A stretch of 64,000 bases of DNA from Brevibacillus humidisoli (lineage in GTDB: Bacteria; Bacillota; Bacilli; Brevibacillales; Brevibacillaceae), in NCBI RefSeq assembly GCF_020923435.1, contig NZ_CP087263.1:558001-622000 (forward strand), read 5' to 3'. Position 1 is the first letter of the stretch. Each line of letters begins with the position of its first letter. Below, piece after piece: positions 1-64,000 of this stretch. The notes under the pieces are model-generated. The model was not told the DNA's origin, did not search any database, and was given only the letters and a program-made list of their open reading frames with translations. The translations under genes were made by a program, and so were the position numbers.

Positions 1-1
1 G

Positions 2-61
2 GGCTTGGCGTTTGCCTTTGACATTGGCCGCTGGGGCTTCAAGCTGCAGTGGTACGGTTGA
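2..61 (+). CDS. C-terminal end of an unidentified protein (partial)
   Basis: The second reading frame is open from the window edge to TGA at 59-61 and encodes 19 residues ending FDIGRWGFKLQWYG. The gene begins outside the window, so its family cannot be named. The same KLQWYG-stop ending, with similar bases after the stop, recurs at 3069-3113, which supports this as a real gene end rather than a chance open frame. No terminator hairpin follows directly. Confidence 0.4.
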   Translation, partial: GLAFAFDIGRWGFKLQWYG

Positions 62-419
62 TGGAGCCGCAGACTGTATGTACCGAGGAAATTGCCAAGA
101 GTTGTGGACGTCCTAAATCAGATTTGGAAACACAAACGGCCGTCTAGTTTTATGGCAGAAGTGTCGGTAAGTTGCAGAGCCGAAGAATGATCTGCACGAT
201 GAGCCAAGCGTCTTTCTTGAGAACTGACGCTGGCTATTTTTATTTCTGTCAACTTGTCATAATTGATACTTATCGTAATAACAGGAAAAGCATGCCGCAC
301 TTTTGCAGTGTATTCCCTCGTATATGGTAAGATTAAGTAAAGAGAATAGAAATGATAGGTAACATGGCAGTCAGTAAATCAATCGTTGTACGAATCAATC
401 GTGAGATAGGAGTGTCTAC
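62..419. other. Intergenic region upstream of the HlyC/CNNM gene
   Basis: No convincing gene lies here; the one 60-codon minus-strand open frame has no ribosome binding site. Promoter-like elements that could serve the gene at 420 are TTGTCA followed 16 bases later by TAATAA (about 254-281) and TTGCAG (303-308) with TAAGAT (328-333) at 19 bases. Neither is strong, and the start site is unknown. Confidence 0.3.
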
Positions 420-1739
420 ATGCTTGTATTTAATTTATTTCTTGTAGCTTTGCTAATTATCGCCACAGCCTTTTTCGTTGCTGCTGAGTTTGCTATCGTC
501 CGACTCCGATCCAGTAGGGTTGATCAAATGGTGATAGAAGGGAAAAAAAATGCACAGGCTGTCCAGCGGGTAACAAGCAACTTGGATGGTTATCTGTCAG
601 CCTGTCAGTTAGGCATTACTATTACGGCTTTGGGTCTAGGTTGGCTCGGAGAACCCACAGTTGAACGTATTCTGGAACCAGTTTTTGAACATTACGGTCT
701 TCCCGCTGGAATCAGTGCTGTATTATCCTTTGTGATCGCTTTTGCCACCATCACGTTTCTTCATGTGGTTCTAGGTGAGCTTGCACCTAAGACAGTTGCT
801 ATACAGAAAGCTGAATTCGTCAGTTTGCTTACGGCAAAGCCGTTGATTTTTTTCTATAAAGTGATGTACCCCTTTATTTGGAGTTTAAATGGTTCCGCTA
901 ACTGGTTTGTACGCCTCTTTGGTATAAAGCCGGCAAAAGAACATGAAGAAGCACACTCTGAAGAAGAATTGCGCATTATTTTAACGGAGAGTTATAAAAG
1001 CGGCAAAATCAATCAATCGGAGTACAGCTACGTTAACAGGATTTTTACGTTCGATGAAAGACTTGCCCGAGAAATTATGGTTCCCAGAACAGACATGGTA
1101 TGTATCGATCTTCACGATGACAGGAAGCAGGTTATTAAAATGATGAAAACAGAACAGTACACCCGTTTTCCTGTCATGGATGGGGACAAGGATCAGATTA
1201 AAGGGTTCATAAACACGAAACAGTTTTTTATGCAGATAAGTGAAGATCCAGATTTGGACCTCTCGACGTTTATCCAGCCCGTGCTTACGATCTCAGAGGC
1301 GATACCCATAAAAAATCTGCTCCGCAAAATGCAGCAGCAGCATGTCCATATGGCTATACTGGTCGACGAATATGGAGGAACATCGGGGTTGATAACGATC
1401 GAGGATATATTAGAGGAGATCGTTGGCGAGATTAGAGACGAGTTTGATAAAGAGGAACCTCTGGAGATTGAGATGATTGGTGAGGATCACATCATGGTTG
1501 ACGGTAAGGTATCATTGGATACCATAAGCAATATGTTGCATGTAGAACTGGAAAATGAGAACTTCGATACGATAGGAGGATGGCTCTATGCTGTAAATCC
1601 GACATTAAAGAAAAATGTGGCATGGCAGTACGGAACCCTGCATTTTACGATAAGGGAGAAGGATCGCCATCGCATTCGGAAGGTAGAGATTTCAAAGGTG
1701 AAAGAGCCATCCAAAAATGATGGCAAAGAAGAAGAGTAA
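420..1739 (+). CDS. Hemolysin C / CNNM family membrane protein (DUF21 + CBS pair + CorC_HlyC)
   Basis: The 439-residue length and domain order are those of the YhdP/YugS/MpfA family, linked in Bacillus and Staphylococcus to divalent cation (Mg2+) efflux or tolerance. Residues 1-190 form a DUF21 membrane domain beginning with a hydrophobic helix and an AAEFA motif. A CBS pair follows at about 210-340, with MVPRTDM at its start and VDEYGGTSGL and IEDILEEIVGEI near its end. The C-terminal 80 residues form the CorC_HlyC regulatory fold. The ATG at 420 follows ATAGGAGTGTCTAC, a proper SD. It is followed by its own terminator and looks monocistronic. The family call is firm; the transported ion is inferred. 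Confidence 0.93.
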   Translation: MLVFNLFLVALLIIATAFFVAAEFAIVRLRSSRVDQMVIEGKKNAQAVQRVTSNLDGYLSACQLGITITALGLGWLGEPTVERILEPVFEHYGLPAGISAVLSFVIAFATITFLHVVLGELAPKTVAIQKAEFVSLLTAKPLIFFYKVMYPFIWSLNGSANWFVRLFGIKPAKEHEEAHSEEELRIILTESYKSGKINQSEYSYVNRIFTFDERLAREIMVPRTDMVCIDLHDDRKQVIKMMKTEQYTRFPVMDGDKDQIKGFINTKQFFMQISEDPDLDLSTFIQPVLTISEAIPIKNLLRKMQQQHVHMAILVDEYGGTSGLITIEDILEEIVGEIRDEFDKEEPLEIEMIGEDHIMVDGKVSLDTISNMLHVELENENFDTIGGWLYAVNPTLKKNVAWQYGTLHFTIREKDRHRIRKVEISKVKEPSKNDGKEEE

Positions 1740-1764
1740 TATTCATTACATACTTGTTTACTTC

Positions 1765-1800
1765 AGCAGGCTTCGGGGGAAAGAAGCCTGCTTTTCCTTT
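1765..1800 (+). terminator. Intrinsic terminator after the HlyC/CNNM gene
   Basis: AGCAGGCTTC (1765-1774) pairs perfectly with GAAGCCTGCT (1783-1792) over an 8-base loop, followed by a T-rich stretch. It sits 25 bases after the stop codon. Confidence 0.85.
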
Positions 1801-1890
1801 CGGTCAACCCGATAGCAAAACGTTGTAAATCGATCGTATGTGCTCACCCATTGGCAAGCCCCATATTTGATAATAGGCTTGATGCCCCTA

Positions 1891-2511
1891 TCATTTATGA
1901 TTCATAAAATGAGTTACAGAACCAATTACTACGTAGGGTTTCCTCGGTTGTCCGGCAACAAGAAAGAAATGTGTCGCGACGGCGACTGACAAAATGGTAA
2001 TCAGAGAAAATATCGTATTCAGTCTGCCGATAACCTCAATAGACCCCAAAATAATGAACCCATCAATCAGAAAGATGAGCAAAGCAACTGGTATGTTCAG
2101 ACGCGTTGCCAAGAACTGAGCCAACAGATCAGTACCCCCCGTATTCGTTTGAAACGCTAGCATAATGCCAATCCCCGCTCCAATAAAAACTCCGCCTGCC
2201 ACCGCTGAAAACGGAATCGGAAACTCATGCATCCGACGGAGTGGACTTAGCCAGTCAATAAAAAAGGAGGAAAGCAACATTCCGTGAAAGCTATTGTAGA
2301 ATAACCTTCTGTCATACACAAAGACGAGCATATAAATCGGTAAACTGACCAAAATCATCACCAATCCGGGAGGCCAGGAGAAGTAGTATTTCGCTAACAG
2401 ACCGATTCCAATGATTCCGCCATCCATCAACTTGTGGGGCAAGATAAACAGATTGACTCCAGTCCCCACCAAAAGGCAGCCAATTACGATCGCGATACCT
2501 TTTCGCAGCAT
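1891..2511 (-). CDS. YitT family integral membrane protein (short form)
   Basis: The protein has 206 residues and five to six hydrophobic segments. Family marks are the glycine-rich LMDGGIIGIGLL near residue 35 and FQTNTGGTDLLAQ near residue 125. Most YitT relatives have about 280 residues with a C-terminal cytoplasmic DUF2179 domain; this one stops after the membrane part, so it is a short form. The start was set at the ATG at 2511 because GGAGG lies four bases upstream; the open frame reaches 2553 but has no SD there. YitT proteins have no established function. The gene is convergent with the HlyC/CNNM gene. Confidence 0.85.
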   Translation of the reverse strand: MLRKGIAIVIGCLLVGTGVNLFILPHKLMDGGIIGIGLLAKYYFSWPPGLVMILVSLPIYMLVFVYDRRLFYNSFHGMLLSSFFIDWLSPLRRMHEFPIPFSAVAGGVFIGAGIGIMLAFQTNTGGTDLLAQFLATRLNIPVALLIFLIDGFIILGSIEVIGRLNTIFSLITILSVAVATHFFLVAGQPRKPYVVIGSVTHFMNHK

Positions 2512-2565
2512 CTTTCCTCCAGGTATCCGTTTATTTGTACAATCTATACGCATAGGTTGAAATGA

Positions 2566-2694
2566 TTATACTTACCAGGAGATTCGGAGAGCGAACAAGA
2601 CTACGGCGCTGTTCTCTTGACCAATAAATACCACGAATTTGAAGCCGTACCCTATTTGAGTATGATGGAAGGAATTCACTTCTATTATGAACGG
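2566..2694 (+). pseudogene. Possible decayed coding fragment
   Basis: In the frame of position 2581 this stretch reads as plausible protein without a start codon: it contains LPGDSESEQDYGAVLL and later MMEGIHFYYERGKSRIIE. It runs into the hypothetical gene at 2687 in another frame. It may be the body of a gene whose tail survives at 3069-3113 (KLQWYG ending). This rests only on how protein-like the translation looks; no family was recognised. Confidence 0.25.
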
Positions 2695-3070
2695 GGAAAA
2701 TCCAGAATTATCGAAAATGAATCACACAACGCAATGGGTGCTCTTGAGTGCTGCTGTACTCCTTGTGGTCGGTTCTATCTTTAGTTGCGTAGGAATCATT
2801 CGAAATAAAATGATCTCTTATCAAATATGGCTGTCTGTTGGCGTCCTTTCTGCCATTCTGGGGATCGGATTAATCCCGTTGTTTGTCTATAGCAGCCAAA
2901 TTCCCTGGAAGTCCGTCTCTCTCTTCACGCCTGACATTGCCTTTCTCATGCAAAGTCTAGTGGGGATTTTCACTGCTCACAGTCTGATTACCTTTATCTT
3001 GTTGGCAAGTAAACGGAGATTCCGACGTAACCGCCCGCCTATGTCAGTTTTTCCGCCCCCAGTGGAATGA
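2687..3070 (+). CDS. Small hypothetical membrane protein
   Basis: The protein has 127 residues and three hydrophobic segments (about residues 17-36, 45-67 and 85-106), then a basic, proline-rich tail (RRFRRNRPPM). No family was recognised. The ATG at 2687 has GGAAGGA at 13 bases, which is far; ATG at 2702 is an alternative. The hydrophobic pattern supports a real inner-membrane protein, but it sits between two decayed-looking fragments, so it could itself be a remnant. Confidence 0.45.
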   Translation: MNGENPELSKMNHTTQWVLLSAAVLLVVGSIFSCVGIIRNKMISYQIWLSVGVLSAILGIGLIPLFVYSSQIPWKSVSLFTPDIAFLMQSLVGIFTAHSLITFILLASKRRFRRNRPPMSVFPPPVE

Positions 3071-3113
3071 TGAGATTCGGTATTTGGACGTTAAGCTGCA
3101 GTGGTACGGGTGA
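3069..3113 (+). repeat. Imperfect copy of the gene end at 2-61 (KLQWYG-stop)
   Basis: Bases 3093-3113 repeat those of 41-61 with one change (AAGCTGCAGTGGTACGG then TTGA or GTGA), and similarity continues past the stop (GCCGCAGACTGTA against GCGCAGGCTGTA). In frame this reads DEIRYLDVKLQWYG and stop. It appears to be the tail of a duplicated, now broken, gene. Confidence 0.35.
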
Positions 3114-3224
3114 GCGCAGGCTGTAATGGTCTTGGCAGACAGCTTTTTCCTTGCATCCTGTCCCGCTTTTGTTATTATTAAAGCAAGAACTTGTCACTGG
3201 ATTGGAACAATTGCATAAAAAGCA

Positions 3225-3415
3225 AACAGGTCCTCATCTGTACCGAACGGACGGCAGCAGATGAGGTTAAAAGGGAAGTTTGGTGCAAATCCAACGCGGT
3301 CCCGCCACTGTAAAAGAGGAGTCTTCCTTTGCGCAATGATGCATCCACTGTCGCTGCCGGCGATGGGAAGGATAAGGTAGACGATGATCCTTGAGCCAGG
3401 AGACCTGCCTGTTTG
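3225..3415 (+). promoter_or_regulatory. Cobalamin (B12) riboswitch
   Basis: This leader controls the corrin biosynthesis operon by binding adenosylcobalamin. The conserved B12 box is visible as GCCACTG at 3304-3310, preceded by the core stretch TTGGTGCAAATCCAACGCGG. A peripheral stem is formed by CCTCATCTG (3232-3240) and CAGATGAGG (3258-3266). The 3' part ends with CCAGGAGACCTGCCTG near 3397-3412. An intrinsic terminator follows at 3477, so control is probably by premature transcription termination when B12 is plentiful. The exact ends are approximate. Confidence 0.93.
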
Positions 3416-3476
3416 TATGTGTCACTGGTTTCCTTCGGGTCAAAGGAAAGGTGAGGATTGTCACGCATGCTGTCCG

Positions 3477-3512
3477 CGCTTTGGTTCCCATAGGAGCCAA
3501 AGCGTTTTTTGT
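3477..3512 (+). terminator. Riboswitch-controlled terminator
   Basis: CGCTTTGGTTCC (3477-3488) pairs with GGAGCCAAAGCG (3493-3504) as a 12-pair stem with one G-U, a 4-base loop and six T. It lies between the riboswitch and the first gene, as expected of a B12-responsive attenuator. Confidence 0.88.
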
Positions 3513-3640
3513 TTGTTTGCCAATGCATCTGTTGTTTGCATAACGAAACAAGTTGAGAGCATCAGCAAAGCGTCGGCTTTCGCTGTCAACACACAGCGAT
3601 GGAGCCGGTTCTTTTTACTTACTGCAGGAGGAGGAGTCTG

Positions 3641-4189
3641 ATGAGCAGGCCGGATAAGGAGCGGGGACTGGTGTTGGTCTACACCGGCGATGGCAAAGGA
3701 AAAACGACGGCTGCGCTGGGACTGGCGGTACGGGCCGCGGGACGCGGCAAGCGGGTACTGATGATCCAGTTTATTAAATCGCCGGAGCGAACCTACGGGG
3801 AGAAGCTCGTCTTTGATCGACTGGGGATTGAAATCTGCCAGACAGGAGTGGGATTTACCTGGACGAAGACACCTCAGGAGCACCGTGCAGCGTTGGAAAA
3901 AGGCTGGCAGTTGGCCAAGGAAAAGGTGATGGGGGGGCAGTACGACCTGGTCATCCTCGACGAGTTGAACAACGCGCTGGCGATTGAGCGCTTCCCGATC
4001 GATGATGTGCTGCCGCTGGCAGACGTATTGGATCTGATCCGAAATCGCCCAAATGGCATGCACCTAGTGATTACCGGTCGCCAAGCCAAACCGGAGATTG
4101 TCGACATCGCCGATCTCGTCACGGAAATGAACCCGGTTAAGCATTACTACGATGAAGGAGTGCCGGCGGTTAAGGGCATTGAGTTTTAG
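3641..4189 (+). CDS. cobO: Cob(I)yrinic acid a,c-diamide adenosyltransferase
   Basis: It attaches the 5'-deoxyadenosyl group of ATP to the cobalt of reduced corrinoids (CobA/BtuR/CobO type). The 182-residue protein has the P-loop GDGKGKTTAALGLA near residue 15, the usual length, and the family pattern VILDELNNAL followed by VITGR. The start is the ATG at 3641, directly after GGAGGAGGAG; the frame opens earlier at 3599 without an SD. It is the first gene behind the riboswitch. The gap 3513-3640 holds nothing recognisable. Confidence 0.93.
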   Translation: MSRPDKERGLVLVYTGDGKGKTTAALGLAVRAAGRGKRVLMIQFIKSPERTYGEKLVFDRLGIEICQTGVGFTWTKTPQEHRAALEKGWQLAKEKVMGGQYDLVILDELNNALAIERFPIDDVLPLADVLDLIRNRPNGMHLVITGRQAKPEIVDIADLVTEMNPVKHYYDEGVPAVKGIEF

Positions 4190-4216
4190 GGACGGCAACT
4201 AGGAGGAGGAGGAGAG

Positions 4217-4960
4217 ATGGGAGCATTTTTTCAAGCAATCTCTTTTCTGACACGTCTGCCGGTACCTCGCTACCCGATGAAAGAAGCAGATTGGTCCAGG
4301 AGTGCGGTTTTTTACCCGCTGGTTGGAGCGATCATCGGTCTCCTGCTGTGGGGGGGCAACTGGTTTTCCGAGTTGCTTTTAAGCGATCATCTTGCAGCAG
4401 TACTAACCCTCATCTTTTGGATTTACATAACCGGGGGCTTGCACCTGGACGGATGGATGGATCTGGCGGATGGCCTAGGCAGCAGCAGACCACGGGAACA
4501 AGTGCTGACGATTATGAAGGATAGCCGGGTTGGGGCGATGGGTGTTCTGGCCGCTCTTTCCCTGCTGCTGGTAAAAGGCGCAGCCATATACGAGCTGCTG
4601 TCACTCAATCTGCAGACGTGCCTGGTAATCGTCCCTGCAATCGCTCGTACGCATCTGCTAATCGCGATTCGCCACTGGCCTTACTTGACCCAGGATGGGA
4701 TCGGCAGCAGGCTGCGGGAGGGGATTGGTACAGGGCATCTGCTTGTCAGCAGTATAGCGGTGCTGTCGGTTGGCTGGTGGGCAGTGGGCTACCAGAACAT
4801 GCTCGTCTTTTTATTGACGCTGCTCTATCTCTATTGGTTCTCCACCTATATCCACCGACGGTTGGGTGGATACACCGGCGACGCCTACGGAGCCTTGATC
4901 GAGTCGACAGAAGCGGTAGCCCTGCTGCTGCTGGTAGCCGCGGATAAATGGCTGCCCTGA
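4217..4960 (+). CDS. cobS: Adenosylcobinamide-GDP ribazoletransferase (cobalamin synthase)
   Basis: This membrane enzyme joins alpha-ribazole(-phosphate) to adenosylcobinamide-GDP, the last joining step of cobalamin assembly. The 247-residue protein has the CobS N-terminus FLTRLPVPRYP and the metal-binding signature GGLHLDGWMDLADG near residue 75, followed by MKDSRVGAMG. Several hydrophobic helices follow. The SD GGAGGAGGAG stands just before the ATG. Its partner genes cobU and cobT are not in the window. Confidence 0.95.
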   Translation: MGAFFQAISFLTRLPVPRYPMKEADWSRSAVFYPLVGAIIGLLLWGGNWFSELLLSDHLAAVLTLIFWIYITGGLHLDGWMDLADGLGSSRPREQVLTIMKDSRVGAMGVLAALSLLLVKGAAIYELLSLNLQTCLVIVPAIARTHLLIAIRHWPYLTQDGIGSRLREGIGTGHLLVSSIAVLSVGWWAVGYQNMLVFLLTLLYLYWFSTYIHRRLGGYTGDAYGALIESTEAVALLLLVAADKWLP

Positions 4961-5055
4961 TTCCGGCCCAGGGAAAAACGGCATGGTGAAAAACCGCATG
5001 ATCAAAGCCCGGGAATCATCCTATAGATACAAAGGACTGGCGGTGATGACCATAG

Positions 5056-5610
5056 ATGGATTGGATCGTGATGCGGCACGGTGAGACCGATTGGAACCGG
5101 GAGCGGCGGTTACAAGGTGTGCAGGATGTCGGACTGAACGAGACGGGCCAAGAGCAGGTGAGAGAGGCATGTCGCAAGCTGCTTCGGCAGAGCCCTCCGT
5201 TTTCGCGGATCGTCTCCAGTCCGCTGAGGCGGGCCAGACAATCAGCCGGTATCGCACAGGAGATGATAGGGGTGCCGATCGTGATGCTGCCCCAGTTGCA
5301 GGAACGGTCATTTGGACCTCTGGAAGGGAAAACGGCAGATGAACTGCGTCGAGACGAGCAGATCCAAGATGTGGAGGAAATCATGGATGGTTCGTATGGC
5401 ATCGAGGAGATGGCGCAAGTGAGAGAGCGGATTCGGCAGGGACTATTCCACCTGGCGGCCGCCTACCCTGCAGAACGGCTGCTGATCATTACCCACGGCA
5501 GTGTGATCAAATGCATCGGTCAGATGTGCGGACTATCGGTTGGCCTCCTGCCTAATGCCGGTTGGATCAGCATCCCGGCCAGTCGATGGGAGTCTCTGAT
5601 AAAACGATAG
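5056..5610 (+). CDS. cobC: Histidine phosphatase, probable alpha-ribazole phosphatase
   Basis: The 184-residue phosphoglycerate-mutase-like protein has the catalytic RHGETDWN at residues 7-14 and the second histidine in ITHGSVIK near residue 150. In this operon, directly after cobS, the likely role is removal of phosphate from alpha-ribazole-5'-phosphate or adenosylcobalamin-5'-phosphate. The start is fixed: an in-frame TAG touches the ATG at 5056, and GGCGGTGAT, one mismatch from the ideal SD, lies eight bases upstream. The 95-base gap after cobS has no clear gene. The fold is certain; the substrate is inferred from context. Confidence 0.85.
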   Translation: MDWIVMRHGETDWNRERRLQGVQDVGLNETGQEQVREACRKLLRQSPPFSRIVSSPLRRARQSAGIAQEMIGVPIVMLPQLQERSFGPLEGKTADELRRDEQIQDVEEIMDGSYGIEEMAQVRERIRQGLFHLAAAYPAERLLIITHGSVIKCIGQMCGLSVGLLPNAGWISIPASRWESLIKR

Positions 5611-5674
5611 CGAGCAACGTAAGGAACGGGAGCAGAGTCAGGCTAGATAAACAAAAACGGAGAGGAGTGTACAG

Positions 5675-7420
5675 ATGAAAGGAAAACTGTTTGTCATCGG
5701 CTTTGGACCGGGGAGTTTCGAACATATCACGAAACGGGCTCGGGACGCGATACAGGAAAGCGAGATCGTGATCGGCTACACCACCTATGTGGAGCTGATC
5801 AGCGGGCTGTTGACGGATCAAAAAGTGGTCAGCACTGGCATGACGGAAGAAGTGAGTCGGGCGCGGGAAGCGGTGCGCCAGGCGGAGATGGGCAAAAAAG
5901 TAGCTGTCATCTCCAGTGGTGATGCAGGCGTTTATGGGATGGCCGGCTTGATCTACGAGGTATTGGTTGAACAGGGGTGGATCGAAGCCGAGGGAGTGGC
6001 CGTTGAAGTGATTCCCGGCATTTCTGCGATCAACTCCTGCGCTGCTCTGTTAGGCGCACCTGTGATGCACGATGCCTGCACGATCAGCTTGAGTGACCAT
6101 CTGACACCGTGGGAATTGATTGCCAAGCGGATCGATGCGGCTGGGCAGGCTGATTTCGTGATTGCTCTCTACAATCCAAAGAGCGGCCGACGCACGCGGC
6201 AGATCGTGGAAGCACAGCAGATCCTGCTCAAGTACCGCTCCCCCGATACTCCTGTCGGGATCGTCAAAAGCGCTTACCGGGAGCGGGAGCATGTCGTGAT
6301 GACGACGCTGGAAAAGATGCTGGACCACGACATCGGCATGCTGACGACTGTGATCATCGGCAATGAGTCTACGTTTGTCTACGACGGCAAAATGATCACA
6401 CCTCGCGGCTATCAGCGAAAGTATACGCTGACGGCGGACGAACAGCCGCTCAAACCGCATGAGCGGCTGCGCAAGGAGAACGAGCCATGGGCGCTTGGAG
6501 ACCGTTCAGACGACGGCCCTTCGACTGAGGATCGGTCAGGAGAGAACCGCATGATTGACGTCCATTCGACTGAGGAGCATTCGAGTATCTCCCGGACGGT
6601 CCATGATCGTTCGAACGATGAACGCACAAGTGCAGTCGATCTGCACGTCGGATCACGCACTCCTTATGACTGGGCCGCAGAGGCGTTGATGACGCTGCAG
6701 CAGGCACACGGGAGCGCGGTGGCGACCAGCACGGTCGCACCGATTTCCCCATCTACTCCCGCATTTCGGCAGCAGTCGATCTTTGAGTGCGCGGTCAGCC
6801 CAGGTGTGGTGAATAAAAAATGGACACCCCAGCAAATGGTGCTGCTGGCTGAAGTGGCTGGGGACAAGGGCGAGATCGAGTATACGCCTCATCATCAGAT
6901 GATTTTGCGGATTCCGACAGAAGATCCGTCCGCGATCACAGCGCAGCTGCGAGAGGCTGGACTGCTTTTGATGCCGGTAGGTGACGTGGTACAGATCAAG
7001 GCCTGCGATTTTTGTGACGGCGAAAAGAAAGATGCGATTCCGTACGCAGAAGAGCTGAACCGGCTGATGGGCGGGCTACAGGCGCCCAAGGAATTGAAGC
7101 TGGGTGTCAACGGATGCGGGATGGCCTGCTACGGCGCGGTAAAAGAGGATATCGGCATCGTCTATCGCAAGGGTGCGTTTGATTTGTTCCTGGGAGCCAA
7201 GTCTGTCGGCCGCAATGCCCATCCCGGTGTCCCGGTGGCAGAAGGGATTCCCTCAGAGGAGATTGTGCCGCTGTTGGAGCGGATCGTCACCAGGTATCGC
7301 GAGGAGGCGTTTCCCAACGAACGCTTTCACAAGTTCTTCAAGCGCGTCGGCGAGATTGAAGGTTTTGCCTATCGGGACATGACCGCCGTGAAGATCGAAG
7401 ACGCCGTATGCGGCACCTAG
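5675..7420 (+). CDS. cbiH60: Cobalt-factor III C17-methyltransferase fused to a sulfite-reductase-like Fe-S domain (CbiH60 type)
   Basis: Residues 1-250 are a CobJ/CbiH SAM-dependent methyltransferase (FGPGSFEHITKRA at the start, SSGDAGVYGMAG near 79, VIPGISAINSCAA, IALYNPKSGRR) that adds the C17 methyl and contracts the ring. Residues 360-575 resemble the ferredoxin-like half of nitrite/sulfite reductases. Cysteines C444, C447, C481 and C485 (C-x2-C, then C-x3-C) could ligate a 4Fe-4S cluster. Between them lies an Asp/Ser/Arg-rich linker of about 100 residues with repeated STE, DRS and HS words. The same architecture is known from Bacillus megaterium CbiH60. SD GAGAGGAG precedes the ATG. Confidence 0.93.
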   Translation: MKGKLFVIGFGPGSFEHITKRARDAIQESEIVIGYTTYVELISGLLTDQKVVSTGMTEEVSRAREAVRQAEMGKKVAVISSGDAGVYGMAGLIYEVLVEQGWIEAEGVAVEVIPGISAINSCAALLGAPVMHDACTISLSDHLTPWELIAKRIDAAGQADFVIALYNPKSGRRTRQIVEAQQILLKYRSPDTPVGIVKSAYREREHVVMTTLEKMLDHDIGMLTTVIIGNESTFVYDGKMITPRGYQRKYTLTADEQPLKPHERLRKENEPWALGDRSDDGPSTEDRSGENRMIDVHSTEEHSSISRTVHDRSNDERTSAVDLHVGSRTPYDWAAEALMTLQQAHGSAVATSTVAPISPSTPAFRQQSIFECAVSPGVVNKKWTPQQMVLLAEVAGDKGEIEYTPHHQMILRIPTEDPSAITAQLREAGLLLMPVGDVVQIKACDFCDGEKKDAIPYAEELNRLMGGLQAPKELKLGVNGCGMACYGAVKEDIGIVYRKGAFDLFLGAKSVGRNAHPGVPVAEGIPSEEIVPLLERIVTRYREEAFPNERFHKFFKRVGEIEGFAYRDMTAVKIEDAVCGT

Positions 7421-7446
7421 GGAGAAAAAAGGAGGAGGTTGGGAAG

Positions 7447-8487
7447 ATGGAGGCAGTGTTGTTTGTCGGCCATGGCAGCAAGGATGCCGCAGGCAATGAG
7501 GAAGTGAGGCAGTTCGTCGCCTCGCTGGTTGACGAAGTGGAAGCACCGATTGTGGAGACCTGCTTTCTAGAGTTTGAACCGCCAGACGTCTACAGCGGAC
7601 TGGAGGCCTGTCTAAGCAGGGGAGCAACCCGGATCGTGGTGATTCCGATCATCTTGTTTTCCGCTGGCCACGCGAAGATCCACATCCCTGCAGCGCTGGA
7701 TGAGTTTAAGACAAAGCACCCCGATGTGCCCGTTACATATGGACGTCCGGTGGGCATTCACGAGCTGGTGCTGGGAATTCTGGAAGCACGTCTTGATGAA
7801 GTGGAGCAATGCGAGGAGCGGCGCGAACAAGAGCTGGCCGTCCTGCTGGTCGGCAGAGGCAGCAGCGATCCGGACGCCAACAGCGACATCTACAAGATGG
7901 CTCGCCTGTTCTGGGAGCGCAGCAAGGCGAAATGGGTGGAGCCGGCTTTTATGGGGGTTACGTTTCCCAGCTTTGATGAGGGGATGGAACGCTGCCTCAA
8001 GCTGGGGGCACGGCATGTGGTGGTACTGCCGTACTTTCTCTTTACAGGAGTGCTGATCAAGCGGATGGCTGACTACGTGCAGCACTGGCAAACCTCCCGA
8101 CCCGATGTCCGATTTACGTTGGCAGAGTACTTCGGATTTCACCCGCTGCTCAAAGCAGTACTGAAGGATCGGGTGAGAGAGGCACTTGCCGATGAGGTAA
8201 AAATGAACTGCGACACCTGTCAGTACCGTCTCGCGGCAATGGAGCATGTCGGGCACCATCACCACCACCATGATCATGACCATTCACATGACCATGGGCA
8301 TCACCATCATGGTCACGGATATCATCACCATCACAATCATCATCACCACCATCATCACGATCATGAGCACCATCAAACGGATGGCGATCAGCTTACGCAT
8401 CAGCAGACAGACCATGAACGGCACGAAACAGACCAAGACCGGCATGGCGCTCCCCAGACGCGGACTGAGCCGACTGTGCGCAAATAG
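7447..8487 (+). CDS. cbiX: Sirohydrochlorin cobaltochelatase with Fe-S motif and histidine-rich tail
   Basis: It inserts Co2+ into sirohydrochlorin, the committing step of the anaerobic pathway. Two CbiX half-domains are present (LFVGHGSKD at the N-terminus, LLVGRGSSDPDAN near residue 133), so this is the long form. The C-terminal MNCDTCQ motif (C255, C258) matches the Fe-S site of Bacillus CbiX. The last 80 residues hold about 35 histidines mixed with Asp and Gly, probably a metal-storage or delivery tail. The start is the ATG at 7447 behind GGAGGAGGTTGGGAAG; the frame opens at 7408, overlapping cbiH60, without a better SD. Confidence 0.93.
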   Translation: MEAVLFVGHGSKDAAGNEEVRQFVASLVDEVEAPIVETCFLEFEPPDVYSGLEACLSRGATRIVVIPIILFSAGHAKIHIPAALDEFKTKHPDVPVTYGRPVGIHELVLGILEARLDEVEQCEERREQELAVLLVGRGSSDPDANSDIYKMARLFWERSKAKWVEPAFMGVTFPSFDEGMERCLKLGARHVVVLPYFLFTGVLIKRMADYVQHWQTSRPDVRFTLAEYFGFHPLLKAVLKDRVREALADEVKMNCDTCQYRLAAMEHVGHHHHHHDHDHSHDHGHHHHGHGYHHHHNHHHHHHHDHEHHQTDGDQLTHQQTDHERHETDQDRHGAPQTRTEPTVRK

Positions 8488-8520
8488 GACATAGTTGCAG
8501 GAAAAGAGGAGGAAGGACAG

Positions 8521-9318
8521 ATGATTCTGATGCTGGCCGGTACGAGTGATGCCAGAGAGTTGGCATTGCGCATCAGACAGGAGGGATATGATCTCCTGAC
8601 CACCGTGGTTACGGAAAACGCGGCCAAGAGTATGCAGGAAGCTGGCCTGCCGGTGAGAGTAGGCAGACTGGCCGCCAGCGAGATAGCCGAGCTGATCAGT
8701 CGCCAGCAGGTGAAAGCGGTTGTAGACGCCAGCCACCCGTATGCTGAGGAGGCGTCAAAAAACGCAATCGCCGGGGCAGAGGCGGCAGGTGTTCCCTACA
8801 TTCGCTATGAACGAGAAAGCATCAGCTCTCCGCAGCACGAGAAGATCACCACCGTCGCTGACTACGTGGAGGCCGCGGAACTAGCCGCCAAAAAGCGTGG
8901 TGTGGTGATGCTGACGACAGGCAGCAAGACCCTCTCTATCTTCACGAAACGGCTGCTCGGACTGCCTGACACCACACTGGTCGCCCGCATGCTGCCTCGC
9001 CTCGACAATATGCAAAAGTGCGAGGAACTGGGACTGGAACAGAAAAACATCGTCGCCATGCAGGGCCCTTTTTCCAGGGAGCTGAACAAAGCGCTCTACG
9101 ATCACTACAAGGTGACCCTGATGATCACCAAGGAGAGCGGAAAAGTAGGCGCGTTTGATGAGAAGGTGGAGGCAGCGCTGGAGATGGGGATTGAGACGAT
9201 TGTCATCGCACGGCCGAAAGTGAGGTACGGGACCAAATGTTCCGACTTTGACAGCGTGCTTAAGCGGCTCAGTCAACTGCAAATCGTAGACGCTGCAGAG
9301 CGGAGTACCGCACCATAG
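8521..9318 (+). CDS. cobK: Precorrin-6A / cobalt-precorrin-6A reductase
   Basis: It reduces the C18-C19 double bond of the macrocycle using NAD(P)H. The 265-residue protein has the N-terminal LMLAGTSDARELA nucleotide-binding turn, VVDASHPYAEEASKNA near residue 68, and a later VMLTTGSKTLSIF, all typical of CobK/CbiJ. SD GAGGAGGAAGGACAG precedes the ATG at 8521. It lies between the chelatase and cbiC. The 81-base gap after it holds a small CCCTG/CAGGG hairpin and the SD of cbiC. Confidence 0.92.
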   Translation: MILMLAGTSDARELALRIRQEGYDLLTTVVTENAAKSMQEAGLPVRVGRLAASEIAELISRQQVKAVVDASHPYAEEASKNAIAGAEAAGVPYIRYERESISSPQHEKITTVADYVEAAELAAKKRGVVMLTTGSKTLSIFTKRLLGLPDTTLVARMLPRLDNMQKCEELGLEQKNIVAMQGPFSRELNKALYDHYKVTLMITKESGKVGAFDEKVEAALEMGIETIVIARPKVRYGTKCSDFDSVLKRLSQLQIVDAAERSTAP

Positions 9319-9399
9319 GGCTTCAATCAGGATACCCCTGTACAGCAGGGACGGACCACTGGCCTTTTGTTGAACCAAACGTAGAGGAGGAACGACCGT

Positions 9400-10047
9400 A
9401 TGGACTTTCGCACGGAGTTTAAACCGGCAACGGTGCAGCCGCAGGAGATTGAGGATAAAAGTTTTCAGATCATCACCGACGAGCTGGGCGAGCATCCCTT
9501 TACAGCGGAGCAGTATCCCGTCGTCCAGCGGGTGATCCACGCTTCCGCCGACTTTGAACTGGGCAGAAGCTTGATTTTTCATCCCGATGCGGTGCAGGCG
9601 GGGATTCGCGCGATTCGCAGCGGCAAAATCGTGGTCGCTGATGTGCAAATGGTGCAGGTCGGCATTAGCAAGCCGCGCTTGGAGCAGTTTGGCGGCCAAG
9701 TGAAGGTGTACATATCGGATCCAGATGTGATCGAGGAGGCCAAGCGCCTCAATACGACACGGGCGATTGTCTCCATGCGCAAAGCGGTACAGGAAGCGGA
9801 GGGAGGCATCTTCGCCATCGGCAACGCTCCGACGGCTCTCTTGGAATTGATTCGGCTGGTCAAAGAAGGGGTGGCCAAACCGGGGCTCATCGTCGGGATG
9901 CCGGTCGGATTCGTCTCCGCGGCAGAATCCAAAGAAGAATTGGCCAAGCTGGACGTTCCCTTTATCACCAACCTGGGACGCAAGGGCGGAAGCCCCGTCA
10001 CGGTTGCAGCCGTCAACGCACTCTCCCTGATGGCGGTCCGGGCGTGA
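9400..10047 (+). CDS. cbiC: Precorrin-8X / cobalt-precorrin-8 methylmutase
   Basis: It moves the methyl group from C11 to C12 to give (cobalt-)hydrogenobyrinate. The 215-residue length is typical. The catalytic histidine is in QRVIHASADFE near residue 50, and VVADVQMVQVGI and AIGNAPTALLEL are family motifs. SD GAGGAGGAACGACCGT precedes the ATG. The stop overlaps the GTG start of cbiD (GTGA), so the two genes are translationally coupled. Confidence 0.94.
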   Translation: MDFRTEFKPATVQPQEIEDKSFQIITDELGEHPFTAEQYPVVQRVIHASADFELGRSLIFHPDAVQAGIRAIRSGKIVVADVQMVQVGISKPRLEQFGGQVKVYISDPDVIEEAKRLNTTRAIVSMRKAVQEAEGGIFAIGNAPTALLELIRLVKEGVAKPGLIVGMPVGFVSAAESKEELAKLDVPFITNLGRKGGSPVTVAAVNALSLMAVRA

Positions 10048-11150
10048 GTGCGATGGAGACAAAGGAGGCAAAACCACTCCGTCATGGCTATACGACGGGG
10101 GCATGCGCCACGGCAGCGTCAAAAGCGGCGCTGCTTGCCTTGATTACTGGAGAGGCGCCACAGGAGGTGACGATTCCGCTGCCGATCGGTCAGGAGGTTA
10201 CCTTTTCCTTGGAAAAATGCGGCTTTGAAGCGGGGAAAGCTTACGCGGCCGTAATCAAGGATGGCGGTGACGATCCAGATGCGACGCATGGAGCGTTGAT
10301 CGAGAGCACCGTCTCCTGGAGCGAGGCGAACGAAATCGAGTTGGACGGCGGCATTGGTGTCGGACGGGTGACCAAGCCCGGCCTGCCCGTGCCGGTAGGG
10401 GAAGCGGCGATCAACCCCGTACCGCGCAAGATGATCCGAGAGGCCGTACAGTCTGTATTGAGCCAGTTTGGCATCGATCGCGGCGTGCGGGTCGTGATCT
10501 CCGTACCTGACGGGGAAGAGATTGCCAAAAAGACACTAAACGGACGGCTCGGCATTCTTGGCGGGATTTCGATACTGGGAACACGGGGAATTGTCGTTCC
10601 CTTTTCCACATCCGCCTACAAAGCCAGCATTGCGCAGGCCGTTAACGTGGCGAGGGAAGCGGGCTGTCGGCACGTGGTACTCTCCACCGGCGGCAAGAGC
10701 GAAAAGACGGCGATGGAGCTGTATCCTGACCTGCCGGAGGAAGCGTTTGTGGAGATGGGCGACTTCGTTGGCTTTTCCCTCAAACAGTGCAAACAGAAAC
10801 AGATCGAGCAGGTCACGCTGGTCGGCATGATGGGCAAGTTCTCCAAGGTGGCACAGGGCGTGATGATGGTCCACTCCAAAAGCGCTCCCGTCGACTTCGA
10901 CTTTCTCGCCAGGGTTGCGGAGGAAGCAGGGGCGTCGGACGAGTTGCTGGCGGAGATCCGCGGAGCCAACACCGCTTCACAAGTGGGCGACCTGATGGGG
11001 GAGCATCCGCTGTTTTTTGAAAAACTGTGCGAATACTGTTGCCGGTCTGGACTGCGGGAAGTACAGGGCGGCATGACGATTGAGACGATCCTGATCACGA
11101 TGAAAGGGTCTCTGTTGGGAAGGGTGACAGTGAATGAAGCAACCGATTAA
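10044..11150 (+). CDS. cbiD: Cobalt-precorrin-5B C1-methyltransferase
   Basis: CbiD methylates C1 in the anaerobic branch and is a marker of that route. The 368-residue protein starts with the family signature [17 protein letters not shown] and contains [13 protein letters not shown] and [11 protein letters not shown]. The GTG at 10044 overlaps the cbiC stop; the ATG at 10053 is a possible alternative, as neither has a clear SD. The 3' end overlaps cbiE-cbiT by 17 bases. Confidence 0.95.
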
Positions 11151-12354
11151 GATCATCGGTATCGGGGATGATGGACAGGCGGGACTGCTCCCGCTCTACC
11201 GCAGTTGGATTATGGAAAGCGAACTGCTGGTTGGCGGTGAGCGCCACCTTGCTTTTTTTCCTGACTACACCGGGGAGAAGCGGGTGGTAAAAGGAGGGCT
11301 TTCCGCACTGGTCGAGAGCTTGGCGGAAGAGAGCAGAGCGACGGTGATTCTGGCTTCTGGCGATCCGCTGTTTTACGGGATTGGCGGCTATCTGGCCAAA
11401 AAACTGCCGGTCGAGATCTACCCTGCGCTAAGCTCGATTCAGCTGGCCTTTGCCCGGATGGGAGAGGCCTGGCAGGATGCTTATGTGACCAGTGTACACG
11501 GCAGAAGCATGCAGGGATTGGCCCAGCGGATCGACGGTCGGGACAAAGTAGCCCTGCTGACGGATGCCGAAAACAACCCGGCCGCCATTGCCGCCTACCT
11601 GTTGAAGTACCAGATGACGGAGTACCGTGCCTTCGTCGGAGAGAACCTGGGCAGTCCACAGGAACGGGTCGGTTGGTACGACCTGCAGGAGATGGCGGAG
11701 CGCACCTTTTCCGAATTAAACGTCGTCGTGCTGCGTCGCCAGCAGGCTGGCCCCGTTTGGCCGCTTGGCATCCCTGACGAATCATTTGCCCAGCGCAAGC
11801 CGGATAAAGGACTGATCACCAAACAGGAGGTGCGGGTACTCAGTCTGGCCCAGCTGCAGCTAACCCCCGAGAGTGTGGTGTGGGACATCGGTACTTGTAC
11901 TGGTTCTGTGGCGATTGAGGCGGCGCGGATCGCTCGCGAGGGAGCGGTGTACGCGATCGAAAAAAACGCGGATGATCTGGAGAACTGCCGGGAGAACATG
12001 GCTCGGTTCCGTACCGACTTTACGCTGGTGCACGGCAAGGCACCGGATGGACTGGAACAGTTTCCTGATCCAAATGCGGTCTTTATCGGAGGCAGCGGCG
12101 GCGAGCTGGCAGAGTTGATCCGCATCTGCTGCGATCGACTGAAGTCGGGCGGGCGGATTGTGGTCAACGCGGCTACAGTGGAGACACTGTACCAGGCGAT
12201 GCAGGCCTTTGCAGCATCAGGCCACGAGACCAAGGTAACACTGGTCCAGTTGTCACGGAGCAAACCGATATTGTCCATGACCCGCTTTGAAGGACTAAAT
12301 CCGGTCTATATCGTGACTGCCTATCAAAAAGCAGGAGAGGAGAGCAGCCAGTGA
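11134..12354 (+). CDS. cbiET: Fused cobalt-precorrin-7 C5- and C15-methyltransferase/decarboxylase (CbiE-CbiT, CobL type)
   Basis: The N-terminal 200 residues are CbiE ([31 protein letters not shown]), which methylates C5. From about residue 215 the CbiT domain begins, with the SAM-binding [19 protein letters not shown] near residue 249, which methylates C15 and decarboxylates the C12 side chain. In many Bacilli these are separate genes; the fused form corresponds to CobL of aerobic organisms. The ATG at 11134 lies inside the end of cbiD with AAGGGTGA upstream. Confidence 0.93.
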
Positions 12355-13064
12355 ACAACATCGGTACATTGTACGGTATTGGCGTAGGACCGGGCGACCC
12401 GGAGCTGATCACGGTCAAAGCGTTTCGCCTGCTGCAGGAAGCACCCGTGATCGCCTATCCCAAAAAACGGATGGGCAGCAAAAGCTATGCCCATCAAATC
12501 GCCGAGCTGTACGTGAAGCAGCCGGAAAAAGAGATGCTCGGTCTCGTCTTCCCGATGACCAAGGATGAGGAGATTCTGGCGAGAGAGTGGAGCAACACGG
12601 TGGCCCAGGTATGGGAACGGCTGCGCCAAGGGAAAGACGTGGTGTTTGTCACCGAGGGGGACCCGCTGTTTTACAGTACGTTTATCCACATGATGCGGGT
12701 GATGAGAGAGACCCATCCCGAGGTGCCGATCAAATCGGTGCCGGGAGTATCCTCTTTTCTCGGAGCAGCGTCCCGGCTGGGGCTGCCGCTGGCGGATGGG
12801 GATGAGCAGATCGGGATCATCCCGGCCACGGACGACCGGGAAGCAATGCGTCAGGCCCTGCTCGCCCACGACTGTGTCGTTTTTCTGAAGGTAGCCAAAG
12901 TACTGGACATGATTCTGGAGCTGTTGGAAGAACTGGGGCTGACTGATCAAGCATCTGTCGCCAGCAAGGTAACCTCTGCCGAAGAGATGGTCTGGGAGGA
13001 CGTTCGTGCCCTCAAAGGAGCCGACCTCGGCTATCTAACCCTGATGGTGGTGAGAAAGCAATGA
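12351..13064 (+). CDS. cbiL: Cobalt-factor II / precorrin-2 C20-methyltransferase
   Basis: The 237-residue tetrapyrrole methylase has [16 protein letters not shown] at the N-terminus and [12 protein letters not shown] near residue 98, the CbiL/CobI pattern. It adds the C20 methyl that is later lost on ring contraction. The GTG start at 12351 overlaps the TGA of cbiE-cbiT (GTGA), and its own stop overlaps the start of cbiF (ATGA), so translation is coupled through three genes. Confidence 0.93.
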
Positions 13065-13840
13065 AAGTATACATCGTGGGAGCAGGACCTGGTGATCCCG
13101 ATCTGATCACGGTAAAAGGGCTGAAGCTGTTGGAGCAGGCTGACGTGGTCCTCTATACCGACTCGCTGGTGAGCGAGGAACTGGTGAGTAGAGCCAATCC
13201 CCAGGCAGAGATCATGCAAAGCTCCGGGATGGCCTTGGAAGAGATCGTAGCCGTCATGGTGGAACGGGTTCGACAGCATAAAACGGTGGTACGCCTGCAT
13301 ACCGGTGATCCGTCCGTCTACGGCGCGATTATGGAACAGATTGTTTTGTTGAAGCAAGCAGGCATTGAAGTGGAGATCGTCCCTGGCGTCAGTTCCGTCT
13401 TTGCCGCTGCTGCCGCTCTCAATGCGGAACTAACCGTGCCTGATCTGACGCAGACCTTGATCTTGACCCGGGCAGAAGGTAGGACTCCGGTGCCGGAGAG
13501 GGAGAAACTGCGCGAACTGGCAGCCCATCACTGCACCCTCGCCCTGTTTCTCAGCGCTACCCTGACCAAAAAAGTGGTCAAGGAATTGCTGGAAGCTGGT
13601 TGGAGCGAAGAGACGCCAGTCGCTGTCGTACAGCGGGCTAGTTGGCCGGATCAGGTGATGGTGCGAACCACACTGCGCCACCTGGACGCTGAGATGGGCA
13701 AGCACGGCATCCGTTCCCATGCGATGATCCTGGCAGGCTGGGCGCTCGATCCCGAGCTGCATGACAAGGGAGAATACCGATCCAAGCTGTATGACAAAAC
13801 CTTTACCCATGGGTATCGCAAAGGTGTGAGCGCGCCATGA
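13061..13840 (+). CDS. cbiF: Cobalt-precorrin-4 C11-methyltransferase
   Basis: The 259-residue methylase has VGAGPGDPDLITVKGLKLL at the N-terminus, RLHTGDPSVYGAIMEQ near residue 82 and VPGVSSVFAAAAAL, all typical of CbiF/CobM. It methylates C11 of cobalt-precorrin-4. ATG at 13061 overlaps the cbiL stop (ATGA) and its stop overlaps the cbiG start in the same way. Confidence 0.94.
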   Translation: MKVYIVGAGPGDPDLITVKGLKLLEQADVVLYTDSLVSEELVSRANPQAEIMQSSGMALEEIVAVMVERVRQHKTVVRLHTGDPSVYGAIMEQIVLLKQAGIEVEIVPGVSSVFAAAAALNAELTVPDLTQTLILTRAEGRTPVPEREKLRELAAHHCTLALFLSATLTKKVVKELLEAGWSEETPVAVVQRASWPDQVMVRTTLRHLDAEMGKHGIRSHAMILAGWALDPELHDKGEYRSKLYDKTFTHGYRKGVSAP

Positions 13841-15021
13841 CAATTGAACAGCGTGCCACGACGATTGAACTAAACGAAGCAGAGATTCCTGTCATCCAGC
13901 GTAAGGGCGACTACGCGATCGTCGCCATCACCAAACACGGGGTGGAATTGGCGAGACGGCTGCACCGCACCTTTTCGCACGGCGATCTGTACTACATGGG
14001 CAAGTTCGCCAAAGGGGACGAGCAAGAACGGCAGATCCAACTGTTCAACGGTAGTGTACGGCTGCTGCTTCCCGCGCTCTGGCCCGCATACAAGGGGATC
14101 ATTCTGCTGATCTCGCTCGGTGCCGTGGTGCGCATGATCGCGCCGCTGCTGCAGGACAAAAAGACGGATCCAGGCGTGGTCGTCATTGACGACAAGGGCG
14201 AACATGTGATCAGCGTCCTCTCCGGTCACCTGGGCGGGGCCAATGAGCTGGCCCGCGAAGTAGCCGCCGTTCTCCAGGCCAAGCCGGTAATCACCACAGC
14301 ATCTGACGTGCAAAAGACGATTCCGGTCGACTTGTTTGGACGCCGCTTCGGCTGGGAGTGGGAGTCGGCCGACAAGCTAACCCCGGTCAGTGCGTCCGTC
14401 GTCAATGAAGAGCGGGTGGCTGTCGTCCAGGAGTCAGGGGAACGCGACTGGTGGATGCACGATACACCGATGCCCGCCAACATCCGTGTCTACTCGTCGA
14501 TCCAGGAAGCGTTGGCGGACGAACCGCAGGCAGCTCTCGTCGTCACACATCGCCTGCTGGAACCCTCAGAAGAGGCGATCTTGCGCAATGGCGTCCTATA
14601 CCGGCCCAAAGTAATTGCGCTCGGGATCGGCTGCAACAGGGGCACGTCGGCAGAAGAGATTGAGGCGGTCGTGACGGAGACATTGAGCGAGCTACACGTC
14701 TCCATCCGCAGTGTGAAGGCGGTCTGCACGATCGATCTGAAAAAGGATGAGGCGGGACTGCTGGAGGTTTGCGGCAAGTATGGCTGGGAGTTTGTCTATT
14801 ACACGCCGCAGCAGTTGAACCAGGTGAAGCTGGAAGAACCATCAGAGACCGTCTACAAGTTCACCGGAGCCTACGGCGTCAGCGAGCCAGCCGCCAAGCT
14901 GTATACCGGTGAGGATACGCTGCTTTTGACCAAGAAAAAATCGGGCAATGTGACCATATCCGTCGGTCTGCTGCGATTTGCCGAAAGGAGGGGAGAGGCG
15001 TGTCCGAGCGAAGGATCGTGA
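13837..15021 (+). CDS. cbiG: Cobalt-precorrin-5A hydrolase
   Basis: CbiG opens the delta-lactone ring of cobalt-precorrin-5A with loss of acetaldehyde, a step found only in the anaerobic route. The 394-residue protein has the central motif VVVIDDKGEHVISVLSGHLG (about residues 111-130) and a C-terminal CobE-like domain beginning VIALGIGCNRGTS near residue 255. ATG at 13837 overlaps the cbiF stop; the 3' end overlaps cbiA by 22 bases. Confidence 0.94.
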   Translation: MTIEQRATTIELNEAEIPVIQRKGDYAIVAITKHGVELARRLHRTFSHGDLYYMGKFAKGDEQERQIQLFNGSVRLLLPALWPAYKGIILLISLGAVVRMIAPLLQDKKTDPGVVVIDDKGEHVISVLSGHLGGANELAREVAAVLQAKPVITTASDVQKTIPVDLFGRRFGWEWESADKLTPVSASVVNEERVAVVQESGERDWWMHDTPMPANIRVYSSIQEALADEPQAALVVTHRLLEPSEEAILRNGVLYRPKVIALGIGCNRGTSAEEIEAVVTETLSELHVSIRSVKAVCTIDLKKDEAGLLEVCGKYGWEFVYYTPQQLNQVKLEEPSETVYKFTGAYGVSEPAAKLYTGEDTLLLTKKKSGNVTISVGLLRFAERRGEACPSEGS

Positions 15022-16376
15022 TTGCCGGGACAGGCAGCGGAGTAGGGAAGACGACGGTGACGATCGGACTGATGGCTGCACTCAAACGCAGAGGGATGGT
15101 CGTGCAGGGATTCAAGTGCGGACCGGACTACATCGACCCAACCTACCATACCGCCGTCACTGGCCGAACCTCGCGCAATCTGGACAGTTGGATGCTGCCG
15201 CATGAGGTGGTCAAGGAGATATACGCCAGAGGCAGTGCAGGGGCAGATATCTCGATCATCGAGGGTGTGATGGGCTTCTATGACGGAAAAGAGGCGACCA
15301 GCGACAGAGGGAGCACCGCCGAGATCAGCCTCCTCACCCGCTCACCCGTGCTGCTGGTCGTCAACTGTCAGAGCATGGCACGCAGTGCGGCGGCCATCGT
15401 CAAAGGATTCCAACTGCTCAATCCCGATGTGCGGATCGTCGCCGTGCTCGCCAACAAAGTGGGCAGCGAAGGGCACTACTGTCTGGTCAAGCAAGCGGTG
15501 GAGCAGGAATGCGAGGTCCCGGTCATCGGCTACCTGCAGCGGGAAGAACAGGTGGAGATACCGGAACGCCATCTAGGGTTGGTCCCCTCTGTAGAACGCG
15601 GGGAACTGCAGCCGTTGTTTGACCGTCTAGCTGAGTTGATCACCCGCACCGTTGATCTGGATCAACTGCTGGATGCTGCGAGAGCGGAGCCGCTGCTGGT
15701 CGAACCGGTGTTGTTCACGAAAGAACAGCAGCCGAAGCGGGTGCGGATCGCTGTCGCCAAAGATGCCGCTTTCCACTTTTACTATCCGGAAAACCTGGAA
15801 CTGCTGGAAGCGCACGGTGCCGAGTGCGTCTTTTTTTCTCCGCTGGCAGGGGAAGCAGTGCCAGATGGAGTGGATGGCCTGTACATCGGGGGAGGTTTTC
15901 CTGAGGAGTTTGCCCGGGAACTGTCGGGAAATCGGCAGGTGATGGATTCCGTTCGACTCGCGATTCAGTCTGGACTGCCTACGCTGGCTGAATGCGGCGG
16001 GTTTATGTACTTGACCGAGGAACTAGTAACCACAGAGGGCAAAGTGTACCCGATGGTCGGCATCATCCCCGGACGGATCACGATGCAGAAGCGACTGGCC
16101 GCCCTGGGATACCGGGAAGTGCGGGGTGTGCAACCCAACTTTCTGCTGGAGGCCGGAGAATTGGCGAAAGGACACGAGTTCCGCTATTCCACCTACGCTC
16201 CACCGGCTGGTGAAGTCCCGTATGCTTACGAGACAAAAGGCTTGCGCGGGATGAAACAGGAAGGCTACGCTAGGGACAATCTGGTCGCTGGCTACACCCA
16301 CCTGCACTTTGCTTCCAATCCGATGATCGTCACGCGCTGGATTGAGCGCTGTCTGGGGGAAGCAAGCGATGGGTAG
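15000..16376 (+). CDS. cbiA: Cobyrinic acid a,c-diamide synthase
   Basis: This enzyme uses glutamine and ATP to amidate the a and c side chains. The 458-residue protein has the P-loop AGTGSGVGKTTVTIGLMAAL at residues 9-28, the switch FKCGPDYIDPTYH, and a C-terminal glutaminase domain with the nucleophile in LAECGGFMYL near residue 330. The GTG at 15000 lies inside cbiG with AGGAGGGGAG upstream. cbiP follows with an 8-base overlap. Confidence 0.95.
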   Translation: MSERRIVIAGTGSGVGKTTVTIGLMAALKRRGMVVQGFKCGPDYIDPTYHTAVTGRTSRNLDSWMLPHEVVKEIYARGSAGADISIIEGVMGFYDGKEATSDRGSTAEISLLTRSPVLLVVNCQSMARSAAAIVKGFQLLNPDVRIVAVLANKVGSEGHYCLVKQAVEQECEVPVIGYLQREEQVEIPERHLGLVPSVERGELQPLFDRLAELITRTVDLDQLLDAARAEPLLVEPVLFTKEQQPKRVRIAVAKDAAFHFYYPENLELLEAHGAECVFFSPLAGEAVPDGVDGLYIGGGFPEEFARELSGNRQVMDSVRLAIQSGLPTLAECGGFMYLTEELVTTEGKVYPMVGIIPGRITMQKRLAALGYREVRGVQPNFLLEAGELAKGHEFRYSTYAPPAGEVPYAYETKGLRGMKQEGYARDNLVAGYTHLHFASNPMIVTRWIERCLGEASDG

Positions 16377-17895
16377 AGCATGGCCGTTGATGATCCAGGG
16401 AACCAGCTCCGATGCCGGGAAAAGCGTGCTGGCGACTGCGTTTTGCCGGATCTTTGCCCAGGATGGCTACAAGACCGCCCCGTTCAAGTCACAAAACATG
16501 GCGCTCAACTCCTACGTCACCGTAGACGGCAAAGAGATTGGCAGGGCGCAGGGGGTACAGGCAGAGGCGGCTGGAATCCTCGCCACGACCGATATGAATC
16601 CGATCCTGATCAAACCAACCAGGGATCAGGAATCGCAGATCGTGGTCCACGGCGAGCCGTATACGAACATGAAGGCCGCTGCCTATCGTACGGACTTCTA
16701 TGCGACGGGATTAGAGATGATTACCGAAGCGTACCACCGTCTCGCAGACGAGTACGATCGGATCGTGATCGAAGGGGCGGGCAGCCCGGCGGAGATCAAC
16801 TTAAACGACCGGGAGTTGGTCAACATGCGGGTCGCCCGTCTCGCTGATGCGCCAGTGATTCTGGTCGCTGACATCGAGCGCGGCGGGGTGTTCGCCAGCC
16901 TCGTCGGCACGCTGCAGCTGCTAGAGCCGGAAGACCGGGAGCGGGTGATCGGAGTGGTGATCAACCGCTTCCGCGGAGATCTCTCACTGCTGCAGCCCGG
17001 TCTGGACTGGTTTGAACAGTACACCGGAACACCAGTGCTAGGGGTGGTTCCCTATCTGCCTGACTTGTGGATCGACGCCGAAGACTCGCTGATTCTGCAT
17101 GCGTACAGCGGACGTATCGACGCTCCCAAGGAGATCGACATCGCCGTGATCCGTTATCCGCGCATCTCCAACTTTACCGACGTCGACCCGTTCTTCGTCG
17201 AGCCGGATTGTCGAGTGCGCTATATCTCGCGCCCGGAAGAACTGGGCGAACCCGATCTGGTGATCCTGCCCGGCAGCAAAAACACAATCGAAGATTTGCT
17301 GCATCTGCGAGAGAGCGGATTGGAGCAGGAGGTTCTCAGGTTGTACGATCAGGGGAGAGCCTATCTGGTCGGGATTTGCGGCGGCTATCAGATGCTGGGC
17401 GAGCGGATCGCTGACCCGCATGGCGTGGAGTCGCCGCTGCAGGGTGTGGAAGGCATCGGATTGATCCCGCTGGAGACGACGCTCGCCCAGAAAAAGACGA
17501 CCATCCTCTCCCGCGGCACAGCCTGTTTTGACGGAGAGCGGATGGCAGTAGAGGGATACGAGATTCATATGGGACAATCTGTCTATACCAAAGATGTCTC
17601 CCCTCTGATCCAACTGGACCAGCGTGCGGACGGATTTTGGGATGCAGAGCGCCGCTTGCTCGGCAGCTACTTTCACGGATTGTTTCACAATGACAGTTTT
17701 CGTGCCCGGCTGTTGAATCTCATCCGCCGTGGCAAAGGGCTTGCCCCATTAGAGGAGAGACCATCTTTCGTCAGACTGCGCGAGCAGGGATTTGACCGGC
17801 TGGCCGATCACGTGCGCCAGCATGTGCAGGTGGGGTATATTGAGGAAGAGATGCGGCGGTTTGCGGAGGGGCAGGGGGCTGTTGTGCATCGTTGA
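16369..17895 (+). CDS. cbiP: Cobyric acid synthase
   Basis: It amidates side chains b, d, e and g to give cobyric acid. The 508-residue protein starts MGRAWPLMIQGTSSDAGKSV with the P-loop, followed by FKSQNMALNSYVT, and has the glutaminase nucleophile in LVGICGGYQMLGERI near residue 338. The ATG at 16369, behind GGGGGAAG, was chosen; the frame opens at a TTG at 16342 without SD. This is the last recognised gene of the cobalamin operon. An ATG overlaps its stop (TGATG) and opens an 17-codon frame to 17948. Confidence 0.95.
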   Translation: MGRAWPLMIQGTSSDAGKSVLATAFCRIFAQDGYKTAPFKSQNMALNSYVTVDGKEIGRAQGVQAEAAGILATTDMNPILIKPTRDQESQIVVHGEPYTNMKAAAYRTDFYATGLEMITEAYHRLADEYDRIVIEGAGSPAEINLNDRELVNMRVARLADAPVILVADIERGGVFASLVGTLQLLEPEDRERVIGVVINRFRGDLSLLQPGLDWFEQYTGTPVLGVVPYLPDLWIDAEDSLILHAYSGRIDAPKEIDIAVIRYPRISNFTDVDPFFVEPDCRVRYISRPEELGEPDLVILPGSKNTIEDLLHLRESGLEQEVLRLYDQGRAYLVGICGGYQMLGERIADPHGVESPLQGVEGIGLIPLETTLAQKKTTILSRGTACFDGERMAVEGYEIHMGQSVYTKDVSPLIQLDQRADGFWDAERRLLGSYFHGLFHNDSFRARLLNLIRRGKGLAPLEERPSFVRLREQGFDRLADHVRQHVQVGYIEEEMRRFAEGQGAVVHR

Positions 17896-17985
17896 TGCGG
17901 GAGGCGCGGCAGCGAGTAGACATCGCCCGCAAGGTATCGGAAGAATAGATCGAATTCAAGGAAGCGCGGCGCGGCGTGTTGCGGG

Positions 17986-18007
17986 AGGCGACAGCTAGCG
18001 CCTTTTT
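17986..18007 (+). terminator. Weak possible terminator of the cobalamin operon
   Basis: AGGCG (17986-17990) and CGCCT (17999-18003) could form a five-pair stem with an 8-base loop and a run of T. It is short; it is named because nothing better lies between cbiP and the converging gene. Confidence 0.4.
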
Positions 18008-18011
18008 GCAT

Positions 18012-18186
18012 CGTCGTCGCTACCAAGCTCCGCACAGCGCATCAAGCACGGAATAACCCGTGGGCGGGAGATCCTCTCCACCGTTGCGCATTCTTCGGGT
18101 ACAGATCGTACAGCCAGCCTGGTTCATAACCAAAGGCGGCTGCGATCGTGTTCAACTGTCGTATGGTGATCGCGCGCAGGGGCTTC
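18012..18186 (-). pseudogene. Fragment of a fourth HTH-TPR regulator gene
   Basis: Read on the minus strand, this stretch matches the part of the neighbouring regulators from the end of the HTH through RVIPYLIRCAELG: it encodes RAITIRQLNTIAAAFGYEPG and then WLYDLY. It lacks start, body and end, and has lost one base compared with 19316-19322 (TTCGGG for TTCTGGG), which shifts the frame. It abuts the 3' end of the intact copy at 18187, so it is the remnant of a tandem duplication. Confidence 0.75.
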
Positions 18187-19536
18187 CTACCTATCTAAAA
18201 CCTTTGTCCTTGTATTCACGGTCGTCTTCGGTTCTGCCGTATTCCGACGAGCAGTAGCCAGCTGATGATTGAGCCATTCACTCAACCGGACGATATCTTC
18301 TTTGAAAAAAATCTGGCGCTCCAGCACGAGTTGCTCCAATCCAGTGGTGCATTGACCGTTTTCGATCTGATATTTGGCCAGCCAATACCGAAAACGGTAG
18401 TAACGTTCCAGATCATACGGGTTTTGTCGTTCATGAAAGTGGCTGATCTCATCGGCAAAACGGTCCAGTATGTTGTCAATGGAAAAGCCATATCTTACCG
18501 CCGATTCTACGATCACGGCCAAGCCGGCTAGCAGTTCGTTCGGATGATCTGCTAAAAAACGAACATAATCAGGGAGAACATCGGAGTTGCCCATACATAC
18601 GTGCATATAGTACGAGTTAGCAGTTGCAAAAAGTCGGAACTTGTCTACTTCTATCTGCCCGAGTTCGTCAAGTAGTTCAAACCAGCCAAGATCTGCGTAA
18701 CCGTCTATATACTGCTTGGCCTGATGGTATAGACCTTGTTGTTGTAATGCTACTGACTTTAGCAAGTACCCTTGCCCATAATAAACAACGAGATGGCGCT
18801 CCGTCTGTAGGTGTTCACTTGGCCGCTTACGCTTTTTCTTACGGAGTTCGTTTTGGTAGACCACTGTGGCTAAGTCTCTTAATTCATCCGCATATTGCTC
18901 CATTTCTTTCCACTTGCGAAGTGTAAAACAGGTATTGGCTAATTGTAAAAGCCCATCCAACCGATAACCATCTGGTAGTCGATTACGGTATGGCTCAAAC
19001 CGGATCACCGCCTTCCAGTTTTGCTCTATGTCCGTTCCCAGCGAAGCACGAAACAGACGGTACTGGCTGATCAGGTACTGGTCGGAGTGGTTGTCCTTTT
19101 CATTGTCAATCACTAGGCGGTAGAATAGTGCCGATTCCTCTCGTTTTCCCGCCTCGTATAGCTGCTCTCCTACGGAAAACAGGATGGAGACGTTCTTCGG
19201 ATTTTCCATCAGCACGGCAACAACTTGTTCGATCAAGTCGTCGCGACCAAGCTCCGCACAGCGTATCAGGTACGGTATGACCCTTGGACGGGAGATTCTT
19301 TCTACCGTTGCGCATTCTTCTGGGTACAGATCGTACAGCCAGCCCGGTTCATAGCCGAAGGCGGCCGCGATTGCGTCCAATTGTCGTATGGTGATCGCGC
19401 GCGGGGGGTTGCCATTCAGGATCTCGCTCAAGTGACCAGAGTTAATACCAGTCAATGCGCTTAGTTTGCTGAGCGAATAGCCTTTTGTTCTCATGTGTTT
19501 TTCTATCTCGGATCGAATCGCAGGTTTTATTTCCAT
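18187..19536 (-). CDS. XRE-family HTH-TPR regulator, copy 1 (RRNPPA-like)
   Basis: The protein has about 449 residues. Residues 10-65 are an XRE helix-turn-helix (LSKLSALTGINSGHLSEIL, then RAITIRQLDAIAAAFGYEPG). The rest is helical with the TPR-like periodicity of Rap/NprR/PlcR/AimR peptide receptors (for example VGEQLYEAGKREESALFYRL). The last 60 residues include VLERQIFFKEDIVRLSEWLN, similar to the Spo0E-like gene at 21144. The start is the ATG at 19536 behind GAGGATGGTAGCA, matching the paralogues; the frame opens at a TTG at 19551. No candidate peptide gene with an SD was found at its 3' end. The sensed signal and targets are unknown. Confidence 0.85.
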   Translation of the reverse strand: MEIKPAIRSEIEKHMRTKGYSLSKLSALTGINSGHLSEILNGNPPRAITIRQLDAIAAAFGYEPGWLYDLYPEECATVERISRPRVIPYLIRCAELGRDDLIEQVVAVLMENPKNVSILFSVGEQLYEAGKREESALFYRLVIDNEKDNHSDQYLISQYRLFRASLGTDIEQNWKAVIRFEPYRNRLPDGYRLDGLLQLANTCFTLRKWKEMEQYADELRDLATVVYQNELRKKKRKRPSEHLQTERHLVVYYGQGYLLKSVALQQQGLYHQAKQYIDGYADLGWFELLDELGQIEVDKFRLFATANSYYMHVCMGNSDVLPDYVRFLADHPNELLAGLAVIVESAVRYGFSIDNILDRFADEISHFHERQNPYDLERYYRFRYWLAKYQIENGQCTTGLEQLVLERQIFFKEDIVRLSEWLNHQLATARRNTAEPKTTVNTRTKVLDR

Positions 19537-19652
19537 TGCTACCATCCTCAATACCTATATGGAACAAAAACCGGGGTTGTCAGCTATTGAACTACATACA
19601 CCCCTAGAAAGCCAGAACTTTAAGCGGTTGAAGATCTCTAGCAAGATATCAT

Positions 19653-20999
19653 CTATCTAAAACTATTTGTCCGTGTATTGACGATCTTCTTTATATCTGC
19701 CACGCTTCTTTGAGTAAATGCCAACTGCTGAGTAAGCCATTCACTCAACTGCACGACATCTTCTTTAAAGAGAATCTTGCGTTCCATTACGAGTTGTTCC
19801 AATCTAGTGGTGTATTCACCTTTTTGTATCTGATATTTGGTGAGCCAATACCGAAAATGGTAGTAACGTTCACAATCAATGGGGCTTTGTCGTTCGTGAA
19901 AGTGGCTGATGTTTTCGGCAAAACGGTCTAGTATGCTGTCAATGGAAAAGCCATGTTTTACTGCCGACTCTACGATAACAGCCATGCCCGTTAGTAGTTC
20001 GTTTGGATGATCTGCCAAAAAACGAACGTAATCGGGAAGAACCTCGATGTTACCCATACAAACGTCAATGTAGTACGAGTTAGCCGTTGCCCAAAGCCGG
20101 AACTTGTTCACTTCTTTCCGGCCTACTTCGTCAAGTAGTTCAAACCACCCAAGATCAGCGTAACCGGCTATATACTGCTTGGCCAGATGATATAACCCCT
20201 GTTTCTCTAATGCTACTGACTTTATTAGATACCCTTGTCCGTAATAAACAACTAGATGGCGCTCCGTTTGTAGGGGTTCACTTTGCCTATTACGCTTTTT
20301 CTCACGTAGTTCGTTTTGGTAGACCACAGTAGCCAATTCCCTTAACTCATCAGCATACTGCTCCATGTCTTTCCATTTGTGAAGTGTGTAACAGATATTA
20401 GCCAACTGCAAAAGCCCGTCTAACCGATAGCCAACTGGTAGCCGATTACGGAAAGGCTCAAACCGGATAACTGCCTTCCAGTTCTGCTCTATGTCTGCTC
20501 CCAGTGAGGCACGAAATAGACGGTACTGGCTGATCAGGTAGTGGTCAGAGTGGTTGTCCTTCTCATTGTCAATCACCAGGCGATAGAATAGCGCAGATTC
20601 CTTTTGCTTTCCTGCCTCGTATAGCTGCTCTCCTACGGTAAACAGGATAGAAACGTTCTTTGGATTCTCCATCAATACGGGCACAACTTCCTCAATCAGG
20701 TCCTCGCGACCAAGCTCCGCACAGCGTATCAGGTACGGTATGACACGGGGACGGGAGACTCTTTCTGGCGTTGCACATTCTTCCGGATACAGTTCGTACA
20801 GCCAGCCTGGCTCATAGCCAAAGGCCGCCGCGATGGCGTCCAATTGTCGAATGGTAATTGCACGTGGGGGTTTACCGTTCAGGATCTCGCTCAAGTGACC
20901 AGAGTTAATGCCAGTCAATGTGTTTAGTTTACTAAGCGTATAGCCTTTTGCTTTCATGTGTTTTGCTATCTCGGATCGAATTGAGGGCTTTAACTCCAT
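19653..20999 (-). CDS. XRE-family HTH-TPR regulator, copy 2 (RRNPPA-like)
   Basis: About 448 residues, closely similar to copy 1 along the whole length: the same XRE HTH (LSKLNTLTGINSGHLSEIL), TPR-like helices, and C-terminal VMERKILFKEDVVQLSEWLT resembling Spo0E-type proteins. The ATG at 20999 follows AAAGGTG at eight bases; the frame opens at a GTG at 21008. It lies 116 bases upstream of copy 1 on the same strand with no obvious terminator between, so the two may be co-transcribed. A role in sporulation or stationary-phase timing is inferred from family and context. Confidence 0.85.
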   Translation of the reverse strand: MELKPSIRSEIAKHMKAKGYTLSKLNTLTGINSGHLSEILNGKPPRAITIRQLDAIAAAFGYEPGWLYELYPEECATPERVSRPRVIPYLIRCAELGREDLIEEVVPVLMENPKNVSILFTVGEQLYEAGKQKESALFYRLVIDNEKDNHSDHYLISQYRLFRASLGADIEQNWKAVIRFEPFRNRLPVGYRLDGLLQLANICYTLHKWKDMEQYADELRELATVVYQNELREKKRNRQSEPLQTERHLVVYYGQGYLIKSVALEKQGLYHLAKQYIAGYADLGWFELLDEVGRKEVNKFRLWATANSYYIDVCMGNIEVLPDYVRFLADHPNELLTGMAVIVESAVKHGFSIDSILDRFAENISHFHERQSPIDCERYYHFRYWLTKYQIQKGEYTTRLEQLVMERKILFKEDVVQLSEWLTQQLAFTQRSVADIKKIVNTRTNSFR

Positions 21000-21143
21000 C
21001 GCTATCACACCTTTCTCTGAACAGGTAAATTGTTACCATTGTGCGGACTGCTCCAACTTCGTGATTCATCGCTTGGAGGACAGATGCATCACTTAGCATA
21101 CTGATGAGAATAATGAACAGTGACTGACTATAGGTGTAAATGA

Positions 21144-21455
21144 TTATTGTCTGCTCAGATAACCTTTCCCTGTTAGGGCAGAATAATTCTGGATGACGAC
21201 AATGTACTGATCCAGCCATTGACTTAGCTTGATAACATCATCGTTTAAAAAACTTCCTCGTTCTAAAGTAAGCTGTACCAGTTGTTGACGCAATAACTCT
21301 GTAGTTTTCTGCAATTCTTCAGAGATAGAACAACAGTCTCTTTCTGACACAAATTTCGATGAAGTAATATTTAATAATTTAAAGGCACTTTCTAGTCCTT
21401 TTGAGGGTTCTTGTACGGTATGCAAAATCAAAGGAGTGCCCCTATCCACTTTCAT
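21144..21455 (-). CDS. Small Spo0E-like protein
   Basis: The protein has 103 residues. Its C-terminal half reads LVQLTLERGSFLNDDVIKL followed by SQWLDQYI, close to the Spo0E-family pattern (spaced helices with S-Q-E-L-D). Spo0E proteins dephosphorylate Spo0A~P in Bacillus. The same segment ends HTH-TPR copies 1 and 2. Expression is supported by a strong SD, GGAGGTAA, seven bases before the ATG at 21455. It lies downstream of the terminator at 21551, so it needs its own promoter. It is alternatively a C-terminal remnant of a fourth regulator that gained a start; the strong SD argues against simple decay. Confidence 0.6.
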   Translation of the reverse strand: MKVDRGTPLILHTVQEPSKGLESAFKLLNITSSKFVSERDCCSISEELQKTTELLRQQLVQLTLERGSFLNDDVIKLSQWLDQYIVVIQNYSALTGKGYLSRQ

Positions 21456-21550
21456 TTTGTAATTACCTCCTCAGTTTTGACATGTTTAGACATAAAAGAC
21501 TATAAAGGAATATACAAAAAAGGACGAATTGAGAAATATTGGATAAAGCA

Positions 21551-21578
21551 AAGCACCTCTCGAAAACGAGAGGTGCTT
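21551..21578. terminator. Perfect bidirectional terminator after the signal-peptide gene
   Basis: AAGCACCTCTCG (21551-21562) and CGAGAGGTGCTT (21567-21578) form a 12-pair perfect stem with an AAAA loop, flanked by A and T runs. It lies 16 bases beyond the stop of the small peptide gene on the minus strand and closes the receptor-peptide transcript. Confidence 0.9.
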
Positions 21579-21593
21579 TTGCGAACATTTGGC

Positions 21594-21713
21594 TTAACCG
21601 CCTGCTCCATGCCCGTATTGTACTATATGTGGTTTGTCTGGAAACTCGATCAATATTTCAATAGGATTAGCTATCCCTAGTGACAGAATCAGACAAAGCA
21701 AAATCTTTTTCAA
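21594..21713 (-). CDS. Candidate Phr/NprX-like secreted signal-peptide precursor
   Basis: This 39-codon gene overlaps the 3' end of HTH-TPR copy 3 in another frame. GAGGAG (21723-21728) lies nine bases before a TTG start at 21713. The product begins MKKILLCLILSLGIA, a short basic plus hydrophobic export signal, continues NPIEILIEFPDKP and ends HIVQYGHGAGG. Phr, NprX and PapR precursors share this plan: about 40 residues, an export signal, a C-terminal mature peptide, and a start inside or just after the receptor gene. A perfect terminator follows at 16 bases. The mature peptide probably lies in the last 5-11 residues. Too short for ordinary gene callers. The role is inferred from architecture. 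Confidence 0.7.
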   Translation of the reverse strand: MKKILLCLILSLGIANPIEILIEFPDKPHIVQYGHGAGG

Positions 21714-23067
21714 TGTCAATCACTCCTCTTATCGTGACATCTTGAAAAGTTACTTTTTGTTGATCTGTTGCATGCTGCCGATAAACCCAAAATAATGCTA
21801 CACATCTTTTAAAGCTATCATAATCCCTTGTTGCATCAGATAGATTAATACACATCACCGTATGATCTAGTCCCTCTAATATATTTCCTTTTTTTATCAA
21901 GTATACTGCAAGTTGATAGCGAAATTGTAGACGTTCACTAATTTTTATCGCATCTTGTTGTTCCTCGAAATGTTTGATATGCTCTGAAAACTGTCTCAAA
22001 ATATGGTCTACAGTGAAATTATACTGATTAGCCGATTTTATAATTGTAATCAAACCAGGAAGTATCTCTTTAGGGTTTTCGGATAGAAAGTCGATATAGT
22101 CGGGAAGAATGTCCGTTTTCCCCATCAGCATGTCTAGTGTATATCTGTTTGCAACTGCCCGCAAACGAAACTTCTCTACCTCCTTTTTTCCGATCTCATC
22201 TAGAGGTTCAAACCAGCTTAGATCGGCGTATTCCTCGACACACTGTCTTGCTTCCTCGTACCTCCCGAGATTTTCTAATGCTAAACCTTTCATTAGATAT
22301 CCTTGTCCGTAATATACTACAAGATGTCGTTCAGTATTAAGTGCTTCTCTTGCTCTTTTGCTTTTTCTTTTTCTAAGTTCATTTCTATACACCAGTGTAG
22401 ACAGTTTCTGCAATTCATTGGCGAATTTAAAAACATATTCCCATTTTTTTAAGGCATAGCAGGTGTTAGCCAACTGCAAGAGCCCATCCAACCGATACCC
22501 CTCCGGCAACCGATTGCGATACGGCTCAAATCGAATGACCGCCTTCCAGTTTTCCTCCACATCCGTCCCCAACGAAGCCCGAAACAACCGATACTGGCTG
22601 ATCAAATACCGATCCGAATGGTTGTCCTTTTCATTGTCAATCACCAACCGATAAAACAAAGTGGATTCCTTTCGCTTCCCCGCCTCATATAACTGCTCGC
22701 CTACGGCAAACAGAATAGAGACATTCTTCGGATTCTCCATCAGCACCGCTACTACCTGCTCGATCAAGTCCTTGCGCCCAAGCTCAGCACAGCGCACCAG
22801 ATACGGAATCACGCGGGGACGGGACACTCTCTCGTGGGTCGCACATTCCTCCGGATACAGTTCATACAGCCAGCCTGGTTGATAGCCAAAGGCGGCTGCG
22901 ATAGCGTCCAGTTGCCGTATCGTGATCGCACGCGGGGGATTGCCGTTGAGGATTTCACTCAGATTTCCTGAATTGATCCCGGTTAGTTCCCCTAGTTTGC
23001 TCAACGTATATCCTTTTTCCCTCAATTGTTTTTCTATCTCTGATCGAATCGTCGGTTGCATGTCCAT
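21667..23067 (-). CDS. XRE-family HTH-TPR regulator, copy 3, paired with a peptide gene (RRNPPA-like receptor)
   Basis: The protein has 466 residues. Residues 1-205 are nearly those of copies 1 and 2 (XRE HTH with LSKLGELTGINSGNLSEIL, then TPR-like helices). After about LLQLANTC it diverges steadily, and the last 70 residues are unrelated to the Spo0E-like end of the others. That is expected if the peptide-binding part has its own specificity. The DNA of the second half is clearly more AT-rich than the first. ATG at 23067 follows AGGGGGTG. The 3' end overlaps the candidate peptide gene. By analogy with NprR and AimR it should bind the re-imported peptide and change DNA binding; target promoters are unknown. 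Confidence 0.87.
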   Translation of the reverse strand: MDMQPTIRSEIEKQLREKGYTLSKLGELTGINSGNLSEILNGNPPRAITIRQLDAIAAAFGYQPGWLYELYPEECATHERVSRPRVIPYLVRCAELGRKDLIEQVVAVLMENPKNVSILFAVGEQLYEAGKRKESTLFYRLVIDNEKDNHSDRYLISQYRLFRASLGTDVEENWKAVIRFEPYRNRLPEGYRLDGLLQLANTCYALKKWEYVFKFANELQKLSTLVYRNELRKRKSKRAREALNTERHLVVYYGQGYLMKGLALENLGRYEEARQCVEEYADLSWFEPLDEIGKKEVEKFRLRAVANRYTLDMLMGKTDILPDYIDFLSENPKEILPGLITIIKSANQYNFTVDHILRQFSEHIKHFEEQQDAIKISERLQFRYQLAVYLIKKGNILEGLDHTVMCINLSDATRDYDSFKRCVALFWVYRQHATDQQKVTFQDVTIRGVIDIEKDFALSDSVTRDS

Positions 23068-23110
23068 GAGGAAATCACACCCCCTTGATCGATAAGGAAA
23101 TCTTTATTAC

Positions 23111-23140
23111 ATTTTACAATATTTTATTTAATTTTTACAA
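23111..23140 (-). promoter_or_regulatory. Possible promoter of HTH-TPR copy 3
   Basis: On the minus strand TTGTAA (23135-23140) and TAAAAT (23111-23116) stand 18 bases apart in a very AT-rich stretch about 45 bases upstream of the start codon. The similar word TTGTAAAA occurs twice here and could also be an operator. Not tested. Confidence 0.4.
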
Positions 23141-23385
23141 CTACTTCCACAGAGATTTTCCTCCCAAAGATGAGGAAGAGAGGACTGGCGCTAGCCCAAG
23201 TCGGTTTGGTCAACAGTGGGTTTCGTTCAAGATAGAGAGGGTAGTGGGTTAAGATCGAGGCAGGAGCGAAGCAGGACCGGAGCCAGAATGAAGCTAAAAT
23301 GAAGCAAGACTGAGGCTGAGCCGAACAACCAAGCTGAAAACCGATGTGGAACAAGCGAGGGCGACGGTGAAGAGTGAGGGAAGAG
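23141..23385. other. Purine-rich intergenic stretch
   Basis: Between copy 3 and the bactofilin operon the plus strand is strongly purine-rich, with irregular repeats of GAAGC, GGAGC and GAGGC words (23255-23330). Open frames on either strand lack SD sequences and protein-like composition. No gene is called. Confidence 0.4.
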
Positions 23386-23414
23386 AGAAAAAACCACCCC
23401 CGCTGCGGGGGCGG
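23386..23414 (-). terminator. Terminator of the bactofilin operon
   Basis: On the minus strand CCGCCCCC and GGGGGTGG form an eight-pair stem with a GCAGC loop, followed by six T. It lies about 40 bases after the bactofilin stop. Confidence 0.85.
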
Positions 23415-23453
23415 CCATCGTGTCCCTTTCGTCTACCTGAAAGAAACGTCGTA

Positions 23454-23864
23454 TTACCCTACACTTTGACTCGCACTTTGGCTAGCGCTTGTACTCGACT
23501 CTGCCACGTACAATTCCGTTTTCATCCGGCAGTTGCCCGTGTATTTAGCGCCGTCATCGATTTGCAGCGATTCGACGTGGATGTCGCCGATCACCTTGCC
23601 GCTGGAGACGATCTGCAGTTGGCCTTCCGCCTCGATATTGCCCTGCACCAGTCCGGCCACATTGATGTTTTTGCCTTTGATCAGACCCGTCACCTGTCCG
23701 GATTCTCCGATGATCACGTCGTTTTCCGTCTGAATCTCGCCATTCAACCGTCCGTCTACCCGCACGGTTCCTGAGGCGATAATGTTGCCTTCAAAGGCGG
23801 TGCCGGACCCAATGATAGTATCCACTTTTTCTGTAAATGGTTTTGCTGACTTGTCTTTAAACAT
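23454..23864 (-). CDS. Bactofilin (polymer-forming cytoskeletal protein)
   Basis: The 136-residue protein is built of the right-handed beta-helix repeats of bactofilins: runs such as GTVRVDGRLNGEIQTENDVI, VTGLIKGKNINVAGLVQGN and KVIGDIHVESLQID alternate small, hydrophobic and charged residues. Both ends are short and disordered (the tail is Ser/Gln-rich). Bactofilins form nucleotide-free filaments that position cell-wall enzymes. The ATG at 23864 has GAGGAGACC upstream. It follows a LytM-type peptidase by 58 bases, the known bactofilin-M23 pairing, so local peptidoglycan remodelling, perhaps in shape or sporulation, is a reasonable inference. Confidence 0.9.
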   Translation of the reverse strand: MFKDKSAKPFTEKVDTIIGSGTAFEGNIIASGTVRVDGRLNGEIQTENDVIIGESGQVTGLIKGKNINVAGLVQGNIEAEGQLQIVSSGKVIGDIHVESLQIDDGAKYTGNCRMKTELYVAESSTSASQSASQSVG

Positions 23865-23922
23865 CACGGTCTCCTCTCATTTTAGAATGATGGGATCAAG
23901 AACAAAAACAGTAGCACCGACC

Positions 23923-24915
23923 TTATTCATAAGGAAGGTATTCTTCAGGGTCGACGGGGACGCCCTGCTTGTATACCATGTAATGAACATGGACGCCGGT
24001 ACTTCTGCCGGTACTGCCCATCTCTCCGATCACTTGACCCTTTTTCACCGTATCGCCTACATTGACGAGACTCTTGGCCAGGTGGGAATACGATGTCTGG
24101 ATGGTGGAGCTGTGCTTGATCTGCACCATGTTGCCGTGACCGGCTTTGCGTCCGGAGAAGACCACGGTTCCGTCTGCGGTGGCATAGATCGGCGAGCGAT
24201 AGCGATTGGCGATGTCAAAGCCGTCATGAAATCTACGGGCCCCATGAAACGGGTCGCGCCGATAGCCATATCGGGATGTAATCACGCCGACCGCCGGATA
24301 GATGGTTGGCGTGTGCGCCAGTTTCTGATTGAGTTCGTCCACATCTTTGAGCAGGTTGTTGACTGCGGTTACTTTGTCCGGAACCTCTTTTTCCAACTGC
24401 GAGAGAAGCTGTGAGGTGCGTGTGATGATCTGCTGTGCTTCCTCGCTTCCTGCAGGGACGACCGGATCGAGGTTGGTCCATTTTTCGGGGCCTCCTGAAT
24501 TCAGCAGGATCGAGCTCACTGTGCTGGCCTCCTGCTTGTCACTCGTAGGGAGGGTAAGGGACCCTGTTTTATTGCGGATTTCCGTCTCCAATGACTCCAA
24601 CTGGTCGAGATAGCTGCGCATTTCATTTACCTGCTCGGCAATCGCGGACAGTTCACTTCGTTCTGCTGTCAGTTCTTGCTGCAGTGCGCTGTATTGTTGT
24701 TCGATCTCTCTATTTTCGGCAAGCAATTGATTGTTTTGCTGGTGCATCTGGATGTAGGTAACCACAGCGTATCCCGCGGCGATTGCGGCAACAAGCAATC
24801 CTGCACGCAGCCACGTAATCAACCGGGAAGAGAGCGGAATGGATACAACCTTGTTTCCGCCGTGCGGTACGATCATAAACGTTATGCTACTGCGATTCTT
24901 GTCTTTGCTATTCAT
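23923..24915 (-). CDS. Membrane-anchored M23 (LytM-type) peptidase
   Basis: The 330-residue protein has a cytoplasmic N-terminus, one membrane helix (about residues 33-53), a coiled coil (about 57-115, rich in EN, QQ and SE), and a C-terminal M23 domain. The zinc ligands are visible in FHDGFDIA and the closing HVHY motif, with SRYGYRRDPFHGARR before them. It should act outside the membrane as a peptidoglycan endopeptidase. SD GGGGTGAAGG precedes the ATG. It forms an operon with the bactofilin downstream. Confidence 0.92.
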   Translation of the reverse strand: MNSKDKNRSSITFMIVPHGGNKVVSIPLSSRLITWLRAGLLVAAIAAGYAVVTYIQMHQQNNQLLAENREIEQQYSALQQELTAERSELSAIAEQVNEMRSYLDQLESLETEIRNKTGSLTLPTSDKQEASTVSSILLNSGGPEKWTNLDPVVPAGSEEAQQIITRTSQLLSQLEKEVPDKVTAVNNLLKDVDELNQKLAHTPTIYPAVGVITSRYGYRRDPFHGARRFHDGFDIANRYRSPIYATADGTVVFSGRKAGHGNMVQIKHSSTIQTSYSHLAKSLVNVGDTVKKGQVIGEMGSTGRSTGVHVHYMVYKQGVPVDPEEYLPYE

Positions 24916-25295
24916 CCTTCACCCCAACCGTCAATCGGAAATGATCACCAATTGATATTCTCACTCTCTTGACAAATCCCTGCTAAAAGTCAACAATTTT
25001 TTCTCAGCTTTTGCCGGTTCTTGTCGAATGTACTGTCCCTTTTTATTCCTACCCGCTTTGTAGGAGATGCCAAACGCTTCTCTTCATTTCTTTTGTGCTT
25101 TCTCTTCTCTTGTGCTATGTTATTATGTATAGTTGTGCAAGATTTTATTGATTTTTTCTGCGGGCGATTTACAATGAATAAGGTACCTCCATTTATTTCT
25201 TTTTATTTTTCTTTTCTTTTCTTTTTGGTTGTTGCCTATGGATTTGATGGGATGCTTTGCGGCAAGTTGGTTAAAAGAGAGGAAGGAACGCTGGC
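24916..25295. other. AT-rich divergent intergenic region
   Basis: This separates the M23 gene (minus) from the GGDEF gene (plus). The right half is T-rich. A 92-codon plus-strand frame from a TTG at 25021 has no SD and overlaps the next gene, so it is not called. TATTAT/TATAGT words near 25121-25134 could be -10 elements for the GGDEF gene but have no good -35 partner. Confidence 0.35.
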
Positions 25296-26516
25296 ATGAG
25301 CAGTGAATTGCCCAATCTTGTTGAGTATTATCGTCGGTTGATAAATGAATACCACTCTCTTCTTCAACGAATCGAAACGATCCAGTTCCCGCCCCTCTAC
25401 TCCATGTCACAACAACTTCTCTATGAACCGGCTCTAACAGATGAAGAAAAAATCCTTCACTTGAAGCTCATCTCCGAGATTGGCAAGATCAGCGAGAAAA
25501 TTCAAAACCTTCACTGGATTTCGGAGCACCTGATCATCCTGCACGAATTGGGGCAGACGTTTACGAAGACGTTTGATACCTTCGAGATATGCCAAAAGGC
25601 GTTTGAACTGGTTTCACGGGTAATGGCCACAGACGCGTTTTTTATTGCGATTTACGACGAGAGGGAGCAGACGATCCACATCCCGTTTTCTATTGATGAT
25701 GGCGTCATCTACGAGGAAGCGACGCTGGAGTTCGGAGAGGGCAACATCTCCAAAGTAATCGCGAACCGGGAGACGATCCATATCAAGACGGGCGAGGAGA
25801 TGGGTTCCTATATCCGCTGGGGAAACCCTGAAAAAGAGACCAGCACCTGCATCTTCGTTCCGATCATGCTGGGTGATCAGGTGAAGGGCGTGATCTCGGC
25901 GCAAAGCTACCAGGAGTTCGCTTACCGGAAAGAGCATGAGGAACTGCTCAAAATCATCGGCTTCCAAGTGGCCAGCGCCATTGAGACGGCCAGCCTCTAC
26001 GAAAAACTGTACCGATCGTCTGTGTACGATGAGATGACCGGTATCAAAAACTACCGAGCCTTTCACCAAGACTTGGACAAGCTGATTGCCGATGCTGGCA
26101 CGACCGGTTCGGTGACCTTGATCATGCTTGATTCAGATAACCTGAAACAGGTCAACGACCAGTACGGTCATCACACAGGCGACCTGCTGATTCAACAAAT
26201 CGCTTCTGCGCTGAAAACGATGCTGGACGAAGGCCAAGAAGCCTATCGGTATGCAGGTGACGAGTTTATGATCCTGGCTCCCGGCCTAAGTCTTACGCAG
26301 GCCGAGGAGAAGGTTCGACTGATTCAGGAGTATCTGGCCGAGTACCCGCTGCATCACGAGGGGTATGAGATCCCGATCACGGTCAGCACGGGTATCGCCG
26401 CTTACCCGGACCATGCCGCGTCCGCCGATGAGTTGAAGCGGGTCGTCGACAAGGCGTTGTACCATTCCAAAAACCAGGGGAAAAACTGCATCACGGTCTT
26501 TCACCCTGCCAGATAA
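25296..26516 (+). CDS. GAF-GGDEF protein, probable diguanylate cyclase
   Basis: The 406-residue soluble protein has a helical N-terminus (1-75), a GAF sensor domain (about 85-235), and a GGDEF domain (about 245-403). The active-site loop is RYAGDEF near residue 320, the AGDEF variant still active in many cyclases. VYDEMTGIKNYRAFHQDL starts the domain and DSDNLKQVNDQYGHHTGD holds the metal site. No R-x-x-D inhibitory site precedes the loop, so product inhibition is probably lacking. There is no EAL domain. SD GAGGAAGGAACG precedes the ATG. It would make c-di-GMP in response to a small ligand bound by GAF. Confidence 0.9.
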   Translation: MSSELPNLVEYYRRLINEYHSLLQRIETIQFPPLYSMSQQLLYEPALTDEEKILHLKLISEIGKISEKIQNLHWISEHLIILHELGQTFTKTFDTFEICQKAFELVSRVMATDAFFIAIYDEREQTIHIPFSIDDGVIYEEATLEFGEGNISKVIANRETIHIKTGEEMGSYIRWGNPEKETSTCIFVPIMLGDQVKGVISAQSYQEFAYRKEHEELLKIIGFQVASAIETASLYEKLYRSSVYDEMTGIKNYRAFHQDLDKLIADAGTTGSVTLIMLDSDNLKQVNDQYGHHTGDLLIQQIASALKTMLDEGQEAYRYAGDEFMILAPGLSLTQAEEKVRLIQEYLAEYPLHHEGYEIPITVSTGIAAYPDHAASADELKRVVDKALYHSKNQGKNCITVFHPAR

Positions 26517-26556
26517 ACAACCGCTCTGTATCTTCGGAGCGGTTGTTCTGTTTTTT
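26516..26556 (+). terminator. Terminator after the GGDEF gene
   Basis: AACAACCGCTC (26516-26526) and GAGCGGTTGTT (26537-26547) form an 11-pair perfect stem with a 10-base loop; six T follow at 26551. The stem begins within the stop codon. Confidence 0.9.
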
Positions 26557-26686
26557 AGACGCTTACATGAAACAGTTAGAAAAATAGGACAATGGCGATT
26601 CGGTAGGAGTTTCGCCCATTCTCGTTTATAATAAGGCACGTGGAAGAGCGACAAAAATGCCTAACTAACTAGAAGAGGGGTTCAGC

Positions 26687-27979
26687 ATGACAAGCAATCA
26701 TTATGACGTGGTTATTGTGGGTGGTGGATTGGCCGGGTTGTCAGCAGGTGCCTATCTGTCCCACAAAGGGAAAAAGGTAGCGATTGCGGAGAGGGGCGTA
26801 CTGGGCGGCCGAGCGGTCACGCTGACTATCAAGGGATTTCGGTTTAACTTTGGCGCCCATGCGATTTACGGCAGGGACAGCTCCGTGCTGCGTACCTACG
26901 AGAAAGAACTGGGGCTGCAGATCGACTGGCAGGACTTCAACCCCGACAAAGCCAAATACGACCTTGGCGACACGTTAACTGCGATTCCGGCAAACATCCA
27001 GGGATTGTTTCGGACCAAAGTCCTCAAAGGTGTCGACAAGCTTGCTTTTACTTTTGAAATTTTAAAAACGATGCTGCACATGGAGACGGGGCATCCGCAT
27101 CTATCGATCGAAAAGTGGATGGAACGAAAACAGGTGGGCGAAGATGTAAAAGAGATGATGCTGACCTTGGCTTCTTCCAACTTTTTTACGAAAGAGCCGG
27201 GGAAAATTCCGTCTGACGTGTTTTTTGCCTACTACCGCCGCTTGTTCACCACCAATAAGCCTGTGGCCTACATCGGCGGTGGCTGGCAGGCGCTGATCGA
27301 CGAATTCGTGCGGGTAATCGAGCAAAATGGCGGCACGATCATGACCAAGACCAAGGTAGAAGAGGCAAGCTGGCAGGAGGATCGCATCACGGCTGTCCGC
27401 GCCGGAGAGACCGAGATCAGCGGAGACGAGTTCATCTTCTGCATCCCGCCGAAAGAACTGGCCAAAGTACTTACGGGAAGCGCGGTTGAACACTGGATCC
27501 TCTCGTATGCCAACTATCATCCGACGTATGTCGTGGTATACGACATCGGCCTGAAAAACCGGATTGACGTACCGTATACATATGTCTACGATAAGCAGCG
27601 CAATATGTTTATCACGGACATTTCCTATTACGATACGACTTGCGTACCCGATGGCGGTCAACTGCTGCAGGCTACTGCGTATCTCAAGCAGGAGGATGTG
27701 GGCAGCAAAGAGATATTCGACCAGTACAAACAAGAGATCGAAGCGATGTACGATCGACACTTCCCTGGCTGGCGCGACGAGCTGGTTGTCCCCCGCATCT
27801 CCCAACGGGCGGTTGTCCAGGAGATCAAGTGGACGATGCAACAGAAACCGCTGCCCACCTTTTTGCCGGAATACCGCAACCTGTTTTTTGCCGGCGACTG
27901 GTGTGAGGGACAGGGTCAACTGTCGGAGCTATCGTTTTCCAGCGCCTATGAGGCCAGTCAAATCATTCTGCAAAAATAA
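26687..27979 (+). CDS. FAD-dependent oxidoreductase, phytoene-desaturase-like
   Basis: The 430-residue protein has an N-terminal dinucleotide-binding fold (VVIVGGGLAGLSAGAYLSHK, residues 9-28) followed by the FAD contact ERGVLGGRAVT, and ends with the family motif NLFFAGDWCEGQGQLSELSF. This is the amine-oxidase/carotenoid-desaturase superfamily. No other carotenoid genes are nearby, so the substrate is unknown. TATAAT at 26627-26632 could be its -10, without a clear -35. SD GAAGAGGGG precedes the ATG. Confidence 0.85.
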   Translation: MTSNHYDVVIVGGGLAGLSAGAYLSHKGKKVAIAERGVLGGRAVTLTIKGFRFNFGAHAIYGRDSSVLRTYEKELGLQIDWQDFNPDKAKYDLGDTLTAIPANIQGLFRTKVLKGVDKLAFTFEILKTMLHMETGHPHLSIEKWMERKQVGEDVKEMMLTLASSNFFTKEPGKIPSDVFFAYYRRLFTTNKPVAYIGGGWQALIDEFVRVIEQNGGTIMTKTKVEEASWQEDRITAVRAGETEISGDEFIFCIPPKELAKVLTGSAVEHWILSYANYHPTYVVVYDIGLKNRIDVPYTYVYDKQRNMFITDISYYDTTCVPDGGQLLQATAYLKQEDVGSKEIFDQYKQEIEAMYDRHFPGWRDELVVPRISQRAVVQEIKWTMQQKPLPTFLPEYRNLFFAGDWCEGQGQLSELSFSSAYEASQIILQK

Positions 27980-28041
27980 GCGCAAGCCAAGGGCATTTGG
28001 CCCTGTTTTACGTATTCACCCTATACAACCGGACTGTTTCC

Positions 28042-28079
28042 GAAAGACCAGCCTCTTCTCGGGAGCGGTCTTTCTTTTT
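28042..28079 (+). terminator. Terminator after the flavoprotein gene
   Basis: GAAAGACC (28042-28049) pairs with GGTCTTTC (28067-28074), followed by TTTTT. A weaker hairpin, AGGGC/GCCCT near 27990-28004, precedes it. Confidence 0.8.
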
Positions 28080-28219
28080 GCTCATCCTGACAAATGATAT
28101 AATCACGCTAATGGGTCAGACAGGTAAATCAGTGGAACGTGATGGAACAAGGACAGCAGCGGCTGCGGTTCCATGCCATGGTAGTTCATACCAAACGTAC
28201 GTGAACAAGAGGTGGGACG

Positions 28220-29155
28220 ATGAGGAAAGGCAAAGCGCTAAAGTCGGGGGATACGATCGGGGTTGTCGCAACATCCAGCCCGGTGAAAGAAGTGGAAAGC
28301 GTAGAACAGGCGCGTGCAGAGCTGGAAGCGCTAGGCTTTCAGGTCGAGCTGGCAGATACATGCTTTCTGTCATACGGCGGATACCTGGCGGGGACGCCCG
28401 AACAACGTGCTGCAGAACTGAACCGGATGTTCGCTGACCCCGGTATCGATGCAATCATGTGCTTGAGAGGCGGTTACGGATCTCCACAAATCTTGCCGCT
28501 GTTAGATTATTCCGTTATTCGGGAAAATCCCAAACTGTTTATTGGATACAGCGACATCACTGCCCTGCATACAGCGATCCGGCAGCAAGCGGGGCTGGCC
28601 ACATTGCATGGGCCCAATGCCACACCAGGGCTGCTCTCCGGGATTGAACCGCTGACCAGAGACTGGCTGCTGCGAGCGATGCGGGACCCGGCACCACTTG
28701 GGCCGGTCATCAATCCGCAGGGAGAAGAGATGGTTTGTCTCGCTCCCGGGGAGGCGAGAGGTCCGATCGTAGGGGGCAACCTCGCCTTGATTTCCGCCTT
28801 GATGGGGACGCCTTACGAACTGGACACGAGGGGGAAACTGTTGTTCCTGGAGGATATCGGGGAGGAACCGTACCGGATCGACCGCATGCTGACGCAATTG
28901 GCACTTGGCGGGAAACTGGAGGAGTGTGCGGGCATCCTGGTGGGAACCTGGACCAACTGCGGTCCCGACAAGTACCCCGGTGGCTTTGATGTGCTGGACG
29001 TCCTGCGCCATGTCGTGGCTCCCTATCAAAAGCCGACCATCTGGAATTTGCAGTCAGGCCACGGCCTCTATAACCTGGCACTGCCGTTCGGCGTGCAGGC
29101 CTACATGAACGCTGCGGCAGGCATGCTCGTCATCGAGGAGGGTGTTGTGGTATGA
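28220..29155 (+). CDS. LD-carboxypeptidase (peptidase S66 family)
   Basis: The 311-residue cytoplasmic serine peptidase belongs to the LdcA/MccF family. The nucleophile is S111 in LFIGYSDITAL; the Glu lies in LLFLEDIGEEPYRIDRM and the His in NLQSGHGLYN. LdcA members remove the terminal D-Ala from L,D-linked muropeptides during wall recycling; MccF members give microcin C resistance. With an M20 amidohydrolase directly coupled downstream, muropeptide recycling is more likely. SD AAGAGGTGGG precedes the ATG. The stop overlaps the next start (ATGA). Confidence 0.9.
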   Translation: MRKGKALKSGDTIGVVATSSPVKEVESVEQARAELEALGFQVELADTCFLSYGGYLAGTPEQRAAELNRMFADPGIDAIMCLRGGYGSPQILPLLDYSVIRENPKLFIGYSDITALHTAIRQQAGLATLHGPNATPGLLSGIEPLTRDWLLRAMRDPAPLGPVINPQGEEMVCLAPGEARGPIVGGNLALISALMGTPYELDTRGKLLFLEDIGEEPYRIDRMLTQLALGGKLEECAGILVGTWTNCGPDKYPGGFDVLDVLRHVVAPYQKPTIWNLQSGHGLYNLALPFGVQAYMNAAAGMLVIEEGVVV

Positions 29156-30354
29156 GTCTGATTCGCGAAGAGATCTGGCAAAACGCACACCTGATGCAGC
29201 CGTGGTTGAAAGAGATCAGACGAGACTTTCACCAGCATCCCGAGCTTGGGTTGGAGGAGTATCGAACCAGGGATCAAATCATCGGTTATTTGGAGCAATT
29301 GCACATCCCGTATCAAGTGGTAGCTGACACAGGCGTCGTGGGACTGATCACAGGCTCGAAGCCGGGAAAAACGGTTGCGCTGCGCGGGGACATGGATGCA
29401 CTGCCGATCACGGAGGAGAATGATCTGCCCTACCGCTCACGCAACGAAGGAAAGATGCACGCCTGCGGTCATGACGCCCACATGACCGTGCTGCTGGGAG
29501 CCGCTCGCCTGCTGCAAGAGAGAAAAGACCAGCTTGCCGGACAGGTAAAGCTGCTGTTTCAACCGGCAGAGGAGACGGTTGGTGGCGCCAAACTGATGAT
29601 CGAGGCCGGTGTCCTGGACAATCCACGGGTAGATGCTGCCTTTGGATTACATGTTTTACCCGATCTGCCGATCGGACAGATCAGCGTTACATACGGACAG
29701 GTAAACGCTGCATCGGACACGCTGCACCTCACGATCCGGGGAGAAAAAGGGCATGGGGCATATCCTCATCTGGGACGGGATGCGATCGTGATCGCGGCCC
29801 AGGTGGTGATGGCCTTGCAGACAATTGTCAGCCGCAACGTCGATCCACGCCAATCCGCCGTTCTTTCGCTCGGTGTGATTGAAGGAGGAGCACAGCATAA
29901 TATCATTGCAGGTGAAGTTCGTCTGACGGGGACGATTCGCACACTTGACGCACAGGTGCGCCAGTTCGTCAAAGAGCGCATTGTCGAGGTGGCGACTCTC
30001 ACTGCACGCAGTCTGGGAGGAGAAGCGGACGTACGGATCGAAGAAGGGTACACATCCCTGATCAATGATGATGCCTCGGTTGACCTGGTGAAGCAGTGTG
30101 GCGCACAGATGCTTGGAGCGGAAAATGTGATCATTGAGCGGGTGCCAAGCATGGGTGTTGAAGACTTTGCATTTTTTGCGGAGCAGGTTCCGGCCGCTTT
30201 TTACGGTCTTGGCTGTCGCAATGAACAGCAGGGTATTATCTATCCGCTGCACCACCCCCGCTTTCAGATCGATGAGAGATGTCTGGCCATAGGGGCGGCT
30301 CTGCAAGCCTATCATGCACTGACCTTTTTAAGGTCTGCGGACCAGCGGCCATAG
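29152..30354 (+). CDS. M20 family amidohydrolase (hippurate hydrolase / N-acyl amino acid deacylase type)
   Basis: The 400-residue metallopeptidase has FHQHPELGLEEY near residue 26, ALRGDMDALPI near 77, HACGHDAHMTVLLGAA near 103, and the Glu pair in FQPAEET near 136. This is the M20D amidohydrolase group (AmhX/IlvE-type, N-acetyl-diaminopimelate deacetylase-like). It should remove an acyl group from an amino acid or small peptide. Translational coupling to the LD-carboxypeptidase suggests a shared substrate pool, perhaps wall peptides; the exact substrate cannot be read from the sequence. Confidence 0.9.
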   Translation: MSLIREEIWQNAHLMQPWLKEIRRDFHQHPELGLEEYRTRDQIIGYLEQLHIPYQVVADTGVVGLITGSKPGKTVALRGDMDALPITEENDLPYRSRNEGKMHACGHDAHMTVLLGAARLLQERKDQLAGQVKLLFQPAEETVGGAKLMIEAGVLDNPRVDAAFGLHVLPDLPIGQISVTYGQVNAASDTLHLTIRGEKGHGAYPHLGRDAIVIAAQVVMALQTIVSRNVDPRQSAVLSLGVIEGGAQHNIIAGEVRLTGTIRTLDAQVRQFVKERIVEVATLTARSLGGEADVRIEEGYTSLINDDASVDLVKQCGAQMLGAENVIIERVPSMGVEDFAFFAEQVPAAFYGLGCRNEQQGIIYPLHHPRFQIDERCLAIGAALQAYHALTFLRSADQRP

Positions 30355-30427
30355 CGCTCGGCATCGCGTCGAGCGAGGTGTCTGCATGTGAATCGGACAA
30401 TCACAAACATGGGTTTGTGAGAAAGAG

Positions 30428-30456
30428 TTCAATAACTGTCTTTTTTTTACTATAAT
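30428..30456 (+). promoter_or_regulatory. Probable sigma-A promoter of the M3 peptidase gene
   Basis: A consensus TATAAT at 30451-30456 stands 17 bases after TTCAAT (30428-30433), a weak -35. It lies about 45 bases upstream of the M3 peptidase start. Confidence 0.5.
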
Positions 30457-30499
30457 AGTAAGACCATTAAAAATTTTTTTGAAGATATGAGGTGGGTTG

Positions 30500-32209
30500 A
30501 TGACGATGTTTTACGTGGAGAAACACTCCCTGGAAGCAGTCGACGAGTTAGAGGGCAAGTTTGAGGAACTGCTTCATCAGGAGGTAGGCTCCGTGGACGA
30601 GTTGGAGGCATGGATGAAACGCCAGTCGCAGCTGTTTGAGGAAGTGGACGAGATCCTCAGTGGGCATTATGTCGACTTTCAGTGCCGCAACAATGACGAG
30701 GTGGCCAAACAAAAGTTTGAGCACGATCAGCAGGTGATTCAGCCGCTCATCAAGAAATACGAAGCCTTGTTTGACCGGAAATTTTACGACAGTCCGTACC
30801 GCGACCAGTTGGATCAGGAGTTCTACAAAGAATACATCAAGAGCAAGAAAAATGCGATCGAGCTGTTCCGCGAAGAGAATATCCCGCTGGAAGTGAAAGA
30901 GGACGGACTGCAAACCGCTTACTTTGAAGTGACCGGCGCCTTGACCGTGTTGTGGGAGGGGGAAGAGAAGACGCTGCATCAGATGCAGAACTACCTGCAG
31001 GATCCTGACCGCGCTGTACGGGAGAAGGCGTGGGGACTGGTTCAGGAGTCTTGTCTCTCCGTCAAAGATAAGCTGCAGGACATTATGGACGAGTTGGTGC
31101 AGATTCGTCATCAAAAAGCGGTCAATGCCGGCTTGGCCAACTTCCGCGACTACATGTTTAAAAAATATGAGCGGTTTTCCTATACCCCGGAGGATTGCCA
31201 CCGTCTGGCGGAAGCGATCCACAAGTACGTCGTCCCGATCAAGGAAGAGATCGAGAAGAAACATCAGGTGGAATTAGGGGTAGACCGATACCGTCCATGG
31301 GATACAGACGCCGTGCCGCAGGGACAGCAGCCGCTCCGTCCTTTTGACAAAGTGGAAGAACTGATCGAGGGCACCAAGCAGGTGTTAAACGGAGTCGACC
31401 CGCTGCTGGCTGATCTGCTGGAGCGAATGAACCGGAACGGGATGCTCGATCTGGAAAACCGCAAGGCCAAATCGCCGGGTGGATTTTGTCTCTTGCTGCC
31501 GGTTTCCGAGCTTTCCTTTATTTTTATGAATGCGTCGGGCAAGCAAGATGATGTGACGACCATGATTCACGAGATGGGGCACTGTTTCCACAACGAGCTA
31601 AAACGGTCGTTCCCGCTCCGCGAATACAAGGAGACCCCGATGGAATCGGCTGAACTAGCCAGCATGTCGCTGGAGTACCTGACTTTGGACAAATGGACAG
31701 AGTTTTATCCCGACAAGCAAGAACTGAAGCGAGCACAGCGGGAACACCTGGAGGGAGCGATCAAGTTCTTGCCATGGGGGGCGGTGGTCGACCAGTTCCA
31801 GCACTGGATGTATGAGCATCCATCTCACACCGCCGAAGAGCGTAATGCCAAGTTCCTGGAATTGGCACGCAAGTACCTGACCACCTACCAGGACTGGTCC
31901 GATTTCGATGAGGAATTGGCCAATCGCTGGCTGCGGCAGCTCCACTTTTTTGAGGTGCCCTTCTACTACATTGAGTACGTCATCGCCAATCTCGGCGCCC
32001 TGCAGATGTACCGTCAGTACAAGCAGGATCCGGGGCAGGCTGTGGCCAACTACAAGAAAGCCCTCTCTCTTGGCAGTTCCCGACCGCTCTCGGAAGTGTA
32101 CGAGGCTGCAGGAATTCGCTTTGACTTCTCCGAGACGATGATTCGGGAACTGATGGAGTTTGTGCAGGCTGAGTTGGACCAGCTGTCGGCGGACGAGAAT
32201 TATCATTGA
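30500..32209 (+). CDS. M3 family oligoendopeptidase
   Basis: The 569-residue zinc peptidase is of the PepF/M3 type. The catalytic site is TTMIHEMGHCFHNE (H357, E358, H361), with the downstream Glu ligand in ETPMESAELASMSLEYL. It degrades oligopeptides in the cytoplasm. In this family PepF-like enzymes can also affect regulatory peptides; whether that applies to the peptide system at 21.6 kb is unknown. Start: ATG at 30500, five bases after GAGGTG; ATG at 30506 is also possible. It stands alone with its own promoter. Confidence 0.92.
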   Translation: MTMFYVEKHSLEAVDELEGKFEELLHQEVGSVDELEAWMKRQSQLFEEVDEILSGHYVDFQCRNNDEVAKQKFEHDQQVIQPLIKKYEALFDRKFYDSPYRDQLDQEFYKEYIKSKKNAIELFREENIPLEVKEDGLQTAYFEVTGALTVLWEGEEKTLHQMQNYLQDPDRAVREKAWGLVQESCLSVKDKLQDIMDELVQIRHQKAVNAGLANFRDYMFKKYERFSYTPEDCHRLAEAIHKYVVPIKEEIEKKHQVELGVDRYRPWDTDAVPQGQQPLRPFDKVEELIEGTKQVLNGVDPLLADLLERMNRNGMLDLENRKAKSPGGFCLLLPVSELSFIFMNASGKQDDVTTMIHEMGHCFHNELKRSFPLREYKETPMESAELASMSLEYLTLDKWTEFYPDKQELKRAQREHLEGAIKFLPWGAVVDQFQHWMYEHPSHTAEERNAKFLELARKYLTTYQDWSDFDEELANRWLRQLHFFEVPFYYIEYVIANLGALQMYRQYKQDPGQAVANYKKALSLGSSRPLSEVYEAAGIRFDFSETMIRELMEFVQAELDQLSADENYH

Positions 32210-32246
32210 GCCGTATCTTTGACGAAGAGTTTCAGGAGGGAGCACG

Positions 32247-33500
32247 ATGGGTGATGTGAGGCCGCTTGGCGAAGAAGACCTGGAACGGTTTGTGACGATA
32301 ACGGCCCAGGCCTATCCCGGCCTGCGCGCGTTTTCCGGGGAAGCGAGAAAACGGGTGAGTGATCGCTATCAGCAAATCTATCACGAACACGATCACGCGG
32401 TCCTGTATGGTTATTATCAGCGTGACGAGCTGCTTGGCGGGATGATTTTGTATGATTTTACGATGAATGTCCTGTCTGTGGACATGTTGGCAGGCGGTGT
32501 AGGCAGTGTGGCGGTCGATCTGCTGCACAAGAAGGAAAAAGTGGCGAAGGAGTTGCTGTCGTTCTTTGTTCGCCACTATCGGCAGAGAGGGGCTGCGATG
32601 ACGCTGCTTTACCCATTTCGCCCCGATTTCTACAAGCAGATGGGATTTGGCTATGGGACAAGAATCAATCAGTACAAATGCAAGCCGGCCGCTTTGCCGC
32701 GCAAGGCAGTCAAACAGCACCTGGCCTATCTGAGCCAAGAGGACATGCCGGACGTACTCGACTGCTACCACCGTTACAGCCGATCCCGGCATGGCATGAT
32801 CCGGCGAACGGCATTTGACCTCATGCCTTATTTCCGGCAGCCGGAAAACGTACTGGTCGGCTACAGGCGAAAGGGAGTGATTCGCGGCTACCTGATCGGC
32901 CAGTTTCAGAAACGGTACGACGACCATCTGCTGCCAAATGACTTGGTCGTCAAAGAGTTGATTTATGAAACACCAGAAGCCCTGCTGGAGTTGTGCACGT
33001 TCCTGCATACCCAAGCGGATCAGGTAAACCGGATTGTGATCAACACACAGGACGATTCGTTTCACCATTTGCTGCAGGATCCTCGCAACGACAGGGAACA
33101 CATCATTCCCTCCGTTTTCCATGAGAGCAGTGTCTCCGGTGTTGGTCTGATGTATCGAGTGGTTGATGCAGCCAGGTTCTACTCGATACTTGACGCTCAT
33201 GATTTCGGAGGCCAAACCTGCAAGCTGAAGCTTACTCTGCGAGACAGCTTCCTGCCGGAAAACGAAGGCAGCATCATTCTTCATGTGAACGATGGTCGAG
33301 TTACGCTTGTGACGGAGGGAGAACATGATCTGGAGGTTCGCATGGACGTATCCGACTTCTCTCCGTTAGTGATGGGAGTCGTACGGTTCAAGCAGTTGTA
33401 CCACTATGGACTGGCTGAACTGTCTGATCCACGACAGCTTGACGTCGTCGACCGATTCTTTCGGACAGAGGAGAAGCCTGTCTGTATGACCTCCTTTTAA
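32247..33500 (+). CDS. GNAT acetyltransferase, Eis-like
   Basis: The 417-residue protein has the Eis plan: an N-terminal GNAT domain with the acetyl-CoA loop replaced by VGSVAVDLLHKKEKVAKELL, a second GNAT-like half, and a C-terminal sterol-carrier-like domain (about 310-410). The segment MTLLYPFRPDFYKQMGFGYG is typical of this family. Eis proteins acetylate amines, including aminoglycosides and lysines in mycobacteria; the Bacillus relatives have no firm substrate. SD CAGGAGGG precedes the ATG; it starts 37 bases after the M3 peptidase and may be co-transcribed. Confidence 0.85.
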   Translation: MGDVRPLGEEDLERFVTITAQAYPGLRAFSGEARKRVSDRYQQIYHEHDHAVLYGYYQRDELLGGMILYDFTMNVLSVDMLAGGVGSVAVDLLHKKEKVAKELLSFFVRHYRQRGAAMTLLYPFRPDFYKQMGFGYGTRINQYKCKPAALPRKAVKQHLAYLSQEDMPDVLDCYHRYSRSRHGMIRRTAFDLMPYFRQPENVLVGYRRKGVIRGYLIGQFQKRYDDHLLPNDLVVKELIYETPEALLELCTFLHTQADQVNRIVINTQDDSFHHLLQDPRNDREHIIPSVFHESSVSGVGLMYRVVDAARFYSILDAHDFGGQTCKLKLTLRDSFLPENEGSIILHVNDGRVTLVTEGEHDLEVRMDVSDFSPLVMGVVRFKQLYHYGLAELSDPRQLDVVDRFFRTEEKPVCMTSF

Positions 33501-33574
33501 AGCGTGTCGTTATCTCTACCTACCGAGCACTGTGTTTGCCCAGCATAAGGATCGACCGTCAGGCCATTGAACTG

Positions 33575-33611
33575 CACCCCAATTGTTAGACACCATCTAA
33601 CATTGGAGGTG
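33575..33611. repeat. Imperfect palindrome, possible IS3-type end remnant or terminator
   Basis: CACCCCAATTGTTAGA (33575-33590) pairs imperfectly with TCTAACATTGGAGGTG (33596-33611), followed by TGGTTTTTCTTATGG. The wording (CTGCACCCCAATTGTTAGACA, split here at 33572) resembles, from memory, the leader of IS150-group IS3 elements just before orfA. No transposase follows. It could simply terminate the acetyltransferase transcript. Confidence 0.35.
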
Positions 33612-33762
33612 TGGTTTTTCTTATGGAGCAGGGGTGATCGGTTTTTGCGAGTTGCTCTCCATCCCCCTGAAAGGATACAATGTTCATAATGCCTATGCTT
33701 GTTTGTCGTAGTCAAAGGCAGGCAGGATGAAACCTGAGAACAGTTGAATTGGAGAAAGAAAT

Positions 33763-34785
33763 ATGCCTCTTCGAAAGTACTTGTTTCTTGTGATTGTCGC
33801 CGCAATTGGGATCCTGTTTGTACTTAACGGAATTCCGCTGGTCCTGGCACTTCTGACTGCATTGGTACTAGAGCCGATTATCACCTTCCTGGAGCGTTCC
33901 TTGCGGATGAACAGGGTAGTGGCAGCCAGTGCCACGTTGCTGATCTTTTTGGCCTTGGTTGGGGTGGCCGGCTACTGGATCGGGACCAAACTTGTCGTGC
34001 AAGGAGTGGAGCTGGCTCACCGTCTTCCTGCCCTGTCTACACAGGTCTTTGAGATGGTTGAACAGTACATCTGGATGTTTCAGGACATCTACTTCACGCT
34101 GCCAGCCGATACCATCCAGCAGGTATTGAGTCTCCTCAAAACCCAGGCAGTAAACGCGGCTTCCGCAGTGGCCCAGGCGATCATCGCTGGGGTGGCGGCG
34201 ATCCCTAGTCTGTTGATCGTGTTTCTCGTCTACCTGATCGCCTTGTTCTTGTTCAGTCTGGATCTGCCGCGGGTGGTAAACGGATTTATGAGCATCTTTA
34301 GTGACTCGGCCAGGGAAAAGGTAGATCTGGTGCTAAGAGAACTGAATCGAGCCACCATCGGGTTTCTGCGGGCTCAGATTATTCTCAGCCTGATGACCTA
34401 TGTGCTCACCTTGATCGGCTTGTTGATTTTGCAGGTGAAGTATGCAGTGGTGATTGCCTTTTTGGTCATGCTGGTCGATATTCTGCCGATTCTGGGGACT
34501 GGTTCGTTCCTTGTGCCGTGGGCGGCGTACAGCTTTTATCAGGGAGATGCCCATCTGGCCGGCGGGTTATTGATCATGTTTGTGCTGATCACCGTGATCC
34601 GTCGTACGATCGAGCCCAAGATCCTCGGCACCAGCCTCGGCATCAGCGCCCTGTCTGCCTTGATCAGCCTCTATATTGGCTTTCAACTGCTCGGCTTTAT
34701 TGGACTGATCCTCGGTCCAGCGGTCGTGATTATCTTTGAAGCACTGCGCAAAGCCGGCTTCCTTCATGTAAAGATCGATTTTTAA
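33763..34785 (+). CDS. AI-2E/PerM family permease, YtvI-like
   Basis: The 340-residue membrane protein has about eight hydrophobic segments and the DUF20 features: paired N-terminal helices, a helical extracytoplasmic part (about 85-140), and the conserved PILGTGSFLVPWA near residue 243 and EPKILGTSLGISAL near 283. YtvI of Bacillus is a sporulation membrane protein of this family; other members exchange sodium for protons or release AI-2. The substrate is unknown. SD TTGGAGAAAG precedes the ATG. A strong terminator follows. Confidence 0.87.
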   Translation: MPLRKYLFLVIVAAIGILFVLNGIPLVLALLTALVLEPIITFLERSLRMNRVVAASATLLIFLALVGVAGYWIGTKLVVQGVELAHRLPALSTQVFEMVEQYIWMFQDIYFTLPADTIQQVLSLLKTQAVNAASAVAQAIIAGVAAIPSLLIVFLVYLIALFLFSLDLPRVVNGFMSIFSDSAREKVDLVLRELNRATIGFLRAQIILSLMTYVLTLIGLLILQVKYAVVIAFLVMLVDILPILGTGSFLVPWAAYSFYQGDAHLAGGLLIMFVLITVIRRTIEPKILGTSLGISALSALISLYIGFQLLGFIGLILGPAVVIIFEALRKAGFLHVKIDF

Positions 34786-34800
34786 CCAATACCTGGATCA

Positions 34801-34842
34801 ACCCCCACTGTCCACAAACGACTGGTCAGCGGGGGTGTTTTT
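34801..34842 (+). terminator. Terminator after the YtvI-like gene
   Basis: ACCCCC-A-CTG (34801-34810) pairs with CAG-C-GGGGGT (34827-34836), followed by GTTTTT. Confidence 0.85.
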
Positions 34843-34884
34843 GTCTAATAATAAAAGGATGAGACGGAACAAGGGGGTGACGTG

Positions 34885-36624
34885 TTGGAGGAGTTGTCAC
34901 TGGTGTTGTTTGAGCGGATGGGAATTCTGCTGATGCTCACTTTTATCCTGACCCGCATTCCCCAGTTTCGCCAACTGCTCGATCGGGAGGTAAGTCTCAG
35001 CACGTCACTCTACTTTTCGATCCTGTTCGGACTGTTCGGCATTGCCGGCACCTATGCGGGTGTAGTGGTTCGGGGCAGTTCGTTTGATCCTTCCTTTTGG
35101 ATCATGCCGCTTGATGATGGCGAGTCGATTGCCAATGTCGGTCTGGTCGGTGTGGTGATTGGCGGACTTTTGGGCGGGCCGATCGTCGGTGTGGGCGCAG
35201 GAGTGATTGCTGGTCTTCATCTGTACAGCCTGGGCGGGTTTACAGCCTATGCCTGTGGACTCTCTGCACCGCTGACAGGACTGCTTGCCGGCCTGGTTGC
35301 CCAGTTTTTCTCGCAAGAACGGGTGATTTCACCGTCCAAAGCTCTGTTTATCGGGATGTTTGCTCCGATCCTGCAGATGGGTCTGATCTTGATCTTTGCT
35401 TCTCCACCGGAGCGAGCCAGTCTGCTCGTCAACACAGTAGGGATCCCGATGGTGCTGACGAATAGTGTAGCGATTGCCATTTTTACGACGATGATTCGCG
35501 TGGCTTTAAAAGAGGAGGAACGCTCAGCTGCTTTTGAGACGCAGCGGGGACTGACGATTGCCGAGCTGACGCTTCCCCATCTGATGCAAGGACTCACCCA
35601 TCAGACAGCCAAGGAAACCGCTTATTTGCTGATGAAAGAGCTGAAGGCGGCAGCAGTTGCCGTCGCCAATACAGAGCATGTGCTGGCTCACGTAGGAGTC
35701 GGCATGAGCCATCACCTGCCAGGGGAACCGCTTCAGACGGAGTTGGCGAGGAAGGCTGTCGCGACGGGAGAAGTGCAGATTGCGCTAACCCGGGAGCAAA
35801 TCCAATGCCTCCATCCCAAATGTCCCCTGCACGCTTCGATCATCGTTCCGTTCAGCGAAGCAGGAAAAGTGGTCGGATTAATCAAAATATACTTTAAGCG
35901 GCCGCAGCAGATACGCAAGGTGGAGGAGGCGCTGGCTACCGGACTGGGCAAACTGATCACTCATCAGCTAAATCTGGCTCTGACGGAAAAGATGACCCGA
36001 CTGATGAAGGATACCGAACTGCGTGTCCTGCAAGCCCAGATTAATCCGCACTTTTTGTTTAATACCCTTAATTCGATCGTCACATTGATCCGGATCGATC
36101 CTGATCTGGCCCGACACGTAACGGTTCAACTCGGCACGTTTATCCGACTCAATCTGAGAGCCACGTCCTCGCAGCTGGTGCCGATCCGTCAGGAGCTGAA
36201 TCATCTGTTTGCGTACTTGGAGATTATCAAGATCAGGTTTGCCGACCAATTCACCGTACAGTGTGATGTGGAGACGGGGATCGACCACTTCCTGATTCCT
36301 CCGGCCACCCTGCAACCGCTGGTTGAAAACAGCATTCAGCACGGATTAAAAGGGGTAACACATAACGGGCGGATCGATATCTACATCCAGCAGATTGGCG
36401 ATCGAGTCCAGGTGATGATTGAGGATAACGGGACAGGAATTCCCGAGGATGTAATCAGAGGGATAGGCGATGCTCCGGTAAAGAGTGAAGAGGGTAACGG
36501 AATCGGCGTGTACAACGTGAACCAGCGGCTGATCAGCCTGTTTGGCAGCGACTCCCGTTTGCAGATCAAAAACCGGGAGGAGGGAGGCTGCCAGATCTCG
36601 TTTTCGATCCCGTCATCAGCCTGA
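34885..36624 (+). CDS. lytS: LytS-type sensor histidine kinase
   Basis: The 579-residue kinase has an N-terminal 5TM LytS domain (about 1-205, with GLVGVVIGGLLGGPIVGVGA), a GAF domain (about 225-365) and a kinase core. The phosphorylated histidine is H389 in QINPHFLFNTLNSI; the ATP-binding boxes are PLVENSIQHGLKG and EDNGTGIPEDV. LytS relatives (BtsS, YpdA, Bacillus LytS) respond to pyruvate. The frame begins with GTG at 34882, but TTG at 34885 is spaced better from AGGGGGTGA, as in lytT. It forms an operon with the regulator downstream and lies next to SSS symporters, as in other pyruvate-responsive systems. Confidence 0.92.
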   Translation: MEELSLVLFERMGILLMLTFILTRIPQFRQLLDREVSLSTSLYFSILFGLFGIAGTYAGVVVRGSSFDPSFWIMPLDDGESIANVGLVGVVIGGLLGGPIVGVGAGVIAGLHLYSLGGFTAYACGLSAPLTGLLAGLVAQFFSQERVISPSKALFIGMFAPILQMGLILIFASPPERASLLVNTVGIPMVLTNSVAIAIFTTMIRVALKEEERSAAFETQRGLTIAELTLPHLMQGLTHQTAKETAYLLMKELKAAAVAVANTEHVLAHVGVGMSHHLPGEPLQTELARKAVATGEVQIALTREQIQCLHPKCPLHASIIVPFSEAGKVVGLIKIYFKRPQQIRKVEEALATGLGKLITHQLNLALTEKMTRLMKDTELRVLQAQINPHFLFNTLNSIVTLIRIDPDLARHVTVQLGTFIRLNLRATSSQLVPIRQELNHLFAYLEIIKIRFADQFTVQCDVETGIDHFLIPPATLQPLVENSIQHGLKGVTHNGRIDIYIQQIGDRVQVMIEDNGTGIPEDVIRGIGDAPVKSEEGNGIGVYNVNQRLISLFGSDSRLQIKNREEGGCQISFSIPSSA

Positions 36625-36646
36625 CGTGTAACCGGCATTTCAAGAA

Positions 36647-36662
36647 ATGAAAGCGCTACACT
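36647..36662 (+). promoter_or_regulatory. Weak cre-like site between lytS and lytT
   Basis: ATGAAAGCGCTACACT matches the CcpA-binding consensus WTGNAANCGNWWNCAW except at two positions. It lies in the 70-base gap between the two genes. A weak call. Confidence 0.25.
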
Positions 36663-36694
36663 GTAAAATATCGGCATGAAGGGGGGTGACGTGC

Positions 36695-37477
36695 ATGACG
36701 ATGATCAAAGTGATGATCGCCGACGACGAGCGGCTGGCGAGAGAAGAGTTGGGTTATCTGCTGGAGCAGGAAAAAGACGTGGTTCTGCTCCCTAGCGCCA
36801 CTAACGGGAGGGAACTTTTGGAACTGGTACGCAAGCACGAACCAGAGGTGCTTTTTCTCGACATCAAAATGCCTGAGATGGAAGGAATTCAGGCGGCACG
36901 AATTCTCGCAGCCAGCGAGCGCTGCCCGCTGATCGTCTGTTCCACTGCATACGAAGACTACGCTGTAGAGGCGTTTGGTTTAAATGCTGTTGATTATCTG
37001 CTGAAGCCAACAGACCCATCGCGCTTCAAAGAGACGATGAACCGAGTCCGAGTCAGGCTGGCACAGCAGAACAACAGGAACGCGGAAAGAGAGGCAGCGG
37101 GTCTCTCTGCTGCTGCCTCTGCTGCTCCCGCTGCCGGGAAACTGTCCAAACTGCTGCTCGATGACGGAAGCAGACTGGTCGTGATTGATCCGGAAGCGAT
37201 ACTCTACGCTGAGCGGGAGGATCGGTTGATCAATATCTATACGCTGCAGCAGCGTTTTACCTCCAAAATGACTCTCCAACAGTTGGAGCAAAAGCTGGCC
37301 GCCTATGCCTTTTTTCGCACCCACCGCAGTTATCTGGTCAATCTAAACTATGTGTATGAACTAATTCCGTGGTTTAATGGAGCCTATAATGTTACGCTAA
37401 AAGACGAGCAGCGGACGCAAATCCCCGTTTCCCGTTCCTGCGCGAAAGATCTGCTGAAACTGCTGCAGGGACAGTAG
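36695..37477 (+). CDS. lytT: LytR/AlgR-type response regulator
   Basis: The 260-residue protein has a receiver domain (IADDE acidic pair at D10-D11, phosphoacceptor D56 in LFLDIKMPE, LLKPTDPSRF with the conserved Lys) and a C-terminal LytTR DNA-binding domain (about 155-258, with EREDRLINIYT and FFRTHRSYLVNL). An alanine/serine-rich linker separates them. Start: ATG at 36695, six bases after GGGGGGTGA; the frame opens at a GTG inside the SD. Its targets are probably the symporter genes downstream. Confidence 0.92.
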   Translation: MTMIKVMIADDERLAREELGYLLEQEKDVVLLPSATNGRELLELVRKHEPEVLFLDIKMPEMEGIQAARILAASERCPLIVCSTAYEDYAVEAFGLNAVDYLLKPTDPSRFKETMNRVRVRLAQQNNRNAEREAAGLSAAASAAPAAGKLSKLLLDDGSRLVVIDPEAILYAEREDRLINIYTLQQRFTSKMTLQQLEQKLAAYAFFRTHRSYLVNLNYVYELIPWFNGAYNVTLKDEQRTQIPVSRSCAKDLLKLLQGQ

Positions 37478-37505
37478 GTCTGGTATAACGATATACCTTA
37501 TCCAG

Positions 37506-37532
37506 AAACCAGTCAGAAAAGACTGGTTTTTT
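37506..37532 (+). terminator. Terminator of the lytST operon
   Basis: AAACCAGTC (37506-37514) and GACTGGTTT (37521-37529) form a nine-pair stem with loop AGAAAA, followed by T. Confidence 0.88.
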
Positions 37533-37536
37533 GCTG

Positions 37537-37558
37537 TTTAGACGTTGATTTAAACGTT
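37537..37558 (+). repeat. Direct repeat, candidate LytT operator
   Basis: TTTAGACGTT (37537-37546) and TTTAAACGTT (37549-37558) repeat with a 12-base period, just after the lytST terminator and 37-60 bases upstream of the symporter -10. LytTR proteins bind direct repeats, but usually spaced about 21 bases, so this is a candidate only. Confidence 0.3.
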
Positions 37559-37594
37559 TTATACAGAATATGTGTAAAATTTTGAACTTTGCTT

Positions 37595-37628
37595 TATAAT
37601 GAATCTCGCCGTATTAAAGCGCTTACAT
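37595..37628 (+). promoter_or_regulatory. Symporter operon -10 element and cre (CcpA) site
   Basis: TATAAT at 37595-37600 has no good -35, as expected if an activator such as LytT is needed. Directly downstream, ATTAAAGCGCTTACAT (37613-37628) fits the cre consensus WTGNAANCGNWWNCAW with one mismatch and has a palindromic AAGCGCTT core. Its place just after the start site suggests roadblock repression when glucose is present. The rest of the gap 37478-37780 holds the lytST terminator, the direct repeat and nothing else recognised. Confidence 0.6.
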
Positions 37629-37780
37629 CCAGCATAGAGAGCGGCGAAACCAGCAAAGGGGGGAGACCGATTCGGCAGGCTGCCGAGAGAATCGCTACTG
37701 TTGGCTGATTTCAGGTGATATGGGCCATAAGCCCATGATTGCGTGCAAGCAGATTTTTTTACTTGGCGGAGGTGAGTATT

Positions 37781-38098
37781 GTGGATGATCGTCAAACACG
37801 GGACCTGACGGAAAAGCAAAAGATCTACTGGAAGAAAAATACGCGGCTCATCCAGGGATTAATGGTCATTTGGGCGTTGGTCTCGTACGTGGCAGCTATT
37901 GTTCTGGCCGTTCCTTTCCACAACATTTCGTTTTTCGGATTGCCGCTGGCCTTCTGGTTCGCACAACAAGGTTCGATTCTGGTCTTCATTGTTCTCATCT
38001 GGTATTACGCGAAACGGATGGATACGCTTGACAAAGAGTTTGGCGCCCGCGAAGTCATCTTGAGCGATCAGAGCACGGGCAAGGAGGTATCGCATTGA
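37781..38098 (+). CDS. DUF4212 sodium/solute symporter small subunit
   Basis: The 105-residue protein has two membrane helices (about 24-48 and 58-80) and the DUF4212 layout: YWKKNTRLI before helix 1, FGLPLAFWFAQQGS leading into helix 2, then YYAKRMDTLDKEFG. Such proteins accompany SSS symporters of the VC_2705 type, like YjcH with ActP. The GTG at 37781 was chosen because GGAGGTGA lies five bases upstream; the frame opens at 37739. The stop overlaps the TTG start of the symporter, so they are coupled. Confidence 0.85.
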   Translation: MDDRQTRDLTEKQKIYWKKNTRLIQGLMVIWALVSYVAAIVLAVPFHNISFFGLPLAFWFAQQGSILVFIVLIWYYAKRMDTLDKEFGAREVILSDQSTGKEVSH

Positions 38099-39789
38099 GT
38101 GCTGAGACCTTAACCATGATCCTCGTGGTTTTGACCTTTGGCGCCTACATCTACATCGGTTGGTGGGCCAAGGCAAAAGATACGAGCAGCTTCTTCGTAG
38201 CGGGCAAGGGGATTCCGGCGGTTGCCAATGGTGCGGCGATCGCTGCTGACTGGATGTCCGCAGCATCGTTCATCTCGATGGCCGGCCTTATCGCTTTCAT
38301 GGGATACGACGGTACCATCTATCTGATGGGTTGGACAGGTGGGTACGTGCTGCTGGCTCTGCTGCTTGCTCCGTACTTGCGCAAGTTTGGACGTTATACC
38401 GTGCCTGACTTCGTCGGCGACCGTTACTATTCCAATGGAGTGCGGGCTGTTGCGGCGATTGCCACCATCTTTATCTCCCTTACGTACGTAGCCGGGCAGA
38501 TGCGTGGTGTGGGAATCGTATTCAGCCGTTACCTGCAGGTGGATATCATCGTTGGGGTATTGATCGGGATGGCGATTGTCGCCTTTTTCGCAGTTATGGG
38601 CGGCATGAAAGGGATCACCTGGACGCAGGTCATCCAGTACTTCGTATTGATCATCGCGTATCTGATCCCGGCTGTGGCGATTGCCTTGCAGTTGACCGGC
38701 AACCCGATTCCACAGCTTGCCCTTACGTTTAGCGATATCGCCCAGCGATTAAGCGATCTGCAGCTGGAGCTGGGGCTAAAAGAATATCTAGCGCCTTTCC
38801 AGGATCTGTCGGCGATTAACGTGTTTGCTGTAACACTTGCGCTGATGGTCGGTACAGCCGGACTGCCTCACGTCATCACTCGTTTTTATACCGTAAAAAG
38901 TGTGCGGGCGGCTCGCTACTCAGCACTGTGGGCCATTGTTTTTATCGGACTGTTGTACACCACGGCGCCTGCCATCGGTGTGTTCGCCAAGTACAACCTA
39001 ATCAACAGTTTCCACAATCAGACGCTGGATCAGGTGCGCACGGAAGCTTGGGTTCCAAAATGGGAATCGACTGGTCTGCTGCAACTGGAGGACAAGAACG
39101 GGGACGGCACGCTTCAGTTGACGCCTGATGCGGCGACAAACGAAGTGATTATCGACAAGGATATCATCGTTCTGTCCACTCCAGAAGTAGCTCAGTTGTC
39201 TCCGTTTATCATCGCTCTGGTAGCAGCGGGGGGACTGGCGGCAGCGCTATCTACTGCATCCGGATTGCTGTTGGCCATGTCCAGTGCAGTCTCCCACGAC
39301 TTTTACTACCGCATCCTCAAACCTAATGCTACCGAACAGCAGCGGTTGCGTGTAAGCCGCATCATGATCTTCCTCTCTGTACTGGTCGCGGGCTATTTCG
39401 GCATCTACCCGCCGGGATTCGTCGGCGAGGTGGTGGCGTTTGCCTTCGGGTTGGCTGCTGCCAGTCTGTTCCCGGCTATCTTCCTGGGGATCTTTGATAA
39501 GCGGATGAACCGGGAAGGTGCCGTCTCAGGGATTTTGATCGGTCTCATCTTCACCTTTGTGATGATTCTCTTAATGCGCTCACCGCAGATATTCGGCACC
39601 GAAGAGCCGATTCTCAGCAGTTTTCTGGGAATCAACGCACAGGGAGTTGGGGTTGTCGGCATGATCCTCAACTTTGTGGTGGCATACATCGTTTCTCGGG
39701 CAACAGCTGCGCCGCCTGCGGAAATCCAACAGATGGTCGAAGATATTCGAACGCCAGAATTGGCTGATTCACCCGGCCAGGCGAGCTGA
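38095..39789 (+). CDS. Sodium:solute symporter (SSS family, VC_2705/ActP-like)
   Basis: The 564-residue transporter has about 13 hydrophobic helices and the SSS family marks FFVAGKGIPAVANGAAIAAD near residue 29 and GLPHVITRFYTVKSVRAAR near 257. The substrate class for relatives is acetate or other short carboxylates. The lytST neighbours and the cre site fit pyruvate or acetate uptake. TTG at 38095 has AAGGAGGT six bases upstream, and overlaps the stop of the small subunit (TTGA). A terminator follows at 39874. Confidence 0.9.
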   Translation: MSAETLTMILVVLTFGAYIYIGWWAKAKDTSSFFVAGKGIPAVANGAAIAADWMSAASFISMAGLIAFMGYDGTIYLMGWTGGYVLLALLLAPYLRKFGRYTVPDFVGDRYYSNGVRAVAAIATIFISLTYVAGQMRGVGIVFSRYLQVDIIVGVLIGMAIVAFFAVMGGMKGITWTQVIQYFVLIIAYLIPAVAIALQLTGNPIPQLALTFSDIAQRLSDLQLELGLKEYLAPFQDLSAINVFAVTLALMVGTAGLPHVITRFYTVKSVRAARYSALWAIVFIGLLYTTAPAIGVFAKYNLINSFHNQTLDQVRTEAWVPKWESTGLLQLEDKNGDGTLQLTPDAATNEVIIDKDIIVLSTPEVAQLSPFIIALVAAGGLAAALSTASGLLLAMSSAVSHDFYYRILKPNATEQQRLRVSRIMIFLSVLVAGYFGIYPPGFVGEVVAFAFGLAAASLFPAIFLGIFDKRMNREGAVSGILIGLIFTFVMILLMRSPQIFGTEEPILSSFLGINAQGVGVVGMILNFVVAYIVSRATAAPPAEIQQMVEDIRTPELADSPGQAS

Positions 39790-39795
39790 TCATCT

Positions 39796-39819
39796 ATACT
39801 GTCACATATACTGTTACAG
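39796..39819 (+). repeat. Tandem 12-base direct repeat after the symporter
   Basis: ATACTGTCACAT (39796-39807) is followed directly by ATACTGTTACAG (39808-39819), two differences in 12. It begins six bases after the symporter stop and lies upstream of the second symporter genes. It may be a regulator site; the 12-base period is the same as in the repeat at 37537. Confidence 0.45.
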
Positions 39820-39873
39820 TTTTCGGCTGACGGTTGATTCACGTGATACAGGTTGAAAGGATCAGAAAAACTT

Positions 39874-39911
39874 CGGCTGTCGCCTGAGGAATCGGGGACA
39901 AGCCGGTTTTT
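39874..39911 (+). terminator. Terminator of the first symporter operon
   Basis: CGGCT-GTC-(G)CC (39874-39884) pairs with GG-(G)-GAC-(A)-AGCCG (39894-39905), then G and five T. The stem has small interruptions but ends in a good T run. Confidence 0.65.
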
Positions 39912-39913
39912 CC

Positions 39914-39953
39914 AAGCAGCATCGGGAGAGCTCTGTCTCTCTCGGTGTTGCTT
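39914..39953 (+). other. Long 17-pair hairpin upstream of the second symporter genes
   Basis: AAGCAGCATCGGGAGAG (39914-39930) pairs with CTCTCTCGGTGTTGCTT (39937-39953) over the loop CTCTGT. All 17 pairs form, three of them G-U, which favours an RNA structure read from the plus strand. No strong T run follows (TGTTTC). It may be a processing or stabilising hairpin, or part of an attenuator. Confidence 0.55.
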
Positions 39954-40031
39954 TGTTTCTACGATCAGCCTTGGGGGCTCGGCGACAAGCGTGGTTGTTC
40001 TACCGAGATTCCTGCAAAAGGAGGAGGCTAG

Positions 40032-40469
40032 ATGAGCTGGACGGTTGTTCTTGCCGCTCTGATGGTAATCATCTATATCATGGTACCGGTACTTGATCTG
40101 CGAGCAGTACGAAAGGCTGTAGGTTTTTCGCTGTTTCTCCAGTTGTTTTACCTGGTGGGTCACTACGTAGGCGGATGGCCCTTTCCCACTCCGCGGGTGA
40201 TCTTTCAAATCTTTACGGTGGCTGGATTGGGAGTGGCGTTAGGTGTGGTGTTTGCACGCATCTGGCCGCTGTCGCCGCGGCCCGGATTTGAACGGATCAT
40301 CCGTACCTTTCTGCTGGTCATCCCTGCGTTGGGCATCGGGATCGGACTGCAAGTGCTGCTGCAGGGACAGCAAGCGACGCAGGCGATTTACCTGATGTTT
40401 GCCTTAACCGCCTGGCTTGGCTCCGGTCACTTTGTCAGGCAGGAAAACAACAGTCAAAAAGGGAACTGA
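40032..40469 (+). CDS. Small membrane protein of unknown function
   Basis: The 145-residue protein has four to five hydrophobic segments (about 1-20, 30-48, 57-77, 85-108, 117-133). No family was recognised. It has a very strong SD (AAAGGAGGAGG), stands 65 bases before the second symporter gene, and occupies the place the DUF485/DUF4212 subunit has in the first operon, so it may be an accessory subunit. That is inference from position only. Confidence 0.65.
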   Translation: MSWTVVLAALMVIIYIMVPVLDLRAVRKAVGFSLFLQLFYLVGHYVGGWPFPTPRVIFQIFTVAGLGVALGVVFARIWPLSPRPGFERIIRTFLLVIPALGIGIGLQVLLQGQQATQAIYLMFALTAWLGSGHFVRQENNSQKGN

Positions 40470-40534
40470 ACATCAGGGAGATAGGAGGAGCGCTGCTCTT
40501 GTCTGCGTGAAGACGAACGGAAAGGGATGCAGCT

Positions 40535-42078
40535 ATGAATCTGACCGGGTTTACGTTTTTTTTGGCGATTATCATCGGGACGCTGGCGATTACCTATTCG
40601 GCGGCCAAACAGACGACCAACACACGTGATTTTTACACGGCTGGCCATGGCTTGACCGGCATCCAGAACGGTTTGGCGATTGCCGGCGACTACATGAGCG
40701 CGGCTTCGTTTTTAGGGATTGTGGGAGCGATTGCCTTAGGCGGTTTTGACGGTTTTTTTATTCGATTGGCTTTCTCGTTTCTTATCTGGTGATTTTGCTG
40801 ATTGTTGCCGAACCGCTGCGTAACCTGGGGGGGTTTACCCTGGCTGACGCAATCGCGGTCCGCTTTGACAATGGGTTGCTGCGCGGCGTCATCGCGATCA
40901 ATACGGTGACGATATCGATCTTTTACATGATTGCCCAATTGGTAGGTGCCGGAGCGCTTATTCATCTGCTGCTCGATCTGACGTACAGTACGGCGATCCT
41001 GATCGTCGGCAGTCTGATGACCATCTACGTCGTGTTTGGCGGGATGGTGGCTACCTCGTGGGTCCAGATCATCAAGTCGATTCTCCTGCTCGCCGGTACG
41101 ATGATCGTTTGCCTGATCGTGCTGGCCCGCTTCGATTGGAGTCTGCTGCAATTATTTCAGCATGTTTCCACCGCCACACCGCTGGGGGAACAGTTCCTCG
41201 CTCCCGGCAACCAATACCGTGATCCGCTTGACGCCCTGTCCCTTCATCTCGCGCTGATTCTGGGTACAGCAGGTCTTCCGCATATTATTGCCCGCTTCTT
41301 TACGGTGAAGGACGCCGCTACGATTCGCCGTTCCATCGTGACGGCTACCGGCATTATCAGCATCTTTTACATTATGACGATTATCCTCGGGTTTGGAGCG
41401 GCGGCACTTGTCGGCTGGGAGAGGCTAAAGGCAGCCGATGACGGGGGAAACCTGGCTGTTCCGCTGTTGGCCTACGCCCTCGGTGAAGAGTTTCTGATGG
41501 CGTTCATCTCAGCCGTCGCGTTTGCCACGATTTTGGCCGTGGTGACAGGGTTGGTGCTGACCGCCTCTTCGGCGTTTGCCCATGATTTTTACAGCCACGT
41601 GATCCGCCAAGGCAAAGCGTCAGAACGGGAGCAGATGTACGCAGCCAAATGTTCTTCCATCGGTGTAGGATTGATCTCGATTGTACTGGCGATTGGTGCG
41701 CAGCACGTAAATGTCGCTTTTTTGGTTGCTCTTACGTTTTCCGTGGCTGCATCGGCCAATCTGCCGCTGATCCTGTTTACCCTCTTTTGGAGAAAGTTTA
41801 CGGCTGCCGGAGCGATTTGCGGTATTGTTACCGGCCTTCTTTCCTCAGTGATTTTAGTCGTTCTCAGCCCCAGTGTGATGCACCCTGAGGATGGCTGGAT
41901 TCGGATGAATCCCCTTTTCCCACTGACCAACCCGGCAATCGTTTCCGTTCCATTAGGATTTCTCGGTGCTTATTTTGGTACGCTGCTGTCCGCGCGACAA
42001 GCGGATGAACAGCGCTATCTGCGCGTCCTGTTTCAAGCACATACCGGCGTGCGAATGGAGGAACCGGAAAAGGGGTAA
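40535..42078 (+). pseudogene. Second sodium:solute symporter (ActP-like), frameshifted
   Basis: Two overlapping frames form one SSS transporter. The first, 40535-40792, encodes [20 protein letters not shown] and [11 protein letters not shown]-like family motifs (here [12 protein letters not shown]). The second, 40789-42078, continues with LLIVAEPLRNLGGFTLAD and GLPHIIARFFTVKDAATIRR. In the T7 run at 40753-40759 one extra T would join them as [19 protein letters not shown], so a base is missing. The break may be real, an assembly error, or allow reinitiation, because a GTG overlaps the stop (GTGA at 40789). Otherwise complete, about 514 residues. Confidence 0.85.
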
Positions 42079-42176
42079 ATGGAATGAATTAGTACTTTTG
42101 ACTCATTAATCGCTACTTTCTCCAGATTGATTCGTATCAAATGATGTAGACGATTTCTGGAAATGGAGGAATTCAT

Positions 42177-44546
42177 GTGAGGAAAAACAGGTATCCGTGG
42201 AGCAGGGCATTTGTGCAAAGCGTCCTGGCTGCCTCTCTGGTGATGACGGCGGTCCCGTCTGCTTTTGCGGCTGTGACGGACCGCACAAGCCAGACAGTTA
42301 CGGTAACAGCTGAAAGCACAAGTGCGACAACGGGAAAAACAACAGGTATCCAACTGGCGGAAGCAAACATATCGAGTGAAGAAGCGGTTGATATCGCAAA
42401 GAAATTTGTAGGGAAGCTGGACGGTTTTGGAGGGCCGGAGATCTCCCATCGTGAGTGGTATTACGAAGAGGGGCCGCTCGTGTGGGAGATCAGCTGGAGG
42501 CAGGATAAGGAACCGTTTGAACGGGTGCAAGTAGTTATTGACTCGCAGTCCGGCCGCATTCTGGAGTACGATAATTGGAGCGGGCAAAGTGAAAATATCA
42601 GCTTTCCGCCAAAAGTCAACTATGAACAAGCGGTCAAGATCGGAGAAGAATGGCTGAAGAAACTCTCCGATCACCTCACCGGTGAATATGTGCACGAAGA
42701 CCGAAACGACGCGAGTGGATGGGGGGAAGTGCTGCGTGACCCCAATGATACCTACAACATCACCTTTCACGCTGTGCACGAAGGCATTCCATTCCCAAGT
42801 GACAACATCAACATGAGTATTGACGGCGAAGGCAACTTGCGCGGTTTTCGTTCCTCTTCGCTGCAGCAGGTAAACTTTGAATCCAAGGAGGGGCTGCTGG
42901 AAGAGAGTGAAATCCGTGAGCTGCTGGCTGAACAGTTTGAGATGGAGTTGGCTTACCTCAATCCCGAGCTGCGGACGATGCGGGAGGAGCAGCAGGAAGC
43001 AGACGAGGCGTATGTCCTCTCCTATGAGCCTGTGCCAACTCCCCGCCTGATCCAGGCAAAAACCGGGCAAGCCGTTGACTACCAAGGAGAGCCGATCAAG
43101 CAGACAGAGGTGCCCGATGAGCCGTTGGGACCAAAAGCGGATAACAGCGGCAGCACAGCCCAAAGCAAACCGGTAACAGATAAGGAAGCAGTGGAGATCC
43201 TGAATCGATTCATTTCGTTGCCGGAAGATGTAACGGTTAGGGCGATTGAAAGAGAAGAAGAATTTTATCGTACCGATGGGCCGGTCTGGTCGATCCGTAT
43301 GGAGTATGAATACAGAAATGGCAGTGTGGGCTGGGGCGGCGCTGAGATCGATGCGGAGACGGGCAACCTGATCTATTTTGACCTCACTCCTTATCTGTAC
43401 GAAAAGAGTGAGGACGCGGAAGAAGTAAAAGAGCCGTCTGACTATCCCGTCTCTGCGGAGGTGGCGAGGGAAACCGCGCTGGCATTTGTCAAAAAACACG
43501 AAAAAGATAAGTTGCATGAGCTGTACTGGACTGGATCCGGTCCTTGGGAAGACCGCCGCATCCCGCTTTACAGCTTTGAGTTTGAACGGAAGGTAAACGG
43601 GATCCGCGTACTGGGCAATCAAGTTCGGGTTGAGATATCTGCGGAAACCGGTGAGATCGTCTTGTACAGTGAGAATTGGGATGATCATGCCGAGTTTCCG
43701 GAAGCTGGCCAATTGGCTGACCCTGCTGAAGTGAAAGAACAGTTTATTCAGGATGCCATCCTGGAGCTGAGGTACGAGGATGTTAGAAAACGGAAAGGCC
43801 TCAACAAGCGGAATCCGCAGCAGCCTGTCGAAGCGATGCTTGTCTACCGCTTTCAGGAACCGTGGCAGGTTCCGACCTACATCGATGCGAAAACGGGCGT
43901 GGTAATCGATCGAGAGACCGGTGAAGCGGCCAAGCGGAAGACAGAAGATTCGTCAGACGACCTTCCGAGCGATATCGCGGGCCATCCAGCGGAAGAGGCA
44001 CTGCGCCATCTAGTTCAACTGAAGGCTCTTACAGTAGAAGATGGAAAGGTGAATCCGCAGAAAGTGGTCAGCCGCGGGGAATTCCTGGATATCTTGCTGC
44101 GTACCAACGAGTACATGCCGGGGGATTATAGCGACTATCTGCTGCACCGTTTTGGCGAGCGGGAGCCCCGGTTTAGCGATGTAAGTAAAGAGCATTCCTA
44201 CTATGCCGCTATCGAATGGGCCGCAGTAGAAGGACTGATCAAGACCGAATCGAAAACGTTTGAACCGGATCGTGCGATTACGCGAGAGGATGCAGCAGAG
44301 ATTCTCGTTACAGCACTTGGCTATGAGAAACTGGCGGAGCTGGACAGCTTGTTTGCTCTGTCGTTTGCGGATAAAGCAGAGATCGAACAGAAAGGCTATG
44401 TGGCGATCGCCAGTGAGATTGGTCTGATCAGCGGTGCAGGTGCTGAATACCAGCCAGATGCGCAGCTGACGCGAGCCGAAGTGGCAACGATTCTGTATCG
44501 CTTTTTGTCGAAGCGCGTAGAATACAGACCAGACCGAAAGCTGTAA
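42177..44546 (+). CDS. Secreted S-layer-anchored protein with YcdB/YcdC (PepSY-like) repeats
   Basis: The 789-residue precursor has a signal peptide (RKNRYPWSRAF, hydrophobic stretch, cut near PSAFA-AV at about residue 31). Two or three YcdB/YcdC repeats follow: helix EEAVDIAKKFVG then a WEISW strand and IDSQSGRILEYDNW near 65-130, again near 330-410, and again at 420-510. The C-terminus has three SLH domains (about 600-650, 665-715 and 728-780, e.g. FEPDRAITREDAAEILVTAL) that attach it to the wall. The GTG start follows ATGGAGGAATTCAT. YcdB-like domains may inhibit or modulate proteases; no enzymatic motif is seen. Confidence 0.87.
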   Translation: MRKNRYPWSRAFVQSVLAASLVMTAVPSAFAAVTDRTSQTVTVTAESTSATTGKTTGIQLAEANISSEEAVDIAKKFVGKLDGFGGPEISHREWYYEEGPLVWEISWRQDKEPFERVQVVIDSQSGRILEYDNWSGQSENISFPPKVNYEQAVKIGEEWLKKLSDHLTGEYVHEDRNDASGWGEVLRDPNDTYNITFHAVHEGIPFPSDNINMSIDGEGNLRGFRSSSLQQVNFESKEGLLEESEIRELLAEQFEMELAYLNPELRTMREEQQEADEAYVLSYEPVPTPRLIQAKTGQAVDYQGEPIKQTEVPDEPLGPKADNSGSTAQSKPVTDKEAVEILNRFISLPEDVTVRAIEREEEFYRTDGPVWSIRMEYEYRNGSVGWGGAEIDAETGNLIYFDLTPYLYEKSEDAEEVKEPSDYPVSAEVARETALAFVKKHEKDKLHELYWTGSGPWEDRRIPLYSFEFERKVNGIRVLGNQVRVEISAETGEIVLYSENWDDHAEFPEAGQLADPAEVKEQFIQDAILELRYEDVRKRKGLNKRNPQQPVEAMLVYRFQEPWQVPTYIDAKTGVVIDRETGEAAKRKTEDSSDDLPSDIAGHPAEEALRHLVQLKALTVEDGKVNPQKVVSRGEFLDILLRTNEYMPGDYSDYLLHRFGEREPRFSDVSKEHSYYAAIEWAAVEGLIKTESKTFEPDRAITREDAAEILVTALGYEKLAELDSLFALSFADKAEIEQKGYVAIASEIGLISGAGAEYQPDAQLTRAEVATILYRFLSKRVEYRPDRKL

Positions 44547-44599
44547 CTGGATCCAATCAGTTCCATCTGCTGCTCTATCTAAAGGCAGTCGGGAAAAAT

Positions 44600-44641
44600 G
44601 CGTCGGGAGACGGTGAGAACCGTTTCATACCGACGCTTTTT
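44600..44641 (+). terminator. Terminator after the SLH protein gene
   Basis: GCGTCGG (44600-44606) pairs with CCGACGC (44630-44636), with an inner ACGGT-GAGA-ACCGT stem, followed by five T. Confidence 0.85.
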
Positions 44642-44764
44642 CTCGTAGCTCATACTTCCATACATTTACACCAAAAAAATTTGCCTGAGATACAGGAATT
44701 CTGAAGATTTTTGTCGAAAACTTGCAGATATTGCAAAAGATGAACCCAACAGAGGACGTGAAGT

Positions 44765-45262
44765 ATGAAGTTTACCAGAAAAATTAAATTTTACCTGATT
44801 CGCTTGTTTCGACTCAAATCGGGCGTTCGCCAAATCTCACTCGGTTTTGTCGTTGGGTTTTTCCCCTGCTGGTTTCCTACGTTTGGCGTTGGGCCAGCTC
44901 TGTCGGTACTATTGACCAAAATAACGAAAGGCAACGTCCCCTCTGCGATTATTGCCGCTTCGTTGGGTTCTTTTTTATGGCCGATTCTCTTCCTAATGAA
45001 TTACAAGGCAGGCGAGATTCTTGATGCTGTGACGGGTTTCTACGGAGAGCAGGTGAAGATGGGGCCTGTTGCCAGCGCACAGCCGGTCACAAATGTGGAA
45101 TCATTTACCGATATCGGTGTCCAATTCGTAGTTGGGTCGGTGTTTAACAGCATCTTTTTCAGTTTGATTGGATATTTCATCTTCTACTACATTTTTCGTC
45201 GGTATCGCCACACCATCTTGGCAAAACTGCGTGGAAAAGGAGTGCGTCGGCAACCTGTCTGA
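44765..45262 (+). CDS. DUF2062 membrane protein
   Basis: The 165-residue protein has a basic N-terminus (KFTRKIKFYLIRLFRLKSG), then the DUF2062 signature GVRQISLGFVVGFFPCWFPT and VGPALSVLLTKITKGN, and a C-terminal membrane segment. Some relatives are linked to lipid or glycan metabolism, but no function is settled. SD AGAGGACGTGAAGT precedes the ATG. Confidence 0.8.
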   Translation: MKFTRKIKFYLIRLFRLKSGVRQISLGFVVGFFPCWFPTFGVGPALSVLLTKITKGNVPSAIIAASLGSFLWPILFLMNYKAGEILDAVTGFYGEQVKMGPVASAQPVTNVESFTDIGVQFVVGSVFNSIFFSLIGYFIFYYIFRRYRHTILAKLRGKGVRRQPV

Positions 45263-45288
45263 GGAAGCCGACGCTTTTTTGCGCAGCA

Positions 45289-45663
45289 TCACCCGATTGA
45301 CAGACCGGCCAGCACGAGACAGAACCATCCGGCCAAAAAGCAAAGCCCGCCTAACGGGGTGATCGCCCCTAACTTTCTCACCCCGCTCAGACTGAGCGCG
45401 TACAAACTACCCGAGAACAAAAGGATGCCGGCGAGGAAAAACCAACCCGCATAGCTGAACAGGGCCAATGCACCGAATTGCTTCCACCAGCCCCCAATCA
45501 GCAGGATGGCAATGGCATGGATCATTTGATATTGTACGCCGGTTTGGAAGATCGCCAGCATGTCTGCCGATAACTTTCGCTTCAGGGCATGCGCGCCAAA
45601 TGCTCCCAATGCAACGGCCAGCAACGCGGCGATGCTACCGATAACGAGAAAAGCTGCAGCCAT
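45289..45663 (-). CDS. DUF423 small membrane protein (YwdK-like)
   Basis: The 124-residue protein has four membrane helices and the family signature ALGAFGAHALKRKLS near residue 17, followed by FQTGVQYQMIHAIAILL. DUF423 proteins have no known function. Start: ATG at 45663 behind AAAGGGG; the frame opens at 45708 without SD. It is convergent with the DUF2062 gene, with 26 bases between them. Confidence 0.88.
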   Translation of the reverse strand: MAAAFLVIGSIAALLAVALGAFGAHALKRKLSADMLAIFQTGVQYQMIHAIAILLIGGWWKQFGALALFSYAGWFFLAGILLFSGSLYALSLSGVRKLGAITPLGGLCFLAGWFCLVLAGLSIG

Positions 45664-45862
45664 CTGTCTACCCCTTTCATCTCCAACTTTTTCCCTTGGC
45701 TCCATCATCTATTCTACTTTACCTGGCTTCTATCAGCCATCCAAAAAGCATTTGCCGAGCTCACGGAGAGTGTGGGACAATAAAACGAAAGAGTCAAAGG
45801 TGAGGTGACCCGGTGCTGTTGAGCCGGGTCATCTTGATGACGGCTGCGCCAGGAGGTATCAG

Positions 45863-46390
45863 ATGGGTAGGGATATCGAAGATCGATACAGGGGTCTGCC
45901 GCCGCGCACTCCCGAGATGCTGTTTCGGATTGTTGGCAAGTTTTACCGCGGAGCGGTCAGCCACTATGACTTGATTCAGGAGAAAAAAGAGGATGTCAGG
46001 CGAGCGGTTGCAGTCTGGCAGGAAACCGGAGAGCAGGGGCCGCTTCGGCAAGCACTCTGGGTATTGTTTTGCGAGTTCCACTTTTACGTAACGTGTTGGC
46101 TGCAGATTGACCTCGCCCTCTATCGCTTGACCCAACATGGGCAGAACACCGGGATGGCCGAGCTGTGGAAGAGCTTTGCCCCGCAGATTCAGCGGCACGT
46201 AAAGGTTCGGGAACAGCTGGATGATACCGAATCCTGCGTGGATCAGCAGTTTAAGCATTTCGGCAGTCAGATGGCCGGTGTATCAGAGGACAGGTACTGG
46301 TTCGATGGCCTTTATTTTAGTGTGGACCAAACAAGTCTGCATACGCTCCATCAGCTGTATCAAGCGATTATGATGAGGAAGCAGAGCTAG
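45863..46390 (+). CDS. Hypothetical protein, helical
   Basis: The 175-residue soluble protein is rich in aromatic residues and His (FCEFHFYVTCWLQIDLALY near residue 70). No family was recognised. SD CAGGAGGTATCAG precedes the ATG at 45863, so it is well supported as a gene. Its 3' end overlaps the converging gene by 23 bases. Confidence 0.75.
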   Translation: MGRDIEDRYRGLPPRTPEMLFRIVGKFYRGAVSHYDLIQEKKEDVRRAVAVWQETGEQGPLRQALWVLFCEFHFYVTCWLQIDLALYRLTQHGQNTGMAELWKSFAPQIQRHVKVREQLDDTESCVDQQFKHFGSQMAGVSEDRYWFDGLYFSVDQTSLHTLHQLYQAIMMRKQS

Positions 46391-46898
46391 CAGAGCCGCA
46401 AGAGAGAGAAGAGATCGGTTCAGGCTGGTCGTCTTTTTTCTCGTCGTCTTCTTCTGCCTTCTCGTCTTCGTCATTTTTCTCCTTTCCATCCTCGTCTTTT
46501 TTCAGATGCAGCAGGGCCTCTACGATGTGCAGATGCAAGGCATTGTACGATTTATGGGTAAAATGACGATGAATCAAGTAGATCGCGATCGATGCCAATG
46601 TCACGATGGCCAGAAACAGCACAATCAGATTGGAAGTAATCATGGTGGACAGTTTGGCCGAAAAGACGAGAAAGACAAATGGTACCGTGGAAAAACAAAA
46701 CGGAATGTACCCGAGTTGGGCTTCCGTTTTTTTAATCGCCGCACCGATCAGGCGGAGTTCATCTATTGAGAGTTTCTCGTAATACCGCCAAATCTCTTCG
46801 ATTTCAGCCAGGTCTTCCATTCGCTGCACGGCTACCTGTTGAGAATCGTAGCGGCGCAGGGATTCGTATAGCTTGCGATAGTTACCGTACGGCTTCAT
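46368..46898 (-). CDS. Hypothetical membrane protein with acidic tail
   Basis: The 176-residue protein has a helical N-terminal half, two membrane helices (about 65-82 and 87-107), the LIHRHFTHKSYNALHLHIVE stretch, then a tail of about 45 residues dominated by Glu, Asp and Lys and a Ser-rich end. No family was recognised. SD AAGGAGGGGAAACC precedes the ATG. The hairpin at 46924 lies directly upstream. Confidence 0.72.
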   Translation of the reverse strand: MKPYGNYRKLYESLRRYDSQQVAVQRMEDLAEIEEIWRYYEKLSIDELRLIGAAIKKTEAQLGYIPFCFSTVPFVFLVFSAKLSTMITSNLIVLFLAIVTLASIAIYLIHRHFTHKSYNALHLHIVEALLHLKKDEDGKEKNDEDEKAEEDDEKKDDQPEPISSLSCGSASSASSS

Positions 46899-46923
46899 GG
46901 TTTCCCCTCCTTGATGAATAAAA

Positions 46924-46942
46924 GACCGCCTGGAACAGGCGG
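46924..46942 (-). terminator. Hairpin just upstream of the acidic-tail gene
   Basis: On the minus strand CCGCCTG-TTC-CAGGCGG is followed by TCTTTTATT, a terminator-like structure, and then by the SD of the gene at 46898. No gene is known upstream on this strand, so it may be an attenuator of that gene or end a short transcript. Confidence 0.5.
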
Positions 46943-47386
46943 CCTTGCGGTTATCTAAACGATGTAGCAGGTATCAAGCAGAGACTATCGTGTGATTGAT
47001 TAGTCACCGCACAGCACCGTGCAACACGCGGTGCACATTTGTCTACCAACGGACAATCGTCACATTGGTGTTATCTGTTACCACCCTGCTCTCATTTTTA
47101 CCAAAGGAGAAAAGTACATTCACCCCAAAAAAGAATGCAAGTATTTAGAATTGAAGCCCTCACCTTTTATGTCTTTTTTTTGCATTTTGCAGATAGGCTG
47201 ATAGGCCCAGAAAAGGTTAGGAAATACATATATAGCAAGGTTTCTGTCGCTGGTAACCTTGGTAGGACTTGAGATTCAAAAACATACTTGGAAATTTTTT
47301 AAATCTTAAAACCCGCCACAAACTGTTTTAAGATGGTAACGTATCCAGCAACACGGATACGACATCATTGCGTAGGAGGGTACAAC
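46943..47386. other. AT-rich region with inverted repeats upstream of the NlpC/P60 gene
   Basis: No gene is seen. It holds several inverted repeats: GCACCG/CGGTGC near 47015-47035, CAAGGTT/AACCTTG near 47238-47264, ATCTTAAAAC (47303-47312) with GTTTTAAGAT (47325-47334), and CGTATCC (47340-47346) with GGATACG (47355-47361). The last two lie in the likely 5' leader of the NlpC/P60 gene. A c-di-AMP riboswitch, common before such genes, was looked for and not found. Confidence 0.45.
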
Positions 47387-48817
47387 ATGACAAAAGCGAG
47401 ACAACAAGCTTGGATAAAGAAATCGTCGGTTGCTGTATTACTCAGCACATCTTTGTTAATCGGACAAGGGGGATATGTGGCAGCAGCATCTGCTACTCCA
47501 TCCCAAGTGGTACAACTGGCCAATGACTTGGTTGGTACCCCGTACCAGTCCCAATCAAATGCCCCCACAGCGTTTGATTCCGCCGGCTACGTGGCATACG
47601 TGTTTGACAAGCTGGGTGTAGATGTGGCCAACAGCATTTCCGGATTGTACAGTTCGGGAGTTACGGTTGAGAAGGATGCGATTCAGCCTGGCGATGTCCT
47701 GTTCTTCAATTCCAGTTCGGGTGCACCGCTCAACTACGTGGGAATCTACACCGGAAACAACCGCTTCGTATACGCATCCCGCAGCAAAGGGGAAGTCATT
47801 GTAAAAGACTACTCCAGTGTAGCAGATCATTTGGCGGGGGCGCGACGTTACATAAACGATAACGTCCAGCAACCTGATCAGAACGATAACGTCCAGCAAC
47901 CTGATCAAAACGAAAAACCGAATCAAGATACTGATCATTCGAGTGATTCCGAATATTCCGCTAAAGTAGCCAGCTATGCCAAAGCGGAATTAGGAAAACC
48001 GTATCAGTCCGGTGCCAATGGCCCGAACGGATTTGACTCAGCCGGATATGTTTCGTATGTGTTAGGGAAAGCAGGGGTTCAGTCTGATGACAGCATCTCT
48101 TCCTTATATCAGATGGGACAAGCTGTCAGCAGCAATCAGCTGCAGCCTGGTGATGTCTTGTTCTTCAACTCCAGCTCTGGATCTTCTCTGAACTACACAG
48201 GAATCTATGTAGGAGACGACAAGTTTCTGTATGCTTCTCGCAGCCGGGGGCAAGTAGTAGAACAACAGTTTAGCGATGTGGCAGAACACTTTGCCGGGGC
48301 TCGCCGCATCACCGCTGAAGATTCCGTTCAGCCTCCTGCCAACGAGACGCCGGACGATGGCTCCGTAACGGAACCGGACAAGCCGAGTGAGGAACCGCAA
48401 CAACCGCAGCAACCTGAAGAGCCGGATACTGCACTGGCAGACAAGATTATTGCCACTGGCGAGCGCTTTATGGGCACGCCGTACAAGTTTGGAGCCGAAT
48501 ATCCGGATTCCGGGCGATTTGACTGCTCCAGCTTCACCCAATATGTGTATGGATTGAACGGCATTAAACTGCCTCGCGATTCGCGTCAGCAATCGACGGT
48601 GGGCAAACAAATCTCCAAGAGCGAACTGCGCAAGGGAGATCTGGTGTTCTTCCGTACCTACGGCAGTTCCTCCAACCGGATCACTCACGTAGCGATCTAC
48701 GCTGGAAATGACCAACTGCTGCACACGTATGGCAGTCCGGGTGTTACCTACTCCAAGTTTAGCGGCACTTCTTGGGAAGATCGTGTCGTCATGACGCGCC
48801 GCGTGCTGCCGGAATAA
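47387..48817 (+). CDS. Secreted protein with three NlpC/P60 domains, two lacking the catalytic cysteine
   Basis: The 476-residue precursor has a signal peptide (basic start, SSVAVLLSTSLLIGQGG, cut near YVAAA). Three NlpC/P60 domains follow at about 35-160, 190-305 and 350-475. Only the third has the catalytic FDCSSFTQY (C380) with its His in RITHVAIYAG. Domains 1 and 2 have FDSAGYV (S65, S218) instead of FDC, so they cannot act as cysteine peptidases and may bind wall peptides or are degenerate. Linkers are NDNVQQPDQ repeats and a Pro/Glu/Gln-rich stretch. SD GTAGGAGGG precedes the ATG at 47387; the frame opens at 47333. Confidence 0.9.
   Translation: MTKARQQAWIKKSSVAVLLSTSLLIGQGGYVAAASATPSQVVQLANDLVGTPYQSQSNAPTAFDSAGYVAYVFDKLGVDVANSISGLYSSGVTVEKDAIQPGDVLFFNSSSGAPLNYVGIYTGNNRFVYASRSKGEVIVKDYSSVADHLAGARRYINDNVQQPDQNDNVQQPDQNEKPNQDTDHSSDSEYSAKVASYAKAELGKPYQSGANGPNGFDSAGYVSYVLGKAGVQSDDSISSLYQMGQAVSSNQLQPGDVLFFNSSSGSSLNYTGIYVGDDKFLYASRSRGQVVEQQFSDVAEHFAGARRITAEDSVQPPANETPDDGSVTEPDKPSEEPQQPQQPEEPDTALADKIIATGERFMGTPYKFGAEYPDSGRFDCSSFTQYVYGLNGIKLPRDSRQQSTVGKQISKSELRKGDLVFFRTYGSSSNRITHVAIYAGNDQLLHTYGSPGVTYSKFSGTSWEDRVVMTRRVLPE
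47855..47908 (+). repeat. 27-base tandem duplication in the linker of the NlpC/P60 gene
   Basis: Two copies of a 27-base unit (47855-47881, 47882-47908) differ at the last base and encode NDNVQQPDQ twice. Confidence 0.85.
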
Positions 48818-48840
48818 GAACAGCCTAACAAACTGGCATT

Positions 48841-48876
48841 AACCGTCTAGACCTATCAGGTCTAGGCGGTTTTTTC
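48841..48876 (+). terminator. Terminator of the NlpC/P60 gene
   Basis: AACCG-T-CTAGACC (48841-48853) pairs with GGTCTAG-G-CGGTT (48859-48871), followed by T and CG. Confidence 0.87.
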
Positions 48877-48878
48877 GT

Positions 48879-48918
48879 GCAAAAAGCATCCGCCTCACGG
48901 GAGACGGATGCTTTTTGC
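48879..48918 (-). terminator. Terminator of the converging GNAT gene
   Basis: GCAAAAAGCATCCG (48879-48892) and CGGATGCTTTTTGC (48905-48918) form a 14-pair perfect stem; its loop contains the stop codon of the GNAT gene. Both strands have a T run inside the stem end. Confidence 0.75.
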
Positions 48919-49416
48919 AAACAAGTCGTCCTGATCACTGATTCCTGATTCCGAGGAACAGCCAGCCAGATCGGCTTTGCTCCACTCGCCAGCGGCCAAG
49001 TAGAGGGTGGGTTTGCCGGTCGGGCCGTCAAACAGCTTCACGCCTACAAATCCACTGTGCATAAAACAGCGCAGGCTGGCCGCATGATCAAGTGCAACCC
49101 TTACGTACAGTTTCGGCAGCAGCTGCTGCATAGCCTCGGACAGCTGCCTTCCCATCCCCATACTGCGGCAATCGCGGTGGATGACGAGAAAGGCTTCCTT
49201 TAGCCCGTATGCTGCGACGGCGAACAGGCCGACCAGTTTTTTCTCATCCAATGCGACGAGAATCCGAGTCCCGTCTTCTCGTGGATCAAGCCTCACCGTT
49301 TTCAACCAGTGTACGGCTCTTCGGGTGATCCGGTTATCCCCGTGCTGCCGGATGAACTTCAACAGCAGATGGCGGTTGCGCTCAACCTGTGATGGTGTGA
49401 GTGTCAGCAGGTTCAT
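48895..49416 (-). CDS. GNAT family N-acetyltransferase
   Basis: The 173-residue protein has a single GNAT fold: VALDEKKLVGLFAVAAYG, then the acetyl-CoA loop RDCRSMGMGRQLSEAM (R-x-x-G-x-G/A pattern near residue 82-97), and SLRCFMHSGFVGVKLFDGP. The substrate is unknown. SD AAAGGAG lies ten bases before the ATG. It overlaps the stop of the first YheC/YheD gene by four bases and may be read from the same transcript. Confidence 0.85.
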   Translation of the reverse strand: MNLLTLTPSQVERNRHLLLKFIRQHGDNRITRRAVHWLKTVRLDPREDGTRILVALDEKKLVGLFAVAAYGLKEAFLVIHRDCRSMGMGRQLSEAMQQLLPKLYVRVALDHAASLRCFMHSGFVGVKLFDGPTGKPTLYLAAGEWSKADLAGCSSESGISDQDDLFAKSIRLP

Positions 49417-50735
49417 CCTACGTTTGCTCCTTTTCCTTCACCAAGTTGGGATACATATTGGCTGTACCGAATCAAGTTGGATAGGGAGCCTTTGCGGATG
49501 TTTGGTTCATCAAATTTTTCCGGCTTGGCATTTGCTTCAAAAAACCAGAGTTTCCCCTCATCGGTCAGCCCTAGATCCATGGACATCTCAGCCAGGTTTT
49601 CGATTTTGTCATTGAGCGAAGCGGCAATGGTGAGCGCTGTCTGCTCCACCTGCTGCCGCACAGCTTCGGCCTGTTCTTTGAACAGGTGAGAAAGGACTCG
49701 ATCTGTAGATTGAATCGACCCGCCTCGTGGGACGTGGGTGGTGATGCTGCCAGCTCCCGCCCGGCGAATGCCAATACCGGTCACGCCCCACTGTCCACTG
49801 CCGTTCTTTTGGACGAGAACCCGAACGTCAAACGGGCGTCCTTTGTACCGGGCCAAGGGGATGCCTTGTTGAATGATGTATCGTTTCCCTTTGATCTGCT
49901 TTCGGAGAAATCCCCACACTTTTCCGACCGTGGGAAAGAAGTAGGTGACCGCTCTTTTTTCCTGCACCTGGCGCAGCCTCCATCGGCGATTGATCTTTTC
50001 CAGACGCATGATTCCCTCTCCTGCCTTGCCAAGCACTGGTTTCAAGTAGACGAAAGGATGGCGGGAAACAAATGATTTCAGTTGAGCCAATGATTCCAGT
50101 CTGCCTGTTTCCGGCAGGTAGCTGCTCACCTCAGGTGTTTTCTCCAGCATTCGGAAAAGTGCGTGTTTGTTAAAAAAGCTAGGATTGAAAAACGTTACAT
50201 TTTCAAATGATGCTAGTTGTTTGATCGTATCGCTTACCTCATTTCGTTTCTCCAGCTTTCGCGTCGGTATCCGGTTGTAGACGACGTGTGGAAAGGGGAG
50301 CTGATGCTCGGTCCACGTGTCCAGTGTTTCGTCATATAGGTAGCCTCTAACCATTTTTTTGGCCCAATTGATGCCCTCTGGCGTAAATACGAATACAATC
50401 CCGCCAAGACGTTTGCCAGACAAGAAGATATCTTTGAAGTTTTCCTTGTTGCCGCGGAAACCGCTGCCGTCGCTCACGGTCAGGATGCCGATCAGCGGAC
50501 CGATGGTTAGCTGATGATTGCTGTAGGACCAGCGGACTTTGAGGCGGATCCGTCCACGGGTGTATGGCATCCTGTTGAGGTGGATGCGTTTGGTAACGGA
50601 GAACGGCCCCAGTTTCGCGAACATCCACTTCCGCCTCCCGGCCAGCAGCAGCAGGCGTAGATTGTCGTTGGGTGCGTGCAGGTACCAACGGCCGGAAGGG
50701 TGTATGGTCAGCCAACCGGAACGTGGTTGTCGCAT
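49413..50735 (-). CDS. YheC/YheD family ATP-grasp protein, copy A
   Basis: The 440-residue protein has the YheC/YheD plan: an N-terminal beta domain (about 1-90), a middle part with LGGIVFVFTPEGINW and HVVYNRIPTRK, and a C-terminal ATP-grasp domain. There FVYLKPVLGKAGEGIMRLEK is the nucleotide loop, GRPFDVRVLVQKNGSGQW follows, and MDLGLTDEGKLWFFEANAKP carries the metal-binding Glu/Asn. Members are spore-coat associated in Bacillus; what they ligate is unknown. The ATG at 50735 has GGAGGAATCCTC upstream. Confidence 0.9.
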   Translation of the reverse strand: MRQPRSGWLTIHPSGRWYLHAPNDNLRLLLLAGRRKWMFAKLGPFSVTKRIHLNRMPYTRGRIRLKVRWSYSNHQLTIGPLIGILTVSDGSGFRGNKENFKDIFLSGKRLGGIVFVFTPEGINWAKKMVRGYLYDETLDTWTEHQLPFPHVVYNRIPTRKLEKRNEVSDTIKQLASFENVTFFNPSFFNKHALFRMLEKTPEVSSYLPETGRLESLAQLKSFVSRHPFVYLKPVLGKAGEGIMRLEKINRRWRLRQVQEKRAVTYFFPTVGKVWGFLRKQIKGKRYIIQQGIPLARYKGRPFDVRVLVQKNGSGQWGVTGIGIRRAGAGSITTHVPRGGSIQSTDRVLSHLFKEQAEAVRQQVEQTALTIAASLNDKIENLAEMSMDLGLTDEGKLWFFEANAKPEKFDEPNIRKGSLSNLIRYSQYVSQLGEGKGANVG

Positions 50736-50786
50736 GAGGATTCCTCCTTCCTGAACCATGCTTTTCATGATCGCATATATCCTCCA

Positions 50787-52163
50787 TTAAAAGTTAGCCA
50801 GATAACAGCTGTAATCGACAATCAAGCCAAGCGACATCTCATCGGCCTGCCGCAGACGGGAGTGTTTAAAGATGGAACGTCCTGGTTTGGAGTTAGCCTC
50901 AAACATCCAGACATGGCCGTGTGTATCGATGCCCATGTCCAATCCCAGTTCGCCTAACGGAATGCCTTGCGCTTCTTCGATTGCGCTTGAGAGGCGAACT
51001 GCTGCGTTTCGGATGCGTTCCTCCACTAACTGCCACTGCGCCCCAAACAAGTATTCAAGGATTTCTTCTCCTGGCATCACCATTCCCCCGGTCCGAACGT
51101 GTGTGGTGACGCTGCCGGCACCGGCGACTTTCGCTGCCATACACGAGACGACCCAATCGTTTTGCTGGTTTTTATGCAGGTGGACCCGGAAATCAAATGG
51201 TCGCCCTTGATAGGTACAGAGCTGGATTCCCTGCTGGATCAGGTAGGATCGCTTGCGGCGATTGCGAAATACGTGCTGGTAGAGCGGGAGCAGCTTTTTA
51301 AACATGCGTCGGACATGGCCCGAGCCGTTGTGGTAGGTTAGCTCATATCCACGGCGCGGCAGGTAGCGTACTTTTACAATGCCGTATCCAAGGCTGCCAT
51401 TGATCGGCTTCATGTAGATCATGCGGTATTTTCGGAGCATGGAACGCAAGGTTTCAAGAGAGGGAGAAAGGTGTGTCTCTGGAATGTGTTCGTTTACTTC
51501 GGGGAGTGGGGAGAGCAGTTTGTAGACACCCCACTTATCAAAAAATCCGCGGTTGAACATCGGCAGGTTTTCCTCATGGGCTAGGCGCAGCTTAAACGCC
51601 TGCACAATGTCTTGCTTTTCGGCGGCACGGGAGGGGATGCGGTCGTATACGACGTCGGGCATGGCGGTCGTCAACTTTCGCCAGGCGTAGCGCCCCTGTT
51701 TGGTTGGCCTGAGGAACCAACCTCTGACCAGATGATGATCCCAGTCGACATCCTGGGGAGCAAAGATAAAGTAAAAAACCCCCTTTCCTTCTTGCGCCTT
51801 CAACAGCTTCTGAAAGAAACCGGTGCGCAATCCAATTGGTTTTTCCAAGTTGTTGGTCACCCCGGTAGTAACGATGCCGATCGCGGGACCGATGCGCAGG
51901 GTGTCGTCTTCTCGTTTGAGGTGAATGAGGCCTGCGTGTGGGATTCCCAACCGTTGTTTTAATGCACTGGTCACTTTAACGATGTTGCTTTCCGGATATT
52001 TTCGGTTTTGATAAACGGTAGCTGTCACTTCCCGTTTGCCGAGGGATACGATAATTTTTTGGCGGGGTCGAAGCTGCAGCTTCTGGCACAGATGAAGCGG
52101 CAGGATGATCCCGACTTCGTTCGGATAAGCGAGGAAGCGTAACCGCACCCTAATGGTTTCCAT
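50787..52163 (-). CDS. YheC/YheD family ATP-grasp protein, copy B
   Basis: At 458 residues this is the longest complete copy, with an N-terminal beta domain (about 1-95), YFIFAPQDVDWDHHLVRGW in the middle and VVYDRIPSRAAEKQD leading to the ATP-grasp part. MIYMKPINGSLGYGIVKV is the nucleotide loop and LDMGIDTHGHVWMFEANSKP the metal site. SD TAGGAGGTACAATGC precedes the ATG. Copies A to D are transcribed in the same direction with 6-52 base gaps and form one operon. Confidence 0.9.
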   Translation of the reverse strand: METIRVRLRFLAYPNEVGIILPLHLCQKLQLRPRQKIIVSLGKREVTATVYQNRKYPESNIVKVTSALKQRLGIPHAGLIHLKREDDTLRIGPAIGIVTTGVTNNLEKPIGLRTGFFQKLLKAQEGKGVFYFIFAPQDVDWDHHLVRGWFLRPTKQGRYAWRKLTTAMPDVVYDRIPSRAAEKQDIVQAFKLRLAHEENLPMFNRGFFDKWGVYKLLSPLPEVNEHIPETHLSPSLETLRSMLRKYRMIYMKPINGSLGYGIVKVRYLPRRGYELTYHNGSGHVRRMFKKLLPLYQHVFRNRRKRSYLIQQGIQLCTYQGRPFDFRVHLHKNQQNDWVVSCMAAKVAGAGSVTTHVRTGGMVMPGEEILEYLFGAQWQLVEERIRNAAVRLSSAIEEAQGIPLGELGLDMGIDTHGHVWMFEANSKPGRSIFKHSRLRQADEMSLGLIVDYSCYLANF

Positions 52164-52175
52164 GCATTGTACCTC

Positions 52176-53258
52176 CTACACGATCTTCATGAGATATTGC
52201 GCGTATTTGACCGGCAGTGTGACGGAGCGGATACGAGCTGCCCGGTCGTTGGTGAGTCGAAACACACTGCGCCCCGGTTTGCTGTTTACTTCAATAATCC
52301 AGACTTTTCCCTTCGTATCAATCCCGATATCGATGCCCAGTTCGGTTAGCCGCCCATGGTGTTCTTCCAGGAAAGGGGGTAGAAGCCGAACGATCTCATC
52401 GATCTGCTGTTCAATTGTTGTCCGTTTTTCCTCTGTAAAATAGCGAGTGAGAAACGCGTGTAGCGTAACGGCATTGCCACCTCCGTGCAGGTTGGAAGTA
52501 ATGTTGCTTCTCCCGATACGAACGGCGCTGCCTGTCGTCACCCATTTGCCGGCTCCATTTTTTTGCACCAGCACACGCACATCATAGGGGTCTCCTGCTG
52601 GTGTATGCAGACTTAAGTATGATTGCACCAAAAACATACGGCCCATCGTAAAACGACGGACAAATCGCTTAATACCGGCAAGGGTTTTTATCTGTTTGAC
52701 AAACGATTGATTTCGGTGATTGCGGCCGACAATGGAGTAGTATTTTTTGCAGATGTCAATCCGGATCACACCTGCACCATGTGTGCCAGTCGCGGGTTTG
52801 AGGATTGTCGTCCCGTCCCGTTTCAACAGGTTCAAAAACGATTGCATCGAATAAGGAAGGGTCTCGGGAAGGTATGGGACGAGCTGCGGTGATTGGAGGA
52901 GGATTTGATGGACTTGCCACTTGCCGAAAAGTCCACGACCCATGAAGATCACCTTTGGGTCGTTTTGCAAGCGTTCGATAAATGGCTTATAGTGACGATA
53001 GGATGAGTTGATGAAACAGCGGTCGTACACCACGGTAGGAAACGGCAGCCATTTTCTACGCCACCTGCCGTCGCGGTATTCAAAACCCACTACCTGTCGA
53101 CGGACAAAATCGGCTTGACGCGGAGAAAAGACGAAGACACGGATTCCCTGTTTACGTCCGATCTCCGTCAGCTTTTGGTAATACTTTTTTTCGATAAAAC
53201 GCGGTTCATCCCGTTTCACCATGGCCATGATGCCCATTGTTTTCCGTCTTCTCGTCAT
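52176..53258 (-). CDS. YheC/YheD family ATP-grasp protein, copy C (short)
   Basis: The 360-residue copy lacks the N-terminal beta domain of its neighbours and starts at the middle part (MGIMAMVKRDE, then VRVFVFSPRQADFV-like IRVFVFSPRQADFVRRQ). ATP-grasp marks: TTILKPATGTHGAGVIRID and IDIGIDTKGKVWIIEVNSKP. SD GCAGGTGACAACGA precedes the ATG at 53258, seven bases after copy D ends, so the short form is a real start and not a missed upstream extension. Confidence 0.9.
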   Translation of the reverse strand: MTRRRKTMGIMAMVKRDEPRFIEKKYYQKLTEIGRKQGIRVFVFSPRQADFVRRQVVGFEYRDGRWRRKWLPFPTVVYDRCFINSSYRHYKPFIERLQNDPKVIFMGRGLFGKWQVHQILLQSPQLVPYLPETLPYSMQSFLNLLKRDGTTILKPATGTHGAGVIRIDICKKYYSIVGRNHRNQSFVKQIKTLAGIKRFVRRFTMGRMFLVQSYLSLHTPAGDPYDVRVLVQKNGAGKWVTTGSAVRIGRSNITSNLHGGGNAVTLHAFLTRYFTEEKRTTIEQQIDEIVRLLPPFLEEHHGRLTELGIDIGIDTKGKVWIIEVNSKPGRSVFRLTNDRAARIRSVTLPVKYAQYLMKIV

Positions 53259-53264
53259 TCGTTG

Positions 53265-54696
53265 TCACCTGCTGATTCTTTTTTTGGTATGGAGTCCGAA
53301 TGTCCGTTTTTGTGTACCAGTATACGGAAACCCACTGACGTAGGCCGTGTATTCCATCAGCTTGCGGACGGATGGCCGTGGGCGACGCTGTGGAGGATCA
53401 ACGGTTCCCTCGGGGGTCTGCAGGGTGTTTTCCGCTTTGGAGGGTTTGCTGTTTACCTCAAGCAGCCAGATACGCCCTCTTGTATCTACACCGAGATCAA
53501 TCCCGAATTCGGCGTAATGACCAGGGAGTGCTTTCTCAAGGCTCCTGGCTAACCGGAGGGCGGCTTGTTTTAACATCGCTGCCGAAGGACGGGCTGCTTC
53601 TTTCCAAGGACCGCACATATGCAGTGCGCGGACTGCCGACATCATGCTGCCGCCGCGGGACACATTGGACACGACGCGGTTTGGACCAATCCGTGCAACC
53701 AGTGAGGTGACCTCCCATTGTCCTTTTTTTGTTTTTTTGCACTAAGGCTCGAAAATCAACGGGCCGTCGATCAGCGCCGATCAGAGGCAAACTTTGCTGC
53801 AGCAGGTATGCTTTACCCTGTTTCAGTTTTTGGAGCCCTTGGTGCAGTGCTGGCAGGCTTTTGTACTGGCTTCTGCGGCCGTTCGCCAACTCCAGCCGAT
53901 AACCGCCAGGGTAACGGCTGATCCGCGCAATCCCTTTGCCCATGCTGCCATTGGTCGGCTTGGCGTATACGATTCGGTGTTCTTGCAGCATCTGCCGAAG
54001 TTCCTGTAAACTTTCATAACGAACTGTGTTTGGCAAATAAGAAGCTGCTTCCGGTTGAGGCATCAGTACTTGATGAACTTGCCACTTGTTCAGAAAGCGC
54101 TCATTAAAGAAGGGAATCTGCAGTTCATGACAGCGCTGGATCAGGGTGGCTACCTGATTGCTTTGCTCCGTTTCCCTTGATGAGAGTCGGTTGTAGATGC
54201 ACTGAGGCAGCGGCATGGTCCGCCTATGCCATCTTCCGTCTTTGCAAACCAATCCCTGGATTGTTTGCAAATCCCAATTTACATCGTCTGGTGTAAAGAC
54301 GAGAACGATGCCTCCACGGATGCGGCATAGGCTGACCAGTTCGTTTAGAAAAGAGGTGTACAGCCCCAGTGGTTGCGCTACGATACCCGTTTTGTACTGG
54401 GAGAGGAGGACCCCGATCAGCGGTCCAAAGACGAGACGACGCTCCTGGACCATGTAGCGGAGGCGAATCGGCATACCGGTAGGAAGCAGCAGCGTCCGGG
54501 CAAGCGATGGGCCGATTCCTGAGCTTGCCTGCGTCCGGATGCTTTTGACGACAGCGTGCCCGATTCGGCTGCCAAACTGGACAGCGAGCGGTCCGGCCGG
54601 TATGTTCAGCGAACGGATAGCCGTTCGAGGAAGATAGAGATCCGCCTCTGCTTCGTTCACCTGTTTCGCTGCGACGATCGTCCGTATGTGCGGCAT
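53265..54696 (-). pseudogene. YheC/YheD family ATP-grasp gene, copy D, frameshifted
   Basis: The first frame (54696 down to about 53727) carries the N-terminal domain, IVLVFTPDDVNWDLQTIQG, IVYAKPTNGSMGKGIARIS and RPVDFRALVQKN. It then leaves the family sequence. The family continues in another frame ending at 53265, with EFGIDLGVDTRGRIWLLEV and NSKPSKAE. Removing one A from the A7 run at about 53724-53730 (minus strand AAC-A7-GG) restores NKKGQWEVTSLVARIG and a full protein of about 477 residues. It is the first gene of the operon; the break is either real or an assembly error. Confidence 0.85.
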
Positions 54697-54780
54697 CGTT
54701 ATCCCCTTTTCATAGGCGTTAGGTTAGTCTTATTTTATGAACGGATCAATACTTTGGTTCCTTTGTGGAAGAGGAGTGGT

Positions 54781-55938
54781 ATGTCCATGAACGAGTGGTT
54801 GACGATAGGAATAACAGTGGCGATCGGGGCAACGATCGGGGGATTTACTAATCAGTTGGCTGTCCGCATGCTGTTTCGTCCTTACAAACCGTGGATGCTG
54901 GGCCGCTACCGCGTGCCGTTCACCCCAGGGTTAATCCCGAGACGGCGGGAAGAACTGGGGCAACAAATGGGCTATTTGGTTGAGCATTACTTGTTGACGG
55001 CAGAAGGTGTAAAACGGGCGATTGTCACTGGCGACTTGCAGAAGATGTTGACGAATTGGTTGACTGGTCATCTGGAGGAGCTGCTACATAGCAAGCGCAC
55101 GCTTCGCGACGTCATCAAGCGTGCAGCTCCCGACATCCTGGCCGAAGACGGGCGTTGGAGCAATGAACTGAGAGAGCGTGTTCAGCACCAGTGGGACGGA
55201 TGGATCAGAGAATGGTTGAAACGTGTAGGCCGTAGACGTTTGCGTGAACTGTTGCCGCCTGAAGCGGAGGGCAAGTTGAATCAGGCGGCAGCCTCGCTCA
55301 GTGAGCAGTTGCTGGTTCGCTTTCGCGGCTATCTCCGCTCCCTGGATGGTGTTCAGCAAATTCAATCGATGCTGCGAGGATTTATAGGAGGCGGCATGTT
55401 CGGCGGGTTGGTCGGCATGTTTCTCGCCGACGATAAAATGGTCGCCAAAATTCTCATGCAAGTCGACGAATCGTTGGAAAACCCGCAGTTGGCTCGAAAA
55501 CTGTCGGATGTGATCCGACAGGAAGCCGATCGATTGCTGGACAAACCGCTGCAGGAAGTGTTGGACTGGATTGGCGAACCGCAGTTGATTGCTTGGAGCA
55601 GACGGGTGGTCGACTATGCGGAAGAGCGTAGCATTCACCTGGTGGACAAGCCGATAGCCGACTCACTCGGACAACTGCCCAAGCGTATGATAGAAGAGTG
55701 GGTCCCGCGGTTGGCGGAATGGATTGTTCAGGTGCTGCAGCAGAATGTGGAGCGGCTGTTTCACAAGCTGGAGGTTGCGAAGATTGTCGCACGCCAGGTA
55801 GAAGGATTCCCGCTTGAGCGGGTAGAAGAAATGATTATCGGCATATCTGGAAAAGAGTTCCGTATGATTACGCTGCTCGGTTTTCTGCTTGGAGGAGCAA
55901 TCGGGCTGGTGCAAGGGTTCCTCAACCTGTGGTTGTAG
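54781..55938 (+). CDS. yheB: DUF445 family membrane-associated protein (YheB-like)
   Basis: The 385-residue protein has an N-terminal membrane helix with TIGGFTNQLAVRMLFRPYKP near residue 20 and MLGRYRVPFTPGLIPRRREE, a long helical body, and a C-terminal membrane helix (LLGFLLGGAIGLVQGFLNL). This is the YheB/DUF445 plan. In B. subtilis yheB lies next to yheA, yheC and yheD, as here. Two ATGs, 54781 and 54787, both fit the GAGGAG at 54771; the frame is open further upstream without SD. It is divergent from the yheC/D operon. Function unknown; a role at the forming spore is inferred from context. Confidence 0.88.
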   Translation: MSMNEWLTIGITVAIGATIGGFTNQLAVRMLFRPYKPWMLGRYRVPFTPGLIPRRREELGQQMGYLVEHYLLTAEGVKRAIVTGDLQKMLTNWLTGHLEELLHSKRTLRDVIKRAAPDILAEDGRWSNELRERVQHQWDGWIREWLKRVGRRRLRELLPPEAEGKLNQAAASLSEQLLVRFRGYLRSLDGVQQIQSMLRGFIGGGMFGGLVGMFLADDKMVAKILMQVDESLENPQLARKLSDVIRQEADRLLDKPLQEVLDWIGEPQLIAWSRRVVDYAEERSIHLVDKPIADSLGQLPKRMIEEWVPRLAEWIVQVLQQNVERLFHKLEVAKIVARQVEGFPLERVEEMIIGISGKEFRMITLLGFLLGGAIGLVQGFLNLWL

Positions 55939-55989
55939 GCCGCGTCAGGCTGTGCTCCGCGTCTGATCGAAATGGAAAGGAGGAAGAAG

Positions 55990-56346
55990 ATGAACTACGA
56001 CAAGGTGTATGACTTGGCAAGGGATATTAAAGAAAGTGACGAGTTCCGCGCGTATGCGGCTCAGAAGGCGAAAGTAGATGCTGATCCCAACGCCAAGCGG
56101 ATGCTTGAAGACTTCCGCAAACAGCAGTTGGGAATGGAAATGCGGCAGATGCAGGGAGAGGCTCCCTCGCAAGCAGATGTGGAACAGCTGCGTCGTTTGT
56201 ATGAGACGATCAACATGCACACGGAGATTCGCGAGCTTTTTGCCAGCGAGCAGCGACTCATCCAGATGGTGCAGGATATCCAGCGGATTATTGCTGAACC
56301 TTTTCAAGGGCTGCTTGGATTCCCAGAAACCGAAGGAGGGACATGA
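55990..56346 (+). CDS. yheA: YlbF/YmcA family protein (YheA-like)
   Basis: The 118-residue, wholly helical protein matches YheA (DUF964): [19 protein letters not shown] at the start, [19 protein letters not shown] near 33 and [16 protein letters not shown] near 78. Relatives YlbF and YmcA act with YaaT in RNA processing and biofilm/sporulation control, but YheA itself has no set role. SD AAAGGAGGAAGAAG supports the ATG at 55990; the frame opens at 55972. Its stop overlaps the short upstream ATG of the next gene. Confidence 0.9.
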
Positions 56347-56348
56347 CA

Positions 56349-57038
56349 ATGGAGATTCGTTTCCACGGCCATAGCTGCGTCGAAATTGCTGCGGGGGACC
56401 ACCGCTTGCTGATCGACCCATTCCTGACAGGCAATCCGGTTGCACAAGTAAAAGCGGAAGAGATCAAGGCAAATTACATCTTGCTGACTCACGGGCACAA
56501 TGATCACGTAGGCGATACGGTACAGATCGCCAAAGCCAATGACGCTACGGTGATTGGCAACCACGAACTGGCTACATACCTGGCATGGCAAGGGCTCAAG
56601 ACGCGTGGCATGCACATCGGCGGGGCTCACACGTTTCCGTTTGGCCGCGTAAAACTGACCCAGGCTTTCCACGGCTCTGCCTATGAACTTGATGACAAGC
56701 AGGAGTTGATCTACTTGGGGATGCCGACCGGTCTGCTGCTGACGATCGATGGCAAGACGATTTATCATGCAGGGGATACCGGCTTGTTCGGCGATATGAA
56801 GTTGATCGGCGAACTGCATCAGATTGATCTGGCCTTTTTGCCGATCGGTGACAACTTTACAATGGGACCGGAGGATGCCTGGCACGCGGCACAGTTTTTA
56901 AAGGCGAAGCTGGTTGTACCGATCCACTACAATACCTTCCCCTTGCTCCAGCAGGACGATCAAGCATTTGTCAGACGATTGGCAGAGATAGGGGTGGAAG
57001 GAAAGGTACTCGCTCCCAGCGAGACGATGACGCTCTAG
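56349..57038 (+). CDS. ytkL: Metallo-beta-lactamase fold hydrolase (UPF0173, YtkL-like)
   Basis: The 229-residue protein has the metal motif [11 protein letters not shown] near residue 47, [13 protein letters not shown] with the bridging Asp, and the final [11 protein letters not shown]-terminal [13 protein letters not shown] is typical of UPF0173. It should be a cytoplasmic Zn-dependent hydrolase with unknown substrate. AAGGAGGG is eight bases from the ATG at 56349 but only two from the one at 56343, so 56349 is preferred. Confidence 0.92.
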
Positions 57039-57096
57039 CGGCGGATATGGCGGATACTGTACATGTCCGAGCATCTTTTGTCCAACTGAAACCAAA

Positions 57097-57125
57097 TTGT
57101 AACCACCTTGTAATATTGCTGTAAT
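57097..57125 (+). promoter_or_regulatory. Possible promoter upstream of ytoI
   Basis: TTGTAA (57097-57102) and TGTAAT (57120-57125) stand 17 bases apart. Transcription from here would reach a strong terminator at 57182 after about 50 bases. Confidence 0.45.
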
Positions 57126-57181
57126 ATTAGCGGGGTAAGATAAAACTACGATGAAAACCCCCTTAATGATATACTTCCACG

Positions 57182-57210
57182 GTGCAGCAGAATCGCTGCA
57201 CTCTTTTTTT
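57182..57210 (+). terminator. Strong terminator between ytkL and ytoI
   Basis: GTGCAGC (57182-57188) and GCTGCAC (57195-57201) form a seven-pair stem with loop AGAATC, then TC and eight T. It may end the ytkL transcript or attenuate a ytoI leader. The rest of the gap to 57332 shows only the SD of ytoI. Confidence 0.85.
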
Positions 57211-57332
57211 TGTATGGGCTTCAGGTATAGTGATCGAAGAAGGGCTGCCTTGCTTTTATATGCTGTGGGTCTATCCGAGGATACTGTTCGATCTCACATA
57301 AACGCTTTCCAGAGGGGGAGGGGTGATGAAAG

Positions 57333-58646
57333 GTGGCAACCAAGCACGAACTGATTCTTGACTACATAGATCGACTGCCTGTCGGAACGAAGATATCGGT
57401 TCGACAGATCGCAAAGGATCTGGAAGTAAGTGAAGGTACGGCTTACCGTGCAATCAAGGAAGCGGAAGTGCAGGGATATGTGAGCACGATAGAACGAGTG
57501 GGTACGGTTCGCATTGAGAAGAAACAGAAAGAAAATATTGAAAGACTGACGTTTGCCGAAGTCGTCAATATCGTAGACGGTCATGTTCTTGGTGGAAGGG
57601 CCGGTCTGCACAAGACGCTAAACAAGTTTGTCATCGGTGCGATGAAGTTGGAAGCGATGATGCGGTACGTGGAAGCCGACAGTCTGTTGATCGTCGGGAA
57701 TCGCTACCAGGCGCACAAGCTATCGCTTCAACACGGGGCCGCCGTTCTGATCACCGGTGGATTTGATACTAGTGATGAAGTGAAGCAGTTGGCGGACAAG
57801 CTGGAATTGCCGATTATCTCTTCCAGTTACGATACGTTTACTGTCGCCGCGATGATCAACCGAGCGATTTATGACCAGTTGATCAAAAAAGAAATTATCA
57901 TGGTGGAGGATATTCTCAAACCGCTGTCCGAAACACCTGTCCTGCGTACTACCGATACGATCGCCACTTGGCACGCCTACACGGAGCGGTATGGTGAAGC
58001 ACGGTTTCCCGTGGTCGATGAACTGATGAAGGTAGTAGGGATTGTTACCTCAAGGGATATCATTGGTCACGAGCCCACTGCTGTGATCGAGCGGGTGATG
58101 ACCAAGAATCCGATCACCACACTGGCGCGTGTATCTGTTGCCTCGTGCGCTCACTTGATGGTGTGGGAAGGCATTGAACTGCTGCCGGTAGTGGATAACA
58201 CGAAAAAACTGGTTGGCGTCTTAAGTCGGCAGGATGTAATCAAGGCCCTGCAGTACATGCAAAAACAACCGCAAATGGGTGAGACGTTCCCCAACCTGAT
58301 TATGAACCGGTTTCAGGAAGAGAAACTGGGTGACGGGGGATCCGTCTTTTGCGGTGATGTGACACCACAGATGACCAACCATCTCGGTACAATCGCCAGT
58401 GGGGTGATGACGACAATTATGGTCGAGTCTGCTTGCAGTGTGCTGCGGCAGCATCGAAAAGGAGACATGGTACCGGAAAACATCATGGTCTACTTTTTGA
58501 AGCCGGTACAGTTGGAGAGCCAGATCCAGGTGAAGCCGCGCGTGCTTGATATCAGCCGTCGCTTTGGAAAAGTGGAGGTTTCCGTCTACCACAGTGATCA
58601 ACTGGTCGGACAGGCGATGATCACGGCACAAATCATTGAACGGTAA
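57333..58646 (+). CDS. ytoI: HTH-DRTGG-CBS-hotdog protein (YtoI-like)
   Basis: The 437-residue protein has a winged-helix start (SVRQIAKDLEVSEGTAYRAI near residue 20), a DRTGG domain (about 70-180, with ALITGG-like VLITGGFDTSDEV), a CBS pair (about 195-310, VMTKNPITTLARVSVASCAH) and a C-terminal hotdog thioesterase-like domain (about 320-435). This is YtoI, thought to sense a nucleotide or acyl-CoA and regulate genes. GTG at 57333 follows GAGGGGTGA. In Bacillus it lies near ytpI and dnaE, as here; nrnA and ytrI, which accompany them there, are missing. Confidence 0.9.
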   Translation: MATKHELILDYIDRLPVGTKISVRQIAKDLEVSEGTAYRAIKEAEVQGYVSTIERVGTVRIEKKQKENIERLTFAEVVNIVDGHVLGGRAGLHKTLNKFVIGAMKLEAMMRYVEADSLLIVGNRYQAHKLSLQHGAAVLITGGFDTSDEVKQLADKLELPIISSSYDTFTVAAMINRAIYDQLIKKEIIMVEDILKPLSETPVLRTTDTIATWHAYTERYGEARFPVVDELMKVVGIVTSRDIIGHEPTAVIERVMTKNPITTLARVSVASCAHLMVWEGIELLPVVDNTKKLVGVLSRQDVIKALQYMQKQPQMGETFPNLIMNRFQEEKLGDGGSVFCGDVTPQMTNHLGTIASGVMTTIMVESACSVLRQHRKGDMVPENIMVYFLKPVQLESQIQVKPRVLDISRRFGKVEVSVYHSDQLVGQAMITAQIIER

Positions 58647-58650
58647 CGAA

Positions 58651-58685
58651 CAAGCCGCCTCTGAGAATTCCTCAGATGCGGCTTG
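58651..58685. terminator. Hairpin between ytoI and the coiled-coil gene
   Basis: CAAGCCGC (58651-58658) pairs with GCGGCTTG (58678-58685), with an inner CTGAG-AATTC-CTCAG stem. There is no strong T run, but it lies between two convergent genes and probably ends both. Confidence 0.6.
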
Positions 58686-58709
58686 CTGCGGTATGGGGGA
58701 AAATCCAGG

Positions 58710-59444
58710 TTACGCGCCTTGCTCGTGTCTAGGTTGTCTCGTAACCATGTCCAGCTCTACATCAGCGATTCGCCTGTTTATGTAGCGCATCTTGTCGTTC
58801 ATATCTTTTAGTTCAAACAGGATCAACTCATCACACTCAATGTTTGCCAGATGTTGGGCTTCAACTGAATTCTTGAGCTGCAGAACCGTTTCGTTTGTTT
58901 CTGCCAGCTGCTGATCAATTCGCTCCACTCTGTGATCGAGCTGGAGGATCTTGTCGTCCATCTGCTGGACTCTGTGATCGAGCTGAAGGATCTTGTCGTC
59001 CATCTGCTGGACTTTGTGATCGAGCTGGAGGATCTTGTCGTCCATCTGCTCCACTCTGTGATCGAGCTGGAGGATCTTGTCGTCCATCTGCTCCACTCTG
59101 TGATCGAGCTGGAGGATCTTGTCGTCCATCTGCTGGACTTTGTGATCGAGCTGGAGGATCTTGTCGTCCATCTGCTGGACTTTGTGATCGAGCTGGAGGA
59201 TCTTGTCGTCCATCTGCTGGACTTTGTGATCGAGCTGGAGGATCTTGTCGTCCATCTGCTGGACTCTGTGATCGAGCTGAAGGATCTTGTCGTCCATCTG
59301 CTGGACTTTGTGATCGAGCTGAAGGATCTTGTCGTCCATCTGCTGGACTTTGTGATCGAGCTGGAGGATCCTGACATCCATCTGCTCCACCTTTTGATTG
59401 AGTCCTTGGAGTGACTCCAGTATTTGGTCAAGTTTAACGTCCAA
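58710..59444 (-). CDS. Coiled-coil protein of eleven 14-residue repeats
   Basis: The 244-residue soluble protein is nearly all coiled coil. Its core is eleven copies of the double heptad V-Q/E-Q-M-D-D-K-I-L-Q-L-D-H-K/R, with V, M, I and L in the a/d places, giving a very regular amphipathic helix of 154 residues. A 60-residue C-terminal helix follows (QQLAETNETVLQLKNSVEAQ) and ends with RQPRHEQGA. The TTG at 59444 was chosen because GGGGAGGGGG lies six bases upstream; ATG at 59462 is in frame but has only AGGA three bases away. It would form long dimers or trimers. No family function is known. Confidence 0.75.
   Translation of the reverse strand: MDVKLDQILESLQGLNQKVEQMDVRILQLDHKVQQMDDKILQLDHKVQQMDDKILQLDHRVQQMDDKILQLDHKVQQMDDKILQLDHKVQQMDDKILQLDHKVQQMDDKILQLDHRVEQMDDKILQLDHRVEQMDDKILQLDHKVQQMDDKILQLDHRVQQMDDKILQLDHRVERIDQQLAETNETVLQLKNSVEAQHLANIECDELILFELKDMNDKMRYINRRIADVELDMVTRQPRHEQGA
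58929..59390. repeat. 42-base tandem repeat, 11 units
   Basis: Eleven head-to-tail units of 42 bases, nearly identical, code for the 14-residue repeats. Variation is limited to K/R and Q/E codons and a few silent changes; the unit next to the start (EQMDVRIL) is the most diverged. No unit contains a stop in several other frames, which explains the long shadow frames on both strands. Confidence 0.95.
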
Positions 59445-59663
59445 TCTCTGCCCCCTCCCCATGCTTCCTGATACCTACAAGTATATCATCAGACAGAGGC
59501 AGCCGCGAAAAAACTTTCTGTACCCAATGGAAACAAAAAGGACAACCGCAGGCATCGCGTACGGTTGTCTGAAGCGTAAGAATGTCACACAATCGATTAT
59601 ATAGTACAAACGTCCCTCCGACCAGACAAAACGTTTGGAAGTGAAGGAAAAATGACCCGCTAC

Positions 59664-59975
59664 TTAATCAGCATGTCTTTCCGATTCTTTCCATTGGTGA
59701 CGATAAGAGAGATATCTACGGGTTCCCGCGATCAGATTGACACCGCCGACAAACAGAAAAACCAATGCCACAATCAGCCTGACTGTCGTTAGCGGTTCAT
59801 AGGTGAACTGATTGCAGCCGAACAGAAGCATCAAAACGCCCAGGGCCATGTTCATCTTGCCAAGTGTCATTCTGGCTTGGAGGGGATGGATCCCGCTTCG
59901 CCGTGCCATTACACTGTAGTAGACGCTTCCGACTAGGGAAGCGAGTAAGCCAGTCGCGTAGAACGCGGTCCACAT
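59664..59975 (-). CDS. ytpI: YtpI family membrane protein
   Basis: The 103-residue protein has three membrane helices. Family marks are HPLQARMTLGKMNMALGVLM near residue 30 and LMLLFGCNQF, then VFLFVGGVNLIAGTRRYLSY near residue 75. YtpI has no known function. The GTG start has AAAGGA somewhat far upstream. In Bacillus ytpI is beside ytoI; here it is on the opposite strand of ytoI and dnaE. The stretch 59463-59663 upstream of the coiled-coil gene has no gene. Confidence 0.85.
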   Translation of the reverse strand: MWTAFYATGLLASLVGSVYYSVMARRSGIHPLQARMTLGKMNMALGVLMLLFGCNQFTYEPLTTVRLIVALVFLFVGGVNLIAGTRRYLSYRHQWKESERHAD

Positions 59976-60133
59976 GCATCATCGGTCCTTTCCGTTCTTC
60001 TTCATCTCTCCTATCCTACAAAAAGAATCGATCCCTGGTCAATTGGAGCGATTGTATGTTCGTATTTGCACGCAACATTCGGTATAATGGTTAGTACAAA
60101 ATATGTGGAAATGATCGAAAGAGGGGGAGTCAG

Positions 60134-63100
60134 GTGGAAACGACCTTTGTTCACCTGCACGTACACAGCGAGTACAGTCTGCTTGACGGCGCTGCCCGCA
60201 TTGATGCTTTGGTAGCTAAAGCAAAGGAATGGGGGATGCCGGCTTTAGCCATTACCGATCATGCCAACCTGTACGGAGCGATTCCGTTTTACAAAGCGTG
60301 CCGACAAGCGGGAATCAAACCGATCATCGGCATGGAGGCTTATCTCGTTGAAGAGCGCTTGAGCGAACGCCCGCCGCGTCATACTTCAACGCCATTTCAT
60401 CTAGTGCTGCTGGCCGAAAACCTGACCGGCTACCGCAATCTGTTGAAGCTGAGTTCCATTGCCCAGACGGAGGGGTTGCACATACTGCCCCGGTTGAACA
60501 AGGAGATACTAGCGGCTCATGCGGAAGGATTGATCGCCCTGAGCGGCTGCCGTGAAGGGGAGATTGCTCGTCTGCTGGCGGACGGTGGCATTGACATGGC
60601 CAGAGAGGCCGCCCGCTGGTACGAGCGAACCTTTGGACATGACCGCTTTTACCTCGAACTGCAGGATCATGGCACGGAATGGGAGCGGCGCCTCAACCAG
60701 CGGATGCTGCACCTTCACCAAGATACCGGTATTCCGCTGATTGTCACCAATAACGTTCACTATGTAGAACAAAGTGACGCGAAGTGGCAGGACGTCCTGC
60801 TTGCCATCAAAGAGGGCAAGACGGTTGAAGAAGAGGGGCGTTACCGGTACGAGACTGACCAATACTATTTGAAAAGCGGCGAAGAGATGGCCCGGTTGTT
60901 CTCCTACGTACCGGAAGCGATTCGCAATACGGCTGCCGTCGCTGAGCGCTGCAATCTTGAATTAGAGTTCGGACAGCATATTCTGCCGCATTTTCCCGTG
61001 CCCGATGGAACGGATGCCAGCCAGTATCTCCGTGATTTGTGCCAACAGGGCTGCCGTGAGCGCTATGGCGAAATCACGCCACAGATACAGGAGAGACTTG
61101 AGCATGAGTTGTCGATCATTACGCGGACCGGCTTCGCCGACTACTTTCTGATTGTCTGGGATTTTATGCGCTACGCCCATGAAAACGACATACCTACTGG
61201 ACCCGGCCGCGGATCTGCGGCGGGAAGCTTGGTTGCCTACGCGTTAAAGATCACCAATGTAGATCCTCTGCGGTTTAACTTGCTGTTTGAACGGTTTCTC
61301 AACCCGGAGCGGGTCACCATGCCTGACATCGATATCGACTTTGCGGTGGAACGCCGTGATGAAGTGATCCATTATGTGGCTGACAAATACGGTCATGATC
61401 GCGTTGCACAGATCGTCACGTTTGGGACGATGGCTGCCCGTGCGGCGGTTCGTGATGTGGGGCGAGCGCTTGGTCTCTCATTGGGGATCGTTGACCGCGT
61501 GGCCCGGATGATCCCCCAGTCTCCGGGCATGACAATTGACAAAGCAATGACCCTCAATCCACAACTTCCTGCGTTGATGGAAGAAAACAAGCAGGTGGCC
61601 AACCTGATCGAAGTGGCCAAGGGATTGGAGGGACTTCCCCGTCACACGTCGACACATGCGGCCGGGGTGGTCATTTCCCGAGAACCGTTGACCCAATATG
61701 TACCACTACAGGAAGGGGCGGAGGGGTTGACGCTGACCCAGTATCCGATGGATGTGCTGGAGGAAATCGGGCTTTTAAAGATGGATTTTCTGGGACTTCG
61801 CAACCTGACGATTATCCAGGAAGCGCTTCGCTTGCTGGAGCAGCAGGGTATCGAGGTAGATTTGCATCGTCTGCCGCCAACCGACGAGAAAACGTTTCGC
61901 ATGCTTAGCCGAGGCGAGACGACAGGCATTTTCCAACTGGAATCATCCGGCATGCGAAATGTGCTGAGAGAACTGAGGCCTGAATCACTTGATGACATCA
62001 TTGCCGTGCTCGCCCTTTACCGACCGGGGCCGATGGAGATCATACCGGATTACATCAAGGCCAAACACGGCAAAAAAAAGGTCACATATGCCCATTTTGA
62101 CCTGGAACCAATTCTGAGGGAGACCCATGGCTTTATTTTGTATCAGGAACAGATCATGCAGATCTCTTCCCGAATGGCCGGATTTACGTTGGGGGAGGCT
62201 GACATCCTGCGCCGGGCAGTGGGCAAAAAGAAGCGCGAACTGTTGGCTGAACAGCGGGCCAAGTTTGTCGCGGGCAGTGTTCGTCAGGGATATGACGAAA
62301 AGTTGGCGCATCAGATATACGATCTGATCGTCCGCTTTGCCGACTACGGTTTTAACAAGGCTCACTCCGTCGCCTACGCGGTCATCGCGTATCAGATGGC
62401 CTATTTGAAGGCGAATTACCCGCTCACCTTTATGGCATCCCTGTTGTCCCTGTCGATTGGCAGTCAGACCCGGATCGCCGAGTACACAGAAGAGGCGCGC
62501 CGCTTGGGATTGGCCGTCCTGCCTCCGGACATTAATGAAAGTGAAGCCTTTTTTACCGTACAGCACGATGCGATCCGCTTTGGTTTGGCGGCAGTGAAAA
62601 ACGTAGGCTACGGCGCAATCGAAGCGATTGTCCGCGAGCGAAAGCAGCGGCCCTACCGGGATCTGCGTGATTTCTGTACGCGAGTCGACAGTCGTCTCGT
62701 CAACCGCCGGGTAATCGAATCGCTGATTTCGTGCGGCGCAATGGACACGCTGCCTGGTCACCGTGCCCAGCTATTAGTCATGCTCGACATGGTGCTCAAT
62801 AACGGCGTTTCTCGACGAAGCGCTGGTGCGGGGAGTCAGATTGATCTGTTTTCGCTAGATGACCCTTTGCAGTCTGGTGATGCAGCGATACAGGACGAGG
62901 GAGTGCCGTCTGACCCCTCCGTTTATCCCGATGTTCCCCCGTTTTCTCGAAACCAACAGTTGAAAGAAGAACGGGAACTACTCGGTGTCTATCTGTCGGG
63001 ACACCCCCTGGACGATTATCCGCACCTGACCAATCGCGCAGGTGTACAGCAGATTTCCCGACTGTCGGAAACGGAAAAAAACCAACACGTAAAAGTAGTC

Positions 63101-63598
63101 GGCATGATTGCTGAGGTCAAGCGAATTCAGACGAAAAAGGGAGATCCTATGGCTTTCCTCACGATCGAAGACCGCACGTCAGCGGTGGAAGTGGTCGTCT
63201 TCCCGCAGGTGTTTGCAGCCCATCATGACCTGCTGGACCGGGAGAAGCTGGTCGTATTGGAGGCGCGCGTCGATGTCCAGGAAGAGACGATCAAGCTGCT
63301 TGCCTCCCGCCTTTGGGATGCTGCGACTCTGCCTCGTCCATCGACAGAAACGGTCTTGTTTGTCAAAATCTCTGCCCAACAGGAACGTGATTCGACATTG
63401 GCAGAACTAAAGCAGCTGTTTGTCGAAAGAAAAGGAACAATTCCCGTATTTCTCCATTACGCCGGGAAAAAACAGACGATTCGCCTGCCGGATGACTGGC
63501 GGGTGGAAGTGGACGAGGTCTTCCTGGAGAAAGCGCGAGCAATTGTAGGGAGAAGCGGAGTAATTCTAAAAGAATGGTCGATAAATGAAGGAGGTTGA
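60134..63598 (+). CDS. dnaE: DNA polymerase III alpha subunit, DnaE type
   Basis: The 1154-residue protein has an N-terminal PHP domain (HLHVHSEYSLLDGAARID, ITDHANLYGAI), a PolIII core with GPGRGSAAGSLVAYAL near residue 355 and the catalytic PDIDIDF near 397, a third acidic site near KMDFLGLRNL (about 551), a helix-hairpin-helix part, and a C-terminal OB domain near 985-1050. In Firmicutes DnaE extends primers on the lagging strand before PolC takes over. GTG at 60134 follows GAGGGGGAGTCAG. TATAAT at 60083-60088 may be its -10. A terminator overlaps the end. Confidence 0.97.
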   Translation: METTFVHLHVHSEYSLLDGAARIDALVAKAKEWGMPALAITDHANLYGAIPFYKACRQAGIKPIIGMEAYLVEERLSERPPRHTSTPFHLVLLAENLTGYRNLLKLSSIAQTEGLHILPRLNKEILAAHAEGLIALSGCREGEIARLLADGGIDMAREAARWYERTFGHDRFYLELQDHGTEWERRLNQRMLHLHQDTGIPLIVTNNVHYVEQSDAKWQDVLLAIKEGKTVEEEGRYRYETDQYYLKSGEEMARLFSYVPEAIRNTAAVAERCNLELEFGQHILPHFPVPDGTDASQYLRDLCQQGCRERYGEITPQIQERLEHELSIITRTGFADYFLIVWDFMRYAHENDIPTGPGRGSAAGSLVAYALKITNVDPLRFNLLFERFLNPERVTMPDIDIDFAVERRDEVIHYVADKYGHDRVAQIVTFGTMAARAAVRDVGRALGLSLGIVDRVARMIPQSPGMTIDKAMTLNPQLPALMEENKQVANLIEVAKGLEGLPRHTSTHAAGVVISREPLTQYVPLQEGAEGLTLTQYPMDVLEEIGLLKMDFLGLRNLTIIQEALRLLEQQGIEVDLHRLPPTDEKTFRMLSRGETTGIFQLESSGMRNVLRELRPESLDDIIAVLALYRPGPMEIIPDYIKAKHGKKKVTYAHFDLEPILRETHGFILYQEQIMQISSRMAGFTLGEADILRRAVGKKKRELLAEQRAKFVAGSVRQGYDEKLAHQIYDLIVRFADYGFNKAHSVAYAVIAYQMAYLKANYPLTFMASLLSLSIGSQTRIAEYTEEARRLGLAVLPPDINESEAFFTVQHDAIRFGLAAVKNVGYGAIEAIVRERKQRPYRDLRDFCTRVDSRLVNRRVIESLISCGAMDTLPGHRAQLLVMLDMVLNNGVSRRSAGAGSQIDLFSLDDPLQSGDAAIQDEGVPSDPSVYPDVPPFSRNQQLKEERELLGVYLSGHPLDDYPHLTNRAGVQQISRLSETEKNQHVKVVGMIAEVKRIQTKKGDPMAFLTIEDRTSAVEVVVFPQVFAAHHDLLDREKLVVLEARVDVQEETIKLLASRLWDAATLPRPSTETVLFVKISAQQERDSTLAELKQLFVERKGTIPVFLHYAGKKQTIRLPDDWRVEVDEVFLEKARAIVGRSGVILKEWSINEGG

Positions 63599-63617
63599 CG
63601 AATCGCCTCCTTTTTTT
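63588..63617 (+). terminator. Terminator of dnaE
   Basis: AAGGAGG (63588-63594) pairs with CCTCCTT (63606-63612), and five or more T follow. The dnaE stop codon lies in the loop. Confidence 0.85.
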
Positions 63618-63632
63618 GCTGCATTCGGCATG

Positions 63633-63660
63633 TTTACAGATGGAAACGATTTGTTATAAT
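63633..63660 (+). promoter_or_regulatory. Promoter of the malic enzyme gene
   Basis: TTTACA (63633-63638) and consensus TATAAT (63655-63660) are 16 bases apart, a good sigma-A promoter. The start site should be near 63667. Confidence 0.72.
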
Positions 63661-63675
63661 GAGTACATGGTAGAT

Positions 63676-63694
63676 TAAGTGGTCAGACCACTTA
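63676..63694 (+). promoter_or_regulatory. Perfect palindromic operator (GntR/FadR type)
   Basis: TAAGTGGTC-A-GACCACTTA is a perfect 9-1-9 inverted repeat at about +10 to +28 of the promoter above. TGGTC-N-GACCA is the typical half-site pattern of FadR-subfamily GntR repressors. No such repressor gene is in the window; it may follow the malic enzyme gene, where Bacilli often carry one. Confidence 0.65.
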
Positions 63695-63768
63695 GGGAAT
63701 AAACGGAATTTGTGTAAAAAAATGATTGTCAGTGAATCTATCCAACAGGTAAGATTGGAGTGGTAACG

Positions 63769-64000
63769 GTGTCCAAACTGAGAGAAGAAGCCTTGGAGCT
63801 TCACAGAAAACACCAAGGGAAACTGGAAGCGGTGACCAAAGTGCCGATCCGCAATGCACATGACCTGAGTCTTGCTTACTCTCCAGGTGTGGCGGAACCG
63901 TGCAAAGAAATTTTCGACGAGCCGACGAAAGTGTACGAGTACACCATCAAAGGGAATCTCGTGGCGGTGGTAAGTGACGGGACAGCAGTGTTGGGACTGG
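63769..64000 (+). CDS. ytsJ: NAD(P)-dependent malic enzyme, N-terminal part (runs off the window)
   Basis: The first 77 codons are present: SKLREEALELHRKHQGKLE, VTKVPIRNAHDLSLAYSPGV and AVVSDGTAVLGL match YtsJ/MaeA-type malic enzymes, which convert malate to pyruvate and CO2. GTG at 63769 has GGAG eight bases upstream. The gene order dnaE-malic enzyme is the one seen in Bacillus (dnaE-ytsJ). The gene is cut by the window end. Confidence 0.9.
   Translation, partial: MSKLREEALELHRKHQGKLEAVTKVPIRNAHDLSLAYSPGVAEPCKEIFDEPTKVYEYTIKGNLVAVVSDGTAVLGL

Follow-up and report, generated by a model that had tools for sequence, protein, structure and literature searches.

The unannotated 39-codon open reading frame that runs over the 3' end of an HTH-TPR receptor gene in Brevibacillus humidisoli is most likely the gene of a secreted signal peptide, part of a receptor-peptide pair that tunes a sporulation brake to cell density. 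By its sequence features and those of its relatives the frame looks like a real gene, and we are confident that the pair is real and belongs to the AloR-AloP family, an assignment that is well supported. We also hold it very probable that the frame is the aloP of a chromosomal AloR-AloP-Spo0E cassette working as the Alo13 system of Paenibacillus polymyxa does, while two points taken over by analogy, GHGAGG as the mature peptide and the way in which control is exerted, seem rather likely. All positions below are those of the window, that is, the whole stretch of 64,000 nucleotides that was analysed, and the features are collected in Table 1.

Table 1. Features of the Alo locus in the window, with the evidence for each.
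Feature	Position	Strand	Description	Evidence
aloR-type receptor (copy 3)	21667-23067	(-)	466 aa, N-terminal HTH and C-terminal TPR-like helices	Pfam, AlphaFold2, homology
Ribosome-binding site	21723-21728	(-)	GAGGAG, nine bases between its end and the TTG	sequence
aloP-type propeptide gene	21594-21713	(-)	39 codons plus TAA, TTG start, product MKKILLCLILSLGIANPIEILIEFPDKPHIVQYGHGAGG	
Codons of predicted mature hexapeptide	21597-21614	(-)	GHGAGG	by analogy with AloP13 SHGRGG (PMC7425212)
Hairpin, probable intrinsic terminator	21550-21579	(-)	12-13 pairs, broken U-tract	fold and sequence
Candidate promoter element before spo0E	21499-21545	(-)	conserved: TATCCAATATTTCTCA, 25 nt, -10 TATAGT (21504-21499)	pattern search
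Spo0E-like phosphatase gene	21144-21455	(-)	103 aa, probable target	Pfam PF09388, E 4.7e-9
Receptor copy 2	19653-21008	(-)	no detected peptide gene; Spo0E-resembling C-terminal tail	protein comparison; Pfam not confirming
Receptor copy 1	18187-19551	(-)	no detected peptide gene; Spo0E-resembling tail	protein comparison; Pfam not confirming
Fragments of a further receptor copy	18013-18188	(-)	query residues 42-100, in two pieces	homology to receptor

The TTG start, the GAGGAG nine bases before it and the overlap with the regulator in another reading frame, which amounts to 47 nt, had been pointed out in the first-pass annotation and are all plain in the sequence. The frame is of the usual length (its 39 residues lie within the 32-50 aa of AloP propeptides), its product has a hydrophobic N-terminus by a hydrophobicity rule devised for this analysis, it ends in HGxGG, and its ribosome-binding site is well spaced; the receptor and Spo0E-like frames are intact too. 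Translation from another TTG of the same frame, six bases further upstream, would yield 41 aa, but this codon is no more than 3 nt away from the GAGGAG. Overlapping peptide genes of relatives (L009 at -47, L010 and L033 at -44) begin close to the start of the 39-aa product, which lies at -44. Searches of Pfam, NCBIfam and PHROGs did not recognise the 39-aa peptide.

AloR-AloP systems, in which HTH-TPR receptors are followed by propeptides of 32-50 aa, were described from species of Paenibacillus, Brevibacillus and three further genera (Voichek et al., 2020; PMC7425212). As that text presents it, AloP13 of P. polymyxa is trimmed to SHGRGG, a form inferred from mass spectrometry, and AloR13 activates the promoter of a downstream spo0E-like gene in a B. 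subtilis reporter until the peptide shuts it off. To place the window relative to this system, we can point to the published Alo13 primers, which match L138/L155, loci with an SHGRGG propeptide and a Spo0E-like gene, with 0, 0, 0 and 1 mismatches, so that L155 was taken as the Alo13 locus. Copy 3 shares 46.3% identity over 421 aa with the L155 receptor and 31.6%, with 95% covered (E 6e-67), with one encoded on a P. polymyxa ATCC 842 plasmid. Among 18 matches to codons of SHGRGG in 75 genomes of a single other genus, to which G119 belongs, four are AloP13-like propeptides, each lying between a receptor that matches copy 3 at E 1e-128 to 1e-130 and a Spo0E-like gene. Around the other 14, the 3-kb loci contain no receptor. 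Homology, gene arrangement and peptide ending together lead us to regard copy 3 as an AloR. The first-pass annotation had compared the pair with rap-phr, nprR-nprX and aimR-aimP, a list from which AloR-AloP was missing, and had found the peptide unlike any known, a judgement that does not hold for its ending beside the SHGRGG of AloP13.

The likeness to Alo13 extends over the whole locus: an HTH-TPR receptor, a short propeptide of secreted type over its 3' end, the HGxGG ending common to SHGRGG and GHGAGG, a hairpin (seen by eye in Alo13) and then a Spo0E-like gene. Even the neighbouring receptor copies without an intact peptide, copies 2 and 1 here, have a counterpart in the aloR14 of PMC7425212, as far as its text describes it. 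Unlike Alo13, the window has its own peptide sequence, a TTG start and two orphan copies with Spo0E-like tails, and the promoter element before its spo0E was not seen by eye in three Alo13-type loci. Within the genus Brevibacillus, an AloR-AloP system has been reported on a plasmid, unspecified there, of B. laterosporus LMG 15441 (Bernard et al., 2023; PMC10075063), whereas that of the window is chromosomal. Copy 3 is 56.8% and 55.0% identical to the receptors on the LMG 15441 plasmids pBRLA33 and pBRLA07, the latter followed by a Spo0E-family gene, and the propeptides at loci L027 and L053 end in QYGHGMGG and PYEHGVGG.

The first-pass annotation had proposed a search for overlapping frames after homologous receptors, and this search yielded a consistent pattern. 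Receptors were gathered from the window's relatives, from a sample of the class and from plasmid and phage records; those counted, 108 full-length and 27-29 truncated ones, are a subset retrieved from all matches, with at most five candidates per genome scored in the class sample, receptors sharing their last 120 residues counted once and those with less than 120 nt downstream left out. The filter asked for 28-60 aa, a basic start, a hydrophobic stretch, a ribosome-binding site and a start between -60 and +200 of the receptor stop. With this filter, applied identically throughout but defined after the peptides had already been inspected, 86 of 108 full-length receptors have a secreted-like small frame at their 3' end, and in 80 of 108 there is one ending in HG plus 0-4 residues. 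At control places the rate is 3-10%: 3/108 and 6/108 inside receptors, 10/102 further downstream, 8/107 on the opposite strand and 4/72 upstream, with an HG-ending frame at one receptor only when all control places are pooled. C-terminally truncated receptors passed in 1 of 27 cases, as expected if aloP and the often-overlapping end of aloR were lost together. A looser count gave 88/108 and 2/29; chance-looking frames within the receptor account for both of the latter and for one or more of the 88, L043 among them.

The frame is also conserved in its reading. In near relatives the pN/pS of the peptide frame is 0.33, or 0.34 excluding the overlap, and that of the shifted frames is 1.12 and 1.96; these are uncorrected proportions over non-independent pairs of equal length, from 10 of 12 chosen groups (two gave no data) of near relatives selected by peptide ending, with the window's own gene not among them. 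Judged by these comparisons, the sampled relatives of the frame are under purifying selection, in the peptide frame only. Frame-disrupting substitutions, which the first-pass annotation had named as a refutation, are not the pattern there; the frame is conserved. Together with the excess over the controls, this makes the frame more than a product of chance. The core proposal of the first-pass annotation, a secreted propeptide whose C-terminus is the signal and an overlapping HTH-TPR gene for the receptor, is supported by the pattern found across relatives.

The same annotation had expected the frame to accompany the receptor in close relatives, and here the result is mixed. The same-genus genome G001 (L009/L037) has the receptor, a peptide ending in TYDHGVGG, the hairpin and the Spo0E-like gene in the same order, and then an opposite-strand protein that is by eye a cobyric acid synthase. 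On the other side, the filter found no peptide frame at 22 of 108 full-length and 26 of 27 truncated receptors, and in a further same-genus genome (G002) there is no receptor at E <= 1e-20. A scan of genome contigs returned one locus and a scan of IMG/VR two. In a quick tree the window copies cluster with the same-genus copies (SH-aLRT 99; long branches flagged), nested in a mostly Brevibacillaceae group within the family.

The structure of the receptor bears on which family of the RRNPP class could be involved. Pfam recognises HTH_26 (6.1e-9) and HTH_3 (1.6e-6) in copy 3, as well as TPR_2 at 8.9e-5, a hit that falls short of Pfam's own cut-off. The AlphaFold2 model, built from seven sequences, is nearly all helix with a mean pLDDT of 87.8, and its structural comparison is topped by generic TPR proteins (LGN, Z 18.2); NprR (4gpk) follows with Z 16.4, rmsd 8.0 and 295 aligned residues, RapI (4i1a) with 15.4, RapH (3q15) with 14.6 and AimR (6jg8) with 13.5, unrelated TPR proteins scoring equal to or above these receptors. 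Foldseek against the PDB likewise gave chiefly generic TPR proteins, with PlcR (3u3w) at rank 48 among the best 50, so the fold supports a TPR architecture and no particular family. The model thus fits an RRNPP-type receptor whose family is not singled out by fold.

It could be argued, then, that the pair follows the same logic with a receptor of the Rap-Phr, NprR-NprX or AimR-AimP kind, as the shared order of receptor then propeptide and the similar TPR architecture would allow. NprR-NprX and PlcR-PapR of Bacillus have an HTH plus TPR receptor with a downstream exported propeptide, their mature peptides being unrelated to that of the window, and Rap receptors are those without a DNA-binding HTH domain, acting on Spo0F or ComA. 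The fold of copy 3 is similar to NprR and PlcR, but a PDB sequence search at E <= 0.1 returned only carbamoyl phosphate synthetase chains (E 0.013-0.014) and no NprR, Rap, PlcR or AimR chain, while the AloR13-type receptor matches at 46%; the HTH domain found by Pfam places copy 3 outside the definition of Rap. AimR-AimP of Bacillus phages, in which the peptide controls the next gene, aimX (PMC7425212), resembles our proposal, where the next gene is spo0E; it is a phage lysis-lysogeny system, whereas the window cassette adjoins what are by eye cobalamin synthesis genes, as in L037. We consider a receptor of one of these other families extremely improbable. A further reading is that the exported peptide serves some different end, for example as a small membrane peptide or an antimicrobial, and is no signal for copy 3 but only encoded next to it; the hydrophobic N-terminus, which alone fits any exported peptide, would suit this. 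This is nevertheless hard to believe when the peptide frame is tied to the receptor 3' end across Brevibacillaceae and another family with its HG-type end conserved, when it is nearly absent at C-truncated receptors and when AloP13 has been tested as a signal (PMC7425212).

The signals around the frame raise a different doubt, namely that it is a decayed, untranslated aloP, that the receptor works without it and that copies 1 and 2 are signs of cassette decay. The hairpin that follows begins 14 nt past the peptide stop, its arms are complementary over 13 bases (21579-21567 and 21562-21550), with 12 contiguous pairs in the centroid fold, and its energy of -26.8 kcal/mol (z -6.3) was equalled by 0 of 200 shuffles. 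The perfect 12-pair terminator previously described thus stands as to its pairs but not as to its distance, given as 16 bases, and its U-tract is interrupted by a G on the (-) strand; a terminator scan of the locus that needs 5 T in 8 does not list it. At the corresponding place the same-genus locus L009 has an uninterrupted run of 7 T, so that TTG start and broken U-tract are weaker signals than those found there. These traits, and the truncated or broken copies elsewhere in the genome, are what a decayed gene might show; an open frame of normal length with a hydrophobic start, an HGxGG end and a good ribosome-binding site, between intact receptor and Spo0E-like frames, speaks against decay, which we regard as very unlikely.

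The Spo0E-like gene, which the first-pass annotation did not mention, lies directly downstream of the pair, beyond the hairpin, as in Alo13-type loci. Within 900 nt, such a gene follows 60 of 108 full-length and 8 of 29 truncated receptors and was not detected after the other 48 full-length ones, by a profile built from the same downstream frames and seeded with the window's protein. Between hairpin and Spo0E-like gene, many Brevibacillaceae loci carry a block like TATTCAATTTTTCTTA at a nearly constant distance of ~25 nt before TATAGT. The pattern has one match in the window's genome, at 21545-21499. A slightly narrower pattern, one that misses the site in the window itself, gave 13 matches in 39 genomes of the family, several of them near-identical loci, and its reversed control gave 0. 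Twelve of the 13 are at loci with a Spo0E-like gene and a receptor (11) or a receptor remnant (1, L169); one (L179, G002) has neither in its 3-kb locus. A promoter scan listed no two-hexamer promoter at 21545-21499, so we read the element as an activator-dependent promoter, and it is a candidate for the AloR-dependent promoter of spo0E, at which AloR would act. The terms "operator", "binding site" and "motif" are absent from the main text of PMC7425212, and among the literature matches listed we recognised no other study on AloR promoters or on Brevibacillus Alo peptides.

If the frame is indeed the aloP of an AloR-AloP-Spo0E cassette, the gene arrangement, frame conservation and receptor and Spo0E homology come from this analysis, and the mechanism is borrowed from P. 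polymyxa Alo13, the only system for which the direction of regulation is known. By this analogy, AloP would be exported by its N-terminal signal and cleaved outside the cell, leaving a short peptide from its C-terminus that is probably GHGAGG and possibly YGHGAGG. The mature peptide would then be taken up through an oligopeptide permease (the genome has 18 genes of SBP_bac_5, a family that includes oligopeptide-binding proteins) and would bind in the TPR groove of copy 3. Peptide-free AloR would activate the spo0E promoter at 21545-21499; once bound by peptide it would let go, the level of the Spo0E phosphatase would drop and Spo0A phosphate could rise. At high cell density, sporulation or other states under Spo0A control would in this manner be entered more readily.

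The other receptor copies of the window tell of a less orderly history. Copies 1 and 2 align with copy 3 up to about residue 405 only. Compared with Spo0E-like proteins, the tails beyond that point reach 74 in copy 1 and 80 in copy 2, where shuffled sequences reach at most 52 and 50, and a separate shuffle test of these tails gave 0 of 1000 shuffles; compared with receptor C-termini they reach no more than 36 and 32. The tail of copy 3, by contrast, resembles receptor C-termini, with a score of 164, and does no better than chance against Spo0E. Support from other measures is uneven. Pfam at E <= 10 recognises no Spo0E in either tail of the two copies, and their Spo0E profile scores are 8.5 for copy 1 (shuffle maximum 5.6) and 13.5 for copy 2, barely above its 12.5. 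DNA alignments between tails and spo0E exceed codon shuffles in one of four comparisons (copy 2 against L037, 37 versus 26), the remaining three being below them (25 versus 32, 25 versus 26, 20 versus 27). The intact Spo0E-like gene has SQWLD, an instance of SQxLD, which we take to be the Spo0E motif, and the tails of the two copies have SEWLT and SEWLN.

The simplest reading of these sequences is perhaps that both copies arose by a deletion joining aloR to spo0E. If this were true, the deletion would have removed aloP, terminator and promoter at once. Having kept the HTH and the larger part of the TPR region, the two copies could bind the same promoter element, perhaps even the same peptide, while sending no signal themselves; the loss of the Asp of SQxLD would make the tail structural or inert rather than a phosphatase. 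A tentative and rather doubtful extension of this idea makes them receptor-effector chimaeras, in which aloR up to about codon 400 runs on into the 3' portion of spo0E and which would eavesdrop or compete in a dominant way with copy 3. A peptide-less copy in the same-genus MAG (L037:1245-2579) ends like the middle part of aloP, LSGSITDRRVEMIKD; this would be a different deletion-fusion and is a hint that such events recur.

Further receptor loci can be seen elsewhere. In the window's own genome, L005 (G000:C1:4602250-4606149) has a decayed receptor with internal stops followed by a frame ending in NYENGVGG, and is probably a decayed second Alo locus. A Spo0E-like gene also lies about 2 kb downstream of the peptide-less receptor L004 of the same genome (G000:C1:2278881-2278994 and 2280929-2282158, (-) strand). 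Brevibacillus phage SecTim467 (KT151957.1, L081) carries an AloR homologue, 43.8% identical by tblastn, beside an annotated Spo0E gene; no propeptide at this locus passed the filter, and an annotated 45-aa frame there has no HG ending.

The AloR-AloP family has been known since 2020, the survey that described it covers Brevibacillus (PMC7425212, as far as its text goes), and a 2026 review lists the function of AloP and AloR as still to be elucidated (PMC13220807, in the passage concerned). To this the window adds a probable cassette of aloR, aloP and a Spo0E-like gene on a Brevibacillaceae chromosome, whose hexapeptide can be predicted. The candidate promoter element opens the link between receptor and target to a direct test in a B. 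subtilis reporter of the Alo13 kind. The locus also suggests in concrete terms how receptor copies without a peptide could come about in this family: aloP may be lost along with the end of the receptor gene that it overlaps.
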